Shown: piece by piece, positions 1 to 61,862 of the stretch
Position numbering within the stretch: position 1 is the stretch's first letter
How the letters are laid out: every line of letters begins with the position of its first letter
Program-made: the position numbers and the translations under genes
Assembly: GCA_023512255.1 (NCBI GenBank)
Contig: JAILZY010000012.1
Location: 1-61,862, forward strand
Direction: 5' to 3'
Source of the DNA: a bacterium
GTDB lineage: Bacteria; SZUA-182; DTGQ01
Length of the DNA: 61,862 nt
Notes under the pieces: generated by a model
Told to the model about the DNA's origin: nothing
The model's database searches: none
What the model saw: only the letters and a program-made list of their open reading frames with translations

Positions 1-74
1 TTAACTCACACATTTTGTGAAAGTTAACTGATTGATTTTAAAATGCAATCAAGCATTCGCTCTGGCATAAGGTT
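1..74 (-). repeat. Family-4 dispersed repeat, truncated by window edge
   Basis: This segment is the exact reverse complement of 47559-47632 (74 of 74 bases). It contains a near-palindrome around GTTAAC...GTTAAC and a TTCGCTCTGG end motif. It lies just upstream of argD and may extend beyond the window edge. It is probably a non-coding mobile or dispersed element. Confidence 0.85.
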
Positions 75-139
75 TATAGATGACAGGCTACAGAATAACA
101 CAAGAGTGAGAGCGATTTAATTAATAAGGATAAGGATTT

Positions 140-1354
140 ATGTTTGTAAAAGAAAAAGAGGAAATTATTGCCTTAGCTCAGCAATATCTCATCCCCACTT
201 ACAATCGACAAATGGTTGTGTTCGAGCGGGGGCAAGGATGCTGGCTGTGGGATACTGAGGGCAAGAGATATCTTGATTTTGTAAGCGGCCTTGGGGTAAA
301 TAGCCTAGGATACAGCTATCCATCAGTAGTCAAGGCTATTCAGGAGCAGGCTGAGTTGCTGCTCCATGTCTCCAATCTGTTCTATATTGCTCAGCAGGCC
401 AGATTGGCCAAGATGATTGTCCAGCATAGTTTCAGCGGAAAGATGTTTTTCTCTAACAGCGGAGCCGAAGCGAATGAGGCGGCTATCAAGCTGGCTCGGC
501 TCTATGCCAGGAAGGAGAGGGGGATAGAGCGGGGCGAGATTATTACTGCTTATCGCTCCTTTCATGGCCGGACTATGGCTACTCTTAGCGCCACTGGCCA
601 GGAGAAGGTTCAAAAGGGGTTTGAGCCCTTGCTGGCTGGCTTTACCTATGTGCCGTTTAATGATTTAGCCGCGGTGAGGGATGCGCTTTCTGACTCAACC
701 ATTGCCGTCATGATCGAGCCGATCCAGGGAGAAGGCGGTGTTCATGTGGCCGAGGCTGAATATCTCACTGGTCTTAGGGAGCTTTGCTCTCAGCGGGGAA
801 TATTGCTGATCCTGGATGAGGTCCAGACCGGCCTGGGCCGGACTGGGCGTCTGTTTTGCCACCAACATGCCGGGATTGAGCCAGACATCGTAACTATGGC
901 CAAAGCCCTGGGAAGCGGTGTGCCGATCGGGGCAATTTTGGCTAGGGATGAGGTTGCTCGCTCTTTTGTCCCTGGAAGCCATGCCAGCACCTTCGGGGGG
1001 AATCCCCTATCTTGCGCGGCAGGCATAGCCACGGTTTCGGCCATCCTTCAGGATGGAGTTCTGGAAAACTGCCGACAGGCTGGGGAGTATCTCCGTCAAA
1101 GGCTTTTGGACCTACAGCAAAGGTATCCCTTGCTGATCAAACAGGTGCGAGGAAAGGGACTCCTTCTGGGCATTGAGCTTGATCGAGATGGGGGCCCGAT
1201 TGTCCGCCTCTGCCTTGAGGAGGGGTTGATTGTTAATTGTACTATGGGAAATGTGCTTCGCTTTTTGCCTCCTCTCATTATCAGCCAAAAGGAGCTTGAG
1301 GCGGGGCTAGACATCTTGGATAAAGTGTTTTCTCAGGTAGCCAGCCAAGGCTAG
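140..1354 (+). CDS. argD: Acetylornithine aminotransferase
   Basis: This is a fold-type I, class III PLP aminotransferase of 404 residues, the usual length for ArgD. It transfers the amino group of glutamate to N-acetylglutamate semialdehyde in cytoplasmic arginine synthesis. The visible family signatures are the SGAEANEAAIKLAR segment, the LDEVQTGLGRTG motif with the PLP-ring aspartate, and the Schiff-base lysine at about residue 255 in TMAKALGSG. An AAGGA ribosome site stands just before the ATG. It is followed 37 bases later by argF and then argG, so the three form an arginine operon or cluster. The pathway context favours ArgD over GabT or ornithine aminotransferase. Confidence 0.95.
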   Translation: MFVKEKEEIIALAQQYLIPTYNRQMVVFERGQGCWLWDTEGKRYLDFVSGLGVNSLGYSYPSVVKAIQEQAELLLHVSNLFYIAQQARLAKMIVQHSFSGKMFFSNSGAEANEAAIKLARLYARKERGIERGEIITAYRSFHGRTMATLSATGQEKVQKGFEPLLAGFTYVPFNDLAAVRDALSDSTIAVMIEPIQGEGGVHVAEAEYLTGLRELCSQRGILLILDEVQTGLGRTGRLFCHQHAGIEPDIVTMAKALGSGVPIGAILARDEVARSFVPGSHASTFGGNPLSCAAGIATVSAILQDGVLENCRQAGEYLRQRLLDLQQRYPLLIKQVRGKGLLLGIELDRDGGPIVRLCLEEGLIVNCTMGNVLRFLPPLIISQKELEAGLDILDKVFSQVASQG

Positions 1355-1391
1355 CCAATAATAGGGCTAGCCAATTTCAGGGAATCGATTT

Positions 1392-2348
1392 ATGAACAAG
1401 GATCTATTGACTGTAAAAGATTTAACCGCTGAGGATTTTGAGCATCTCATGGCCTTGAGTTTTGATCTTAAGCGAAAGCGCAAGATGGGACAGGATGTGC
1501 ACTTTGCTCCCCTTAAAGGGAAAACTCTGGCTATGATTTTTCAAAAACCTTCTACCCGCACCCGCATCTCGTTTGAGGTGGGCATGGTTCGGCTTGGTGG
1601 ATACGCTCTTTACCTGAATGCCAATGATCTTCAGATCGGCCGGGGAGAGCCGATAGCAGATACGGCCCGCATTCTTTCCGGCTATGTTGATGCTGTCTTG
1701 ATCCGAACCTTTCAGCAGAAGGAGATTGAAGAGCTTGCTCGGCTGGCCACTATTCCGGTCATTAACGGACTAACCGATAAATTCCATCCCTGCCAGATTC
1801 TTAGTGATCTGTTTACCATAAGAGAAAAAATCGGCCCCTTGAGCAGCAGTTTAAAGATTGCCTATATCGGGGATGGCAATAATGTCGCTAACTCCTGGCT
1901 CCAGGCGGCCGCTATGCTTAACCTCCATTTGTGGATAGCCTGCCCGTCAGGATATGAGCCAGACCCTGAGGTCATCAGGGAGGCTGAGGTCTCAGAAGGG
2001 ATAGCTCAAGGGCGGATCGTAATTACCCATGATCCGCAAGAGGCGGCTTACCAGGCTGATGTCCTCTACACGGATGTCTGGGTCAGTATGGGGCAAGAGA
2101 GCCAGAAAGAAGAAAGAAGGCAAGCCTTCAGGGGATATCAGATTAATGCGGCCCTGGTGCAGAAAGCCAATAAGGATGCTCTGGTGATGCACTGTCTGCC
2201 TGCCCATCGCGGGGAGGAAATTACCGACGAGGTGCTTGAGGGTAAAAATTCGGTTGTTTTTGACCAGGCAGAAAATCGTCTCTATCTTCAGCAGGCTCTC
2301 CTGTTAAAGCTCCTTGGAGCTCCGTTTTTGGAAGGTGCAAGCAGCTAG
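1392..2348 (+). CDS. argF: Ornithine carbamoyltransferase
   Basis: The 318-residue protein makes citrulline from ornithine and carbamoyl phosphate. The carbamoyl-phosphate loop STRTR is at residues 54-58, HPCQ is at 132-135, and the ornithine-side HCLPAHRG motif is at about 267-274, so both half-sites look intact. The length fits a catabolic or anabolic OTC. The argD and argG neighbours indicate the anabolic role. Its last five codons and stop lie in the first copy of a perfect 18-bp tandem duplication (2331-2366), so the stop codon is repeated immediately downstream. Confidence 0.96.
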   Translation: MNKDLLTVKDLTAEDFEHLMALSFDLKRKRKMGQDVHFAPLKGKTLAMIFQKPSTRTRISFEVGMVRLGGYALYLNANDLQIGRGEPIADTARILSGYVDAVLIRTFQQKEIEELARLATIPVINGLTDKFHPCQILSDLFTIREKIGPLSSSLKIAYIGDGNNVANSWLQAAAMLNLHLWIACPSGYEPDPEVIREAEVSEGIAQGRIVITHDPQEAAYQADVLYTDVWVSMGQESQKEERRQAFRGYQINAALVQKANKDALVMHCLPAHRGEEITDEVLEGKNSVVFDQAENRLYLQQALLLKLLGAPFLEGASS

Positions 2349-2366
2349 GAAGGTGCAAGCAGCTAG
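2331..2366 (+). repeat. Perfect 18-bp tandem duplication over the argF stop
   Basis: The unit GAAGGTGCAAGCAGCTAG occurs twice head to tail (2331-2348 and 2349-2366). The first copy encodes Glu-Gly-Ala-Ser-Ser-stop of ArgF and the second is untranslated. It is one of many short tandem duplications at gene boundaries in this window. Confidence 0.97.
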
Positions 2367-2529
2367 TGAGGACGCAAAGCGGCAGCCGGGAAACAGGAAA
2401 AGGGGTTAGAACAAGATTTTGATATTATTTCAATTTTAATATTATTTTAAATTATTTTAATTTTATATTATCTTAAATAATCTGCCAAAATACAAAAGGA
2501 TAGAAATTTGTTGAGGTTTGAGAAACGCT

Positions 2530-3744
2530 ATGAGCAGCAAAATTGATAAAGTGGTTCTGGCTTACTCGGGTGGATTGGACACTTCGGTGATCATCAGGTG
2601 GCTGATTGATAAATATCAGACCGAAGTCATTGCCCTGGTTGCAGACCTTGGGCAGGAGGAGGATGTTGACAAGATTAGAGAAAAAGGGCTCAAGATTGGA
2701 GCCAGCAAGGTGTATGTGGAGGATGTGCGGGAGGAATTTCTGAGGCGCTACTGTTTCCCTGCTCTTTGGGCCAATGCAGTTTATGAGGGGAAGTATCCCT
2801 TGGCTACGGCCTTAGGCCGTCCCCTGATCGCGGAAAAACTGGTGCAGATTGCCAAAAAGGAGGGAGCCGGAGCCGTTGCTCATGGCTCAACCGGCAAGGG
2901 GAATGATCAGGTGCGGTTTGATGTTTCGATTATGGCTCTAGACGGCAAGCTGCAGATTATTGCTCCGGTGCGGGGCTGGGAGTTTAAATCGCGGGATGAG
3001 GAAATTCAATATGCCAAAGAGCATGGCATTCCGGTCCCGGCTACTAAAGAAAAACCCTACAGTATTGATATGAACCTCTGGGGCGTCAGCATCGAGTGCG
3101 GCGTGCTGGAAGACCCTTGGGTTGAGCCTCCTGAGGATGCCTACCTCATCACCCAATCTGTGTCCAAGGCTCCTTCAAACCCGCGGTATCTGGAGCTGAC
3201 CTTCGAGCAAGGGGTGCCAGTGGCTATTGACGGCCAGCATTATGGACCGGTGGAGCTAGTAAAAACACTCAATAAGATCGGGGGAGAGTATGGCATCGGC
3301 AGATACGACATGGTGGAAAACCGACTGGTAGGCATAAAATCTCGTGAAATCTATGAGGCTCCAGCAGCCACTATCCTTCTGGTCGCCCATAGGGAGCTTG
3401 AGTCTTTAGTCCTTGATCGGGAAACTATGCACTTTAAGGAATTGATCGCTACCAAATATGCGGAAATTGTCTACTATGGTCTGTGGCACTCAGAGCTTCG
3501 GCAGGCACTGGATGCGTTTTCGAAGGTCTTGCAGGAGCGGGTCTGTGGCCAGGTGCGGATGAAGCTACTTCCTGGGCAAGCTGTCTGTGTGGGGAGAAAA
3601 TCTCCCTGCTCCCTCTATAGTGAGGACTTGGCTACTTATACTCAGAAGGACATCTTTGATCACCGGGGCGGCGAGTATTTCTGCAAACTCTGGGGTCTGC
3701 CCCTGAAGCTGGCCGCTCAGGTCAAAACCAAGGTCAAAAGTTGA
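2530..3744 (+). CDS. argG: Argininosuccinate synthase
   Basis: This is the ATP-dependent ligase that joins citrulline and aspartate. The N-terminal PP-loop AYSGGLDTS lies at residues 11-19 of the chosen start, followed by the family segments HGSTGKGNDQVRF and SIECGVLEDPW. Its length of 404 residues is typical. An upstream in-frame TTG at 2518 is possible, but the GAGG-like site at 2513 sits almost on top of it, and the ATG at 2530 gives the usual short ArgG N terminus. The 180-bp gap after argF is very AT-rich, so argG may have its own promoter. No argH follows; the next region is repeat and IS debris. Confidence 0.95.
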   Translation: MSSKIDKVVLAYSGGLDTSVIIRWLIDKYQTEVIALVADLGQEEDVDKIREKGLKIGASKVYVEDVREEFLRRYCFPALWANAVYEGKYPLATALGRPLIAEKLVQIAKKEGAGAVAHGSTGKGNDQVRFDVSIMALDGKLQIIAPVRGWEFKSRDEEIQYAKEHGIPVPATKEKPYSIDMNLWGVSIECGVLEDPWVEPPEDAYLITQSVSKAPSNPRYLELTFEQGVPVAIDGQHYGPVELVKTLNKIGGEYGIGRYDMVENRLVGIKSREIYEAPAATILLVAHRELESLVLDRETMHFKELIATKYAEIVYYGLWHSELRQALDAFSKVLQERVCGQVRMKLLPGQAVCVGRKSPCSLYSEDLATYTQKDIFDHRGGEYFCKLWGLPLKLAAQVKTKVKS

Positions 3745-3906
3745 GGGTAGGCAAGGTCAGAGGAAGGATAGCTTATCAAAGCCCTGCCCTAATCGCCAGC
3801 CAGGATGAAGATTATCGAGACCTATCTCGATCATACCTAACGGCTATAAGACATTGGTTAGGTTTGATTGAAAATTTTATACTTTGCCTTTTCCCGCCAT
3901 ATTCTG

Positions 3907-3941
3907 CAGTAGGGGTGATGCCTACTGCATCACCCCTACTG
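3907..3941 (+). terminator. Strong hairpin after argG
   Basis: A perfect 15-bp stem (3907-3921 with 3927-3941) encloses the loop CTACT. It is the only structured element in the 3745-4026 gap. There is no clear T run, so it could be a terminator or processing hairpin for the arg operon, or a remnant of a repeat. I see no gene in this gap. Confidence 0.55.
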
Positions 3942-4026
3942 GTTGGAAAATAGTCCCTACTTGTTGAGGGCATAGTTAACCATGATTTTAAATCAAACTG
4001 AACCAGTGCCTAATCAGGGTTTATTA

Positions 4027-4880
4027 TCAATAGAGATCGGAATAGATTTTGCGATATGAGGTGAATTTTATTCTTTTATGCCTCGAAAAAATAAGAAAGA
4101 AAGCATAAAAAAATGGCGAAATCACCCCAAGTCGATTACCAGAAACAACCTAGTGTTTTCGATAAACTCATGGAACCGGTTCAATCTTTTATTGAGAAAC
4201 AGAATCAAAAATTAACTCCTCATTATCGGGAAAAGTTTTCCTATCAGGAATTTTTCCGATTGCTTATTTTTTATTTTGTTTCAGATATTCCAAGTATTGC
4301 TCTTTTACTCAATACTTATTTGAAAAAAGACCTTCTGTCCCCAGAGCTCAAACTACCAAAAGTGCCCCGCAGTACCTTCAATGATACCTTTGAGAGATTT
4401 TCGCCCGATCTCCTCAAGGAGGTGTTTATCTATTATCTGCTCACCTGTTTTAAGCGCCGTGAAATGGGCCGAATACAAGGAGAAGTTTCGAGCGGCCAAG
4501 ATGCACCTGTGTTTTGAATTGAATCGGATGATCCCCGTAAACATCATCATAGGCACCGGCAACTCAAATGAGCGGGATGCCTTACGCCAGATGCTTGTTG
4601 CCATAGTAACCTATATTGCAGATCGAGGGTATATGTGCTTTCAACTATTTCATGATATCCTCCAGGCCCAGGCTCACTTTGTTTTTCGGGTCAAATCCAA
4701 TCTCGTCTATACCGTCCAGGAATCCCTATAGGAGTAAAGCTCAAAAAGTACTGGAAAATCGGAATCCACTGGTTAAGCGCATTGCGAAGCATCTTAGATC
4801 ATCCATTCGATAATGTGGCTATTGAAATCTTAGCCACTGGTTAGTATCGATTACGCAAAAATTATTCCGTTTTATATTGA
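4027..4880 (+). mobile_element. Decayed IS4-like insertion sequence
   Basis: An imperfect terminal inverted repeat of about 27 bp is readable. The left end is 4027-4053 and the right end 4854-4880; the inner 16 bp (CGGAATAGATTTTGCG against its partner) match at 14 positions. Between them lie broken transposase reading frames. The span of 854 bp is much shorter than an intact IS4-type element of roughly 1.3 kb or more, so internal sequence has been lost. No target-site duplication was recognised, which fits an old insertion. Confidence 0.75.
4113..4731 (+). pseudogene. IS4-family transposase remnant (frameshifted, deleted)
   Basis: Frame one (4113 to about 4450) encodes an N-terminal IS4-type transposase region ending in LPKVPRSTFNDTFERFSPDLL. 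The reading then shifts to another frame (to 4731) that carries KWAEYKEKFRAAKMHLCF and the downstream YIADRGYMCF segment, both typical of IS4-like DDE transposases. The central catalytic region between these pieces is missing, and weaker homologous sequence continues in a third frame towards 4830. It cannot encode an active transposase. The assignment to IS4/IS1634-like elements rests on these motifs only. Confidence 0.8.
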
Positions 4881-5177
4881 GAAGGTCAAACTTGCCCCTA
4901 GAGTAAGTTTTTTGGGCACTTGGCCGTGAAATTCCAGGGTCGAATATCGTCGGCCAAGAACCACAGCCACCACATCCGCCACCTTCAGAGGAAGCTCCCT
5001 GCCCTCCGGCTCTTCAAACCTAGTGCGCTGACCAAGCTCGCAGATTTCTCCAATGATCACATCCCCCGACTCAGGGCCGCAGCCCCAGTCGTCATCGACT
5101 GCCTGCTGGGATGATGAAAGAGCATAAACCCTGCGGGTAGAAGAAGAGCGAATGCTGATAGGATAGCGCCTTAACAT
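4872..5177 (-). pseudogene. Truncated conserved hypothetical downstream of maf
   Basis: This is a 101-codon frame on the maf strand, starting 37 bases after the maf stop. Its core, GDVIIGEICELGQRTR...ADVVAVVLGRRYS, looks like the N-terminal domain of a longer conserved hypothetical protein. I recall the pattern but cannot name the family. The last five codons and the TAA stop are supplied by the right inverted repeat of the adjacent IS remnant, so the original 3' part has been cut off. No continuation is visible on the far side of the IS (before 4027). It may be a short natural protein, but truncation by the IS is the simpler reading. Confidence 0.6.
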
Positions 5178-5214
5178 AGACTGAAATTCCCGATTATTTT
5201 ACAATTGGTTTTCA

Positions 5215-5916
5215 TTATACGTGATTATCCTTCGATGTCAAGGAAAGAATGCTAGAGAGAGATTTTAGTAGGCAGGAAACCGGCAAACCGACAACATTGG
5301 TATAACATCCTTCCACCCCGATGACAAAGTCCGCTCCCCTGCCCTGGATGCCGTAGGCTCCGGCTTTGTCCATCGGCTCCTGGCTGGCGATATAGCTTTC
5401 GATCTCATCCTCGCTCAGGGTACGGAAAGAAACCCATGATTCCACAGATTCAATAATCCGCTGGCCGCTCGCGGTATTGATAACAGCAAGACCACTGATC
5501 ACCCTGTGCTTGCACCCGCTCAGCCGCTTTAGCATTTTTCTGGCCTCCTGCTCATCCCTTGGCTTGCCCAGAATTTGCCCTTCAAGGACAACGATGGTAT
5601 CGGCTCCTATAACAACGCCGGCTGATAATAGCTGCTGGCTGCCGCTACCCGATGCTCGGATAGCGCCGGATAAGCGGCTGGCTACAGCCTCAGCTTTGAG
5701 CATGGCCCATGCTCTGGCTTTTTCTTCCGGGCTCCCAGGCACATCCTCCTCTTTGGCCTGGCTGGGAATAGTAGTAAATTTCAACCCCAAAAGGCGTAAG
5801 ATCTGTGCCCGCCGAGGGGAGGCAGAAGCCAGGATAAGTGGAAAATCATGACCGAGCTTTTGGTTAATTCGCTCAATCAAACCCTGGTCGTAAGGGGGTA
5901 GTTTAATGATGGTCAT
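5215..5916 (-). CDS. maf: Maf family nucleotide pyrophosphatase
   Basis: The 233-residue protein belongs to the Maf/YhdE house-cleaning family, which hydrolyses non-canonical or dTTP/UTP nucleoside triphosphates. The signatures are SASPRR at residues 31-36, GADTIVVLEGQILGKP with the catalytic aspartate, and AYGIQGRGADFV near the C terminus. It is slightly longer than most Maf proteins because of an insert around SGAIRASGSGSQQL. It is transcribed away from the TPR gene; the intergenic region 5917-6168 is AT-rich and probably holds divergent promoters. The substrate (dTTP/UTP or m7GTP subtype) cannot be decided here. Confidence 0.93.
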   Translation of the reverse strand: MTIIKLPPYDQGLIERINQKLGHDFPLILASASPRRAQILRLLGLKFTTIPSQAKEEDVPGSPEEKARAWAMLKAEAVASRLSGAIRASGSGSQQLLSAGVVIGADTIVVLEGQILGKPRDEQEARKMLKRLSGCKHRVISGLAVINTASGQRIIESVESWVSFRTLSEDEIESYIASQEPMDKAGAYGIQGRGADFVIGVEGCYTNVVGLPVSCLLKSLSSILSLTSKDNHV

Positions 5917-6168
5917 GAGAGCTCAATTTTTCTGCTGTTTTTAACACTATCTTCTTTTTCACAATCTGAACCCGATGAGCGGCTTAGCCGATAAAAATTA
6001 AGAGAGCTGTAAGGGTTGAAAATTAAATTTTTATTGACAATCGTAATTAACTAAATTATTATTTAATATAATCAGGGCTTAATATAATATCAAAAAATAC
6101 CAGACAAATTTATTAGAAATTTATTATTATCTTAACCCCTAACTTACTTATTTTGTAGGAATATAGCC

Positions 6169-7056
6169 ATGATAACCAAAAAGTTTATCGCCTCTGCTTT
6201 TTTTCTGCTCCTGATAACTCTTCCCTCCCCTGGTCTAACCACTGACCAGCTCAGTCATCATGATTCGGCCAGTCAGTATTTTAAGACTGGAATTTCTCTC
6301 TTTGATCAAGGAAATTACGAGCAGGCCCTCTCTGCCTTTCAGAAAGCTACAGAGGAGAATCCAAACTATGCCGAAGCCTACTATAATCTGGCCATTATCT
6401 ATGATCTCCAAGGCAGGTTCTCTGAGGCCATCGAGGCGTATCGGAAAGTTGTCCAGATCGACCCCCAGGTCGGCACTGTGCTCAAAAACCTGGCTCAGGA
6501 CTGCTACCTGACTGGAAGACTTAAGGAAGCTATGGACTACATCAAACTGGCCGAATCCCTGGGCAAGCCCGCTGACAAGGATCTCTACAATAAGATCTGG
6601 GCCGAGTATAAAGGGCTTGCGGCTCGCCCCAAGACGGCTAGAAATAGCAAAACCAGAGGGAGGATGATTGATGAAGGCCGCAAGCTTCCTCCTCCTTCAG
6701 AGGCGCAAGATACCAAAGAACTTGAGAAAATCAATCGACAGATAGAGTCTGCCATTGCCAGCCTGGAGGCAGAGCTAGCCGCACAGCAGCAGCAGAAGGA
6801 GAAAGCAGCCAAGCTAATTGATCTTAGCATCAAATACCGCCAGAGGGGAGAAATTGATAAGTCGATTGATGTTCTGACCAAGGCTCTTTCGCTCAGCGCC
6901 AGCAAGATGCTGATCTATGCCGAGCTTGGGTTGTGTTACTATTTCAAGGATCGAAAAGATCTCTTTGTACAAAATTTCACTCAGGCAAAGAAAAGCGGCT
7001 TTAGGCCATCTAAGTCTCTTAATGATCTATACCTGCAATGCCTGGCCAAGAGGTGA
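6169..7056 (+). CDS. Secreted TPR protein
   Basis: This 295-residue protein opens with a signal peptide (hydrophobic AFFLLLITLPSPGLT). At least two canonical tetratricopeptide repeats follow at about residues 36-105 (SISLFDQGNYEQAL-type helices, then YAEAYYNLAIIYDLQGRF). A charged coiled-coil rich in Glu and Gln spans about 184-225 (ELEKINRQIES...AAQQQQKEK), and a second TPR-like region closes the protein. It is probably periplasmic or membrane-associated and acts in protein-protein contacts. It is monocistronic, with maf divergent and the M23 peptidase convergent. The specific role is unknown. Confidence 0.85.
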   Translation: MITKKFIASAFFLLLITLPSPGLTTDQLSHHDSASQYFKTGISLFDQGNYEQALSAFQKATEENPNYAEAYYNLAIIYDLQGRFSEAIEAYRKVVQIDPQVGTVLKNLAQDCYLTGRLKEAMDYIKLAESLGKPADKDLYNKIWAEYKGLAARPKTARNSKTRGRMIDEGRKLPPPSEAQDTKELEKINRQIESAIASLEAELAAQQQQKEKAAKLIDLSIKYRQRGEIDKSIDVLTKALSLSASKMLIYAELGLCYYFKDRKDLFVQNFTQAKKSGFRPSKSLNDLYLQCLAKR

Positions 7057-7189
7057 TTTTCCCTTGATTTAATTACTAACTATGCTCTGGCACTTTTTTA
7101 TGCTTTTGCACTTTTTCTCTGAACTTTTGATTTTATTAGATTTTCTATTATGAGGTAACTTTCAAGAAAGTTAAGATATTAAGAAAATT

Positions 7190-7310
7190 CGCTCTTATTT
7201 ATTATCTACCATTGAGAGACATAATCCTAATAAGAGCTAAGCCCCTTCGAGGGTTTATGGTTGTTCTGATATAGGGTTTATGGTGTCTGATATATAAGTA
7301 TATAAGAGCG
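7190..7310 (+). mobile_element. MITE family 1, copy 1 (TSD AGAAAATT)
   Basis: This 121-bp non-coding element begins CGCTCTTAT and ends ATAAGAGCG, a perfect 9-bp terminal inverted repeat. It is flanked by the 8-bp direct repeat AGAAAATT (7182-7189 and 7311-7318). Inside are two partly tandem AGGGTTTATGGT units and an internal ATAAGAGC copy of the end sequence. Close relatives lie at 18746-18850 and 61531-61640. Confidence 0.93.
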
Positions 7311-7348
7311 AGAAAATTTATACAAAGGTATAGTTATTTAGAGTGTAG

Positions 7349-8758
7349 TTATTTAGTCAGTGTCTTTTGGTCAGTGGCCAGGACCTTGCAGACCAGTTTT
7401 TCCTTCTGATTATCGTACATAAAATGCAGCAGGTCATAGGCAATCCTGTGAAATGCTCTCTTGCTAGCCAGCTCCAGCTTCTGACCTGTTGGAAAATCGG
7501 CTTTCAGTGGATCGATGCTCTTACCATAATGCTTAACCCGATAGTCAAGGTGGGGCCCGGTTGACAGGCCAGTTGTACCGACATAGCCAATCACCTGCTT
7601 CTGCTTGACCCTGGCGCCGCTCTTAATCCCTTCTCCGAAGCGGGAAAGATGGTTGTAATAGGTCTGGTATCCGTTCATGTGCCGAATGACTACCTGATTT
7701 CCATTTCCCCCTTCATATCGGGCAGAAACAACCACTCCGTCAGCTACTGACCAGACCGGTGTTCCGGCAGGAGTGGCATAATCAATTCCCAGATGAGGTC
7801 TGATACAACCTAGGATCGGATGGAGCCGATGATAGGTGTAGCCAGAGCTGATGTAGTTAAATTGCAGGGGAGCACGCAGGAAGGCTCTTCGCAGAGAAAC
7901 CCCCTTTAAATCATAATAGTCGCTTCTTCCAAACTCATCCTTAAAGAGGATGGCCTGATGGAGACCGCAGGCGCCATTGTATTCGGCCGCTAAAATATCT
8001 CCGTACTGGATAAATTTCCCCTTCAGGAGATACTTTTCAACTACCAGCCTAAACTTATCTCCCTTTTTAAGCTCATTGTGAAAGTCTATCTTCCAGGCAA
8101 ATATGTCTGCAAATTTCATAGCCAGGCTAGCATCTCCACTAACAGCCATGATGGATTTAAAGAGTGAGTCCTCCATTCGGCCTGAGAGAGCGACCCAATA
8201 TTTTTCAAGCTCCACCTTCTTTCTGAAGCTGTCAAACTTTCCATCCATCCCCCGCTCGATAATGTAGGTCTCGATCAGGCCGGTGTGGTATTCAAAACGA
8301 TGGAGGTTTTCTTCTGAATCAAGAGTCAAGGTAAAGGTATCACCCGGCATAACTGTCTCAAAGGGCATGATAGGCTTAAGGTGCTCGATAATGGTATGGA
8401 TGGTGGATTTTTTAATATTTTTATCAAGCAGGGAACTATATAGGGTATCCCCCTTTTCTAAAACACCACCTATCTGACGAAAATTTTTCTTTTCAACCTT
8501 GATTTTTGCTTCTGCGACTTGGGGGCCTATTTTAGAAATAGCAGATGCAGGCAGCACCTTGGGCAAAGAATGGTTAAAGGTAATATCCTCCACCTTGCCT
8601 TCTACTATCGACGTAGAACTCATGGGGATAGAGGAAAACATCATGGTCAGAGAAATAATTGCCAGGATACAAAACGTAAGAAAAAGGAATAATCGCAGGT
8701 TATTTTTCCTGGCCCATCTTCTTTGATCTCTATTTTGGAACGGCTGATACAGTGCCAC
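7349..8758 (-). CDS. M23 family metallopeptidase, membrane anchored
   Basis: The 469-residue protein has one N-terminal membrane anchor (about residues 22-42), a LysM/OapA-like central region and a C-terminal lysostaphin-type peptidase domain. The zinc site is intact: H322 and D326 in HLGIDY, H403 in GPHLDYR, plus H370 in YYNHL. By family knowledge (YebA/MepM-like) it cuts peptidoglycan cross-links in the periplasm. It is first in line after gatB on the same strand; the 24-bp gap suggests co-transcription with gatA-gatB. The MITE between its stop and the TPR gene does not touch the frame. Confidence 0.9.
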   Translation of the reverse strand: MALYQPFQNRDQRRWARKNNLRLFLFLTFCILAIISLTMMFSSIPMSSTSIVEGKVEDITFNHSLPKVLPASAISKIGPQVAEAKIKVEKKNFRQIGGVLEKGDTLYSSLLDKNIKKSTIHTIIEHLKPIMPFETVMPGDTFTLTLDSEENLHRFEYHTGLIETYIIERGMDGKFDSFRKKVELEKYWVALSGRMEDSLFKSIMAVSGDASLAMKFADIFAWKIDFHNELKKGDKFRLVVEKYLLKGKFIQYGDILAAEYNGACGLHQAILFKDEFGRSDYYDLKGVSLRRAFLRAPLQFNYISSGYTYHRLHPILGCIRPHLGIDYATPAGTPVWSVADGVVVSARYEGGNGNQVVIRHMNGYQTYYNHLSRFGEGIKSGARVKQKQVIGYVGTTGLSTGPHLDYRVKHYGKSIDPLKADFPTGQKLELASKRAFHRIAYDLLHFMYDNQKEKLVCKVLATDQKTLTK

Positions 8759-8782
8759 GATCAGATTACAGGTATTGTTAAG

Positions 8783-10234
8783 TTATAAGGGATCGACACC
8801 AAGTTTTCTTCGTAAAATTCCATTAACCATGGCTGGGTTTGCTTTCCCGGAAGTTGCTTTCATCACCTGCCCAACCAAAAATCCAAGCGCCTGTTTTTTT
8901 CCCCTCTTCAAATCTTCAACCACCAGGGGATTTTCGGCTAACACCGAATCAACGATCTTCTCCAGTTCGGTCTCATCAGAAATTTGAACCAGACCTCTCT
9001 CCCGAACAATCAACTCGGCTGGTTTGCCGCTATCAAACATTTCATCAAAGAGCGATTTCGCTATTTTGTTACTTATTATACCTTGCTCAACCATTTTCAG
9101 CAAGTCAGCCAGCGCCTTTGGACTTAGCGGACTTGCCGAAGCATCAATATTCCGATTGTTCAGCTCACGTAAGAGCTCTCCCATGACCCAATTGCTGACC
9201 ACCTTCGGATGAGGAAACAAAGCTACGCACTGCTCGTAATAATCGGCCAAGGAGCGGCTTGCACTCAGCAGCTCAGCATCATAGCGGGGAAGCTGATAAT
9301 CACGGATGAATCGCTCCACCTTAGCATCAGGCAACTCTGGGAGGCTGGCGCGAAGCTTTTCGACCCATTCAGGGGTAATATGCAAAGGAACCAGATCTGG
9401 CTCTGGAAAATATCGGTAATCATGAGCCTCCTCCTTGCTGCGCATAGAAATAGTTCGATTCTGTTCCGCATCCCACAGCCTAGTCTCCTGCACAATCCGC
9501 TCTCCCGACTCAAGCAGCCTGATCTGCCTTTGAACCTCATACTCCAGAGCCTTTTGCAGAAAGCGGAAAGAGTTTAAGTTTTTTATCTCAACCTTGGTTC
9601 CAAACTTTAATGTACCCTCTGGCCTTACAGAGACGTTAGCATCACAGCGAAGGCTTCCCTCCTCCATATTCCCATCGCAAACCTCAAGATATTGCACAAT
9701 GCTGCGCAGCTTCTGGAGAAAATCCCTGGCCTCCTTGGGGCTGCGAAGATCGGGCTCGCTCACAATCTCAATCAGAGGGACCCCTGTCCGATTGAAATCA
9801 ACATAGCTTTTGTTGGCCGAAACATACTCTTCCGCATGAACCAGTTTTCCTGCATCCTCCTCCATATGGATGCGAATGATGCCTATTTTTTTGACCTGAC
9901 CATCGTCGCCGACAATCTCAATAAACCCATGCTCAGCCAGGGGAGAGGCAAACTGGGAAATCTGATAGGCCTTAGGCAGGTCTGGATAAAAATAATTTTT
10001 CCGATCAAACCTGCACCACTCATTGATCCGACAGTTCATAGCCAGGGCTGCCTTGATCGCATATTCTACCACCGTGCGGTTGAGCACAGGCAAAACTCCC
10101 GGATAGCCCAAACAAATCGGGCAGACCTGGGAATTGGGGGCAGCCCCAAACCTTGTGCTACAATTGCAGAAAATCTTTGATCTGGTCAAAAGCTGAGCAT
10201 GAATCTCAAGCCCAATGATTGCTTCGTAGGTCAT
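8783..10234 (-). CDS. gatB: Asp-tRNA(Asn)/Glu-tRNA(Gln) amidotransferase subunit B
   Basis: The 483-residue protein matches full-length GatB, the kinase/transamidase subunit that activates mischarged tRNA. It contains the GLEIHAQL start, the zinc-site cysteines in CNCSTRFG...CPICLGYPG, the [17 protein letters not shown] motif and a C-terminal YqeY-like tail ending GILRRKLG. gatA lies 88 bases upstream on the same strand. Together they supply Gln-tRNA and/or Asn-tRNA by the indirect route. Confidence 0.97.
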
Positions 10235-10322
10235 GAAATACCCTATTCTACATGAAATACCCTAATCTTAGAAGATCAAAGAGAAAAATATCAGGACGTT
10301 GCTAAATATTAAACATCAAGAG

Positions 10323-11813
10323 TTATGTCGGGACGTTAGTTATCTTAGGACGTTGTTTATGATAGTCGGTATTTTGCTCAAAAGTATAGGCAACCTGAAG
10401 AATTTTATCTTCCTGAAAATGACCAGCTAGAATTTGCAGGCCAATAGGCATTCCCTGACTGGAAAAGCCGCAAGGTAGGGAAATTGCGGGAACGCCAGCC
10501 AGATTAGCCGAGATAGTATAGATATCAAGCAGATACATCTGCAAGGGGTCGTCGATTTTTTCGCCGATGCCAAAAGCGGGAATAGGAGAAGTAGGGGTGG
10601 CCAGACAATCGACTTTTTGAAAGGCCTCCTCAAAATCCCGCTTGATCAAGGTTCTAACCTTCTGGGCCTTCAAGTAGTAGGCATCGTAGTAGCCAGCGCT
10701 AAGAGCATAGGTTCCCAGCATGATCCGCCGCTTGACCTCTGAGCCGAACCCACCTTGCCTAGTATTTTCGTATAACTCCACTAGGTGGGAAAAATTCTTT
10801 TCCCTAAATCCATACTTGACCCCGTCATAGCGGGCCAAGTTCGAGCTTGCCTCAGCTGTAGCCAGAATGTAGTAAGTGGCCACAGCATATTCGGTATGGG
10901 GAAGGCTCACTTCCTCAACCTCAGCTCCAAGCTCCTGCAAAAGCGAAATCGCTTGCCGAACCCTCTCTTCTACCTCCCTGTCCACCCCTGTCTGAAAATA
11001 CTCTACAGGAAGGCCGATTTTTATCCCCCGCACATCGTTAATCAATGACTTATGAGCAACAGGAGCAGGTTTATTGACCGAAGTTGAATCAAGAGGATCA
11101 TACCCGCTTATGGCTTCAAGCATCAGGGCACAGTCAGTAACGTCTTTGGTAATGGGACCGATCTGGTCAAGGGAGGAAGCATAGGCCACAAGGCCGAATC
11201 GAGAAACCCGGCCATAGGTAGGTTTTAAACCAACTACGCCACAAAAACTGGCTGGCTGGCGGATCGATCCGCCCGTATCAGACCCCAGGGAGGAGATGGC
11301 TGCATCCGCGGCCACGCTGGCTGCTGACCCGCCGCTTGAGCCGCCTGCAACCCGGCTAAGATCCCAAGGATTTCGGGTGCAGCCAAAATGCGAAGTCTCT
11401 GTAGAGGCCCCCATGGCAAACTCATCCAGATTCGTCTTGCCAATGATGACCGCCCCCTGCTCCCGAAGTCTCCTGATAACTGTAGCTTCATAAGGAGGAA
11501 TAAAGTTACCCAAGATCTTCGAGGCACAGGTTGTTTTTACTCCACGGGTACAGATATTGTCCTTGATCGCCATCGGAATTCCCAACAAGGGAGAATTCGC
11601 ACCTGAATCAGCCAGCCTTCTATCAGCCTGGCGTGCCTGATCCAAGGCTCCCTCCGCATCCACCGTTATAAACCCGTGGATGAGGTGATCCACCTCCTCG
11701 ATTCGATCAAGAACCGAGCTGACTAACTCTACTGATGAAATCTCCCTATCCTGAAGCCTACTTGAGGCCTCATGGAGAGAGAGCTGATATAGCTTTTTCC
11801 CTTCTGTCTTCAC
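10323..11813 (-). CDS. gatA: Asp-tRNA(Asn)/Glu-tRNA(Gln) amidotransferase subunit A
   Basis: This is an amidase-signature enzyme of 496 residues that releases ammonia from glutamine for GatB. The catalytic Ser-cisSer-Lys triad is visible as K84 (AIKDNI), S159 (GGSSGGSAA) and S183 ([11 protein letters not shown]). The length and the DPLDSTS segment match GatA rather than a stand-alone amidase. It lies directly upstream of gatB. No gatC-sized frame is present in the 296-bp gap before it, so GatC must be encoded elsewhere or be absent. Confidence 0.97.
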
Positions 11814-12109
11814 GCCCTGCTAACTCTTCACTTCATCGACAACTAAATAAACGCTCTCATATTAGACGCCAGATGATAAAAATTCTAAAAGAAAGACATT
11901 CGTATTTCTGAACCTCACAAGACTCTATTTCTTCCTTAAAAAGGAATAGAGGCGGGGCATCTAATAAAATGTCATCTAAAATGTCATCTAATAAATGATG
12001 AGCAAACTGATTAATCAAAGAAAAATAATCAAAGAAAAAGAGGGGAGGAACTTAACTACTAACCCCCTGTTACCCCCCTCTTAACTATTTCTCCTCTGCT
12101 TACTTTTTT

Positions 12110-12382
12110 CTACTCCACTGCCTCTCTCAAACCCTTGCCCGCCTTAAACTTAATAGCCTTTTTCGCGGGTATGTGCAACTCCTCCCCTGTCTGTGGATTT
12201 CTACCAACTCGGGCTTTGCGCTCAGTCACAGAATAGGTACCAAAACCAATCAAGGTAACTGGCTCTCCCTTTTGCAAAGCGGTTTTTATCCCATCTGTCA
12301 GAGCCCCCAATGCCTTTTCTGCGGCTGCCTTACTAATGCTTGCTTCAGTAGCCATCTTGTCTATCAAATCAGCCTTATTCAC
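12110..12382 (-). CDS. hup: HU family DNA-binding protein
   Basis: The 90-residue protein is a typical HU/IHF histone-like protein that bends DNA. The family core GFGTYSVTERKARVGRNPQT contains the beta-arm proline, and the frame begins MNKADLIDKMA. A strong AGGAGGGA ribosome site precedes the ATG. It is a single gene with its own probable promoter at about 12426-12454. The sequence is HU-like rather than IHF-like (KKAIKFKAGK end). The 296-bp region between it and gatA holds only short stuttered repeats. Confidence 0.96.
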   Translation of the reverse strand: MNKADLIDKMATEASISKAAAEKALGALTDGIKTALQKGEPVTLIGFGTYSVTERKARVGRNPQTGEELHIPAKKAIKFKAGKGLREAVE

Positions 12383-12425
12383 CTACTCATTCCCTCCTTT
12401 CTGTTTGAAGTACGATTTTTCAGTA

Positions 12426-12454
12426 TAAATATACTAGTAGATCAGTATTGTCAA
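12426..12454 (-). promoter_or_regulatory. Probable sigma-70 promoter of the HU gene
   Basis: On the minus strand a perfect TTGACA (12454-12449) is followed 15-17 bases later by TATATT/TATTTA. A second TTGACA stands 13 bases further upstream. It lies about 45 bases before the HU start codon. Confidence 0.5.
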
Positions 12455-12655
12455 GCTTTTTTGTCAATCACCCTGAAGTTTTTCTCTTTTTTTACCTGCC
12501 TAAGATCAGCCATATTTTCGTTTTTATGCTTTAACATTATGTTTTATCAGGACAAATTGACCATAGCCAATTGATTTTATGTAAGGCCCTAAGTATAGAT
12601 TCTGCTGGATTTGAAATCGGAAAAATTTCCCCTTCTGATAGGCAGATATATATGG

Positions 12656-12661
12656 TATAAT
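12656..12661 (+). promoter_or_regulatory. Probable -10 box of the SH3 gene
   Basis: A perfect TATAAT lies 42 bases before the start codon. A weak TTCTGA at 12633 with 17-bp spacing could be the -35 element. The rest of the 12383-12702 gap shows no gene. Confidence 0.4.
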
Positions 12662-12702
12662 TAAATCCAATAGTTCAATTTATCCAAACTCAAGGAGATC
12701 AT

Positions 12703-13545
12703 ATGTCTCGGTACGCTGATAAGCTTTTCTGGGTTGTTATGGTTATCATTGTCTTGGTGATCGGCTTTCTCAGCTATGTTACCTTTTTCTATCAAACCTC
12801 ATCTGTTCAATCAGGAGGAGCCAATACTCAGCAGCCGATCGACTCAAAACCACAGCCGCCGCTGGCCGCAAAGATTAAAAATCTCTATGTCTGTGCTGAT
12901 GAGGCCACAATCAGATCCACGCCCGCAGAGAGTGGCCAACCAATCCAGCCTGCCAAAAAGGGTGAGCGGATAGCAGTCATCGGAGAGGAAAGGGATTGGT
13001 TTAAAATAAAAATGACTGGAGAGAAAACCGGTTGGATTGAAAAGAAAAATGTCTGCGACCAGCCGCCAAAATCTACCAAAGAAGTAAAGCAGGAGGCAAA
13101 ACAGGAGGCCAAAACCATGCCACCCTCCCCTCCTCAGCCACCAGTAACAAAACCAGCAAACCCAACCCCACCCTTGACTCAGCCACCCATGCAGGAGTAT
13201 CCTGCTGGAGCCGCAGACTCAGTCGAAAGCCTAATAGATGGCCTGCTTGAGCGAATCAATTCGCGGACCCAGATGCAGTTTGGGCAACCCCTTTTCAATG
13301 ATTACACTATGCTCGACTCTGGCATGCGACTTGAGGTAAAAGCCACCAGTGCCTGGAAACTCCTCCCTCAAAACTATAAGACCCAGGTTCTTCAGGTTCT
13401 CAGCAACCAGTATACCCTAATTGCCTGCAATATAGCCAAAATCGTCAACTGTACACCCAATAATACCCCTTCAATCAGCATCATTGATTCGTCCGGCCAT
13501 GAAATCGCTTACCAAAACCCCAGCGGCTCACAGATTCTGGAGTAA
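12703..13545 (+). CDS. Membrane-anchored SH3 domain protein
   Basis: The 280-residue protein has one N-terminal membrane span (about residues 8-30). A bacterial SH3 domain follows at about 63-120 (LYVCADEATIRSTP...GWIEKKNVC), then a Lys/Ala linker with EAKQEAK repeats and a proline-rich stretch (MPPSPPQPPVTKP). The C-terminal domain of about 100 residues is unrecognised. The SH3b fold in the periplasm often contacts cell wall or protein ligands. A clear AAGGAGAT site precedes the ATG. Its stop codon lies inside a 13-bp tandem duplication (13541-13566). Confidence 0.8.
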   Translation: MSRYADKLFWVVMVIIVLVIGFLSYVTFFYQTSSVQSGGANTQQPIDSKPQPPLAAKIKNLYVCADEATIRSTPAESGQPIQPAKKGERIAVIGEERDWFKIKMTGEKTGWIEKKNVCDQPPKSTKEVKQEAKQEAKTMPPSPPQPPVTKPANPTPPLTQPPMQEYPAGAADSVESLIDGLLERINSRTQMQFGQPLFNDYTMLDSGMRLEVKATSAWKLLPQNYKTQVLQVLSNQYTLIACNIAKIVNCTPNNTPSISIIDSSGHEIAYQNPSGSQILE

Positions 13546-13669
13546 AGGGCCAAAGTAAAGGGCCAAATAAGGAAGATCAAATAAGGATAATGAAATATTA
13601 CACCGAATAAAGAAATAATGTTAAAAGATGATTTATGAAAAATAGTCATTGACGACGGGAGCATATCTG

Positions 13670-14947
13670 GTGAAGCCGATAAATATCAATATTCCAAACC
13701 ATATAAATATTCCAAACCGGAAAATCCTACAGAAGCAGTACGAAAGCTGTCTCTCCCAGCGAGAAGGTGTCCTAGACGAGCTTCAACAAAGAATGAAGAT
13801 GCTTCTAAGTTGCAGCTGCGTTCACTCAACTATAAAGGCTAGGGTTAAGTCTTTTGAAAGTTATTACCATAAAATCCTAAGGAGGATGCGGTGCGCGGCA
13901 GAAGAGCAGAATCAGGATTTGCGCATCACCGATATTCTGGGTATGAGAATCATCTGCCCCTTCCTGGACGATCTTGCCTTGGTGGAAAATCTCATCAGGA
14001 GAAATTTTCAGGTAGTTGAGGTAGAACGCAAAGGGGCTCACCATTCCTTTAAAGAGTTTGGGTATGAGTCAATTCACTTTCTCATTGAAATCCCAGATGA
14101 TATTCTCTCTCGATTTGAAATCAGAGAAAATCTGGTCTGTGAGGTCCAGATCCGCACTATCTTGCAGGAAGCCTGGGCAGAGGTCGAACATGAGCTGATT
14201 TATAAAGGTGAGTTCACTCCGTTCGATGAGCCTCTCAAACGAAAACTAGCGGCTATAAATGCTAATCTAACTCTCTCAGACATTATTTTTCAAGAAATTC
14301 GTGACTATCAGCGGCAATTGCGCGATCAGTTGAAAAAACGAAGAGAAAGTTTTTTCAAAAAAACCCAGATTGACACCCTTCAAATCGGCTCTGAACATAA
14401 GAGGAAAATCGTATCCGAACTTGAGACTCAAACCAAGGGAGAAATCGGAAATTCTTACATCGGCCATCAGCAAGATAATATCGACAATCTATTATTGAAA
14501 GCCCTAAATGCCCATAACTCCAATCAGTTCGATCTAGCCGTAGACATTTATACCTCTATTCTCAACCTTAAACCGCAAGCCTACATTCAGGCCATCATTT
14601 ATATCCATCGCGGCATGGCCTATTTTGCCGCCTCCAATTACGAGCAGGCTGTAAACGATTTTTCAGCAGCTACGCAACTTGACCAGAAAAACGACAAAGC
14701 CTTTTACTATCGAGCGCTGGTTCACAGCACCATGCAGAACTACCATAAGGCTTTGGAAGATTTTAACCAATGCCTCTCCCTTAATCCCTATCAGTATGAT
14801 CCGCTCTACAGCCGTGCCCAGGTCTATTTTCATCTCGGTGACTATCCAAAGGCCTTGGCTGATTGTGAACAGGCGCTCAATATTCACCCTGAGTCTGAGC
14901 AGGCCAGAAAATTTCGGGAGATGGTGATGGCCTATCTCCACCTCTAA
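13670..14947 (+). CDS. RelA/SpoT-type alarmone synthetase fused to TPRs
   Basis: The N-terminal half is a (p)ppGpp synthetase domain of the small-alarmone-synthetase type. The motifs are DILGMRI, FGYESIHFLIEI, and EVQIRT followed by AWAEVEHELIYK. There is no hydrolase HD domain and no TGS or ACT domain. The C-terminal half (about residues 275-420) carries three to four canonical TPRs, for example YIHRGMAYFAASNYEQA. The GTG at 13670 is preferred over the TTG at 13649 because GGGAG stands 8 bases before it. Expected reaction: pyrophosphate transfer from ATP to GDP/GTP. The TPR fusion suggests control by a protein partner. It stands alone, with an SH3 gene upstream. Confidence 0.85.
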   Translation: MKPININIPNHINIPNRKILQKQYESCLSQREGVLDELQQRMKMLLSCSCVHSTIKARVKSFESYYHKILRRMRCAAEEQNQDLRITDILGMRIICPFLDDLALVENLIRRNFQVVEVERKGAHHSFKEFGYESIHFLIEIPDDILSRFEIRENLVCEVQIRTILQEAWAEVEHELIYKGEFTPFDEPLKRKLAAINANLTLSDIIFQEIRDYQRQLRDQLKKRRESFFKKTQIDTLQIGSEHKRKIVSELETQTKGEIGNSYIGHQQDNIDNLLLKALNAHNSNQFDLAVDIYTSILNLKPQAYIQAIIYIHRGMAYFAASNYEQAVNDFSAATQLDQKNDKAFYYRALVHSTMQNYHKALEDFNQCLSLNPYQYDPLYSRAQVYFHLGDYPKALADCEQALNIHPESEQARKFREMVMAYLHL

Positions 14948-14979
14948 CTGTCCACATCTAACCGGGTTCTATTGCTAAG

Positions 14980-15100
14980 TGGTCCTTTCGCTAACAAAGC
15001 GCACAATTTTGGCGACCACAGAAGGGGGCCGCCCATGCGATTGATTGGGTAATTGGATCTGCTTCCGCGCACCGGGCCAGGAAAGCACTAAGTGCAGCAC
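14980..15100 (+). mobile_element. MITE-like family 3, degraded copy A
   Basis: The left end TGGTCCTTTCGCTAA matches the family-3 terminal repeat. The interior (CGCACAATTTTGGCGACCAC...GGGTAATTGGATCTGCT) matches, in reverse, the element at 19602-19706. The right end is blurred; the end coordinate is approximate. Confidence 0.55.
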
Positions 15101-15146
15101 AGCAGATCAATTACCCAATAAAGAGAAAAGTTTGGGATAGCCTTTG

Positions 15147-15191
15147 CGATAGCCTCTTAATTTAAGGCCGATAGCCTCTTAAATTTAAGGC
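15147..15191 (+). repeat. 22/23-bp tandem duplication
   Basis: CGATAGCCTCTTAATTTAAGGC (15147-15168) is followed at once by a copy with one extra A (15169-15191). It lies just past the 3' end of the DUF6794 gene. Confidence 0.9.
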
Positions 15192-15204
15192 AGCGTGTTT
15201 TTGG

Positions 15205-15552
15205 TCAAACTTCACTTGAAGCCATATTTTGATCAAACTTCACCCACGATCTCTGATAACGCTCGATGAGCTCTTCCAGATTAATGGGCTTGTTATTCAA
15301 ATATCTCCAAAAGGAGGTGAGAATAATATCTGACATATCATCGGCATGATATATCCCAAGCTGGTTAAAATATTGGGTAAGGGGTGAGTGGGTGCGCCAC
15401 AATTCCCAACAGTTCTTAATTGAGGTGCCAAGACCGTAGTGAAACATACGTACAGAGCTTTCTTTTTCATTCCTGATCTCATCAATTGCCAGGGGGCCAA
15501 GCATATTGTTGAGCTCGGTAAAGCATTCGTCTAAGTTTTTTGGAATAGCCAT
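15205..15552 (-). CDS. DUF6794-like small protein
   Basis: The start at 15552 gives MAIPKNLDECFTEL and has GGAGG 8 bases upstream; an ATG at 15576 would add eight residues and lacks a good site. The 115-residue protein shows the pattern LDECFTELNNML...FHYGLGTSIKNCWELW...YHADDMSDIIL, which I recognise as DUF6794. The family has no established function. It is a single gene with repeats on both sides. The 15577-15974 gap upstream contains only stuttered short repeats (AAGACTCACT, CTATCTTTAA). Confidence 0.8.
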   Translation of the reverse strand: MAIPKNLDECFTELNNMLGPLAIDEIRNEKESSVRMFHYGLGTSIKNCWELWRTHSPLTQYFNQLGIYHADDMSDIILTSFWRYLNNKPINLEELIERYQRSWVKFDQNMASSEV

Positions 15553-15974
15553 GCCTTCACCCTCCCTGCTTTCCATATAAACTCTTCATGGTCTACTGGT
15601 CAGAACCTATCCGCTAAGACTCACTATCTTAAGACTCACTCTCTACTCTATCTTTAAAAACTCTATCTTTAAGAGCTTAAGAGAGCTTTCGTCGATTATA
15701 TTCAGATAGGCTCTAAATTATGCCCTATCCCCGACTATATCTCACTCTCTTTCTAAAAAGCCTGATTTCCCCTGTACTATTTTGCGCTATTGGCTACTTT
15801 TATCCTCCTTTTAATATTATCAGTCTCCGATTAATATTAGATTAATATTATCAGTATCCGACCATAATAAATTATAACCTTTTGATCAGATAAGCACCTC
15901 GCTTGTCCAGCCCAGGCGAACCGCTTGCGCTAGTTGGAGTAAGTTACAGATCTTTATGGTCAGGCACTTCCTAC

Positions 15975-16274
15975 TTATGTTGTGGGTGAAGATGGGCCTG
16001 CCTTTTGACCTGCCCCAACAGCTTGCGCCCCAAGAGTTTTGGCGCTACTCTCTGCCCTAACTTCGGCTACCAGATCGCTTATCTGCTCACTAGCCTCGGC
16101 AGCCATCTCCCTAACCTTCCCGCTGATGATCATTCCTCCCTTGATTGCCGACTTGACTACAGGCCGAAGCAGATGTCCAACGAGTGGTAAAATAACAGGC
16201 GCTACTAAAGCTACACCTGCGCCAACTAATATAGCCGGCCCCCACCCTTTGGTCATCTTTTCCACAAAGGCCAT
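15975..16274 (-). CDS. DUF5132-like small membrane protein
   Basis: This is a 99-residue protein with one glycine-rich membrane segment (about residues 13-38, VGAGVALVAPVILPLVGHLLRP). A helix follows with KSAIKGGMIISGKVREMAAEASEQ and DLVAEVRAE, the pattern of DUF5132 proteins. A consensus AGGAGGTGAAAA ribosome site precedes the ATG. DUF5132 proteins are of unknown function and are often found near other small membrane proteins. The 16275-16589 gap upstream holds no gene. Confidence 0.8.
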   Translation of the reverse strand: MAFVEKMTKGWGPAILVGAGVALVAPVILPLVGHLLRPVVKSAIKGGMIISGKVREMAAEASEQISDLVAEVRAESSAKTLGAQAVGAGQKAGPSSPTT

Positions 16275-16589
16275 GTATTTTCACCTCCTCCCCCAAAAGA
16301 TTTTTAAGAGGCGATGTTAATTAATCTTTTTCTTTTCCTGTGGAAAAAATTCCTTACCTCCCTCACATCTTTCGTCTTGTCTCATCATCTTTCGGCCTAT
16401 CTCATCGCCCTATCTCAAAGATATATCGACAAAAGATGTATCGACCACCTACGCCCTTTTCCCGCATGATAAGTTTTCTTGATTTTTGTTATTTTAATCC
16501 CTTTTCTATCAAAGTCAATACCAGAAGACAATAACGAATTTGCCCTCCCAGCATAAGATTACAGCCCCCTAGAATTAAGGACTTATCCC

Positions 16590-17669
16590 TTAGTTATCCA
16601 CACCTGGCCCTGATCCGACAATCTGAATCCGTTCCCCGCCCTCGATCACCTCACCCACAATGGCCGATGGCAGAGGATAGCGGCTTTTGAGCTCATTCAA
16701 AAACCGCTCAGCCAAGGCTGCCGGAAGAGAAATTAGAAGGCCACCTGAGGTTTGGGGATCGGTGAGTAGGTCCTGAATCTCCTGAGCTATGGATCCAAAG
16801 CCGATCAGATAGTTTTGCACAAACTGCCGATTACGATAAGCTCCAGCCGGAATTAGCCCCAGCCGAGCATAATCAACCGCTCCTTCAAGGAAGGGAATTT
16901 GCTGAGCGTAGAGCCGAATAGTACAACCAGAGCCATTGACCATCTCCCGCATATGCCCAAGCAGACCAAAGCCGGTGATATCCGTGCAGGCATGGACCTC
17001 ATACCTCTCATCCTGCATAAGCTGAGCCGGAAGCTTATTCAGGCTGCTCATCGAGCGGATCATAGCCTGAACATGTTCAGGACTAGCCATTTCAGCCTTC
17101 AGGGCCGTGGCTATAATCCCTGTCCCGATAGGCTTAGTCAACACTAGTCTGTCTCCCGGCCTTGGAGTGTTATTTCGGATGATTTTCTGGGGATGAATGA
17201 GCCCGGCCACTGACAGGCCATATTTAATCTCCTCATCCTCAATGCTGTGGCCGCCAATTAAAGGAACCTCAGCTTCGGCTAAAGCCGCTGCTCCCCCCCG
17301 CAAGATATCTTCCAGGATCTCGATTCCAAGGCAGCGAATAGGAAAGGCCACGATGTTCAAAGCCGAAATTGGTGTGCCGCCCATAGCATAGACATCACTT
17401 AGGGAGTTGGCCGCGGCTACTTGCCCAAAATCGTAAGGATCATCCACAATAGGGGTGAAAAAATCTACGGTCTGAATCAAGGCCATATCCTCGGAGAGCT
17501 GATATACCCCTGCATCCTCTGCCTGACCAAATCCGGCCAAAACCCTTGGATGTCCTGCCTGCTGCGGCAGACGGGCCAGCAAGGCCTGTAGGTCACCCGG
17601 ACCTAGTTTAGAGGCTCAGCCAGCAGATTTGACGCCTTGCGTCAATTTAATTTTGTCCTTTCTGCTCAT
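16590..17669 (-). CDS. selD: Selenide, water dikinase, a selenoprotein (UGA-Sec)
   Basis: SelD makes selenophosphate from selenide and ATP. A plain reading would start at 17582 and miss the active-site loop. Reading through the TGA at 17618-17616 gives a 359-residue protein starting MSRKDKIKLTQGVKSAG, then Sec at residue 18, then ASKLGPGDLQALL. This is the position of the catalytic Sec/Cys, with the essential Lys three residues later. The remaining motifs match SelD: TVDFFTPIVDDPYDFGQVAA, the GGTPISALNIVAFP segment, GHSIEDEEIKYG, DITGFGLLGH and TDPQTSGGLL. It lies 74 bases downstream of fdhD on the same strand, consistent with selenium-dependent formate dehydrogenase maturation. selA, selB and tRNA-Sec are not in this window. 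Confidence 0.92.
17589..17618 (-). promoter_or_regulatory. Putative bacterial SECIS hairpin in selD
   Basis: Immediately downstream of the in-frame TGA, the minus strand forms a 6-bp stem, TAGGTC (17605-17600) with GACCTA (17594-17589). The 5-base loop CGGGT starts about 19 bases after the TGA. This spacing and the G-rich loop fit a SelB-binding SECIS element; the pairing is read directly and the function is inferred. Confidence 0.6.
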
Positions 17670-17743
17670 ACCACTCTATCAGCTCCTGTTATTAGTATTA
17701 AGCGCTTTTTAAAATACCCCTGCTCCTCGCCGGATACTTCTCC

Positions 17744-18649
17744 TCACTGCATGATGATCCGCTCCGCTCCTGCATAAATATTCATCTTGCCAGAGCGCAA
17801 AAATCCGATCAGGGTCATGCCTAATCTCCTGCTGAGACCTACTGCCAATGAGCTGGGAGCAGAGACCGAAACAACAATAGGAATGCGGCCACGAGCTGCT
17901 TTTCGGATCAGGGTATAATTGGTCCGCCCGCTCAAGAACAAAATTTTATCCTCAAGCTCAACTCCGGCAAGTAGAGCCTGCCCGATAGCTTTATCCAAGG
18001 CATTATGCCTAGCCAGATCCTCAGAACAGAAAAGGAAATCGCCCTGCCGATCAAAAATACAGGCCGCATGGGCTGCTCCGGTAAGAGCAAAAAGAGCCTG
18101 CCTATGCCTAGCCTGACTCTCAATGCCTTGCAAAGCCGACAAGGGAATTCGTACCCCAGAGTCGATCATACCCAAAGGGGAAGAAATCCGCCTGATGATC
18201 TCAGCCTCATCCCCTGACGGCTCTATCGGTGAGCACTCGGCAGAATCAACCCAGGAGGAAGGAGATTGAAACCCGCTGGCCACAGCACCAGATATGGAAA
18301 TTGGCTCAAACCAAAGGCCGATTGTATTCCTCTGCGGATCAAATTCCTCCCACCGAAGCCCTCCATCCCTCCATGAAGAGGGCAAAAGCCCTTCGGTAAA
18401 GCAAAAGCCAAGGGCCAACTCCTTCTCCTGCCCAGGAGTGCGCATCAGGGTTGCATAGGCCGCACCGTTCACCCTAATCAGCAGGGGAGCTTCCCGAATG
18501 ACTTCATCCCAGGCTAAGCTTCCCTCCCCATTCCCTATCCTGGTAACTTCAAAAGATGTATGATCACTCATAGATATACGATCACTCATATTACTACACT
18601 TTTGCAGAACTCTCCCCATGCCTTGAACTTCTTGAAAATTATCTTTCAT
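17744..18649 (-). CDS. fdhD: FdhD-like formate dehydrogenase sulfurtransferase, lacking CxxC
   Basis: The 301-residue protein has the FdhD core: MRTPGQEKELALGFCFTEGLL, the nucleotide-like segment FALTGAAHAAC, EDLARHNALDKAIG, FLSGRTNYTLI and the terminal GFLRSGKMNIYAG. In E. coli FdhD a CxxC pair passes sulfur to the molybdenum cofactor of formate dehydrogenase. In this protein that position (before IPLSALQGIES) has no cysteine pair, so direct persulfide transfer by this route looks impossible. It is followed by selD. The start is uncertain; internal ATGs at about residues 11, 21 and 27 are possible. Confidence 0.85.
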   Translation of the reverse strand: MKDNFQEVQGMGRVLQKCSNMSDRISMSDHTSFEVTRIGNGEGSLAWDEVIREAPLLIRVNGAAYATLMRTPGQEKELALGFCFTEGLLPSSWRDGGLRWEEFDPQRNTIGLWFEPISISGAVASGFQSPSSWVDSAECSPIEPSGDEAEIIRRISSPLGMIDSGVRIPLSALQGIESQARHRQALFALTGAAHAACIFDRQGDFLFCSEDLARHNALDKAIGQALLAGVELEDKILFLSGRTNYTLIRKAARGRIPIVVSVSAPSSLAVGLSRRLGMTLIGFLRSGKMNIYAGAERIIMQ

Positions 18650-18745
18650 ACCAAACCCACTAAAATCAAGGGTTCAGAGAAAAAGTGCAAAAGTATAGTC
18701 ATATTATATAATCACTCAAATCATTGAGACCCCTTCAACAGGAAT

Positions 18746-18850
18746 CGCTCTTATATATCAGACACCATAAACCCTATATCAGAACAACCATAAACCCTCG
18801 AAGGGGCTATTAGGGTTATGTCTCTCAATGGTAGCTAATAAATAAGAGCA
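18746..18850 (-). mobile_element. MITE family 1, copy 2 (TSD ACAGGAAT)
   Basis: This is a 105-bp copy in reverse orientation, with ends CGCTCTTAT and ATAAGAGCA. It is flanked by the exact 8-bp direct repeat ACAGGAAT (18738-18745 and 18851-18858). It lacks the internal AAGAGCTA present in the other two copies. Confidence 0.93.
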
Positions 18851-18882
18851 ACAGGAATATAATCTCTCATCTGTCTTTTCGT

Positions 18883-19260
18883 TCATTTCTCTCTCAAGTT
18901 GCCCCTTTGATCCGCCCCTGTCTCATCTTCTGATCCGCCTGCAGAGGAGCGGCGATCCTCACGGGCGATCTCACGCTTCCATCTCATAAGCTGAAACGTT
19001 CCACCAGCCACAGCGACAAAGATGACCACCCCGGTAAAAAATAAAGACTTGCTGCTCAGATAAAGCTTGGCTAAAATTAGGATGGCCAGAATCAGAAATA
19101 CCCCTCCCATGAGGGCTAGAAAAATACACGAGAGCACCAACCCCAGCTTTCTCCTTCGCTGGCCGTGCAAAAGCCGCAATAAGATATCATAAGAGCCAAA
19201 TACAAGTACCAGCCCCATGATATACAATCCAAAAGAATCAAACATAAGATCCGAATTCAT
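18883..19260 (-). CDS. Small three-helix membrane protein
   Basis: The 125-residue protein has three predicted membrane helices (about residues 9-28, 39-63 and 71-90) and a highly charged C-terminal tail (KREIAREDRRSSAGGSEDE) that is likely cytoplasmic. No family was recognised. A GAAGAGGG-like site precedes the ATG. It lies between rlpA and fdhD on the same strand but is separated from both by MITE-like repeats, so it is probably its own transcription unit. The assignment as a real gene rests on the ribosome site and coherent topology. Confidence 0.6.
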   Translation of the reverse strand: MNSDLMFDSFGLYIMGLVLVFGSYDILLRLLHGQRRRKLGLVLSCIFLALMGGVFLILAILILAKLYLSSKSLFFTGVVIFVAVAGGTFQLMRWKREIAREDRRSSAGGSEDETGADQRGNLREK

Positions 19261-19314
19261 CCCTCTTCACCCCTCGCGGGCATCACCTTAGCGCTATTTT
19301 CTGCTTACTTTTTG

Positions 19315-19354
19315 GCTGATTAGCAAATCGGCTTGCTGATTAGCGAATCGGCTT
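19315..19354 (+). repeat. 20-bp tandem duplication
   Basis: GCTGATTAGCAAATCGGCTT (19315-19334) is followed by a copy with one change (A to G) at 19335-19354. It is upstream of the small membrane protein gene. Confidence 0.92.
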
Positions 19355-19480
19355 ATTTTTTTATATCAACCCTATAATTATCCAGTACTTATCAGTACCA
19401 TATCATTTCCAGCCCCCTTTGGCAAGCCGAGAGCAAACCCTGTGAGCATAGAAAATAAAGAAAAAAAGAAAATAACTAAA

Positions 19481-19596
19481 TGCTTCTTTCGCAAACTGCG
19501 TAACACAAGTGCACAGCGGATCAATTAGGCTATCAATTGTAGCTCGCGGACCTTGTGCCCGCTCCCAGCTTGCGCGCTTTGTTAACGAAATAATCA
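19481..19596 (-). mobile_element. MITE-like family 3, copy B1
   Basis: Read in reverse, this matches the element at 30701-30815 along its whole length. Shared blocks include TGCGTAACxCAAGTGC, GATCAATTA, CTATCAATTGTAGC and GCGGACCTTG. Its ends are worn (TTCTTTCGC, AACGAAATAATCA). Confidence 0.7.
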
Positions 19597-19601
19597 CTAA
19601 G

Positions 19602-19706
19602 TGGTTTCCTCGTAAAGTGCGATAGCAGCTCCAATTACCCCATCAATCGCAGGAACGGCCCCCATATGGTTGCCAAAATTGCATGCTTTGTTAGCGAAAA
19701 AAACCA
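19602..19706 (-). mobile_element. MITE-like family 3, copy B2, abutting the rlpA stop
   Basis: The ends are TGGTTTCCTCG and TTAGCGAAAAAAACCA. The interior matches copy A (14980-15100) in reverse (CCAATTACCCxATCAATCGCA, GCCAAAATTG). It lies five bases from copy B1, and its right end touches the rlpA stop codon at 19707. Confidence 0.7.
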
Positions 19707-20384
19707 CTATTCGGCTACGATAAAAGAGCCAGTATAGCCCATAGCCTCAAGCTCACGTAAGGTCTTGCGGGCTGAGGCGATGCGGCTAAATGGGCCAACC
19801 CAAACCCGATGAAGCAGCACAGAATCCGGTCTCTGATAAACTACCTGCCGGATCGGATAGTATGGAGAAAGCTGCTGTTGGAGACGATCTGCATTGGCCT
19901 GATAGAGAAAAGCCCCAATTTGGATAAAGAAATCAGCCCTCTGCCTATCTTCCTGATCAGGCAGCCGAACCAACTCGATCCTTACTGGTGCTAGACCATC
20001 CTCAGCCATGCCCAGAGCACAAGCCGCACCATACGAGAGATCAAGAATTCTATCTTTAACAAAAGGCCCTCGGTCGTTAATCTTGACTATGAGAGATTTC
20101 TGATTCTTCAGGTTGGTTATCCGGGCATAACAACCTAAGGGGAGATAGCGGTGAGCCGCACTATTCTTATACATATCGTAGACCTCTCCATTGGCGGTCC
20201 TTCGGCCATGAAACTCAGCACCATACCAAGAAGCAATCCCCTCCTCCGTATAGTTGAGGGGAAAGTCAAGACTCTCTCGCGGTGGAGGCTTCGGAAGGCG
20301 AACCGATCTAGCTGCACAGGCCAGGCAGGTAATACAAACCAGAAAAATCAAACTATATCGCCATAGAGGAGGAAAAAAAACCAT
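19707..20384 (-). CDS. rlpA: RlpA septal-ring lipoprotein with SPOR domain
   Basis: The 225-residue protein has an N-terminal lipoprotein signal with lipobox LACA (Cys at about residue 22). A double-psi beta-barrel follows (GIASWYGAEFHGRRTANGE...KINDRGPFVKDRILDLS), with the conserved His and the Asp-Arg-Gly-Pro motif. The C terminus is a SPOR domain (FFIQIGAFLYQANADRL) that binds denuded peptidoglycan at the septum. The family includes lytic transglycosylases. It is transcribed alone; a family-3 element directly abuts its stop codon and may have replaced the original terminator. Confidence 0.92.
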   Translation of the reverse strand: MVFFPPLWRYSLIFLVCITCLACAARSVRLPKPPPRESLDFPLNYTEEGIASWYGAEFHGRRTANGEVYDMYKNSAAHRYLPLGCYARITNLKNQKSLIVKINDRGPFVKDRILDLSYGAACALGMAEDGLAPVRIELVRLPDQEDRQRADFFIQIGAFLYQANADRLQQQLSPYYPIRQVVYQRPDSVLLHRVWVGPFSRIASARKTLRELEAMGYTGSFIVAE

Positions 20385-20496
20385 AATTTATTATTTACCA
20401 TTTTTCAGATTGGAGAATCAAGGCGAAAAAGCATAAAAAAACGGAGCGATTGCATGAGAAATTGTTTAGCCAATAATATCAAGATGTTAGTGTTTT

Positions 20497-20630
20497 TTGC
20501 CAAGGGCAAGAGCAGATTCCAAATTACGCGATCAATTGTATGGTAATTATCCAATCAATTGTATAAGCGACCCTTTTGTCCGATGTAGGGGGCCGCCCAA
20601 ATTGGGCAATCTATTAGCAAGAGGACCGAT
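20497..20630 (+). repeat. Degenerate family-3-like repeat
   Basis: Fragments such as CAATCAATTGTAT, GGGGGCCGCCCAAATTGGG and CTATTAGCAAGAGGACC resemble parts of family-3 elements, but boundaries and ends are not clear. It is part of a 949-bp gene-free stretch (20385-21333). Confidence 0.35.
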
Positions 20631-20636
20631 GAGTAG

Positions 20637-20690
20637 ATTTTCAGGCAATCGCCCTGGCATAAGATTTTCAAACAATCGCTCTGGCATAAA
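20637..20690 (+). repeat. 27-bp imperfect tandem repeat related to family-4 ends
   Basis: Two adjacent 27-bp units (20637-20663 and 20664-20690) share ATTTTCA, CAATCG and CTGGCATAA. The CAATCGCTCTGGCATAA portion resembles the end of the repeat at 1-74. Confidence 0.88.
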
Positions 20691-20697
20691 AACTCAT

Positions 20698-20857
20698 TTC
20701 ACTACCGACACTTTTTTATCGTCATGCCCGCGAAAGTGATAATCCATAGTATAATTGCAGCAACCCTGTGGATTTCCGCCCACGCGAGAATGACATGAAA
20801 TGCCTGCACTTTCAGTCCGTATACAAAACCGGAAGATAAAATGTGTCCAGTAGCAAG
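20698..20857 (-). mobile_element. MITE family 2, copy 1 (TSD AAACTCAT)
   Basis: This 160-bp non-coding element is in reverse orientation to the copy at 29425. The ends read TTCACTACCGACAC and GTGTCCAGTAGCAAG, and it is flanked by exact 8-bp repeats AAACTCAT (20690-20697 and 20858-20865). The interior is nearly identical to the other copy, including TTTCAGTCCGTATACAAAACC-like sequence. Confidence 0.92.
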
Positions 20858-20874
20858 AAACTCATTTGGGAGAG

Positions 20875-20909
20875 AAGGGTCCCCGGCTCGTCCTTTGCCG
20901 GGGACCCTT
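20875..20909 (+). other. GC-rich hairpin pair in non-coding DNA
   Basis: A perfect 13-bp stem (20875-20887 with 20897-20909, AAGGGTCCCCGGC type) is followed directly by a second, 7-bp hairpin (ACCGGCA...TGCCGGT, about 20911-20933). The two stand between a MITE and the ATPase gene. No T run follows. Confidence 0.6.
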
Positions 20910-21227
20910 GGACCGGCATGTCGCCTTGCCGGTATGGGGTGAAGAGGGTTCGGTAATTTTTCTATCCCGGACCACAACAGAAAAAATTTTCTCTTCCTCA
21001 GCCTCAAAGTTCTGAGGTCAGAAAGAGTTTACATCATTGCTGGGATTAGCATACAGGACCTTACCCTGGCCCTGCTAAAGATAAATAATGCACTCTAATT
21101 TTATATGGCCTTAGCAGGCAGGGCATTGCCTCCTGGGCTATGCTCCTGATTCCCCTTGAGGCCATACAGCCTAAACATGCAGGGTATTGCCTGGGGCAAA
21201 AATAAAATTTTCATCCTTAAATTGTAT

Positions 21228-21250
21228 AACATCTTATTGTATAAGATGTT
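21228..21250 (-). terminator. Hairpin downstream of the MoxR-like gene
   Basis: A perfect 10-bp stem (AACATCTTAT with ATAAGATGTT) encloses a 3-base loop, about 85 bases after the stop codon of the minus-strand ATPase gene. It is AT-rich, so the terminator function is a guess. Confidence 0.4.
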
Positions 21251-21333
21251 GTTTCTTATAATTAAGAATTAATATATTATTGTATAATTAAGTCAATATA
21301 TTCTTGCCCACAAAACACATAGAGGGCGGTATC

Positions 21334-22659
21334 TTAAGACCAAAACGTCTCAACGTCTTCTTCCAATCCACAGATCAGCTCAATAGTTTCCTTTTTGGCA
21401 GCCATGTTTTTCAAAGCCGCGCAGTATTGACGAAGCAAACTTACGGCCTTGTCTGCCTCTGATTTATAAGAAAGAGGAATGACCTTCCTAGATATCGCTT
21501 GAGACAGTTTCTGCCGCAGGCTAAAACCTGGCTTCTCCCTCATATTTTCAAGAGCGGAAACTATCCTGGCTGGCTTCATATTATCCTCTTCTTTCGATCT
21601 TTTCATCTCCCACACCAGCCTGGTCATTGACAAGACATCTTCCAGCACCTCACGGTCATCTCTAAAGTATTTGCGGGCCGTGTCTACGATTGTATCGAGA
21701 CGCTCTTTTTCCTCCTTTTTGCCCAGGATACAGAGCAGATAATACATCTGATCAAGGTCCTTTTCCTCAACCGTAGTCCGAAGATCAAGGAGGGCCGCGG
21801 CACGCAACAAGTTCTGAATCTTGACACTAGTGCGGTCACTGACAAGGTAATTAGGCTGCTCCGGATCCGAGGCTCTAACTTCTTCCATATATCGTCTTAC
21901 AATGTAATTTTTGAGGAAAATAATATAGTCAGGAATCTCAATGCGCTGGCTCTTGACCACCTCTTTCAGAGCGCACAGCTCACTCAGTTTGATCTTTTCC
22001 TTCGGATCAACTACCTGACCCTGATTAGCCTGGAAAACATGATCAATCAGTACCTGAAGATATAGATTCTTATTCTCCGGTATATAACTCTTGTATAAAA
22101 AGCGGTCTAAAACCGCCTCCAGCACCTCAGTAGCCCGAACATAATTAGCTGTGGCGATCACAGTGTTTAGCGGTGAGATGATTTGATTTTCACCATTCGT
22201 GAACCTTCTTTCGTTCAGCAGCGAGAGCAAAGAGCGAAGCAGCATATCACTAGCATCGAAAACCTCATCCAGAAAGGCAAAATCCGCCAGCACAATAGAA
22301 CCATCGACATTGTGAACCAGCTTTCCTCGCTCCTTGAGCTGGATAAGATCATAGGCTCCGAACAGATTGTCGGGCATGGTATCTTTGGTAAGCTGCTTCT
22401 CAAATATAGTTACCCGATCAAAGCAATTGAAGATCTGCCTTGCTTGAAGACTCTTGGCTGTACCGGTACGGCTGAAGAGGAGCTGATGCTCTTCAGTGAG
22501 AAGAGCGTAGAATGACTGCCGAATGATTTCTCGCCGGCCGACAATCTGATGGCTGACAAACTCAATCAGCGTATTGATCTTTTTAGCCGTCTCAAAAATG
22601 ACCTCCAGAGGCTCCTCCTCTGGAGGAGTATAGGCCACTGCTTTAAGTTCAGTTCTCAT
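21334..22659 (-). CDS. MoxR/RavA-like AAA+ ATPase
   Basis: The 441-residue protein resembles the MoxR family, RavA branch. It has VSHQIVGRREIIRQSFYALL, a Walker A-like FSRTGTAKS, Walker B/insert FAFLDEVFDASDMLLRSLL and LLNERRFTNGE, and a sensor region NTVIATANY. The first glycine of the usual GPPGTAKS loop is replaced by Ser-Arg, although the GTAKS core is kept. MoxR ATPases usually work with a VWA-domain partner to insert cofactors or assemble complexes. No VWA gene is adjacent, which is unusual. A helical lid follows at the C terminus. It is a single gene flanked by non-coding DNA. Confidence 0.85.
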   Translation of the reverse strand: MRTELKAVAYTPPEEEPLEVIFETAKKINTLIEFVSHQIVGRREIIRQSFYALLTEEHQLLFSRTGTAKSLQARQIFNCFDRVTIFEKQLTKDTMPDNLFGAYDLIQLKERGKLVHNVDGSIVLADFAFLDEVFDASDMLLRSLLSLLNERRFTNGENQIISPLNTVIATANYVRATEVLEAVLDRFLYKSYIPENKNLYLQVLIDHVFQANQGQVVDPKEKIKLSELCALKEVVKSQRIEIPDYIIFLKNYIVRRYMEEVRASDPEQPNYLVSDRTSVKIQNLLRAAALLDLRTTVEEKDLDQMYYLLCILGKKEEKERLDTIVDTARKYFRDDREVLEDVLSMTRLVWEMKRSKEEDNMKPARIVSALENMREKPGFSLRQKLSQAISRKVIPLSYKSEADKAVSLLRQYCAALKNMAAKKETIELICGLEEDVETFWS

Positions 22660-23208
22660 CTTTCACCAACCTAACTCGATTCCCTTGCACCCAGATATTA
22701 ATTCCCTTACACCCAAATATTACACCTAGACTTCTATTTTTATTTTACTGTACATCTTGCAATATTAATGCCATATAAGGATGCAGCTAGTTAAAAATTT
22801 TTCGCTCTTCATCCTACTTGCCTGAAATAGTCAGATTTATCAATCTGCTAGCAAGTACCGCGCTAGCAGGTACACAGAAAGTCTCTAAGTCTGCAAAAAT
22901 AAATCAATGTCTGCGAAGATAAATCAATTCGCATTTTTGCCATAAAAAGATAACCGCAAAGAAAGCAAATCATGTCTCGTCCAAGGATTAATAAAAGGAA
23001 AGGATAATTATTGCATTTTTGCCTATCAATTGCCAAAATGCAAAATCAAACTTTTTGATGAAATTATTACTCCTAATTTACTAAAAATAATCATTGAATT
23101 GATATAAATTAAACTCTTTTGCTTTCTTTAGTAGCCGATTATCCAATGAAAAGCCGATGTTATTCCAGTGAAGCCAATTTGTTGATTATTTTGTAAGAGT
23201 TAAAAACT
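22660..23208. other. Gene-free region with stuttered repeat
   Basis: No gene or RNA was recognised in this 549-bp AT-rich spacer between divergent genes. It contains an imperfect 22-bp tandem pair (22679-22700 and 22701-22722, ATTCCCTTGCACCCAGATATTA type) next to the ATPase start, and shorter reiterations (AAATCAATGTCTGC/AAATCAATTCGC). It probably holds both promoters. Confidence 0.5.
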
Positions 23209-25869
23209 ATGGAAAATAAAATTATGCAGCCCTGCTTGAAAATGAGTGTAAAAATCTGTCTTATATCTGCCCTCTTAAAAAAAACTCTTATCCTCATAGC
23301 CGCGGCGGCGACACTAATCAGTCTGCTCCTGCCGCAAAATAGCCTAGTTTCAGCCGCTCCCCTAAGCGGTCGAAGAAAAATGCCTCTGAGCCTTCAAACC
23401 GCTGCTCCCCTGAGCGATCGAAGGAAGCTTCAGCTCAGAGAAAAATCAAGACCGATTGGGCAAGAAAAAGCCTACCCCTACCCTGACCATAACCCGGCCC
23501 TGGCCCTGGATAATCGGGGGAATATGTACCTAGTCTGGGAGCGCGGCAATGAGCTTTGGTGGGCAGCCAATCGAGATGGCAATTGGATCATCTGCCAGAA
23601 GATGCCAGGGCAAGGAGGAACCCGGCCTGTTTTGATCTATGAACAGAATCTGAGCCTAGAGAAGGGCGCGTCTTCGCCAGATCAAACCATCTCTGAGGAT
23701 TATGAGGATGATGATGTAAACCGCAAGCCTTCCGGCACTCTTTTTTGTGTCTGGGAAACCTTGACCTATCCCAAAAGGCTTATGGGGTCAATAGGCTCGA
23801 TCGGCGAAAGTGGAGTGGTTTCCTGGAGCAAGCCGCTTCAGCTCACCAAAGATGACTATCATGATTATCGAGTGGCGCTGGTTGCTGACAATGCTCACCG
23901 TCTCCTGATGCTCTGGCTCCAGCGGGCATCTCTTGACGACGATGCCGATCTCTATTATCAGAATATTACCCTTCAACCTATCGGCTGGAATCAGCAGCCG
24001 CGGCCGATCGGCTCGGATCAGACCGAGCTGTTGACCGATGCGGCTACTCAGGTGGCGCATCAGGAGGCTGTGGCTAACCAATCGCCTTGGGTAGGTCAGG
24101 GGGGAGGGCTACCTGAAGATCCGATTGAGGTGGTTGATCCCACCTCTCCGCAGGTTACCGCTGGCTGTGTGGAAATAATCTTAGCCAAATTAACCCTTGA
24201 GTTTCCCACGCTGATCCCTATTTTCGGAAGGGGTATCGGGGTTGAATTGGCTAACTTTAGCTGTGCCAATTCAGGCTTTCGGCCAGTGCAAAACCCCTCT
24301 TTTCGGACTCCGCTAGTCCTGGATGAGCTGGCGCTTGACCTTGAGCTCGGCTCTCACCTGGAAGTCGGCTTATCTCTTTTCTCCTCCGGCCAGGTAGCGA
24401 TCCACAAAAACCCTCCTGCGGATCACTCCCCTGTCGAACAAACCATAGCCACCTATGGAGGAGCCACCGACTTTACCTACCTCTCTCATCCCATCCCCCT
24501 GTCTATCGGTGGAGCCTGGCTTGGGGCCTTCAGGATAGGCCAAGCTTTGGCCGCAGGCGCTTCGGTCTCCTTGATCAAAAGGCCCAATAACCCTCAACGT
24601 CCCCAGGAACTTTTGATCTATATTATTCTCGAGGCTGGTCCCGAGGCGGTATTAAACCATTTTTTCGGGGAAAGGATTGAGGGAGTAGCTACTGCCGAAA
24701 TCGCGGCTGAGCTCTACCTCAGCCTCTCATCTGGGCCACCGATTATTACTCAGGCTAGGGCGATCCATGTAACTGGAGCGCTCCGAGCTGGCGGTGAGTG
24801 GGGCGCTCTGGTAGGCAGATACCACGAAGACTATAGATTGAGCGAATCAACCAGGAGCATTGATCCTAACTCCTTTCCGGCATTTAAAAAATGGTTTGAT
24901 CCAAACTCTGCTCAAGATCCTAACTCTGTCCAAAAAGCTTTTCGCTTCTCTGCGGCCAAGCCCATAAGCGTGAGCTCAAAGAAAGATAAGCTCATCAAGA
25001 CAATCTCCTCTCTCACGGGAGAGGGAGATGCCCCGGTATCTGAAATGATCGAATGGGTCAAAGAGCCTCTCATCGGCACAGGCTTAAGGGCAGAAGGAAA
25101 GACGGTCCTGGCTGATATCTCAGATGATATCTATAACGATGGGCCGCCTTCGGTGGCCAAATGCCGATCATCAGGAGAAATTATTGTCGTCTGGACCAAG
25201 GCCCTTGCTGCCTCAAGGCTTGGCACCAAGCTCTATGCGGCCACCTATGCTGAGGCTGAGGATAAGTGGAGCAGCCCGACCGAGATTACCCCCCAGGTCA
25301 GCTTTAACCACGATCCATCTGTAGTATTTGATTCTTATGGAAACCCGATGGTTGTCTGGGCGAGGGCATCGAATGAGGGGCTTTCCTATGAGGAAAGCTC
25401 GGTTAAGAAAATCCTTGATGCGCTTGGGCAGACAGACCTTTTCTATTCGCGGCGAATAGGGGGAGAGTGGACAGCACCGACTCCCTTGGCTACACTCCCC
25501 GGCACTGATGGGCAGGTGAGCCTTGCTGCCGGCCCTTGCGGGGAAATAGCGGCGGTGTGGATCAATCAGACGGGCAAAGAGTTTCTCCTCTATGGCTCGC
25601 TTTGGACCAAGGCCTCAAAGCAGTGGAGCAAGCCGCGATCTATTTCCAGGGCTATTGTGGCCGAGCATCCCCTGGTTATCTACCAAGCCAAAAAGCCTTT
25701 CGTGATTTGGGCTCAGGATAGCGATGGACAGCTTGAGACCTCAGATGATTGGAGGCTGTATTTTTCCACCTTGGATGGCCCAGCCTGGCACTGCCAGAGG
25801 CTTTCGCTTCCCGATGAGCAAAAAAGAAGAAGAGAAAGGCGCCTTTCTCTTCATCTCGGTGAGAGGTGA
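23209..25869 (+). CDS. Large secreted protein, beta-propeller-like
   Basis: The 886-residue protein has an N-terminal signal peptide (hydrophobic LILIAAAATLISLLL, about residues 26-44). Many repeats of the type PALALDNRGNMYLVWERGN, HDYRVALVADNAHRLLMLWLQ and FNHDPSVVFDSYGNPMVVWARA follow. Such W-rich, Asp-box-like blocks occur in sialidase/BNR propellers, but I cannot show an enzyme site. The central part (about 320-560) differs and includes LELGSHLEVGLSLFSSG, which looks like a cell-surface or barrel-type domain. Its 3' end overlaps the convergent histidine kinase gene by 19 bases. The function is unknown and it is probably exported. Confidence 0.75.
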   Translation: MENKIMQPCLKMSVKICLISALLKKTLILIAAAATLISLLLPQNSLVSAAPLSGRRKMPLSLQTAAPLSDRRKLQLREKSRPIGQEKAYPYPDHNPALALDNRGNMYLVWERGNELWWAANRDGNWIICQKMPGQGGTRPVLIYEQNLSLEKGASSPDQTISEDYEDDDVNRKPSGTLFCVWETLTYPKRLMGSIGSIGESGVVSWSKPLQLTKDDYHDYRVALVADNAHRLLMLWLQRASLDDDADLYYQNITLQPIGWNQQPRPIGSDQTELLTDAATQVAHQEAVANQSPWVGQGGGLPEDPIEVVDPTSPQVTAGCVEIILAKLTLEFPTLIPIFGRGIGVELANFSCANSGFRPVQNPSFRTPLVLDELALDLELGSHLEVGLSLFSSGQVAIHKNPPADHSPVEQTIATYGGATDFTYLSHPIPLSIGGAWLGAFRIGQALAAGASVSLIKRPNNPQRPQELLIYIILEAGPEAVLNHFFGERIEGVATAEIAAELYLSLSSGPPIITQARAIHVTGALRAGGEWGALVGRYHEDYRLSESTRSIDPNSFPAFKKWFDPNSAQDPNSVQKAFRFSAAKPISVSSKKDKLIKTISSLTGEGDAPVSEMIEWVKEPLIGTGLRAEGKTVLADISDDIYNDGPPSVAKCRSSGEIIVVWTKALAASRLGTKLYAATYAEAEDKWSSPTEITPQVSFNHDPSVVFDSYGNPMVVWARASNEGLSYEESSVKKILDALGQTDLFYSRRIGGEWTAPTPLATLPGTDGQVSLAAGPCGEIAAVWINQTGKEFLLYGSLWTKASKQWSKPRSISRAIVAEHPLVIYQAKKPFVIWAQDSDGQLETSDDWRLYFSTLDGPAWHCQRLSLPDEQKRRRERRLSLHLGER

Positions 25870-27821
25870 TCGATTTGCTCACTAACTTCTTTCTCCGCTC
25901 CGATGATGTGGCTCAATATTCGGTGTAATTCTTTAATTTCAAATGGCTTTGTGATTATATCTCGAAAGCCGTACTTTCTATAGTCTGCCATGATGGGATC
26001 ATGTGAATAGCCGCTGGTAACAATCGCTTTCACCTGTGGATCAAGCTTTAGGAGCTCCTGAATCGTATCCTTTCCCCCCATTCCTCCCGGGATGGTCAGA
26101 TCCAGGATAACCACATCAAAGGGCTCTCTCTTCTCTTGGGCTCTCTTGTAGAGGTCGATCGCTTCAGACCCTTCACCGACACAATAGACCTCATAGCCAA
26201 GATAGGTCAGCGTCTCACCAACCATGTCTCTGACGCTTCGCTGATCGTCCATGAATAAAATCCTCCCCCGGCCCGAGTAAGGGATATCCTCTGCCAGCTC
26301 CTTCACGGCAAAGATTTCTCTCTCTGAAGCCGGAAGATAAACAGAGAAAATACTTCCAACTCCCAGCTCTGATTTTACAGTAATACATCCTGTATGTTTT
26401 TTGACAATAGAATAGGTAATGGCCAAACCTAACCCACTTCCAGTCTGTTTGGTAGTAAAATAAGGATCGAATATCTTCTGGAGATTCCCTTCCGGTATAC
26501 CGACCCCATTATCCTTGATCGAAATCTTTATATACCGGCCATCTTTCAAGGGTAAATTATCTTCTGCACTCACCACCAAGTTTTCAGCGCAAATATCGAT
26601 CAGCCCGCCATTGGGCATTGACTGGTCAGCATTAATGATCAGGTTACTGATTACCTGCCTGATCTGCCCCTCATCGATTTCCCCCCACCACAGATCATCA
26701 GGCAGAGAGAATCGGCATCCTGTCTTAGAACCGCTCAGGACAAAGGCTGCCGTCTCCTTAATCAGCTTTGATAAAGAGGTGGCTTTTCTCCTTGGCTCTC
26801 CCCCCTTGGAGAAGGTTAAAAGCTGCTGGGTCAAGCTCTTGGCCTGATGGCAGACTCTTTCAGCCTCCTCCAACACCCTGAGGGCACTCTTTCCCGATCG
26901 GGCGTAGAGCTTTCCCAAAGAGATATTTCCCAAAATCGTGGTCATCAGGTTATTAAAATCATGAGCAATTCCACCGGCCAAAATACCGATGGATTCAAGT
27001 TTCTGGGTTCTCTGTAATTCTTCTTCTCTCTTCTTGCGGTCAGATATGTCCTTGAAACTTTCCACCATGCCAATCAGATGGCCACTCGGCCCACGCAAAG
27101 GAGTAGCGGTCAGAATGACGGGAAACCTGCAGCCATCGGCCCGAGTCAGCTCAAGCTCATATTCAAACCGTTCCTCAGCGCCGAGGATATGAGATAGGGG
27201 ACAGTCAGCCGTGTTGCAAAGAGAGTGGGGGAATACCTCATGACATGCTTTCCCGACCACCTCATCCCTGCTCATGCCGAGCATGTTGCAAAAGGTGTCA
27301 TTTGCCCGAAGGAGCCTTAACTCCTTATCGATCACACACATTCCATCGCCGCTGGCGTTGAAGATCAGATCAAGTTCTCTGTAGGCAACTGTAACTGTCT
27401 CCTCTGCTTGCTTGCGCTCGGTGATTTCATGCTGAAGTTGTTTGTTGACTTCCTGTAATTGGAAGGTGCGCTTTCTTACCAGATCCTCAAGGTGATCCCG
27501 GTATTTGGCTAATTCCATCTCAGCTCGCTTTCGCCTAGCAATAATCGCTCGGGCTAGAACACTGAAGGCCATAAAAAGAGAGATGACTATCGAGCGCATC
27601 CAAATTTCATGAGAGCTTAGGGTAAATAAATTTAAATTCTTACCCATACTGCCCTCATGAAAGATAAAGGTATGAAGTGCAGCTTCAAGAATCCAATATA
27701 AAACTGAAAGACCAACTCCCATCAACAGGATATGATCATCCACCTTGATCTGAATCTTGGCTGGATTCTTATTCTTTACCCTTTTTGTCCACAGAAGGGG
27801 AGATAAGGATATTCTACCCAT
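25851..27821 (-). CDS. Hybrid sensor histidine kinase with PAS and REC
   Basis: From the ATG at 27821 (a TTG at 27884 would add 21 residues) the protein has two N-terminal membrane helices, a short coiled coil and a PAS domain (DLIFNASGDGMCVIDKEL). The HisKA box GGIAHDFNNLMTTIL holds the phospho-acceptor His. The ATPase domain carries NLIINADQS, IKDNGVGIPEG and GSGLGLAITYSIV. A C-terminal receiver domain (FMDDQRSVRD, then VVILDLTIPGGMGG with the acceptor Asp) follows. It is probably a membrane-sensing hybrid kinase; ligand and partner are unknown. It converges on, and overlaps by 19 bases, the large secreted protein gene. Confidence 0.92.
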   Translation of the reverse strand: MGRISLSPLLWTKRVKNKNPAKIQIKVDDHILLMGVGLSVLYWILEAALHTFIFHEGSMGKNLNLFTLSSHEIWMRSIVISLFMAFSVLARAIIARRKRAEMELAKYRDHLEDLVRKRTFQLQEVNKQLQHEITERKQAEETVTVAYRELDLIFNASGDGMCVIDKELRLLRANDTFCNMLGMSRDEVVGKACHEVFPHSLCNTADCPLSHILGAEERFEYELELTRADGCRFPVILTATPLRGPSGHLIGMVESFKDISDRKKREEELQRTQKLESIGILAGGIAHDFNNLMTTILGNISLGKLYARSGKSALRVLEEAERVCHQAKSLTQQLLTFSKGGEPRRKATSLSKLIKETAAFVLSGSKTGCRFSLPDDLWWGEIDEGQIRQVISNLIINADQSMPNGGLIDICAENLVVSAEDNLPLKDGRYIKISIKDNGVGIPEGNLQKIFDPYFTTKQTGSGLGLAITYSIVKKHTGCITVKSELGVGSIFSVYLPASEREIFAVKELAEDIPYSGRGRILFMDDQRSVRDMVGETLTYLGYEVYCVGEGSEAIDLYKRAQEKREPFDVVILDLTIPGGMGGKDTIQELLKLDPQVKAIVTSGYSHDPIMADYRKYGFRDIITKPFEIKELHRILSHIIGAEKEVSEQIDHLSPR

Positions 27822-28062
27822 ATTTTCAAGACATCCCCTTTTTATCAGCGCCAAATCAGCGCTAACAATAGAAGGCAGCAGCAAGATTATGATTATATTA
27901 CATTAAAATTAGTAGATGTTATAAACTATTTATAATATCTCACATTTTATTATACATCAAAAAGTTTATATTGTCACATATTTTTTCAGATGCTCCCCAT
28001 CTTTGTGAAGGCGAATAAAGAGCCTCACCCTCCCCTCGCCCCTGAACCATACTAAATTTTTA

Positions 28063-28112
28063 TCGCCCTGTTTATAAGTTAAACTGGTCGCCCTGTTTGT
28101 CGGTTAAACTGG
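28063..28112 (+). repeat. 25-bp tandem repeat
   Basis: TCGCCCTGTTTATAAGTTAAACTGG and a copy with four changes lie head to tail (28063-28087 and 28088-28112), between the kinase and the Tat-protein gene. Confidence 0.9.
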
Positions 28113-28152
28113 CAGATGCAGCTTTCTGATGAGCTCAATTCTTTCCTCTAGG

Positions 28153-29271
28153 CTAAGCTTTTTTTTTCGGCTTAGAACCGGAAGGCCAAGTTGTAGCTGC
28201 TAGCTCCGATTCCCTGTACTCTGCCGGGGGAACAACCCGCTTGCCAAGCCCAGCCCGATAGCCAGGAGTATTGTTGAACTCTTCGACAATCAGAAAGATA
28301 TTGACCGTGAGATCACTGACCCCGCCGTGAAATCTGCTGTGGGCCTGATTGACGTAATCGGCCACAGCCTTTTCATACTCGGTGTTGTCAGGGTTATAGT
28401 AAGAGATAAGCCAGCAAAACCCTCGAAACTCAAAGTGTGGGGTCAGATAGGGCAGCCCTTCAAAATAGCTCTGAGTTCCGTCAGTATTAAAAAGCGACAT
28501 ATAGGTAAGGGTAGCCATAGGATTGGCAATGATGTTCTGAAAGGTGTGGGTCTCGGTAAAACCGAGCTCTTTGACCGGATCGCGGTCATTGATCGGCCGA
28601 CCGGTATAAAGCTCAAGGGTAGCAAAACGGGTTCTATCCCAGAGCCACTTTTCACGGTAAAGCTGCTGTTCGAGCTTAAAAAGGTCAAGGGGAATATTCC
28701 CTATCTTATAAACCTTATCAAGTTCATCGCTCACCCTCTTAATGTTCTCAGGTTTGGGAAGTATGGTGAACCCTTTAGCTGTGGTATTGAGATGAAAATC
28801 GCTGTCACCTCGCCCCCCAAACTTTTTCCCATAGGTTGAAATCATCGGATGATGATGACCACCATTTGGAATGTTCAGCTCTGAGGTTTTCCCCTCAACA
28901 AAGGCAATGAGCTGATCAAAGTACCAAAGTTTCTCGCTCAGCCACCAGTCATGGAAATCATCGTCAAATTCCCTAACAGGATATTTGCCCCAGACCCCGT
29001 CAAAGCGAGCCATAACGATTCTGCGCTCATTGACTAGATCTGTCCGTATGTTTTTCGGGACAAAGTATTTATTGCCCTGCTCATCGGTTTTCCAATCAAC
29101 CCCTGATCCATCAAATATTTCATCACTGCCTACCCTCTTCTGTTTGGCTAAAAACGACCAACTCCCCATACCCATAAATCCAAGCCCGACTGAAGAAAGC
29201 CCTATGGCCTTCAAAAAAGAGCGCCGCCTGATTCCCTGCTGCTCAACCAAATTTTCCCGGCGACCGATCAT
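28153..29271 (-). CDS. Tat-exported protein of unknown function
   Basis: The 372-residue protein starts with a clear twin-arginine signal (RRRSFLKAIGLSSVGLGFMG, about residues 16-35), so it is exported folded and probably binds a cofactor or metal. The mature part is rich in aromatic and charged residues, with GGHHHPMIST and motifs such as HDWWLSEKLWYFDQL and RFHGGVSDL; several His residues could bind a metal. No family was recognised. A typical SD (GGAGGGA) precedes the ATG. It appears monocistronic. Confidence 0.8.
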   Translation of the reverse strand: MIGRRENLVEQQGIRRRSFLKAIGLSSVGLGFMGMGSWSFLAKQKRVGSDEIFDGSGVDWKTDEQGNKYFVPKNIRTDLVNERRIVMARFDGVWGKYPVREFDDDFHDWWLSEKLWYFDQLIAFVEGKTSELNIPNGGHHHPMISTYGKKFGGRGDSDFHLNTTAKGFTILPKPENIKRVSDELDKVYKIGNIPLDLFKLEQQLYREKWLWDRTRFATLELYTGRPINDRDPVKELGFTETHTFQNIIANPMATLTYMSLFNTDGTQSYFEGLPYLTPHFEFRGFCWLISYYNPDNTEYEKAVADYVNQAHSRFHGGVSDLTVNIFLIVEEFNNTPGYRAGLGKRVVPPAEYRESELAATTWPSGSKPKKKA

Positions 29272-29424
29272 GCTCCATCCCTCCTTCTCATTTTTCTCCT
29301 TTTGCTCTCTACGGCTTAATTTGCCTCAATGCGACTTTATTATTCCTCTTATTTATGCTCCACAGTTACCATTTCGGGGTTAGACTAAAATTTCCCTGCA
29401 AAAGAAGAGCGCTTTTGGTAAAAT

Positions 29425-29583
29425 CTTGCTACCGGACACATTTTATCTTTCGGTTTTGTATACGCACTGAAAGTGCAGGCATTTCATGTCATGCTCGCGT
29501 AGGCGGAAATCCAGAGGGTTGCTGCAATTATAATGGATTATCACTTTCGCGGGCATGACGATAAAAAAGTGTCCGGTAGTGAA
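29425..29583 (+). mobile_element. MITE family 2, copy 2 (TSD GGTAAAAT)
   Basis: This 159-bp element has ends CTTGCTACCGGACAC and GTGTCCGGTAGTGAA. Exact 8-bp repeats GGTAAAAT flank it (29417-29424 and 29584-29591). It is nearly identical in reverse to 20698-20857. The rest of the 29272-29682 gap holds no gene. Confidence 0.93.
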
Positions 29584-29682
29584 GGTAAAATAGGATAGAA
29601 TAGAATAGATAAGCAGATAAAGATAAAAAGATAAACGTAGCTTCAAGGCATATTTTAAGCATATTAAGGATAAAAGTATAAG

Positions 29683-30636
29683 ATGAAAGAGCGAATAAAT
29701 CTTGGCATCAGCGCTTGCCTTCTGGGAGAGAATGTCCGCTATGACGGAGGGCATAAATTAAATCATTACTTAAAGGATATCCTCGGGCAGTTCGTCAACT
29801 GGATTCCGGTCTGCCCGGAGGTCGAATGCGGCCTTGGGGTTCCCAGAGAGGCGATGCGGCTTTGGGGAGATCCTCACTCACCTCGACTTGTAACCATAAG
29901 GACAGGGATCGATTACACAGAGCGAATGCTTGAGTGGGCGGAGAGAAAACTCGATCAGCTTGAGGAGCTAGATCTTTGCGGCTTTGTATTCAAAAGTAAA
30001 TCGCCAAGCTCTGGAATGCAGGGGGTTAAAATCTACGGCGGGCCCAAAGGAGTGGTAAAAAAGGGAGTGGGCCTATTTGCCAGGCAATTTATGGCCCGAT
30101 TTCCCCTAATTCCTGTTGAGGATGAGGGCAGACTAAATGACCCAGGATTGAGGGAAAATTTCATTGAGCGGGTCTTTGTGTTCAGACGGTGGAAAGACCT
30201 GATCAGGGATAATTTCACGATCGAGGGGTTAGTTTCCTTTCACACCGATCATAAATTACTGATCATGTCGCATAGTGTCAAGCAGCTGAACGAGCTTGGC
30301 AAGATTGTGGCCCAGGCTGGGAGGAGCGGTGATCTTCAACAAGTCTTCAATCACTACTTTACGACACTCATGAGTGCTCTTAAGCTGCGAGCCACGATCA
30401 AAAAGAATGTCAATGTTCTCCAGCATATCATGGGTTATTTCAAGAAGAAGCTCTCGGCTGATGAAAAGCAGGAGCTCCTTGAGGTGATTGAAAACTACCG
30501 AAATGGCCTGCTGCCTCTGATTGTACCGATTGTCCTCTTAAAGCATTATGTAAGGAAATTTAATGAACCATATCTGAGGCGCCAATATTATCTTGATCCA
30601 CACCCCATAGAGCTCATGTTAAGAAATCATGTGTAG
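29683..30636 (+). CDS. DUF523/DUF1722 (YbgA-type) protein
   Basis: The 317-residue protein has an N-terminal DUF523 domain (LGISACLLGENVRYDGGHK, PVCPEVECGLGVPREAMRL, with several conserved cysteines) and a C-terminal DUF1722/YbgA domain (LVSFHTDHKLLIMSHS and YRNGLLPLIVPIVLLKHYV). This arrangement is known in E. coli YbgA relatives, often beside photolyase genes, which are not seen here. The DUF523 domain is linked in some proteins to 2-thiouracil desulfurase activity, so a redox or sulfur role is possible but not shown. Confidence 0.9.
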   Translation: MKERINLGISACLLGENVRYDGGHKLNHYLKDILGQFVNWIPVCPEVECGLGVPREAMRLWGDPHSPRLVTIRTGIDYTERMLEWAERKLDQLEELDLCGFVFKSKSPSSGMQGVKIYGGPKGVVKKGVGLFARQFMARFPLIPVEDEGRLNDPGLRENFIERVFVFRRWKDLIRDNFTIEGLVSFHTDHKLLIMSHSVKQLNELGKIVAQAGRSGDLQQVFNHYFTTLMSALKLRATIKKNVNVLQHIMGYFKKKLSADEKQELLEVIENYRNGLLPLIVPIVLLKHYVRKFNEPYLRRQYYLDPHPIELMLRNHV

Positions 30637-30641
30637 AGTAT

Positions 30642-30669
30642 TATAAGAGCCAAAATATAAGAGCCAAAA
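30642..30669 (+). repeat. Perfect 14-bp tandem duplication
   Basis: TATAAGAGCCAAAA is repeated exactly at 30642-30655 and 30656-30669, seven bases after the preceding stop codon. Confidence 0.95.
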
Positions 30670-30700
30670 GCCTTAAAACATTTCCCCCTCTGCTCTTTAT

Positions 30701-30815
30701 TGGTCTTTTCGCTAATAAAGTGCGCAAGCTTAGGCGGGCGCAAGGTCCGCAGGCTACAATTGATAGTGTAATTGATCAGCTGCGCACTTGGGTTACGCAC
30801 TTAGCGAAAAAACCA
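30701..30815 (+). mobile_element. MITE-like family 3, best copy (D)
   Basis: This 115-bp non-coding element has ends TGGTCTTTTCGCTAA and TTAGCGAAAAAACCA, a 15-bp inverted repeat with one mismatch. A 5-bp direct repeat TTTAT flanks it. The interior GGCGGGCGCAAGGTCCGC and TAATTGATCAGCTGCGCAC is shared with copy B1 (19481-19596). Confidence 0.85.
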
Positions 30816-30857
30816 TTTATAATCTCTCTGCTTATCTAGCCTTATAAATAATATAAT

Positions 30858-32456
30858 CTATAGCCGAAGGTATAGACTGGCCAGCAAAACCGCGGTCATG
30901 AGAAAAAAGAATATTCCCGTAAGGAGCTTAGTTGTCGCCAGGTGCCGGTCCATAATTCCAGCCAGTTGTTTGGAAGATATCCCCTTGTAGGTAATCAAGA
31001 ACACAACCACCAGAGGTAAGACAAAGGCGAGGTTATAGAGAATCAGATACATGGTGGCGTGCAGTTTTAGGCTTGGAATGCCGGTAACGGCGATAATGGT
31101 TGGCAAATATACCTGTCCGGTGCAGGCCAGCTCGAGCAGGGAAATGGTAACTCCCATGAAGAAGGCAGCCGTAGCCATCCCTTTGACACTGGTTTTCTCC
31201 TTGATCACCTGATGGATTCGTATCTTGAGACGCTTTGGCAACTGCAGCGACATTTCTCTTGTTTTTCCCTGCCTGGCCTTGAAGAAATCCCGGATGCTCA
31301 GAATGCCGAAAATAAAGGTAACCAAAGCCATAGTCAGGAAAACCACAAACCGCACACTTCTCACTTGACCGATTTGCTTCAAAAACTGGAGCATACCCAG
31401 GCCAATAAGCAGGTAAGTCAGGAACACGGCCAGGGTAAATGAGCTTCCCACCCAAAGCAGCTCCCTATCCTTCTTGCCGACAAAGGCCAACCAGGAAATC
31501 AAAAAGATGATCGTAGCAAAGGCACAAGGGTTAATCCCATCCAGAAGACCACTGCCGAGAATAGCCAAGGGACCGAGTTTTTGAAACCGGTCAGCAATTT
31601 TCTGATATGTCTTTGAGGAGGCCTGCCGGACATTGATCTTTTCCCACAGACAGGAGCTGCCCGCGGACTGGTATTTCTTGACCAGCAATTCCATGTTGCC
31701 GAAGGTGAGCATGTTCTTAGCCAAAAAATCCTGCCCGATAATGACCATAGGAGCTAAAAGGGCCTGGTCCTCTGGAATGCCAAGCTCTTCAGCCAAAGCC
31801 TCCTGGATCAGAATGTTTTCAGGCCGGGAAACATCGAATTGCTTCACCTGGAGATTAGGGTATCTGCTTTTCAAAAGTCTCAGGCTGGCCTGGGTTCGAT
31901 CGCACTTCTGACAGCCTGGTTTGGTAAATAAGGCCAGATAGACAGGCGGGGAAGAGGCCTGAGGGGTAGGAGATGAAACTGGGCTGGCAGAGGAGTCAGA
32001 GGCTGTCTGCTCAAAATCCGGCAGGGGACAGCCTCCCCGGGCAGCGTAAAGCCTGATATACTCTTCAAGATGCTGCTCAATCTCCTGCCGGCCATCCAGG
32101 ATCTTGTCTCCGATAACAAAAACCGGGGACTCATGGGTTTGGCGATGATACTTTTTTTCCACCTGAAGCAGGAGCTGATAATTCTTTAGGTCATCAATAT
32201 TGAAATAGTGAATTTTGACCTGGGGATAGCGGGCCTGGATACCGGGGAGAAAGTGCTCTTTGAGCTCCTGACAAACCTCACAGCCTTCAGCACCAAAGAG
32301 GGCGATAGAGATATCACCGGTCTGCATCTGGCCCTGTTTTTCCTGAGCGAAAGCCTGGCCCTCAACAAACCAGAAAAGGGGAAAAAGGGCAAGCAGGAAG
32401 GCTATCAAACAAAGGCAAGAAAGGCAAAAGGCGAAATTTTGCCGACTTTTATCCAT
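30858..32456 (-). CDS. Two thioredoxin-like domains fused to a CcdA/DsbD-type membrane domain
   Basis: The 532-residue protein begins with a signal or anchor helix (about residues 12-32). A first thioredoxin-like domain has active site CEVC (FGAEGCEVCQELK). A second, after a Ser/Pro-rich linker, has CQKC (FTKPGCQKCDRTQ). The C-terminal half (about 290-532) has about six membrane helices (GSGLLDGINPCAFATIIFL, ISLLELACTGQVYL), characteristic of CcdA/DsbD reductant-transferring domains. The second half carries paired cysteines (NPCAF and LACTG). It probably passes electrons across the inner membrane to periplasmic disulfides. Domain order is fused Trx-Trx-TM rather than the DsbD order. Confidence 0.85.
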   Translation of the reverse strand: MDKSRQNFAFCLSCLCLIAFLLALFPLFWFVEGQAFAQEKQGQMQTGDISIALFGAEGCEVCQELKEHFLPGIQARYPQVKIHYFNIDDLKNYQLLLQVEKKYHRQTHESPVFVIGDKILDGRQEIEQHLEEYIRLYAARGGCPLPDFEQTASDSSASPVSSPTPQASSPPVYLALFTKPGCQKCDRTQASLRLLKSRYPNLQVKQFDVSRPENILIQEALAEELGIPEDQALLAPMVIIGQDFLAKNMLTFGNMELLVKKYQSAGSSCLWEKINVRQASSKTYQKIADRFQKLGPLAILGSGLLDGINPCAFATIIFLISWLAFVGKKDRELLWVGSSFTLAVFLTYLLIGLGMLQFLKQIGQVRSVRFVVFLTMALVTFIFGILSIRDFFKARQGKTREMSLQLPKRLKIRIHQVIKEKTSVKGMATAAFFMGVTISLLELACTGQVYLPTIIAVTGIPSLKLHATMYLILYNLAFVLPLVVVFLITYKGISSKQLAGIMDRHLATTKLLTGIFFFLMTAVLLASLYLRL

Positions 32457-32516
32457 ACAATCACCTCATCTCATCCGCTTGATAAGATAAACGTTAAGCT
32501 CAAACCCTGAGATTAG

Positions 32517-33875
32517 CTAATTCAAAATTTGAGCAAACAGGTCATAGTTTGTCGCCCGGACAATTCTGGCCGCGTAGATCTGTCCGCCAGTGCAGGGGAT
32601 GTTCGACGATGGCAAGACATATACCGCTCCATCTATATCCGGAGCATGGCCAAAGGTCCGGCCAATAGAATTTTCTCCTGCCCTTCCAGCAAAATCAATG
32701 ATTACCTCTTGCACAGATCCTATGAGCTGGCGATTCTTGCCGGCAGAAATTTCAGCCTGAAGACGCAAAATCTCATTTTGTCGCTGCTCTTTGATCTTTG
32801 GGGAAATTTGCCCCGGCATTCTAGCCGCTTGGGTCCCCTCCTGGGGAGAGAAGGCAAAAACTCCCAGGTGATCAAATTGGGCAGCGGCGATAAAATCGCC
32901 AAGCTCCTCAAACTGCTTTCGCCCCTCACCGGGAAATCCCACCATCACCGAGGTTCTCAAGACCGCGCCAGGGAGAGTCTGCCTGATTAGCTCAATGGTG
33001 CTCTCAATGCTGGCTCGACTGCTCCTTCGGTTCATGGCTTTTAGAATATTATCATTGATGTGCTGAATAGGGATATCGAGGTAGTTGCAGATCTTAGGCT
33101 CTTCAGCCATGCATTCCAGAAGCTGCCGACTGATGGAATCAGGATAGGCATAGAGCAGTCTGATCCAGTGAAGGCCATCGATTTTGGCCAGTCTTCTGAG
33201 CAGTGGGACCAGTTTGTCTTGATCTGAGGGAAGGTCCTGGCCATAGGCAGTGGTATCCTGAGCAATAAGGTTTATTTCCCGCACCCCCTGCTGAACCAGG
33301 GAAAGGCTCTCGGCCACGATGGAGTCTGCCGGACGGCTCCTAAGCTTTCCCCTCAGTCTGGGGATGAGGCAGTAGGAGCAGCAATTATTGCACCCTTCGG
33401 CTATCTTGACATAGGCAACATGGGGAAGAGTCGCCCGGATTCTGGGCATATGTTCGGTATAGAGAAAGTCAGGCTCATTGATCCACACCGGCTGAGCCGG
33501 TTTTTCAGTCAGATATTGCTGGCAAATCCAACCGATGCGGGCAACCATGCCAGTGCCGATTAAAAGGTCGATTTCTGGAATCTGCCGACGAAGCTCTGAC
33601 CCAAACTCCTGGGCAAGACATCCCATGACCACAAGATGCCTAAGAGAGCCTGCCTCTTTCCTCTCGGCTACCTCCAGAATGGTTTCAATGGACTCCTGTT
33701 TGGCTCCCTCAATAAAACTACAGGTATTGACTACCAAAACATCGGCTTCATGCTCATCAAAGGTAACTGTGAAACCAGCCTGCTGAAGCTGGCCAAGAGC
33801 AATTTCGGAATCAACTAGATTCTTTGGACACCCAAGGCTAATTAAAGCTACCTTTAGGGAGTTATTAGATTTCAA
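32517..33875 (-). CDS. rimO: Ribosomal protein S12 methylthiotransferase
   Basis: The 452-residue radical-SAM enzyme has the N-terminal UPF0004 cysteines (LGCPKNLVDSE, NTCSFIEGA, VMGCLAQ), the SAM cluster CNNCCSYCLIPRLRG (CxxxCxxC) and a C-terminal TRAM domain. It adds a methylthio group to Asp of S12. The LGCPKNLVDSE segment distinguishes it from MiaB. The start is TTG, with GGGAG 8 bases upstream. It is followed by the Trx-CcdA gene on the same strand, 60 bases away, so they may be co-transcribed. Confidence 0.95.
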   Translation of the reverse strand: MKSNNSLKVALISLGCPKNLVDSEIALGQLQQAGFTVTFDEHEADVLVVNTCSFIEGAKQESIETILEVAERKEAGSLRHLVVMGCLAQEFGSELRRQIPEIDLLIGTGMVARIGWICQQYLTEKPAQPVWINEPDFLYTEHMPRIRATLPHVAYVKIAEGCNNCCSYCLIPRLRGKLRSRPADSIVAESLSLVQQGVREINLIAQDTTAYGQDLPSDQDKLVPLLRRLAKIDGLHWIRLLYAYPDSISRQLLECMAEEPKICNYLDIPIQHINDNILKAMNRRSSRASIESTIELIRQTLPGAVLRTSVMVGFPGEGRKQFEELGDFIAAAQFDHLGVFAFSPQEGTQAARMPGQISPKIKEQRQNEILRLQAEISAGKNRQLIGSVQEVIIDFAGRAGENSIGRTFGHAPDIDGAVYVLPSSNIPCTGGQIYAARIVRATNYDLFAQILN

Positions 33876-34142
33876 GGCAAAATCTCCCTGCTTCGAGTGA
33901 TCTTTTATAAAAAAGATATAAAGAAAGATATAAAGATCGCACTTGAAGATGATTTAAAATTACGGCTTATTATATCATAAATCTTTATAGAATCAAACAC
34001 CTTGCCTAATGAAAAAGGGAAAGAAAAAGAGAGCGGCGGGGAAAGAGAAGCCCGGCTTCTCTCTTTGAGGGTTGATTTATCCTGTAAGGATTAATTTATC
34101 ATAGGCAAGCACGCCGGGACAAACACGCAGGCGGCAAGGGCA

Positions 34143-34169
34143 AGCACGCCGGCAGGAAGCTGGCGTGCT
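34143..34169 (-). terminator. Hairpin at end of minor pilin operon
   Basis: An 11-bp stem (AGCACGCCGGC with GCTGGCGTGCT, one mismatch) with a 5-base loop stands 20 bases after the pilX-like stop. An additional hairpin (AGAGAAGC/GCTTCTCT, 34044-34062) follows. The 33876-34188 region contains no gene; it repeats GGCAAGCACGCCGG. Confidence 0.55.
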
Positions 34170-34188
34170 GAGCGGATCTTGCGATCTT

Positions 34189-35271
34189 TCAGTCCTCCTT
34201 CCAGCTCACCACCTTTAAGGGATCTCCGGCCTCGTTGATAACCTTTTTGACCACATCGGCTGACCATTGAATATCAGAATTCCCTCTGATTTCAAAGTGG
34301 TTTGGAGTTAAAACCGCTCCGGTAACCTGCATGCCGCTGACTCCGCCACCGGTCTGTATAAGGTTATTGCCAAGGACAATGACCACTCCGAACCAGTGAA
34401 GCAGCCCTGAAATGTGAAGATCACCAGTAACCACCAGGATACCATAGCCGCTTTTGTTGCCGGCGATGGTCTGATTGCCATTGATGTAGACTACCTTAAA
34501 ATCTGTCGGAGAGCCGATATTGACAGTAGTGCCGGTGGGAATGCTGGTCATATCTGGAATATTCTTGTAAAAATCAGCCATAGCTGCCAGATCAAGCCGA
34601 TCAACCTCATAGTCCACCTTTTTGGGGGCAGTGGTAAAAAGCTGGGTTAGGTCCACCTTCAAGGGATTGGTCGAGCTGACATATGGGTTTGGGGTAACAA
34701 TGCAGGGAACACTGCCATCGTTCGATGAATCACCATCATCTGCCCAGGCAGGGGAGACAGAATCTCCTCGAATTGAATTCGGATTACCCTTCATCTCTCC
34801 TGAGCCGCAATAGACCGGCGATTTGATATCGCTGGCTGAAAAAATGCGTTTTAATTCAGCCACGATTCGCCGCTTGGCAGTCAGGGATGGATCCTGGCCC
34901 TCGGAGGTTATAGTGTAAATACGACTGGCAGAATCATAAGTAGTATAGTATCGATACTTGAACAAGCTGGCCCAGGGGGATGATATCCAATTGGGATCGC
35001 CATCTTGGTCTAGGATGGCTGTGCCGGATTTGATCCTAGCCATCCCTTCGGCCACTCCTGCCTCACAGTCATAAAAAGCCCGAACGCTTTGCTGATAGTT
35101 CTGGCTGATCTTGCGTTCCGTAGCTGCATTGATCAAAGAGGCTGCTCCGATAGCAAAGAGAGCCGCCATCACGCACAGGACAATCACCATAGCTATCCCG
35201 CTGGTATCCCGAGAAAGCTGAAGCTGAAAAAATCGAAGGATTCTCTTCGATAACGGCTTATTTCCAGACAT
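34189..35271 (-). CDS. PilX-type minor pilin/assembly protein
   Basis: The N-terminal region (GIAMVIVLCVMAALFAIGAA) is the single membrane helix of PilX_N-type proteins, followed by the long helix with SQNYQQSVRAFYDCEAGVAEGM. A C-terminal beta-rich domain of about 200 residues follows, ending GDLHISGLLHWFGVVIVLG. It probably joins the tip or assembly of a type IV pilus or type II pseudopilus. The ATG at 35271 has AAGGAGG 10 bases before it; the ATG at 35280 abuts the same site. It is third in a pilV-pilW-pilX-like set on the minus strand. Confidence 0.8.
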   Translation of the reverse strand: MSGNKPLSKRILRFFQLQLSRDTSGIAMVIVLCVMAALFAIGAASLINAATERKISQNYQQSVRAFYDCEAGVAEGMARIKSGTAILDQDGDPNWISSPWASLFKYRYYTTYDSASRIYTITSEGQDPSLTAKRRIVAELKRIFSASDIKSPVYCGSGEMKGNPNSIRGDSVSPAWADDGDSSNDGSVPCIVTPNPYVSSTNPLKVDLTQLFTTAPKKVDYEVDRLDLAAMADFYKNIPDMTSIPTGTTVNIGSPTDFKVVYINGNQTIAGNKSGYGILVVTGDLHISGLLHWFGVVIVLGNNLIQTGGGVSGMQVTGAVLTPNHFEIRGNSDIQWSADVVKKVINEAGDPLKVVSWKED

Positions 35272-35292
35272 GGGCCTCATCCCTCCTTTGAA

Positions 35293-35476
35293 ATTTCAGC
35301 CTCTCGCCTATGGGCTGTTGTATAATTTTAGTTGTATAATTATAAGCTGTTGCATAATTGATGATTTTAGATTGCTGATTGATAAATTTCAGCCTCTCGC
35401 CTATGGGCTGTTGCCATACCTGGCGCGACAGACAGGCGAGCGGATGGCATTTCAGCCTCTCGCCTATGGGCTGTTG
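35293..35476 (+). repeat. Three 28-bp direct repeats (CRISPR-like array)
   Basis: The 28-bp unit ATTTCAGCCTCTCGCCTATG plus GGCTGTTG occurs exactly at 35293-35320, 35386-35413 and 35449-35476. Intervals are 65 and 35 bp. The 35-bp interval is spacer-like; the longer one contains a weak partial repeat (AAGCTGTTG). The unit has an internal GCC/GGC stem. The third repeat covers the pilW stop. It looks like a small CRISPR without cas genes, or another repeat type; no cas genes are in the window. Confidence 0.7.
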
Positions 35477-37647
35477 TCAACCACAACCTCGACCGATGAT
35501 GCCTCACTAGAGCAATTATCGCTGTCCAGGACCTTGACAGCTATGGTATAGGTGCCGTCAGCCAGGGTTGCGGTATCCCAACTATAGCTCCAGTTAGTGC
35601 CAGACACCGTTGCCGACACCCAAGGGCCAGCATTGATCCTCAACCTTACCCAGGCCAGAGGCCTCGAGGAATTTGCCCATCCGCTGATGGTAACTACCCC
35701 GGCGACCGTATCACCAGATGATGGGCTGCCGATGGCCACTGTAGGAGGATTCGGACAGCTTGTCGTGCTGATCAGATCGCTGGTATGGCCGCATAGGTCT
35801 ATGGCCTTGATGCCAAAGTTACTATATCCAAGGGGATTGTCTATGGTTTGGCTACTTTGGCCTGCCGGCGTGGAGCTCAGCAAAACCTCGGCCCCGTCAA
35901 CTAGGGCATATAATAGATATCTGACCACGTCGTTATCTCCCCAGCCTTCGGAAGGATCATCGATCGATACTGTCCAGTGTAAGGCTACAGCACCGACTTC
36001 AGGCGTGGCTGTAAAACCGGTTGGGCCAGCAGGAGCACGGCTATCATCTACCGTAGCTGAGGCTTCGTTTGAGCTAGCGCTTTCATAGCGGATGTCATAG
36101 GCCTTGACCACATAATAGTAGGTGTTACAGGGCAGATTATTATCCTCATAGGTGTAGCTCTGGATAGCTCCGACATTGACGTTAGCATCGCTGAATATCA
36201 GAGTATAAGGCCCACCTGAGCTGTTGCCGCGGTAGATATGGTAGGCCACCACATCGCATTCAGGACGGTTTCCAATCCAAGTGAGGATGATCGAATGGCC
36301 ACTGCTGCCAGCGGCGTCATTGACTGTGGCCGTCAGATTTTGCGGTGCAGTCGGAGGGCTAGTATCGCTGATGGTCTGCTCAGGACTATAGGCACTTAGG
36401 CCGCCAGCGTTGACCGCAGCCACACTGACGTAGTAGGTGTTAGTAACGTAATTGGCATCTCTTAGAATCTCGCTGATATTGAGCGTGCAGCTTGTGGTGT
36501 TGCCCGGATAGGCGGTATAGAAGCGGGTGTTGGGTGCAGGAGCATAGGTAACCACATAATCGGTAACTGCACAATCAGAGGTAAGAGCCTGTCCTTTTAT
36601 GTCCTTGGTAGCCGCAGTCCAAGATACTTGAATAGTACATGGGGAAGTAGAATTTAGCCCTCTCAAGGAGGTTATGACCGGGGCCTCCGGTGCAAGGCAG
36701 CTTGATTTGATAAAGTTTCGAAGCCGAAAATCAACCAAAATCTCGCTCCGCTTATACCCATCTGAAGAGACTTGCTCATAATCACCCCGACTGGCAGTGC
36801 GGGTGATCAACTGAAGCTTGTAGCGCGGGGGAGCATGGGGTATAATCTGCATATCCTCGACATCTTCGGCCACATCCAGATAGTCTGCCTCATTCAGCTT
36901 TCTCTTTAACACGGGATGTCCTGCCCTATGATAACTACAAGATGGATCATTGATCTCATTGATCACAGCATAGGTGATCACATTGACCTCCATGACAGCT
37001 TCACCGGCAGGATGAGCAGTTGACAGCCCCTGATTCCCCGCCGCCATAGGGTTAGTATCAATGGTCAGGCTATTGCCTGAGATGGCAACAATTTTGGCAA
37101 ATTCGATATCCTGTCCCAGACCAAATTCGGCATTCCGTCCGATGCGGATGATATCATTGACCCTAAACTTGCTGCCGTCGCCAAATCCAGGAGCATTAGG
37201 GTCAAGGGTAATGGTAGTGCTGCCGATGGCGGCTGCGGCGGCCAAGGCATTCTCTTTCAGATCGGCCATAAAGATGGTAATCATGTCGGGGCTAGTTCCT
37301 CCACCCTCGGTAATGATAGGGCAGGTGTTTAAAGCCAAATTGACGGTCGCCGGATAAGTGGGCAGGTACTCGGTGGGAACCCAATTAGAGAGAGCGCCAA
37401 GAAAGTCTTGCTCCAAAACCTTATAGCCTGCATGGCGAAGTTCCCGGAGCAAGATATCCACCGAAGCTCGGCTGCCTTGAGCCATCTCGATCAGCTCATT
37501 CTCTTCCTTGAAGGCTTTCCTCTGGGAAATCATCATCCCGAAAGCCGCCGACAGGGCAATCAGCAGGACAGCCGCGGCTAGCATCAATTCCACCAGGGTA
37601 AAGCCTCTGGCATCTAAGGGAAAATTTGTCTGAACTTGCTTCAGCAT
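35464..37647 (-). CDS. PilW-type minor pilin with long C-terminal Fn3/Ig-like modules
   Basis: The first 36 residues contain the prepilin site ARGFTLVELMLAAAVLL. A PilW-like globular region runs to about residue 320 (SRGDYEQVSSDGYKRSEILVDFRLRNF). Then come three fibronectin-III-like repeats (PVITSLRGLNSTSPCTIQVSW, PPTAPQNLTATVND, PAGPTGFTATPEV) and a terminal Ig-like unit (GTYTIAVKVLDSDN). At 727 residues it is far longer than PilW (about 350); the extra modules may project from the pilus tip. A 28-bp repeat array crosses its stop. A good AGGGAGATATCTT site precedes the ATG. Confidence 0.85.
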   Translation of the reverse strand: MLKQVQTNFPLDARGFTLVELMLAAAVLLIALSAAFGMMISQRKAFKEENELIEMAQGSRASVDILLRELRHAGYKVLEQDFLGALSNWVPTEYLPTYPATVNLALNTCPIITEGGGTSPDMITIFMADLKENALAAAAAIGSTTITLDPNAPGFGDGSKFRVNDIIRIGRNAEFGLGQDIEFAKIVAISGNSLTIDTNPMAAGNQGLSTAHPAGEAVMEVNVITYAVINEINDPSCSYHRAGHPVLKRKLNEADYLDVAEDVEDMQIIPHAPPRYKLQLITRTASRGDYEQVSSDGYKRSEILVDFRLRNFIKSSCLAPEAPVITSLRGLNSTSPCTIQVSWTAATKDIKGQALTSDCAVTDYVVTYAPAPNTRFYTAYPGNTTSCTLNISEILRDANYVTNTYYVSVAAVNAGGLSAYSPEQTISDTSPPTAPQNLTATVNDAAGSSGHSIILTWIGNRPECDVVAYHIYRGNSSGGPYTLIFSDANVNVGAIQSYTYEDNNLPCNTYYYVVKAYDIRYESASSNEASATVDDSRAPAGPTGFTATPEVGAVALHWTVSIDDPSEGWGDNDVVRYLLYALVDGAEVLLSSTPAGQSSQTIDNPLGYSNFGIKAIDLCGHTSDLISTTSCPNPPTVAIGSPSSGDTVAGVVTISGWANSSRPLAWVRLRINAGPWVSATVSGTNWSYSWDTATLADGTYTIAVKVLDSDNCSSEASSVEVVVDNSP

Positions 37648-37664
37648 AAGATATCTCCCTCATA

Positions 37665-37815
37665 ATAATCATAACTCAATATCAATAATAATCATAAATC
37701 AATATCAATCATAAAATCATAATCATAGCTAGAATCATAACCATGCCTAGAATCATAACCATCATCATAGGCCGGCCGGCAATCAACCTTACATGGATAG
37801 GCTGGCAATCAACCT
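37665..37815. repeat. Low-complexity ATAATCATAA repeats between pilin genes
   Basis: The gap between the PilV- and PilW-like genes is filled by irregular reiterations of AATCATAA/ATCAATATCA and GGC(A)ATCAACCTTACA. They are stuttered rather than periodic. Confidence 0.75.
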
Positions 37816-38249
37816 TACAGGTCTGCAATCATGGTTCTCATAGACACGGTTTTGATTTTCCTAAAATCAAAATCCCTCCACCAGACAATCACCCAAACCG
37901 TTTTGGTCCGAGGCACAGGCCCTTCGCTAACACTAACATAGCGGTTGAAAATCCCCCCAGCCAATCCCTTCTCGTTCAGGTTAGTTTCTATACAATTGAC
38001 TACTGCGCCGTAGCCTAGGGATTTTAACTCTTCTATTTTCGCCTGGCAAAGATTTGTGGCTACGCTCATTTTCCTGGCTGTGGCTCTGTTTCTGGCAATG
38101 CTGATGATGACACTTTCCGTCCCCAAAAGGGAAATAGCCAGCATGGCCAGGGCAATCATCAGCTCGATCAGGGTAAAACCTCTTTCTGCCAGACCCTGAT
38201 TTCTAATAACCCTCGACCGGATCTTTTTTGTTCTTGGACCAAAGAGCAT
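37815..38249 (-). CDS. PilV-type minor pilin
   Basis: The 144-residue protein has a prepilin leader ending before GFTLIELMIALAMLAIS, with the +5 Glu present, then a GTESVI segment typical of PilV/pilin-like proteins and a C-terminal region with CQAKIEELKSLGYG. It is first gene of the minor pilin set, with PilW- and PilX-like genes following on the same strand. No prepilin peptidase or assembly ATPase is in this window. Confidence 0.82.
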   Translation of the reverse strand: MLFGPRTKKIRSRVIRNQGLAERGFTLIELMIALAMLAISLLGTESVIISIARNRATARKMSVATNLCQAKIEELKSLGYGAVVNCIETNLNEKGLAGGIFNRYVSVSEGPVPRTKTVWVIVWWRDFDFRKIKTVSMRTMIADL

Positions 38250-38836
38250 GATCGTTATCGCCCCCTTATAAATTCGATTTTTAGGTTATCTCCTCACCAC
38301 TTTTGAGGAGCAGCATAACTCATTCCTCACCTTGGCTATTTAGAGTATTGACTTAATTATCTAAGGTATTGTGAACCTAACAGTCTCTGCTAAGGGCCTA
38401 ATAACACTGCCGTGAGCTGTCTTTTTTAATTTTTTACCCGTTCGCGGCCTGGGATTGCGCCGAAAAAAAAGTAACCCCTGATTTCAAAATTGTCTTTCAT
38501 CTAATTACTATTTTGCAATTTAATTACCATTTGGTAATCTATCAAATAATCTGCGGCTAGCACCTCATAGTTGAGTCTCTCGCTATTAGGATAAAGGGTT
38601 GAGGCATCTGACCTAATTTGAACGGACATAGTAATACACGGGCAACCTAGTACTACAACGATACTTACGAAACATCTTTTCTGCTGAAGCAGGAATATGA
38701 GGATGACACATGGATTTCCCCTCTTCCCCGAGAGGGACGAAATTTGGTATAAGGAACAGTGTATGCTTATCTTCAGGCTTTCTTTTAAGTAGAGCCTGTC
38801 TCTTGATTTTGGATTTAGATATAGATGAGAGTCAAT
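38250..38836. other. Gene-free divergent spacer
   Basis: No gene was recognised. This region probably holds the promoters for the pilin set (minus strand) and the lipoprotein gene (plus strand). It was checked for a cyclic-di-GMP riboswitch and none was seen. Confidence 0.4.
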
Positions 38837-38908
38837 ATGAAGGGCTTAAAAATAGATTTGACATTCATTCTATTCTTAAATATCTTTGCTCTTATCCTAC
38901 AATAGATG
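38837..38908 (+). pseudogene. Duplicated leader fragment of the downstream lipoprotein
   Basis: Bases 38840-38899 match 38972-39031 (57 of 60). Read from ATG 38837, the frame gives MKGLKIDLTFILFLNIFALI and then stops after Leu-Gln. It lacks the lipobox cysteine reached in the downstream gene. It is a partial copy of the signal peptide, offset 132 bases upstream. Confidence 0.75.
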
Positions 38909-38953
38909 AGATTAGCGATCCCATTTTCCCAATAACCAAAAAGGAGGAACGGT

Positions 38954-41341
38954 ATGAAGGGTTTCAATATTAAGGGCTTAAAAATAGCTTTGACACTCAC
39001 TCTATTCTTAAATATCTTTGCTCTTATCCTAACTGGATGCGGCACAAGTGATGATAAAAATAACCATGCTACCCCAACCACTACCATAATTAGCGGCGTG
39101 GCTTCAAAAGGTCTGATCAAGGGAGGCAAGGTTACTGCCTACGCCCTAAATGCGGACGGCAGCCAAGGAGCTCAGATTGGCACAGCCATAACGGATCCAA
39201 ATGGAGCCTACTCCATAAACCTTGGATCGTACACCGGCAGCGTACTGCTTGAAATAAATGGTGGCACCTATATTGATGAGGCTACCGGTAATCCCAATAT
39301 ACCTGCTCCTTCCTTGAGGGCAGCTTTGACTAATGCCCAAGGGAGGATTTCGGCAGCCATCACTCCCTTGACCGAGATCGCTGTCCAGTGTGCAGGCACT
39401 GCCCTGACCAAAGATAAGATCGAAGGTGCTAATTACCTAGTGGGAGCAGCCCTCGGAGTTGGGGATATCATTCACACCCTGCCCCATGATGCCACCAGGA
39501 CACCAGGCTCTAGCGTCAGCCAAGGCGGCATTCGTTATGGCCTCATTCTGGCCGCCCTATCTCAGATGGCCAATGATAATGGAGCAAGCATAGAAAATAT
39601 CATTAATAATCTTAAGGATGATCTTACCCGAGACTACAGCCTTAATTTGCAGGGCGCACCCCTTTCGAATGCTCTTAGCAATTTTGTAACATCTAACAGT
39701 AATAATAAAACCGGTATCAATGCCGTGCCGGAAATAATCAGTGCGGCTATTCAGAATGCTATCCAAAACCCGATCATTCCACCTACCTTGGAACCGACCC
39801 CGGCCGCGAAAGCCAAAAAGCTAGTGGCTGATCTGCGCAATACAGTCCGCTCAATTTACAATTCCCAGAATCAGGAAGTGCAAGGTGTGATAAAAACACC
39901 CTTTGTCAATCTAGCCCAGGAGCTTGAGACCAAGATAAAGCAGCAACTTTCACTCGATACCCAAAGGATAGGCTGGATTATCAATTCCTCAGCCCAGGCA
40001 GCCATGGAGATAGCTGAGAAAATGGATAGTCTTGACAGCATCCAGCAGAGAATACGAGGACTGAATATTCCTAACATTCCTAATATTCCTGATTCCTTGG
40101 ATTCCACCTACACCTATTATTCTCAAGACAATACCCTGAAGCTAGAGATAACCTTAACTGAGGCAAACCCTGCAGCCGGAAGCTATTCGGCAAGCTTTAC
40201 CGTTAATAACGTAAGCCAAGATCCGAATGTGCTCCTCGATACAGGCTCTCTTACCCTGACCCTCAACGGGTCCGGGCAGGTTGTCTCTGGCACACTCACG
40301 GCCAGCATGGCTATCTCACAACAAAACGAGACTGGCTCAACAACTGGAACCGTAACCGCCAATTTGCATTATACCGGAACCTACCAAAACAACCTTCTGG
40401 CCAAGGTGATTCTGACCGGCTCTATCACCGCACCCGGCGATCTCTCTTTTGACTTTAGCCAAGAGGGGAGAAAGCTTGAGGTAACTTTTGCCCCAACTCC
40501 TCCGGGCAAATACATCCTTGTGCCGTCAGAAGAAGAGTTTTCAGAAGAAGAGTTTAATGAATCAGAAGAAGATCTTATTGAAGAAGAGTTTGCTGAAGAA
40601 GAGCTTACTGAAGAGGAGCTTCCCCCTGAGCTGGAAGGCTATATTCCGACAACCCTTCCTGAGATGATTACCACATCAGTCTATCCCACCAGGATTTTCT
40701 TCTCAGGCAGGGCCAAAACCGCTACTGCCCAGATGGATGGCAACGTCGACATTGCCGATATTACCTGGTACGATGCTAACTCAACCGACTGCTCATGCTC
40801 GGTCTCAGCCCTCGTATCTCAACAGGTTATGTTTGAGGGATCTTTCAAGGAGCTAAAGGGCGGATCAGCCTCTGGGGCTAAATTTTCAGGAAAAATCAGC
40901 GGCCAGTGGCTCAATGCCGAAGACTTTAACTTCTGCCTGCCGCAAGATCCCAACAATTATCCCAAATGGACCGCCTCCTTTGATGGCAAGATAGAGATTC
41001 CCGCACAGCCTACTCTAGCCGCCTATCTAACCGTAAGCCAGACCGGATATCAACTCTATACCCTGAATGTTTCCTACCGCAAGAGCTGTTCTGATGGAAC
41101 GGTTGTCTACCTTGAGGGTTCTGGCAGTTTGAACGCTCAAACCAAGCAATTGACAGCTACACTCACCAATCAGGATGGGATGGCGGTAAACATCTCCTAC
41201 GATGACACCAAGCCGAAGAACGAAAAGCTTACAGGCTCGATTACTGCCCCAGGCGAAGCAAAAATGGCCGATATTTACCTGAGCAGCGGCCTGCCGATGG
41301 TCAAATACACCGCGGATAATTACATCGAGTCGGTCTTTTGA
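38954..41341 (+). CDS. Large lipoprotein with carboxypeptidase-regulatory-like and acidic-repeat regions
   Basis: The 795-residue protein has a lipoprotein signal with lipobox LTGC (Cys at about residue 28), placing it in an outer or inner membrane. Residues about 45-120 (ISGVASKGLIKGGKVTAYAL, then DPNGAYSINLGSYTG) resemble carboxypeptidase-regulatory-like or Ig domains. The rest is beta-rich. Between about residues 525 and 558 a run of Glu-rich 5-residue units ((S/A/T/I)EEE(F/L)) is encoded by 15-bp repeats. A strong AAGGAGGAACGGT ribosome site precedes the ATG. The next gene starts at or very near its stop, so the two are coupled. Confidence 0.82.
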   Translation: MKGFNIKGLKIALTLTLFLNIFALILTGCGTSDDKNNHATPTTTIISGVASKGLIKGGKVTAYALNADGSQGAQIGTAITDPNGAYSINLGSYTGSVLLEINGGTYIDEATGNPNIPAPSLRAALTNAQGRISAAITPLTEIAVQCAGTALTKDKIEGANYLVGAALGVGDIIHTLPHDATRTPGSSVSQGGIRYGLILAALSQMANDNGASIENIINNLKDDLTRDYSLNLQGAPLSNALSNFVTSNSNNKTGINAVPEIISAAIQNAIQNPIIPPTLEPTPAAKAKKLVADLRNTVRSIYNSQNQEVQGVIKTPFVNLAQELETKIKQQLSLDTQRIGWIINSSAQAAMEIAEKMDSLDSIQQRIRGLNIPNIPNIPDSLDSTYTYYSQDNTLKLEITLTEANPAAGSYSASFTVNNVSQDPNVLLDTGSLTLTLNGSGQVVSGTLTASMAISQQNETGSTTGTVTANLHYTGTYQNNLLAKVILTGSITAPGDLSFDFSQEGRKLEVTFAPTPPGKYILVPSEEEFSEEEFNESEEDLIEEEFAEEELTEEELPPELEGYIPTTLPEMITTSVYPTRIFFSGRAKTATAQMDGNVDIADITWYDANSTDCSCSVSALVSQQVMFEGSFKELKGGSASGAKFSGKISGQWLNAEDFNFCLPQDPNNYPKWTASFDGKIEIPAQPTLAAYLTVSQTGYQLYTLNVSYRKSCSDGTVVYLEGSGSLNAQTKQLTATLTNQDGMAVNISYDDTKPKNEKLTGSITAPGEAKMADIYLSSGLPMVKYTADNYIESVF
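40526..40621 (+). repeat. 15-bp codon repeats encoding EEE units
   Basis: Units such as TCAGAAGAAGAGTTT recur about six times and encode five-residue Glu-rich repeats within the lipoprotein. Two adjacent units (40526-40555) are identical. Confidence 0.85.
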
Positions 41342-41361
41342 TCACCTCAATCGCTAGCAAG

Positions 41362-42546
41362 ATGAGGGCTGCCCTTTGGGCGGCCCTCATTTCTTTTGGT
41401 TATCTATCCTGCTTCATCCTCCTGCCATCTGCTGGCTGGGCTCAGCAAAATCCCTCTCTGGGGTTTAATCCGGCTCACTTGGCCAACGGGGGCCAAAGGC
41501 GTGGCCAAGGCTGTGGCATGTTCCTTGAAGCCAGGGCAAGCGGTGCAGAGAATAGCCTGGTTCTCTATCCTTTGCTTCTTAAAACCGGGCCATTTAATCC
41601 TGGCCGGCAAAACTCACTCGATGCAGCCTGGAAGAGCGACTGCGGCCTTATTCTGCCGCGGCATGGCTTAAGATTTGCCACCTCATATCGGGGCGAGTTA
41701 CACATGAGAGCCAACCGCGACAGCCTTGACATCCTGTGGCTGATAGGTCAAAAAAGGGATCTGCCCACAGGGAGAGTGTTTAAGGTGGACCTTAAGTCGC
41801 GAGGATTTTCCGCCTTCGGGGTTGAAGTATCAAAGGGGATAGGATTTGGCAGCCTCATACCAGGATTGTGCGCCGGGCTCACGGCCCGCTACCTTCAGGG
41901 TGAGATGATCCAGGAGGGGAAAATCAGCGGGCAGCTAATCCCTACTGGCAAAAAGAGCTACCGCTTCGATCTGTTCACAGACTACGTTTATGACCAAAAT
42001 CTCCTCTATGAGCGTCAAGAGACAATTCCTGGCTCAGGTGCAGGCTACAGCTTCGACCTTGGCTTAGGCTACAGCAGCCCAAGCAAGCGTCTCCGAGGAG
42101 AGATTCTCTTCAGGGATCTCGGGGGAAGGATATTCTGGAAGGATACACCCTATACAACCGCTTGGGCCACCTCAAAAACCAAAGAATATGATAGCCAGGG
42201 ATATCAGATCTACCGCCCGACCATTCAAGGCTATGAGGGTTATAAAAACTTTAACCAGAAAATCCCGCTCAAAACCGATCTTCTGCTCTCCTGTCAGCTC
42301 GGGCCTTTTACCCTGATCCCTTCGGCCAGCCTAATCGAAGCCGCTGAAAAGCCTATCCTCTGGCTCGATCTAAACTACCAGATAGGTAAAAATTATACCC
42401 TCTATACCGGATACAACCTCAACTATCAGGCATTCTTTCTCGGAGCAGCCTGCGGCAGCCGGCTTTCTCTGGCCATCTCGATGAGCGACATTGATCTTTC
42501 CGCCACCAGGCTAATCGGGCTTTCACTTTTGCTCCGCTACCCTTGA
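41362..42546 (+). CDS. Predicted outer-membrane barrel partner of the lipoprotein
   Basis: The protein (394 residues from ATG 41362; a TTG at 41338, inside the previous gene's last codon and stop, would add eight) has a signal peptide ending SAGWAQQ. Many alternating hydrophobic/hydrophilic strands follow (LDLNYQIGKNYTLYTGYNLN, YSFDLGLGYSS, GLSLLLRY), with a C-terminal Tyr-Pro end. It looks like an outer-membrane beta-barrel. It follows the large lipoprotein with no gap, so the two probably form one envelope complex. No family was recognised. Confidence 0.7.
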   Translation: MRAALWAALISFGYLSCFILLPSAGWAQQNPSLGFNPAHLANGGQRRGQGCGMFLEARASGAENSLVLYPLLLKTGPFNPGRQNSLDAAWKSDCGLILPRHGLRFATSYRGELHMRANRDSLDILWLIGQKRDLPTGRVFKVDLKSRGFSAFGVEVSKGIGFGSLIPGLCAGLTARYLQGEMIQEGKISGQLIPTGKKSYRFDLFTDYVYDQNLLYERQETIPGSGAGYSFDLGLGYSSPSKRLRGEILFRDLGGRIFWKDTPYTTAWATSKTKEYDSQGYQIYRPTIQGYEGYKNFNQKIPLKTDLLLSCQLGPFTLIPSASLIEAAEKPILWLDLNYQIGKNYTLYTGYNLNYQAFFLGAACGSRLSLAISMSDIDLSATRLIGLSLLLRYP

Positions 42547-42599
42547 AAGAAATACGCTCATAGAAATACATTTTGATTGTATGAATTATTCAATCCACA

Positions 42600-43205
42600 T
42601 TATTCGATAAGATCCTCTTCTTCCTGCTTGCAAAGGGCCTCTGCTTCCTGCTCGCACTGAGCGATGATCTCATCAAGGTCTTCGTCAGTAAGATCAAACG
42701 GATCAGGCGCGATGATCGCCCCTTCGGAATCGGTTTTCACCTTGCTTATGCCTGGGCACTGCTCCTCCAGCATCCTGATGGTGGCTGCCTGTTGATTGAC
42801 CTTCATCAGCAGATAGCGGTTCTTGGCTTCAAGATCATACCGCTCCAGGGCTTGCTGAATAGTAATTATCAGTTCTATGCTGTTCCAGGGTTTGGTTAGA
42901 AATCGGAAAATTTCTCCCTCGTTGATGGCTTTGATGGCAGACTCAAGGCTTGCCTGTCCGGTAAGCATTACCCTGATAGTCGAGGGGAACCTCTCCCTGA
43001 CCATTTTCAAAAATTCATTGCCATGAATGCCCGGCATCCGCTCATCGGAAATAACCAAGTGGATTTTATGTCTCTTCATCACCTCAAGGCCGTCAATAGC
43101 ATTAGGAGCAGTAAAAATAGTATATTTTTCTTCAGCCAAAGCGCGTCTTAGGGATTTAAGAACCATCGGATCATCATCAACCAGTAAGATATTATAGTTT
43201 CTCAA
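42600..43205 (-). CDS. Stand-alone response regulator with coiled-coil tail
   Basis: The 201-residue protein has one receiver domain (VDDDPMVLKSL, acceptor Asp in VISDERMPG, FLTKPW with the conserved Lys), then a short helix (LEAKNRYLLMKVNQQAATIR) and an acidic tail (LTDEDLDEIIAQCEQE). It lacks an output domain. It starts at TTG; a paralogue at 46882 starts with ATG at the same place. The gene begins 2 bases after the preceding REC-PAS gene. The conserved helix and tail in both copies suggest binding to a shared partner. Confidence 0.85.
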   Translation of the reverse strand: MRNYNILLVDDDPMVLKSLRRALAEEKYTIFTAPNAIDGLEVMKRHKIHLVISDERMPGIHGNEFLKMVRERFPSTIRVMLTGQASLESAIKAINEGEIFRFLTKPWNSIELIITIQQALERYDLEAKNRYLLMKVNQQAATIRMLEEQCPGISKVKTDSEGAIIAPDPFDLTDEDLDEIIAQCEQEAEALCKQEEEDLIE

Positions 43206-43207
43206 TT

Positions 43208-44074
43208 TTACGCATCCCCTTCAGGAAATAACACCAGAATAACTCCATCGGAAGGCTCTATAGTTGAAAATCTAATCGCTACCACTCGGCCGGTAAAATT
43301 ATGGAAAAGACTTCCTCTGCACTCCTGCTGTCTTATCCCCACCTCTCGAACATCTTGAATTATCCGCATGATCGGCTTTGGCAAAATATCTTTATCTCTC
43401 CTATTGATCAGATTAGATCCCAGCAGCCGCTGAGCCTGATCATTGGCTACGGTGATAATCCTCTGGCTGTTTAAGGCAATCACCGGAATAGGTAGGCTAT
43501 CAATGATCCGCTGAGAGAGAGATAGGATCCGGTTTTGAGCCAGCAGGTCAGCGGTACGGTTAATCACCATCTGCTCTAGCTCTTCAGTCAATTCACGCAG
43601 CTCGCGATTTTGTTTGCGCACTATCTCGGTCAGCCGCCGGTTCTCTTCAACCAGGCGATAGCGGTCGATAGCACTGCTGACCATAGCCTTTAGGTGATCG
43701 TCATTCCACGGTTTGGGGATAAATTTGTAGATCTCCCCCTCGTTAATAGCCGCGACCATGGATTTGGGGTCAGCAAACCCAGACAGAATTATTCTCACAA
43801 TCTGAGGGTACCGCTGGCGAACCTCCTTGAGAAAAGAAACCCCATCCATGCCCGGCATCCGGTAGTCGGCAATCACCAGATGAACGGGTTCTTGCTCAAG
43901 AATAGCCAATCCCTCCTGGGCATTTTCTGCTAAATGCAGCCGATAGTTCTCTTCCATGAAAAGCCGCTGTAAGGATCGAAGTACATTCAGCTCATCATCA
44001 ACCAACAAAATAGAAGGGGGCGAATCAGGCTGCTGCTGGCCGCAGGCTATGATATCAGCATCCATAATGGCCAT
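43208..44074 (-). CDS. REC-PAS regulator
   Basis: The 288-residue protein has a receiver domain (VDDELNVLRSL, Asp in VIADYRMPGMDG, FIPKPWNDDHL), a coiled coil (RRLTEIVRKQNRELRELTEELEQ) and a PAS-like domain (PIPVIALNSQRIITVAND). No kinase or HD domain follows. It lies upstream of, and only 2 bases from, the stand-alone REC gene, so the pair is likely co-transcribed. The set is divergent from the HD-GYP/kinase/REC genes. It probably relays a signal to a partner rather than to DNA. Confidence 0.85.
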   Translation of the reverse strand: MAIMDADIIACGQQQPDSPPSILLVDDELNVLRSLQRLFMEENYRLHLAENAQEGLAILEQEPVHLVIADYRMPGMDGVSFLKEVRQRYPQIVRIILSGFADPKSMVAAINEGEIYKFIPKPWNDDHLKAMVSSAIDRYRLVEENRRLTEIVRKQNRELRELTEELEQMVINRTADLLAQNRILSLSQRIIDSLPIPVIALNSQRIITVANDQAQRLLGSNLINRRDKDILPKPIMRIIQDVREVGIRQQECRGSLFHNFTGRVVAIRFSTIEPSDGVILVLFPEGDA

Positions 44075-44315
44075 AATTACAAAACTCTCCGCTTGAAATA
44101 AAAGATAACTTATTTTCTAATTCGGTAAAACCTCTTGCTCTCTTCAAGAGGGGAATAATGCTATCTTTTGACAACCCACGAAGAAGGGATAAATTTAGCC
44201 GATTAAATCGGTATAGAGAATAAGATCCATAGTAAAGATAATAAAAAAGATAAATCGAATAATTAGCTCATCTTTTTCAAAGAGATTTCTTATTCTTAAG
44301 GAGACTTTCCCGCTG

Positions 44316-45482
44316 ATGATCGATAGAGTAAAAACTACTGATCTAAAGGTTGAAATGTATATCGACCGAATTGATGCTTCCTGGTTCAAGCACCCTTTCT
44401 TTCTAAATCATTTCCTCATCCGCTCGGAGAAGGAGATTAAAAAACTTATTGATTCAAAAATTGAATCAGTCTATGTGGATTTTGAAAAATCAACCCATCT
44501 GAGCCAAAGTGGCGATGGACAAGCCAAGGTTCCTTTCAGACAAGAAATCGACCGGTCAAAAACTCTCTATGAAGAAGCACGCCTGCAGATCAGCCAACTC
44601 ATGCAAGATGCGAAAATAGGAAGGCAAATCAACAGCCCACAACTGTACCAATTGGTCAACAATATAGCCGACAGCATTTTTCGCAACTCCCAGGCTCTCT
44701 TGAGTCTATCCCGACTTAAGGATTACGATCAATATCTCTACAACCACTCCATCAATGTCTGTATCCTATGCCTGTCTATAGCTCGTGAGCTTGACCTGGA
44801 CCCTGATGAAATCATGAGCCTGGGCACAGCTAGCCTGTTGCACGATATCGGCCTGATGAAAATTCCTCAGCATCTGCTCCAGGAAAGCTACTCTCCTACC
44901 GAGCAGGAGGTAGCTCTTATCAAAAGGCACCCTTATTACAGCGCCGACATTTTGCGGGAGATGGAGGGAATAACCGAAGAGACAATCCTTGCCGCTCAAA
45001 ACCATCATGAGAAATATAACGGCGACGGCTATCCTCAGGGGCTAAGTGGAAAATCCATCGGGACCTTCGGGTTAATAATCCGAATTGCTGATTTCTATGA
45101 CCATATCACCAGTAAATGGCGGAGCAGGGAGGCTGTCCTCCCATTCGAAGCCATCAAGATAATACTTGAGCGGTCCCAGACTGAGTTTTCCGCTCTATAT
45201 GCAGCCAAGTTTGTTCAATGTCTAGGAATCTATCCGATCGGCACCCTGGTTGAATTGAATACCCATGAAATCGGGGTAGTCGTAGAGATTAACCCTCAGG
45301 ATGTCATGCGGCCCCGCATCCTTCTGCTGACTGACCCGCATTGCCTTCCCCTGAAAGAGAAAACTCTGCTAAATCTAATCGATCCTGACCAGGAGATTCA
45401 GCAAAAAGAGATCATTCGGCCCCTGAATCCCAAGCCGCTTGGTATCGATCCAGAAGAATACGTAGCTCAGTATCGAGGATAA
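44316..45482 (+). CDS. HD-GYP domain protein (c-di-GMP phosphodiesterase type)
   Basis: The 388-residue protein has an N-terminal DUF3391 domain (MIDRVKTTDLKVEMYIDRID) and a C-terminal HD-GYP domain with HDIGLMKIP and HHEKYNGDGYPQGL, which carries the catalytic signature. It is expected to cleave c-di-GMP to pGpG or GMP. It begins the plus-strand arm of a signalling cluster, followed 39 bases later by a REC-kinase gene. An AAGGAG ribosome site 12 bases upstream supports the start. Confidence 0.92.
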   Translation: MIDRVKTTDLKVEMYIDRIDASWFKHPFFLNHFLIRSEKEIKKLIDSKIESVYVDFEKSTHLSQSGDGQAKVPFRQEIDRSKTLYEEARLQISQLMQDAKIGRQINSPQLYQLVNNIADSIFRNSQALLSLSRLKDYDQYLYNHSINVCILCLSIARELDLDPDEIMSLGTASLLHDIGLMKIPQHLLQESYSPTEQEVALIKRHPYYSADILREMEGITEETILAAQNHHEKYNGDGYPQGLSGKSIGTFGLIIRIADFYDHITSKWRSREAVLPFEAIKIILERSQTEFSALYAAKFVQCLGIYPIGTLVELNTHEIGVVVEINPQDVMRPRILLLTDPHCLPLKEKTLLNLIDPDQEIQQKEIIRPLNPKPLGIDPEEYVAQYRG

Positions 45483-45521
45483 CCTATTGTGGATAACCGG
45501 AATTGAAGGAAACAGATATAT

Positions 45522-46856
45522 ATGGCTAAGATACTCTACATTGAAGATGACGATAACCACAAGGAGTTGACTAGAAATATTCTGCGTGGGCATGAACTCA
45601 TTATGGCCTCAGACGGAATCGAGGGGATCGAGAAAGCCCGGCAGGAAAAACCTGATTTAATTCTGATCGACCTCAATCTGCCCGGCATAAATGGATATGA
45701 AACCACGACCAAGATTCGAGGTATAAAGGAAATCAGTCATATCCCCATTGTGGCTGTAACTGCCGGCAATACAGAGGAGAATCGGGAAATATCGCTGGCT
45801 GCGGGCTGTGATGGATTTATCAGTAAATTCACCCCTATCGCAGAATACCGCTGTAAGATTCAGGAATATCTTGATGGGAAAAAGGATGCTCTTGAAGATT
45901 CAGAGAAATTAAACTGCCTGAAAAAATACCAAAGCCGCTTGATTGCTCACCTGGAGGAAAAGATCACTGAGCTTGAAAAAGAAAGAGACCATCTTAAAGT
46001 TACCCAAATCCAACTTCTCCAGCAGGAGAAGATGGCCTCCATAGGCCAGTTGGCCGCAGGCATTGCCCATGAAATCAATAATCCGATCGGATATATCAAC
46101 AGCAATCTGTGCACCATGAAAAAATACCTGGCCAAAATCTGCCAGTATAAACAGCAGTGTCAAAAAGTGTGGTCGGAGCTAAAAGAGATTAACCACCCAA
46201 AAATAACCCAGGCCTTCGAGAGCCTGGAAAACCTTTCCGCGGAACTTAAACTGCCATTTATCCTCGAAGATATTGGATCCCTAGTCGAGGAATCCCTTGA
46301 AGGAGTAGAGCGGGTCCGCAAGATCGTGGCTGACCTAAAGAGCTTCTCCCACCTGGATGAAGCAGAACTGAAGGAGGCCGATCTCAACCAGGGCTTGCAG
46401 AGCACAATCAATATCGTCTGGAATGAGTTAAAATATAAGGCGAACCTAATCAAAGAACTGGGCGAGATTCCCCTGGTTCGCTGCTATCCTCAGCAAATCA
46501 ATCAGGTTTTCATGAACTTGCTGGTTAACGCGGCTCAGGCGATCGAAACTCATGGAGAGATTAGGGTAAAGACTGCCCCGGCGGGAGATCGGGTTCTAGT
46601 TGAAATAAGTGATACGGGCTGCGGTATTCCACCAGAGAATCTGTCACGGATCTTTGAGCCGTTTTTCACCACCAAAGAGATCGGCAAGGGGACCGGCCTT
46701 GGCTTGAGCATGGCCTATGATATTATTCGCAAACATAATGGAGAAATCCAGGTCGAAAGCCAGGTTGGGAAAGGAACGACTTTCCGGCTCCTTCTTCCCA
46801 TTGATGGCCCCCAAGTAACTGAAAACAATAAGACCGAGTACTCATTCAAAGCCTAG
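45522..46856 (+). CDS. REC-histidine kinase (cytoplasmic hybrid)
   Basis: The 444-residue protein has no membrane helix. An N-terminal receiver domain ([12 protein letters not shown], Asp in [10 protein letters not shown], then a Lys in FISKF) is followed by a coiled coil, a HisKA box ([21 protein letters not shown]) and an HATPase domain ([30 protein letters not shown]). It is probably a cytoplasmic relay kinase. It lies between the HD-GYP gene and the second stand-alone REC, so these may form one phosphorelay. Confidence 0.9.
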
Positions 46857-46881
46857 ATCGGCAGAAAAGAGCGCAAGCAGC

Positions 46882-47529
46882 ATGAGAAGCTATAATCTTC
46901 TACTGGTCGATGATGATCCGATTATCCTCAAATCATTAACCCGGGCTTTGCTCGAAGAGGAAAGAAGAAAGAAATATAAAAAGAAATATAATATATTTAC
47001 GACTACAAATTCCTTTGAAGCTTTTGAGATTGTTGAAAATTTCAAAATACATCTGGTTATTTCGGATGAAAAAATGCCGCAGATGCAAGGACATGAGTTT
47101 TTACGGCGAATCCGAACCATGGATCCCCACATTATGCGAATCATTTTAACCGGGCAAACCGACTTCCAAATAGCCATCAAGGCCATCAATGAGGGTGAGA
47201 TTTACCGCTTTTTAACCAAGCCGTGGGATAACTTCGAGCTGAATGTCATCGTCAATCAGGCCCTCAATCTGTTTGACCTTGAAGCCAAGAACCGATATTT
47301 GTTGAAAAAGGTTAATCAGCAGGCGGCAACTCTCCGTATCCTCGAACACCGCTACCCTGAAATTGCAGCCACAGAGGCAGGTATTGAGGAGATGGCAAGA
47401 AATATTGGTTTTGTCGAGCTAACCGATGAGGAAATCAGTGAGCTCATTGCTCAGTACGAGCATGATGAGATAATGAAACGCAAAAGCTCACCAGATGATA
47501 ATGAAATACAAAAGTATAAAATCTTCTAA
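46882..47529 (+). CDS. Stand-alone response regulator, paralogue of the 42600 gene
   Basis: The 215-residue protein shares about the same order as the 42600-43205 protein: REC (VDDDPIILKSL, Asp in VISDEKMPQ), helix (LEAKNRYLLKKVNQQAATLR) and acidic tail (LTDEEISELIAQYEHDEI). An insertion of about 6 basic residues (RRKKYKKKYN) lies in the REC domain. It follows the REC-kinase gene 25 bases later. The two paralogues probably compete for or share a partner. Confidence 0.87.
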   Translation: MRSYNLLLVDDDPIILKSLTRALLEEERRKKYKKKYNIFTTTNSFEAFEIVENFKIHLVISDEKMPQMQGHEFLRRIRTMDPHIMRIILTGQTDFQIAIKAINEGEIYRFLTKPWDNFELNVIVNQALNLFDLEAKNRYLLKKVNQQAATLRILEHRYPEIAATEAGIEEMARNIGFVELTDEEISELIAQYEHDEIMKRKSSPDDNEIQKYKIF

Positions 47530-47558
47530 ATATTGCCTGAAGTATTAAAGATTGCTTG

Positions 47559-47680
47559 AACCTTATGCCAGAGCGAATGCTTGATTGCATTTTAAAATCA
47601 ATCAGTTAACTTTCACAAAATGTGTGAGTTAACATTGCTGGAATACAAAGCTTTTCAGGTGTTCGCTCTGGATTCAGGAT
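47559..47680 (+). repeat. Family-4 dispersed repeat, intact copy
   Basis: Bases 47559-47632 are the perfect reverse complement of window bases 1-74. The full unit here may run to about 47676, since CCTTATGCCAGAGCGAA is matched by an inverse TTCGCTCTGGATTCAGG (14 of 17). A near-palindromic stem GTTAACTTTCACA/TGTGTGAGTTAAC lies inside. Tandem GAATCAAATAGCGGTAAGAA copies follow (47681-47732). Confidence 0.85.
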
Positions 47681-47733
47681 GAATCAAATAGCGGTAAGAA
47701 TTTGAATCAAATAGCGCAAATAGCGGTAAGAAA

Positions 47734-49791
47734 ATGAAACAGTTTAGCATCACGGTTTATCCCGGAGGGAAAAATATCACAGCCTCTGAAGGAGATGTAC
47801 TGCTTCGGGTGCTGAAAAAGGCTGGATTTCCAATCCCTGCCTCCTGTGGCGGACAGGGGATCTGCGGCAAGTGTCGGGTAGTAGTCAAAGGAGGTGTATG
47901 CCATGCCTCACCATCTCCCTTCCTTCGAAGGGAGGAAATCAGTCAGGGATATTGCCTGGCCTGTCTGGTTTTGATTGAAGGAGATATGGAGATTGAGATT
48001 CCGCCAGAATCCCTGGCGGCAGCTCTTCATACCGAGACCTCGACTGCTGATCTGGCGACTATTGTCGGCTATCGGCCTGCTGGAGAAAAACCTGGCCAGA
48101 GCAGCGATTCAAAAGCCCCTGCTTTTGAATTCGCTCAGCCTGCTGGCACTGAGCCTAGAGCATCCCGCATCCTATTTGAGGAAAAACCGATCATCAAGGA
48201 TAAGCTAGTGCTGGGAAAGTGGGAAATTGAAACTAGAACCAAGCGGCTGCACCTTCGGCTTCATCCTCCCACACTGGAAGATCATCGAAGTGATATTGAG
48301 CGCTTGCGGGCGGAGCTTGTAAGTGCTGGGTTTTCCGGCGACCGGATGCGATGCCCTCTGCCAGTGTTGAAAAAACTCTCCACGGTTCTGCGGGCCGGCT
48401 CATGGCAAATTACAGTTACTCTGATCGAGCTGCCCGATGGTGTAGAGATCCTCGATATCCAGCCCGGTGATCAGACTCAGCATCACCTAGGGCTGGCCAT
48501 TGATGTTGGCACGACCACAGTTGTGGTTTACCTGGTCGATCTTTTAACCGGACAGGTCATCGAAACCGCTGGAGGCTACAATGCTCAAGTGCGGTGCGGA
48601 GAAGATGTCATATCCCGAATCATTTATGCAAGAACCCCGGAGGGTCTGGCTGAGCTACAGCAGCTTGTTATCAGCACCATAAATGAGTTGATCGAGCAGA
48701 TACTCAAGGCTACTGGCCTATCTGCTCGAAACATCGGTTGTGTTGTGGCCGCAGGCAATACGACCATGATTCATCTTCTGCTTGGCCTTGATCCTCGCTA
48801 TATTCGAGAAGAGCCGTATATTCCCACTGTGTCCTTGGTTCCGCCGGTGAAAGCCTCAGAGCTCGGTCTAAAGGTTAATGAAAATGCTTACCTTTACTGC
48901 TTGCCCGCAATCGCCAGTTATGTAGGCGGTGATATCACGGCTGGGATCCTGACTACCGGCATGCACAAGGAGCCCCAGTTGACTATGTTTATTGATATTG
49001 GAACCAATGGAGAAATTGTTTTGGGGAATGCGGACTGGCTGGTAGCTGCTTCCTGCTCAGCCGGACCAGCCTTCGAGGGCGGAGGGGTGCTGCATGGCAT
49101 GAGGGCTGCTTCTGGCGCTATTGATAGTGTAGCCATCGATCGGGAAAGCCTTGAGCCAATGCTCTCGGTTATCGGCCAAGGAGCCCCTGCTGGCATTTGC
49201 GGCTCTGGAATCATAGATACTCTGGCTGAGATGCTCCTTAGCGGATTACTTGATCGCAAAGGGAAGATTTGTCGGGATATCGTCCACCCTCGTCTGCGGG
49301 AGGGAGAGTATGGTTTTGAATACGTTCTGGCTTTTGCCAAGGATACGGCCATCGGGAAGGATATTGTCATCACCGAGATCGACATCGACAATATTCTGCG
49401 GGCCAAGGGCGCGGTCTATGCTGGCTGCTCCACTTTGCTCAAGCAGGTGGGCCTTGGGATTGAGGACATCGAGCGGTTTTTGATTGCCGGAGGATTTGGT
49501 CGATATCTGAATATCCATAATGCAGTCGTAATCGGCCTCTTGCCCGATCTTCCCTATGAGCGGTTCCGCTATCTAGGCAACAGCGCCGTTACCGGAGGAC
49601 ATCTAGCTCTCCTTTCCCAGAGGCTGTGGCGGGAAGCCGAGCAGATTGCTCGCTCAACCACCTATCTTGAATTGAGCACCTCGGCCTCATTTATGGATGA
49701 ATACGTATCCGCTCTCTTTCTTCCCCATACTGATATCTCACTCTTTCCTCGAGTTGAGCCGCTCTTGAAGAGTAAAAGAGCTGAAAATTAG
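47734..49791 (+). CDS. RACo-like protein: 2Fe-2S ferredoxin fused to ASKHA ATPase (DUF4445-type)
   Basis: The 685-residue protein begins with a 2Fe-2S ferredoxin domain (ASCGGQGICGKCRV, cysteines C38, C44 and C47, and C77 in YCLACLV). A linker follows, then an ASKHA ATPase domain (LGLAIDVGTTTVVVYLVDL, SYVGGDITAGI, FIDIGTNGEIVLGNAD, CSAGPAFEGGG). This is the architecture of reductive activators of corrinoid proteins (RACo/RamA). A corrinoid methyltransferase or corrinoid protein is not adjacent. It may act on a partner elsewhere. Confidence 0.9.
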   Translation: MKQFSITVYPGGKNITASEGDVLLRVLKKAGFPIPASCGGQGICGKCRVVVKGGVCHASPSPFLRREEISQGYCLACLVLIEGDMEIEIPPESLAAALHTETSTADLATIVGYRPAGEKPGQSSDSKAPAFEFAQPAGTEPRASRILFEEKPIIKDKLVLGKWEIETRTKRLHLRLHPPTLEDHRSDIERLRAELVSAGFSGDRMRCPLPVLKKLSTVLRAGSWQITVTLIELPDGVEILDIQPGDQTQHHLGLAIDVGTTTVVVYLVDLLTGQVIETAGGYNAQVRCGEDVISRIIYARTPEGLAELQQLVISTINELIEQILKATGLSARNIGCVVAAGNTTMIHLLLGLDPRYIREEPYIPTVSLVPPVKASELGLKVNENAYLYCLPAIASYVGGDITAGILTTGMHKEPQLTMFIDIGTNGEIVLGNADWLVAASCSAGPAFEGGGVLHGMRAASGAIDSVAIDRESLEPMLSVIGQGAPAGICGSGIIDTLAEMLLSGLLDRKGKICRDIVHPRLREGEYGFEYVLAFAKDTAIGKDIVITEIDIDNILRAKGAVYAGCSTLLKQVGLGIEDIERFLIAGGFGRYLNIHNAVVIGLLPDLPYERFRYLGNSAVTGGHLALLSQRLWREAEQIARSTTYLELSTSASFMDEYVSALFLPHTDISLFPRVEPLLKSKRAEN

Positions 49792-49861
49792 GGAAAGTGA
49801 AAATTCCACAAAACAGAGTAGGACCCCCTACCAAGGGGCTCTGTGTGAGAGGCTATCTCTT

Positions 49862-49899
49862 TGTGAAGCAGGCAGGGGAAAATGAGCCTTAGCTTCACA
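49862..49899. terminator. Convergent-gene hairpin
   Basis: TGTGAAGC...GCTTCACA (with inner AGGC/GCCT pairing) forms a hairpin 70 bases after the RACo-like stop and 17 bases before the DUF6485 stop. It could terminate both convergent transcripts. Confidence 0.5.
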
Positions 49900-49915
49900 G
49901 ATAACAGATAATAGC

Positions 49916-50113
49916 TTATTTTTGGTAGCTTCGGATGAAATTCTTGATGCTCCGGTCATAGGTTTTTTCTATTTCAGGGCTAAAATAGCAGGCGGGAAGC
50001 TGATGCATCTTACGGTGATACTTGATACATTCGCAACATATTCCCTTGCGAGGGCAGGGATGATAGGTACAGTTACATTCTTTGATATTTGCGGTCTGAT
50101 TACATTCAGGCAT
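49916..50113 (-). CDS. DUF6485-like Cys-rich small protein
   Basis: The 65-residue protein has seven cysteines in NCTYHPCPRKGICCECIKY and nearby, then ELPACYF-like LPACYFSPEIEKTYDRSI. I recognise the pattern as DUF6485. The cysteine cluster suggests a zinc or iron-sulfur site. An AAGGAGAA ribosome site precedes the ATG. It is convergent with the RACo-like gene. The upstream stretch to 50461 has no gene, only stuttered repeats. Confidence 0.8.
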   Translation of the reverse strand: MPECNQTANIKECNCTYHPCPRKGICCECIKYHRKMHQLPACYFSPEIEKTYDRSIKNFIRSYQK

Positions 50114-50393
50114 TAGCTTTTCTCCTTGAAAAAATATGGATTAAACAATAATCCGATATGGATTTTCTGTTTCTGTTGAGAAGGGGGCCCCAAGATTTTT
50201 GCACCGGTTAGAGCCAAACGACAAGTATCATTTAAGCACAAATTATACTCAAGTTCCCACCACGCTGTCAAGGAATTGATGCCCCCCACCGGATGTTCCC
50301 ACATTTCCCTGAATCCTTGATGGAGGGGTGGTAAGATGGGATGGGTGGTAAGTGGTGGAAGAAGAGTATGGGAGGTTTCAAAAAGTAGGGGAG

Positions 50394-50429
50394 CATCTGG
50401 TTAAGGAATAACATCTGGTCAAGGAATTG
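50394..50429 (+). repeat. 18-bp imperfect tandem duplication
   Basis: CATCTGGTTAAGGAATAA and CATCTGGTCAAGGAATTG lie head to tail just upstream of the aminotransferase start. Confidence 0.85.
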
Positions 50430-50461
50430 AGAGCAAGCTTTATCTAAGGAGAATTTTTCTT

Positions 50462-51370
50462 ATGGAGGGAGAGCCCTGGATTTTCATAAATGGAAGTTTT
50501 TGGCCGAAATCACAAGCCAAGATTTCGGTATTTGATCATGGTCTGCTCTATGGCGATGGTATCTTTGAAACCCTTAGGGCTTACGGGGGGAAAATTCTTT
50601 TTCTTACCCGACACATCGAGCGCCTTATGGCTGGGGCAAGGGCTATTTCGATAAATATTGGCCAATCAGCCGAAAGTCTTTGCCAGATTCTATATCAGAT
50701 CTTGGCTAAGAATCATCTTGGCGATGCTTACCTTAGACTTTCCGTAACCAGGGGAGAGGGAGAGATTGGCCTTGATCCAGCCCTTTGCCCTCATCCGACA
50801 ATCATTGTCCAGGCCAGGGCATTTTCTGGCCATCCGCCGCGGCTCTATCAGGAGGGTATTCGAGCCGAGCTGGTCAAGGTCTGCCGGAATGCTCCAAAGA
50901 GTACGGATCCGGCCATTAAGTCGCTCAATTTTCTGAATAACATCCTGGCCATGCAGGAGGCCCTGCGGGCCGGTGCCCGTGAAGCCATAATGCTAAGCCA
51001 CGAGGGGTGGGTGTGTGAGGGCAGTGTCAGCAACATCTTCTGGGTTAGAGAGGGGATTTTGAAAACCCCTGCGACCGCGGTTGGTCTTCTGGCCGGTGTA
51101 ACCAGAGAAGCGGTGCTAGAGCTGGCCCGGCTTTCTGGAATAGCGGTCGAGGAGGGATATTTTTCTCCTGAAGATCTGGCCGCAGCCAAAGAAATCTTTC
51201 TTACCAATACTACCTATGAGATAATGCCAGTAACTTTGCTCGGCCAATGTCCGGTGGGAGATGGCCGCCCGGGTGAGATAACGCGCTTTCTTTTGCAAAA
51301 ATATCGAGAAAAGATACCCCAATTTTTGGCTGAGGATGAAAGTAACCTTGTGCGGCCTGCTGAGAGTTGA
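50462..51370 (+). CDS. Class IV PLP aminotransferase (BCAT/PabC-like)
   Basis: The 302-residue protein is a fold-type IV PLP enzyme. Features: FDHGLLYGDGIFETLRAYGG near the N terminus, the PLP lysine in PAIKSLNFLNNILA, EGSVSNIFWV and FLTNTTYEIMPV. The family includes branched-chain aminotransferase, D-amino-acid aminotransferase and aminodeoxychorismate lyase; the substrate cannot be chosen from the sequence alone. A TAAGGAGAAT ribosome site precedes the ATG. It is followed, convergently, by the ClpX-like gene. Confidence 0.9.
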   Translation: MEGEPWIFINGSFWPKSQAKISVFDHGLLYGDGIFETLRAYGGKILFLTRHIERLMAGARAISINIGQSAESLCQILYQILAKNHLGDAYLRLSVTRGEGEIGLDPALCPHPTIIVQARAFSGHPPRLYQEGIRAELVKVCRNAPKSTDPAIKSLNFLNNILAMQEALRAGAREAIMLSHEGWVCEGSVSNIFWVREGILKTPATAVGLLAGVTREAVLELARLSGIAVEEGYFSPEDLAAAKEIFLTNTTYEIMPVTLLGQCPVGDGRPGEITRFLLQKYREKIPQFLAEDESNLVRPAES

Positions 51371-51388
51371 GCAGAAGCGAAAAATGCT

Positions 51389-53152
51389 TTAGGATTCTTT
51401 GCGGAATGATTTTTGAATCAGATGATTTAGAAATTTCTCACTGTCTAGGATCGCTTCTTTATCAAGGATAAATCTTTTTTGGCCGGTTTTCTCTTCTATC
51501 AGCCGAAGCCCATGCTCATAATTGTGGAATACCTGCTCACAGAGAGACTGAGGCGAGATCTGCCGACGCAGGATTTCAGCCGTGAGGTAGTTCGTAGCGC
51601 TTTGGTCCAGGGTAATTTCGATACCGGATCTGAGGAAAAATTCCCTCTCATAACTCTTGATGGCCTCATGGATTTTGGTAATTCGCTCGATAATCTGATC
51701 AATGGTATATCCGAGCGTTACGACGTTATCAACGATGATGTCAATGGCTTCGTTATCCAGCAACTCGTGATAGATCCCCTGCAATTCTACCCTTCGCTTG
51801 ATGACTGATTGACGAACAGCTATTTTTTCCTCCTGCAGGAGACTCTCATAGCGCTCCATAAGGTCCTTATTGTATGGGTCTTTCAGGAGTTTATCCAGCT
51901 CGGTCTGGGGATCTTTAATCACCTGCTCAGTAACTACAAATTTATCAATCCCGATCGAGGGCAGTATCTGTTCGAATTTGATGAGCGATCTTTCGATCAC
52001 GCTGACCAGCCCCCTGGCTCCGGTCTTTTCCTGATAGGCACGTTTGGCTATCTCTCTCAGGGCTGCGGTTTCGAACCGAATATCTATGCCATAGGCTCTG
52101 AAATCAAACTTCTTGTTAAGTATAATAGCACAATTTTTATTTTTTAAAATCTGAAACAGATCTTCTTCATTAAGGTCTTCCAGTACCGTCACAATGGGCA
52201 GACGTCCAATGAATTCCGATTCAAATCCATATTCAATGAAATCTTCAGCCTTAACCTGTTTCAACAGCGAAAACCGCGACGTTTCTTTGGGATAGGAGGA
52301 GGTGTTAAAGCCGATTTGCTGTTTATACAATCGCCTCTGGACAATCTCCTCTAGTCCATTGAAGGCACCGCTGACAATGAACAGAATATGCTTGGTATTG
52401 ATCGTTTGCGATTCTGTTTTTCCTGTCCGGCGGTAATTTTCCAAAGCCTGAAGCTGAGACAGGGGATCATGAGGGACCCTGAGACTAACCTCTGTCTCTT
52501 CAAGGGGTTTGAGTAAAGCCCTCTGGACACCGGTCCGTGAGATATCTAACCCGTAGTGAGTGCCGTGCGAGGCGATCTTATCTATTTCATCAATATATAT
52601 GATTCCGTACTGGGCCCATTGAATATCACCATTGGCTTCACGGACGAGATTGCGGACCAGATCCTCTACATCTCCCCCTACATAGCCGGTCTCGCTGAAC
52701 TTAGTGGCATCTCCCTTAACGAAAGGGACCCCAATCTTATTGGCGATTAACTTGATCAGATAGGTCTTTCCTACACCAGTGGGACCCAGCATGATAATGT
52801 TGTTTTTGATATTTCCTATCTCCTGGAACTGATGAAACCGCTCGCCGCTCTGAAGCAGATGAATGCGGTGATAATGAGTGCAGATTTTAGTGGCCAAAAT
52901 TTCCTTAGCCTCCTCCTGCTTAATGACATACTGATCGAGAAACTCTTTCAACTCGCGGGGCCGAAGCCCGAAGTTTATCTTCCGAGCAGGGGAGGGGAAG
53001 GAGTGATAGCCGGCCGGATAGTGTTCCCGGCTTTCCTCCCGGTTCATTTCTCCAGGAAAGGGCCCCAAAAATTTGCCCCCATATTTTTTTTGGAGAAACT
53101 CATTTAAATCTTTTTCCAACTCCTTTTTGGTCGGCACTTTTTCATCTTTCAT
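51389..53152 (-). CDS. ClpX-like AAA+ unfoldase with IGF loop and C-terminal extension
   Basis: The 587-residue protein is a ClpX relative without the N-terminal zinc domain. Walker A is GPTGVGKT (residues 123-130), the pore loop is GYVG (156-159), Walker B is IIYIDEID (184-191), and the sensor-2 Arg is in TGARGL (377-382). The tripeptide IGF (280-282), in the position of the ClpX ClpP-binding loop, suggests docking to ClpP. A C-terminal extension of about 190 residues (after about 400) has no known family and includes long helices. No clpP is in the window. It is transcribed alone, converging on the aminotransferase. Confidence 0.88.
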   Translation of the reverse strand: MKDEKVPTKKELEKDLNEFLQKKYGGKFLGPFPGEMNREESREHYPAGYHSFPSPARKINFGLRPRELKEFLDQYVIKQEEAKEILATKICTHYHRIHLLQSGERFHQFQEIGNIKNNIIMLGPTGVGKTYLIKLIANKIGVPFVKGDATKFSETGYVGGDVEDLVRNLVREANGDIQWAQYGIIYIDEIDKIASHGTHYGLDISRTGVQRALLKPLEETEVSLRVPHDPLSQLQALENYRRTGKTESQTINTKHILFIVSGAFNGLEEIVQRRLYKQQIGFNTSSYPKETSRFSLLKQVKAEDFIEYGFESEFIGRLPIVTVLEDLNEEDLFQILKNKNCAIILNKKFDFRAYGIDIRFETAALREIAKRAYQEKTGARGLVSVIERSLIKFEQILPSIGIDKFVVTEQVIKDPQTELDKLLKDPYNKDLMERYESLLQEEKIAVRQSVIKRRVELQGIYHELLDNEAIDIIVDNVVTLGYTIDQIIERITKIHEAIKSYEREFFLRSGIEITLDQSATNYLTAEILRRQISPQSLCEQVFHNYEHGLRLIEEKTGQKRFILDKEAILDSEKFLNHLIQKSFRKES

Positions 53153-53605
53153 ACGCTAGTGGCTCAAACTTTTAGACTATTTAGTAGACTATCTAGCTCA
53201 ATTTTGCTAGAATTTGTTTCCTTTTTTTTCTTACTATGATAACATATCCCTACTTTGGAATTCAAATCTACTTGGACTTTAAAATACTCTAAAAAATACT
53301 CTATAACACTTAAAATACTACTGGAGTTTTCCCTCAATCAATTTTTGCGTTCTTTTGTGCTCCTATAGACAAGTCGGTTTTTGACGATTTTGTCTGGAGT
53401 TGACAATCTTTTGGATGATAAAAAAAGGGGTATTTTTCAAAAACATTTGAAAGTTTAGAAATATTTTAAAGATTACAGGAAAAATGCAGAAAAACGGTAT
53501 GGAATTTGGGCTGCTCATACCTACTATGATATAATATTAGTATAAGTGCGATAGGTGTCTTTAAGACCATCGGCCTGAAACTATCGATATGTATTAGCAG
53601 AAGTT
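53153..53605. other. Divergent promoter region
   Basis: This 453-bp spacer contains no gene. It lies between the ClpX-like gene and DUF503. A stuttered stretch (AAATACTCTAAAAAATACTCTATAACACTTAAAATACT) lies at about 53281. A TATAAT at 53530-53535 with TTGGGC 18 bases earlier could drive DUF503-rbfA-nrnA. Confidence 0.45.
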
Positions 53606-53887
53606 ATGATAGTTGCTACATGCAGAATAGAGTTATATATTCCAGAAGCCAATTCCCTGAAAGCAAAGCGTAAGGTTATCAAAAGCTTGAAGGATCAGTT
53701 GAGAAATAGGTTCAATGTGGCCATTGCCGAGGTAGAGTTGCAAGACTTATGGCAGCGGTCAATTCTAGGGGTTGTTACCTTGAGTAATGATCGCAGTCAG
53801 GTGGATGCAACCCTGGCCAAGGTAATTTCCTTTGTCGAGGGTACGGACCTGGCTATTATTGGCCATTACGAAATTGAGGTCTGGTGA
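53606..53887 (+). CDS. DUF503 family protein
   Basis: The 93-residue protein matches DUF503 (YlxP-like) from MIVATCRIELYIPEANSLKAKR through FNVAIAEVELQDLWQ. Such genes commonly sit next to rbfA and truB in the infB region. A role with ribosome assembly is suggested by this neighbourhood. It is followed 226 bases later by rbfA. Confidence 0.9.
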   Translation: MIVATCRIELYIPEANSLKAKRKVIKSLKDQLRNRFNVAIAEVELQDLWQRSILGVVTLSNDRSQVDATLAKVISFVEGTDLAIIGHYEIEVW

Positions 53888-54113
53888 AAGATTTGCTTAT
53901 TGTCCAGGTTTCTCATCGTCAATCTATATTATAAATATATAAATATCAGTGGTATAAATATTAATGGCTTAGCAATAGATAAGAGGAGGGTTAATTATCC
54001 TAATCAGAAGGCTACAATTTATTAGGGTTGGTTATTTATCTTCATGCATCAGGTCTCCATGCGGCGCACAGCAGGGATGCATTATGTAAAGTGTGAGATG
54101 AGGAGAAGGGGCA

Positions 54114-54482
54114 ATGTTTGATTACAAGCGAAGTGACAGAGTTGGGCAACTAATCCAAGAAGAGATATCTTTGATTCTTCTTGAGGAGACTAAGGATCCA
54201 AGGATTCAATTTGTCAGTATAACCAGAGTCGAGGTCAGTGATGATCTCAAGCACGCTAAGGTCTTTGCCAGTGTTCTGGGCTCTGCAGAGAAAAAAAAAG
54301 AGGTTTTCAATGGGCTAAGGAGTGCTCAAGGGTTTATCCAGAAGCAGCTAGGCAGAAAGCTCCACTTGCGGTATACGCCAGAGATCGTTTTTAAGATGGA
54401 TGATTCGATCGAGAGAGGGGCTCATATCTACGAGCTGTTGGAAGAAATAAAAAATGAGGACAAACTTAAGAACGAAGAATAA
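54114..54482 (+). CDS. rbfA: Ribosome-binding factor A
   Basis: The 122-residue protein has the RbfA core (RVGQLIQEEISLILLEE, DPRIQFVSITRVEVSDDLKHAKVFASVLG, YTPEIVFKMDDSIERGAHI), a KH-like fold that matures 30S subunits. A GGAGAAGGGGC site precedes the ATG. It is followed 2 bases later by nrnA. Confidence 0.95.
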   Translation: MFDYKRSDRVGQLIQEEISLILLEETKDPRIQFVSITRVEVSDDLKHAKVFASVLGSAEKKKEVFNGLRSAQGFIQKQLGRKLHLRYTPEIVFKMDDSIERGAHIYELLEEIKNEDKLKNEE

Positions 54483-54484
54483 AA

Positions 54485-55495
54485 ATGTCCGATATAATTA
54501 AGGAAGTTGTGGACTGGATTAAAAAACACCGCTCCTTTTTGATTACCTCACACGAGGCAGGCGATGGGGACTCGATAGGTTCACAGATAGCTATGTCTTT
54601 CATTTTGGAAAAGATGCAAAAGAGCAGTCTGATCCTGAATAAAGACCCTGTACCAAACACTTACAAATTCCTGCCCGGGGCGGAGAGAATAAAGATTCAG
54701 GGTGATGAGGGGGGGATAGGGGCAGAATACGAAGCAGCCATTTTCCTTGATTGCGGATCACTTGAGCGGACAGGATTGTCGTTACCACCAGTTTCCTCTT
54801 GTTTGAACATTGATCATCACCTCAATAACGACCGATTTTGCCAGTTGAATTGGATTGATCCGTACATGTCCTCTACGGCCGAGATGGTCTATCTGCTGGC
54901 GGATGCCTTATCCATTCCTCTTGAGCCAGCTTTGGGTAGTAATCTTTATACTGGAATTTTAACCGACACCGGATGTTTTACCTACAGTAATACTACTCCG
55001 CGGGGTCTGCGGATAGCGGCTGAGTTGATCGAATCGGGAGTTGATCCATCTTCAATTGCTAACCAAGTTTATGGTCGCAAGAGCGTAGCTCAACTGCTTC
55101 TTTTAGGAGCCGCTCTTAGCAGTTTGACCCTAACCGAGGATGAGCGGATTGCTCTTATCCTTTTAAAGGAGGAAGTGTTTAAAAAGTATGAAACTACCCA
55201 GGCCGATGCTGAAGGAGTGGTTAATTATCCCCTTACCATAGACTCGGTGGAAGTATCTGTTCTTTTCAAGGAGATTTCGGAAGATTTCTTCAAAGTCAGC
55301 TTTCGATCCAAGGGGAGGGTCAATGTAGCCGCAATTGCGGAGAGTTTTGGTGGGGGAGGACACCATAATGCTGCCGGAGTAAAGATGAGGGGGAGCTATA
55401 GCCTAATCAGGGAACAGATTTTGGATTCGATCTGTCGGCAATTGGCAAACCCGCTTTTATCCGATAGGGAAAGATACGAGAATAATTTTGAATAA
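54485..55495 (+). CDS. nrnA: DHH-DHHA1 phosphoesterase (NrnA-type oligoribonuclease)
   Basis: The 336-residue protein has DHH-family metal motifs (HEAGDGDSIGSQIA, FLDCGSLERTG, NIDHHLNND, GILTDTGCFTYSN) and a C-terminal DHHA1 GGGGHHNAAG motif. By family it degrades nano-RNA and dephosphorylates 3'-phosphoadenosine phosphate. It follows rbfA by 2 bases, the common order. The RNA pseudouridine synthase truB often next in line is not present. Confidence 0.92.
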   Translation: MSDIIKEVVDWIKKHRSFLITSHEAGDGDSIGSQIAMSFILEKMQKSSLILNKDPVPNTYKFLPGAERIKIQGDEGGIGAEYEAAIFLDCGSLERTGLSLPPVSSCLNIDHHLNNDRFCQLNWIDPYMSSTAEMVYLLADALSIPLEPALGSNLYTGILTDTGCFTYSNTTPRGLRIAAELIESGVDPSSIANQVYGRKSVAQLLLLGAALSSLTLTEDERIALILLKEEVFKKYETTQADAEGVVNYPLTIDSVEVSVLFKEISEDFFKVSFRSKGRVNVAAIAESFGGGGHHNAAGVKMRGSYSLIREQILDSICRQLANPLLSDRERYENNFE

Positions 55496-55612
55496 ATTAT
55501 TTAAACTGTATTCAAATTTCTTTTGATCTTTGATATAATAGGTTTTTATGATAAAGACCAGAACACGATCTACCTACACTACCAAAACTACCAAAGGAAG
55601 GGGGAGACCACA

Positions 55613-56080
55613 ATAAAAAGGGAGATTATAGTTGGTGCAGAAATTGATGCTTATTGCACAAAGTGCCGATTGATCTTGAATCATGTGGTAGTAGCCATGG
55701 TAGGAAAACGGCCTCAGAAGGTGGAGTGTCTTACCTGTCATAGTCAGCATATGTATAGGGCCAGCGAACCGGGCAGTCGTGGCAAAGCGGGCTCTGCGGC
55801 AGCTTCTTCTGTCTCCAAGCAGGATAAGGAGATGGAAAAGAAGAAGGCCAAGCTCAAGCGGCTTCAGGAAAAAGAAAAGGAATTATGGAAAGAAATCATA
55901 GCTAAAAAAGATCTGACTATGGCCAAACCCTATATAATGTCTGATTCTTACGAGATCGAAGATGTGATCAATCACAGCAGGTTTGGCATGGGGATTGTTA
56001 CTCATCTGATCACTCCTCAAAAAATGGAGGTTCTTTTTGAGGATGGATATCGGTGTATGGTTTGTAATTTTTCTCAATAA
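55613..56080 (+). CDS. Cys-rich hypothetical protein (possible ATA start)
   Basis: The protein (155 residues from 55613; 185 if the TTG at 55523 is used) has two CxxC pairs (YCTKCRLILNHVV and CLTCHSQH), a charged helix (KEMEKKKAKLKRLQEKEKEL) and a C-terminal domain with RFGMGIVTHLI and CMVCNFSQ. No ATG, GTG or TTG occurs between 55526 and this point. GGAAGGGGGAG stands 6 bases before ATA 55613, whereas TTG 55523 has no ribosome site. It looks like a zinc-binding protein. Function unknown. Confidence 0.7.
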   Translation: MKREIIVGAEIDAYCTKCRLILNHVVVAMVGKRPQKVECLTCHSQHMYRASEPGSRGKAGSAAASSVSKQDKEMEKKKAKLKRLQEKEKELWKEIIAKKDLTMAKPYIMSDSYEIEDVINHSRFGMGIVTHLITPQKMEVLFEDGYRCMVCNFSQ

Positions 56081-56262
56081 CACTTGGCGGGTTACGGGCT
56101 TAGGGGGCTTGCCAGGGATGAGGCAGCAAGCTGCTTATTCGTAACCCACAAGCCTTCTACTTTGAGGCTTTTCACCTAGGGGGAAGCTTATGGCAGCCTT
56201 CCCTGTCTTGGCTTGGGGAATATCATCATTAAAAGATCATCTGATAAGCTGTCCATTTCTTT
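56081..56262. other. Convergent spacer with long-range hairpin
   Basis: No gene. GGGTTACG (about 56090) pairs with CGTAACCC (about 56139), enclosing GC-rich sequence. This could terminate both convergent transcripts. Confidence 0.4.
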
Positions 56263-57573
56263 TCAGTGCACGAAAAACCGCATAATATCATTGTAGAATA
56301 CATAGACCATCAGCAGGATCAACATCCCAAAGCCGATCTGCTGAGCCACTTCTCTTTTTCTGATACTGAGCGGTTTTCCGACAATCATCTCGATGATGAG
56401 AAAAAATATATGCCCTCCGTCTAGGATAGGAATGGGGAAGAGGTTTAGTATCCCTAATTGCAGACTAAGGAAAGCCATGAAGTAGATAAAATCGGGTATC
56501 CCTGCCTTGGCTGAGGCACCGGCGACCTGGGCAATCATGATCGGTCCGCCAAGGGATTTAGGAGAGGTTTTCCCTCTGATCAGCTTGAAGATAAAGGAGA
56601 AGGTGAGCTTTGCCTGCCTCAGGGTTTCAGCCAAGCCATTTTGGATTGAGGCTAAGAGGCCGTATTTTTTAATTATCATCTCCTCAGAAGGCATGATGCC
56701 AATAAGCCCCTGTTTAGTCTCAGGATCAGCCATTGGGACTACGGTTACGGAAAATTCTCTATCTTTTCGGCGGATGTTCAAAACTACCCTTTTCCCAGGA
56801 TGATCGTGAATTAGCTCAGCTATCTCGTACCAATGTCCGACAGCTTTCCCATTAATATGGGTAATAAGGTCTCCAGCTTGCAATCCTGCTTTTTGAGCCG
56901 GATAGCCTGCGTTTACGCTCCCGATCCGAGGGGGAATATAATGATCGATACCGATTGATCCAAGCCCCATATCACCCACCTCATGAGGAGTAACGCTGAG
57001 AGCAAGATGCTGGCCGCGGCGCTCGACGAGAATTCGAAGCTTGGAGCCAGCGTTAGAAACGATGATCATCTGAAGAGCTTCCCAATGGTCGATTTTGCGG
57101 TCATTAATACTGATAACCCTATCTCCCACCTGAAAGCCTGCCTTGTGGGCTGGAGAATTCTCTCTGACCCAGCCAATGACCGGCGAGGTCATGAGGTAGG
57201 CGGGAATTTTACGCCCGATGAGAAAAACGGTGAACATGAGCAAGACAGCCAAGATCACATTCATCAACGGGCCGCTGAAGACCACCTGCATTCGCTCCCA
57301 GGGCGAGCGGGAAGAGAATTCCCAGGGCTCTCCTTTCAGTTCCTCATCTGGATTTTCTCCAGCCATCTTGACATATCCTCCCAGTGGGAGGGCCGAGATC
57401 ATGTATTCGGTATCTCCTTTTTTAAACCCCAGCCACGGAATTTTGGGGCCAAAGCCGAGAGAAAATTTTTCGACCTTAATTCCGATCGCTTTGGCCACAA
57501 TAAAATGACCGAATTCATGAACAAAGATGAGCACACCTAAACAGATAACAAAGGCAAGAATTACGGTTAGCAT
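56263..57573 (-). CDS. rseP: RIP site-2 protease RseP
   Basis: The ATG at 57573, with AGGGAGA 6 bases before it, is preferred over the ATG at 57627, which adds 18 residues. The 436-residue inner-membrane zinc protease has HExxH (VHEFGHF), two PDZ domains (SPAHKAGFQVGDRVISIND, YPAQKAGLQAGDLITHING) and the metal-side motif NLFPIPILDGGH in a late membrane helix. It cuts anti-sigma factors or signal peptides in the membrane. It overlaps the end of dxr by 7 bases, so the two are coupled. Confidence 0.95.
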   Translation of the reverse strand: MLTVILAFVICLGVLIFVHEFGHFIVAKAIGIKVEKFSLGFGPKIPWLGFKKGDTEYMISALPLGGYVKMAGENPDEELKGEPWEFSSRSPWERMQVVFSGPLMNVILAVLLMFTVFLIGRKIPAYLMTSPVIGWVRENSPAHKAGFQVGDRVISINDRKIDHWEALQMIIVSNAGSKLRILVERRGQHLALSVTPHEVGDMGLGSIGIDHYIPPRIGSVNAGYPAQKAGLQAGDLITHINGKAVGHWYEIAELIHDHPGKRVVLNIRRKDREFSVTVVPMADPETKQGLIGIMPSEEMIIKKYGLLASIQNGLAETLRQAKLTFSFIFKLIRGKTSPKSLGGPIMIAQVAGASAKAGIPDFIYFMAFLSLQLGILNLFPIPILDGGHIFFLIIEMIVGKPLSIRKREVAQQIGFGMLILLMVYVFYNDIMRFFVH

Positions 57574-58733
57574 GAAAGTCTCCCTATAATGTCCCTGGCC
57601 TGCTGTCTGCCCCAGCGGTCTGCCCACAGGGCATCCGAGATTTCCCTCAGGGGGACGGGTTGATGACGATTCAAGGTTTCTTCAATGATCTTTGGGATAT
57701 CGCAAAAGTTTATTCGGCCCTGCTTGAAAGCCGAAATAGCTATCTCATTGGCCGCGTTCATCACTGCGGGGGCGGTCTGCCCCTGTCGGGCGGCTTCATA
57801 TCCTAGCCGCAGGCAGGGGAATTTTTCAACATCTGGGCTGTGGAAGGATATTGTTCCAAGCCGGGGCAAATCCAGAGGGGGAAGATCAAGGGGCAGCCTC
57901 TCAGGATAAGAAAGAGCATAGAGGATCGGCAGACGCATGTCCGAGGTCGCCAAGAGAGCAAGTATATTTCCATCCCAATATTCCACCATAGAATGAATGA
58001 CACTTTCAGGATGAATCACCACCTCGATACTGTCAACTGGAACATTAAACAGCCAGTGGGCCTCGATAACCTCTAGGGCCTTGTTCATCAGCGTAGCTGA
58101 ATCGAGGCTGATTTTCTCGCCCATGGACCAGGTTGGATGATGTATGGCCTGCTGATAGGTAATCTTGCAGAATTCCTCCTTAGGGGTGAAAAGAAACGGC
58201 CCACCTGAGGCAGTGAGGATCAGTCGTCTGATTTCCTTAGGGTTATGCCCCAAAAGGCATTGGAAGATGGCTGAATGTTCGCTGTCTATCGGTAGAATTT
58301 GAATTCCCATACTTTTGGCTTTGTCCATGATGATGCCGCCAGCCATGATCAGGGATTCCTTATTGGCCAGGGCAATATTTTTGCCAGCCACAGCAGCCTC
58401 ATAGGTTGGAAGCAGGCCAGCGGCTCCGCAGATGGCGCTGACCACCATATCCGCTTGCTCGTAGCGGGCCACCTGAAGTAGCCCCTCCATGCCTGCTATC
58501 ACCTCACCATGAAATGGTTTGACTTCCTCTCTTAGCTCTTCCAGATGGTCCAGGTCGCGGATTGAAACCAATCGAGGCTGAAATTCTCTTATCTGCTGCC
58601 TCAAAAGCGCAAGGTTAGATCCCGCGGCCAGGGCTACAACCTCATATCGTTCTCTATATCGGCTGATCACCTCCAGGGTATTGGTTCCTATTGAACCAGT
58701 AGAGCCAAGGAGGGCGATTCTTTTTTTCTCCAT
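57567..58733 (-). CDS. dxr: 1-deoxy-D-xylulose-5-phosphate reductoisomerase
   Basis: Dxr makes MEP in isoprenoid synthesis. Features: IALLGSTGSIGTNTLEVI at the N terminus, ANKESLIMAGG, IDSEHSAIFQCL, SGGPF, and HPTWSMGEKISLDSATLMNK. The start at 58733 (MEKKRIALLG) matches the family; ATG 58739 and 58793 are upstream in-frame alternatives. It is followed by rseP with a 7-base overlap. Confidence 0.96.
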   Translation of the reverse strand: MEKKRIALLGSTGSIGTNTLEVISRYRERYEVVALAAGSNLALLRQQIREFQPRLVSIRDLDHLEELREEVKPFHGEVIAGMEGLLQVARYEQADMVVSAICGAAGLLPTYEAAVAGKNIALANKESLIMAGGIIMDKAKSMGIQILPIDSEHSAIFQCLLGHNPKEIRRLILTASGGPFLFTPKEEFCKITYQQAIHHPTWSMGEKISLDSATLMNKALEVIEAHWLFNVPVDSIEVVIHPESVIHSMVEYWDGNILALLATSDMRLPILYALSYPERLPLDLPPLDLPRLGTISFHSPDVEKFPCLRLGYEAARQGQTAPAVMNAANEIAISAFKQGRINFCDIPKIIEETLNRHQPVPLREISDALWADRWGRQQARDIIGRLSC

Positions 58734-58798
58734 CACCATCAATTCCTTGTAATTATCATGGGTAATTTCATGATGGCGTACATTTATTACCATTTTTA

Positions 58799-59656
58799 TT
58801 ATTGTATTATTGCCTTAATAGACAGGCAGTTAGATAGATAATAGAGATAATAGAAAAGTGCAGGGGCAGCGAAAATAAGACTGTCGATCCGATCAAGAAT
58901 TCCCCCATGTCCGGGAAAGAGATTTCCACTGTCCTTAATTCCGGCTCCTCTCTTGAGCATTGATTCGGACAAATCCCCAACCTGAGCGAAAATGTTTAGT
59001 ACAAGACCTAAGATAATGCTGTTCCCCAAGCTAAGTGATGGCAAAAAGGTAAAATGAGCGACTACCGAGACCAAAACGCTACCGACCAGGGCGCCTACTG
59101 ATCCCTCGATTGTTTTCTTGGGGCTTACCAAGGGAGAAAGCGGATGCTTTCCCAGAAGAGTTCCGGTATAAAAGGCAGAGGTATCGCCGGCCCATACCAC
59201 CAGAAGTAAATAGAAAATCAAAGCCTTCCCTTGAGCTAATCCCCGGATCCAGATCAAATAGCCCATCAGCCAGGCAATGGTAAAGACTCCAGCCATAGTG
59301 CCGCAAAGCCGGGCAATTATAGTGGATGGGTTATTAAAGTGAAAGAGGAAGCTGACAAAGGTGGCCATCACCGTCAGGACAACAACCAAGGGGAGAAGAG
59401 AAGCTCCTTGCCAAAAGGCCAGGCTAACCAATAATCCAAGTATCAGCCCCAGGGGGGTGGAGGAGTGAATATCGGCCTGATCCAAAATCTGGTAAAATTC
59501 TCTGATCCCCAGTAGAATACAGGCGGTTATCAGTAGCCAGAAATGGAAAGGGGTTCCGTAGTAAATCAGGGCCGCCAGTGGCGGGATGCCGACTATGGCT
59601 GTCGCTACCCGCTTGAGATATGGATGATGACTTTGGCTTTGGGTATTGGTTTTCAC
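58799..59656 (-). CDS. cdsA: Phosphatidate cytidylyltransferase
   Basis: The 285-residue membrane protein has about eight helices and the CdsA signature (KRGAGIKDSGNLFPGHGG...DRIDS) near the C terminus. It makes CDP-diacylglycerol. The start is GTG. It lies between uppS and dxr in the conserved order. Confidence 0.95.
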   Translation of the reverse strand: MKTNTQSQSHHPYLKRVATAIVGIPPLAALIYYGTPFHFWLLITACILLGIREFYQILDQADIHSSTPLGLILGLLVSLAFWQGASLLPLVVVLTVMATFVSFLFHFNNPSTIIARLCGTMAGVFTIAWLMGYLIWIRGLAQGKALIFYLLLVVWAGDTSAFYTGTLLGKHPLSPLVSPKKTIEGSVGALVGSVLVSVVAHFTFLPSLSLGNSIILGLVLNIFAQVGDLSESMLKRGAGIKDSGNLFPGHGGILDRIDSLIFAAPALFYYLYYLSNCLSIKAIIQ

Positions 59657-59689
59657 GTACTTTCTTATAGCTCCTAACTTTTTTTCTTT

Positions 59690-60463
59690 TTATTCCTCTT
59701 TGATTCGGCCAAACCTTCGCTCTCGGCCCTGGTAGCTGATAATAGCCTGCAAAAATTCATTTCGGCGAAAATCAGGCCACAGAGTAGGCGTGATCCAAAA
59801 TTCCGCATAAGCCAGCTGCCAGAGGAGGAAATTGCTAAGCCGCATCTCACCGCTGGTCCGGATCAAGAGATCAGGATCTGGAAGTGAGCGGGTAAATAGA
59901 TACTGGGAAAACAACTTCTCATCGAGGTCCTCTTCCTTGATTTTTCCGGCTTGCAGATCGCGGGCAATTTGCTTAGTGGCCATAATAATCTCCTGATGAC
60001 CACTGTAATTTAAGGCCAGATTAAGTATCATCCCGCTGTTGCCTGCTGTTCGTTGAATAGTATAGCGCAGCTCTTTTCTCGCCTCAGGCGGCAGACCAGC
60101 TTCATCGCCTATGGACATCAGGCGGATGTTATTTTTTAGCATTCTCTCAAGCTCCTTGCGCAGATACTCAACCAGCAATTTCATCAGGGTATTTACCTCA
60201 TCCTTGGGACGAAACCAATTTTCAACTGAAAAAGCGTACAGCGTAAGCACCGGAATCTTAATCTCGGCTGCAATTTCGACAATGTCCCTGACCGAATTGA
60301 TTCCCTGCCTATGCCCCTCTACCCTGCTCAGGAAGCGGTTTTTGGCCCATCGGCCATTTCCATCCATGATAATAGCTACGTGCCTTGGAAGCCTTGCTGG
60401 ATCAATCCTTCGCTTGAGTTCTTCTTCTGTTTCTGGCTGGGGTAATGTTTCTTTAACCGACAT
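59690..60463 (-). CDS. uppS: Undecaprenyl diphosphate synthase
   Basis: The 257-residue cis-prenyltransferase makes the C55 lipid carrier for cell wall synthesis. Motifs: IIMDGNGRWAKNR with the catalytic Asp, LTLYAFSVENWFRP, LNYSGHQEI, RTSGEMRLSNFLLWQLAY. It follows ribF by 6 bases and precedes cdsA. Confidence 0.96.
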   Translation of the reverse strand: MSVKETLPQPETEEELKRRIDPARLPRHVAIIMDGNGRWAKNRFLSRVEGHRQGINSVRDIVEIAAEIKIPVLTLYAFSVENWFRPKDEVNTLMKLLVEYLRKELERMLKNNIRLMSIGDEAGLPPEARKELRYTIQRTAGNSGMILNLALNYSGHQEIIMATKQIARDLQAGKIKEEDLDEKLFSQYLFTRSLPDPDLLIRTSGEMRLSNFLLWQLAYAEFWITPTLWPDFRRNEFLQAIISYQGRERRFGRIKEE

Positions 60464-60469
60464 AGTGGA

Positions 60470-61402
60470 CTATTTCTCTTTATCCTTGAAAATTTGGCGA
60501 GCCTCCTTGACATCCTGCTCGATCTGATGAACTAAACATCCGACACTGGGAAATGAAATCTCATCCCGAAGGCGTTTTATCAGCTCAATCTCCAGATATT
60601 GATGATATAGATCGGCCTGAAGGTCAAAAATGTACACCTCTACCCCAGGTGAAGAATCTTGAAACGTGGGCTTAGGACCAATATTAGCCAATCCATTATA
60701 GGTCTTCCCACGGATATGAACCCTAGCCAGATAGACGCCCGATTTTGGAATTAGTTTGATACCTGGGGCAATATTGGCCGTAGGAAATCCAATCTTTCTC
60801 CCCCGGCCACAGCCTGGTATGACCTTGCCGGTCAGAGTATAGGGCCTGCCTAACAAAAGATTCGCCTTTTCTAGATTGCCCTGCCGAAGATAGTTTCGAA
60901 TGGCTGTGCTGCTTACATTTTCCCCCTGGATGACTACTTCTTCCACTACCTGAACCCGAAAGGGATATTGCCGGGAAAACTCCTCAAGCATGGCTACCGT
61001 ACCCTTTCCGCCTCGGCCAAAGGTATGATTATAGCCTACATAGACCTCTTTGACTCTGAGTTTATCCCAGAGAATGCGCTGAATAAACTCCTCTGGATGC
61101 TGACTAGCAAATTCCTCGGTAAAGCGGGCAAAGAGAACGATATCCAGATTCAGCTTTTGAAGCAGCTTCATTTTCTCTTGAAAGGTGGTCAGAAGAGGAG
61201 GACAGCGATCAGGAGCAAGAATTTTCAACGGGTGCGGCTCAAAGGTAAAAACCATGCCCAAGACCCCGATTTCTCTAGCCCGATCAACCACTATCTGAAG
61301 AATTTTCTGATGTCCAAGATGTAACCCATCGAAATTCCCCATAGTAAGTACTACATTTCGGACATCAGGACCTAGGCATTGTAATCCTCGAATAATTTTC
61401 AT
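60470..61402 (-). CDS. ribF: Bifunctional riboflavin kinase/FAD synthetase
   Basis: The 310-residue protein has the N-terminal nucleotidyltransferase domain (LTMGNFDGLHLGHQKI, VGYNHTFGRGGKG) and the C-terminal riboflavin kinase domain (GRGRKIGFPTANI, YNGLANIGPKPTF). It converts riboflavin to FMN and FAD. It heads the operon ribF-uppS-cdsA-dxr-rseP. Confidence 0.96.
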   Translation of the reverse strand: MKIIRGLQCLGPDVRNVVLTMGNFDGLHLGHQKILQIVVDRAREIGVLGMVFTFEPHPLKILAPDRCPPLLTTFQEKMKLLQKLNLDIVLFARFTEEFASQHPEEFIQRILWDKLRVKEVYVGYNHTFGRGGKGTVAMLEEFSRQYPFRVQVVEEVVIQGENVSSTAIRNYLRQGNLEKANLLLGRPYTLTGKVIPGCGRGRKIGFPTANIAPGIKLIPKSGVYLARVHIRGKTYNGLANIGPKPTFQDSSPGVEVYIFDLQADLYHQYLEIELIKRLRDEISFPSVGCLVHQIEQDVKEARQIFKDKEK

Positions 61403-61530
61403 GTTTAAGATTTCTATTTTCTTCTTAAGACTAGATCATTGAATACAGTAAACATAAAATTATATTTTACCACTCCTCAATTGTCAACCCTGCTGTGAGT
61501 CTAACAGATGTTCCTCAGGTAAAAAACAAT

Positions 61531-61640
61531 CGCTCTTATTTATTAGCTACCATCTGAGAGACATAACCCTAATAAGAGCTAAGCCCCTTTGAGGGTTTAT
61601 GGTTGTTCTGATATAGGGTTTATGGTGTCTGATAAGAGCA
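61531..61640 (+). mobile_element. MITE family 1, copy 3 (TSD AAAACAAT)
   Basis: This 110-bp copy has ends CGCTCTTAT and ATAAGAGCA and exact flanking 8-bp repeats AAAACAAT (61523-61530 and 61641-61648). It is in the same orientation as copy 1, upstream of ribF. Confidence 0.94.
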
Positions 61641-61762
61641 AAAACAATAGTTGAAAGTGGGAAATACAAGCGAAAAAGCCTCTCTTTCTTCATGAAAAGT
61701 GGTAAATGAGAAACTCCCCTCTTATTGTAATCCGGTCAAAATCGTACTAGGATTGGATATAA

Positions 61763-61800
61763 ATGGGGAACATCTGACATCTGAACCAGATGTTCCCCAT
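61763..61800. terminator. Strong 14-bp hairpin near window end
   Basis: ATGGGGAACATCTG (61763-61776) pairs perfectly with CAGATGTTCCCCAT (61787-61800), loop of 10 bases. It may terminate a transcript from beyond the window. No gene is visible in 61403-61862. Confidence 0.6.
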
Positions 61801-61862
61801 GTTTAAATTAGGAGGAGGAGATAAGCCGCAGGGGAAGGGTATTGAGGTAAAAGATAATAGTA

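Follow-up and report, generated by a model that had tools for sequence, protein, structure and literature searches.

A high-copy MITE family with 8-bp target duplications in a sparsely sampled bacterial lineage

Among the prokaryotic MITEs that have been reviewed are the Correia, Chunjie, QMITE2 and ERIC elements, and for bacterial MITEs generally, variable size, intergenic targets rich in A and T, nested insertions and copy numbers in the hundreds have been described (PMC10969869). The repeat family analyzed here is represented by three short elements in a 61,862-nt stretch of bacterial DNA (hereafter, the window). We consider it, with a probability of about 95%, to be a family of non-coding MITEs with imperfect 23-bp terminal inverted repeats. 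This assignment is supported by the combination of approximately 100 dispersed copies, diverse exact 8-bp target duplications, empty sites within the same genome, placement between genes, and the absence of coding capacity.

Each of the three elements in the window is flanked by an exact 8-bp direct repeat that differs from one element to the next, and the coordinates given in the initial annotation proved correct to the base. The features are as follows:

7182-7189 (no strand): left 8-bp target duplication AGAAAATT of copy 1
7190-7310 (+ strand; family orientation +): MITE copy 1, 121 bp
7311-7318 (no strand): right 8-bp target duplication AGAAAATT of copy 1
18738-18745 (no strand): 8-bp target duplication ACAGGAAT of copy 2
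18746-18850 (- strand): MITE copy 2, 105 bp, in the opposite orientation and lacking an internal 8-bp block
18851-18858 (no strand): 8-bp target duplication ACAGGAAT of copy 2
61523-61530 (no strand): 8-bp target duplication AAAACAAT of copy 3
61531-61640 (+ strand): MITE copy 3, 110 bp, inside another dispersed repeat
61641-61648 (no strand): 8-bp target duplication AAAACAAT of copy 3

The ends CGCTCTTAT, which had been recognized as common to all three elements and indeed are, occur 4 times in the window, where chance alone would give 0.5 occurrences; the 23-bp end pattern was likewise found 4 times, with 0.01 expected. Copies 2 and 3 each have a mutation in the outermost base of one end (the right-hand base is A rather than G) but retain intact 8-bp duplications; copy 1 carries a small duplication close to its right end. 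The internal AGGGTTTATGGT doublet reported previously is real, the number of units varying across the family from one (in a 90-bp form) upward. Copy 2 was also correctly described as missing an internal 8-bp block, and the same deletion form is found at a different site (locus L158, 105 bp), which implies that the deletion form itself has been copied. An internal copy of the element's own terminal ATAAGAGC is located at window positions 7230-7237 and is lost from copy 2. That the elements have no coding capacity is borne out by the presence of stops in all six frames of the consensus.

The core motif of the element produced 95 matches in the 3.83-Mb, 172-contig draft genome (a reversed-pattern control produced 0), and the terminal-repeat pattern produced 205 matches in the same genome (≤3 mismatches); taken together, these counts indicate a family of ~100 copies. 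The part of this genome that was retrieved yielded 78 copies in which both ends could be extracted; the duplication counts are based on 76 copies. The modal length of the element is 113 bp, and the imperfect 23-bp terminal inverted repeats of the family are CGCTCTTATTTATTAGCTACCAT / CGCTCTTATATATCAGACACCAT. The 90-bp form lacks one AGGGTTTATGGT unit along with a spacer (23 bp), and the longer forms contain additional AGGGTTTATGGT units; the mean identity to the consensus is 96.6% for the copies of 105-123 bp. Also present are a divergent subfamily in which CGCTCTTAT ends enclose another interior (L080 1951-2053 and L081 2555-2709), and a MITE copy that is interrupted by another small element bounded by inverted GTGTCTGTCCGAAA ends (L113 2920-3250).

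The genome search for the ends accompanied by 8-bp duplications, proposed in the initial annotation, detected exact duplications at the predicted ends in 42 of the 76 copies with both ends, and duplications with one mismatch in 12 more. The exact duplications comprise 39 different 8-mers, and the flanks are unrelated; pairing the left flank of one copy with the right flank of another gave 12 matches in 5700 (0.2%), which is the chance level. A ninth base is repeated in just 3 of the 42 copies, so the length of the duplication is 8. The targets are rich in A and T: of the 39 different exact 8-mers, 31 begin with A and 33 end with T. The data as a whole show that the family inserted many times, with 8-bp duplication of A/T-rich targets, and subsequently decayed neutrally. 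The earlier claim that the differing duplications of the window copies signify independent insertion holds as far as the diversity of the duplications is concerned, but has to be qualified for copy 3, the AAAACAAT duplication of which is shared by several copies; such shared duplications are not each proof of a separate event. The AAAACAAT site is occupied in one orientation by window copy 3 and the copies at L069 and L133, and in the other orientation by those at L035 and L037, which makes it a recurrent target that was hit more than once.

Several copies of the MITE reside within other dispersed repeats, and uninterrupted relatives of these repeats carry the 8-mer once, so that empty sites are directly demonstrated. 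Such sites were identified for AATCAAAA (L176 vs L179, 97.5% identity over 81 bp), AATCCAGT (L050 vs L203, 98.8% identity), AAAACAAT (window copy 3 vs L170), and AGGTTTAT (the 8-mer being single in the uninterrupted repeat relatives). In the only congener available for comparison (G001), the locus of copy 3 lacks both the MITE and the repeat that hosts it, and homology there ends at window position 61494, ~36 bp short of the MITE; at the locus of copy 2, the intergenic region is too divergent for comparison. Only 2 of the 76 copies overlap an ORF by >20 bp, such ORFs accounting for ~77% of that DNA according to a crude ORF caller; this near-exclusive intergenic placement is compatible with, and fits, the removal of harmful insertions.

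The surroundings of the window copies contain further repeats. The host repeat of copy 3 spans window positions 61505-61776, with the ends CAGATGTTCC..GGAACATCTG, and its 10-mer end occurs 81 times in 890 kb vs 1.7 expected. Two of the MITE copies lie beside a dispersed repeat of ~80 bp (..AAATCCAGTAAAATCAAGGGTTCGGAGAAAAAGTGCAAAAGCATAG), which is located at 7099-7165 (-) and 18594-18698 (+) and of which the retrieved DNA contains >30 copies.

As in the initial annotation, we infer that the MITE was moved by a transposase encoded elsewhere. A DDE transposase supplied in trans would bind the MITE ends and mobilize the element, which would then be joined to target DNA cleaved with an 8-bp stagger. 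The likeliest source of such a transposase would be an ISL3-family insertion sequence that was lost, falls outside the binned assembly, or has ends too diverged to be recognized. ISL3 elements have GGCTCTT-like ends and produce 8-bp duplications. The congener carries one full ISL3 copy (L118; PF01610, E=4e-72), with the ends GGCTCAACCAT/GGCTCTACCAT and an exact 8-bp target duplication AGAAAAAT, and an ISL3 element from Nostoc has the ends GGCTCTCCCAG and the target duplication AAAAATTA. Both delimited elements have GGCTC(T/A) ends beside A/T-rich 8-bp duplications, a yardstick that consists of these two elements because, of four ISL3 loci examined from elsewhere, three produced no clear ends. 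The MITE resembles the ISL3 elements in the presence of GCTCT at end positions 2-6, the 8-bp duplication and the A/T-rich target. In contrast to both ISL3 examples, which have G at position 1, the first base of the MITE is C (CGCTCT); furthermore, its ends do not match those of the congener ISL3 element beyond ~6 bases, the inner ends being different, and, unlike ISL3-family insertion sequences, it contains no transposase gene. We put the odds that an ISL3-type transposase mobilized the MITE at slightly better than even.

A full-length IS with the same terminal repeat, which the initial annotation suggested looking for, was not found in the DNA read, which covered part of the contigs of a 172-contig draft in which four small contigs are all N, and the transposases of ISL3 (PF01610) and IS256 (PF00872) are both absent from the genome's own assembly. 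Repeated ISs are often missing from draft assemblies; given such loss and the four all-N contigs, the absence of ISL3 is weak evidence. A 1.6-kb end pair at L147 5015-6636 was rejected as the parent element, with no transposase inside and no duplication; what is presumably, by eye only, an MntA/HepT-like nucleotidyltransferase/HEPN gene pair is located at 5842-6463 within it. Lone ends at L073 14379, L077, L081, L087, L110 and L113 were dismissed as well, because they led to copies that are truncated, variant or interrupted and have no recognizable transposase next to them. A narrow search of the open literature turned up no description of an ISL3-derived MITE.

The strongest competing explanation concerns the ISL3 step alone and posits that the MITE was mobilized by another family that generates 8-bp duplications (IS1595, IS6, IS66, IS1 or an undescribed one). 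We regard it as a serious contender, at somewhat under even odds: the lack of both an ISL3 gene and a parent element, together with the terminal C, speaks for it, whereas GCTCT, correctly spaced from an A/T-rich duplication of 8 bp, fits ISL3, and IS256 is no less absent from the assembly than ISL3.

Far less plausible, in our estimation, is that the repeat is a structured RNA or a regulatory repeat under selection (a terminator or attenuator) that merely happens to be repeated. The + strand of the consensus folds well (z -5.3), copy 1 contains one predicted terminator-like hairpin, and the placement is intergenic, but terminal inverted repeats would in any case be expected to fold back, Rfam contains no match to the element, and the exact target duplications along with the empty sites indicate transposition. 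A maintained structured RNA is rejected by the substitution counts: in a set of 51 copies, paired positions decay no differently from unpaired ones (3.3% and 3.6%, respectively), there are 84 pair-breaking cells vs 2 both-side changes, and the predominant substitutions are G>A and C>T, as in neutral decay. Finally, the possibilities that the element spread solely because larger repeats were duplicated, or that it is an artefact of assembly, can be virtually discounted: several copies do lie inside other dispersed repeats and many contigs terminate within the element, but there are 39 different exact duplications with unrelated flanks, and the AAAACAAT site holds insertions of either orientation.

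Outside its own genome, the full element produced no match at E 0.01 in 59 other genomes, the congener included. In the congener, there are ~10 matches to the ends; they represent a sister type, CGCTCTCAT, carried by elements 133, 178 and 397 bp long. Like the MITE family, these elements are non-coding and have the ends CGCTCTCATTTATTAG..ACCAT, and the 397-bp element additionally has a 7-of-8 flanking repeat; they differ in being limited to ~10 end matches, in having C for T at position 7, and in their unrelated interiors. The end pattern was found in no other genome of the class, a set identical to that of the sparsely sampled phylum (9 genomes), and had no match in the viral, phage and plasmid collections. 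Among 84,980 species genomes, there was a single isolated match to the end pattern, at one site in a Paenibacillus MAG, which is compatible with chance. A more far-reaching reading, to which we give somewhat less than even odds, is that this is a genus-specific ISL3-type MITE family that recurrently uses AAAACAAT in another repeat family, such that nested elements would build composite mobile repeats in this lineage.

The MITE family documented here is a high-copy one, in a lineage with few genomes. Its ends, the length of its duplication, its target preference and the empty sites within the genome are well defined, so that a parent transposase can be searched for by its ends. The present family differs from the known MITEs in its own end, CGCTCTTAT, with no sequence match in the collections searched, and in its host, which comes from a sparsely sampled phylum. 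With Correia, Chunjie, QMITE2 and ERIC, it shares small size, the absence of coding capacity, terminal inverted repeats and target duplications, and it also resembles known prokaryotic MITEs in intergenic placement, A/T-rich targets, size variants, truncated copies, nested insertions and copy numbers of tens to hundreds. The family itself is new, but the kind of element is already known, and this family is an ordinary example of it.
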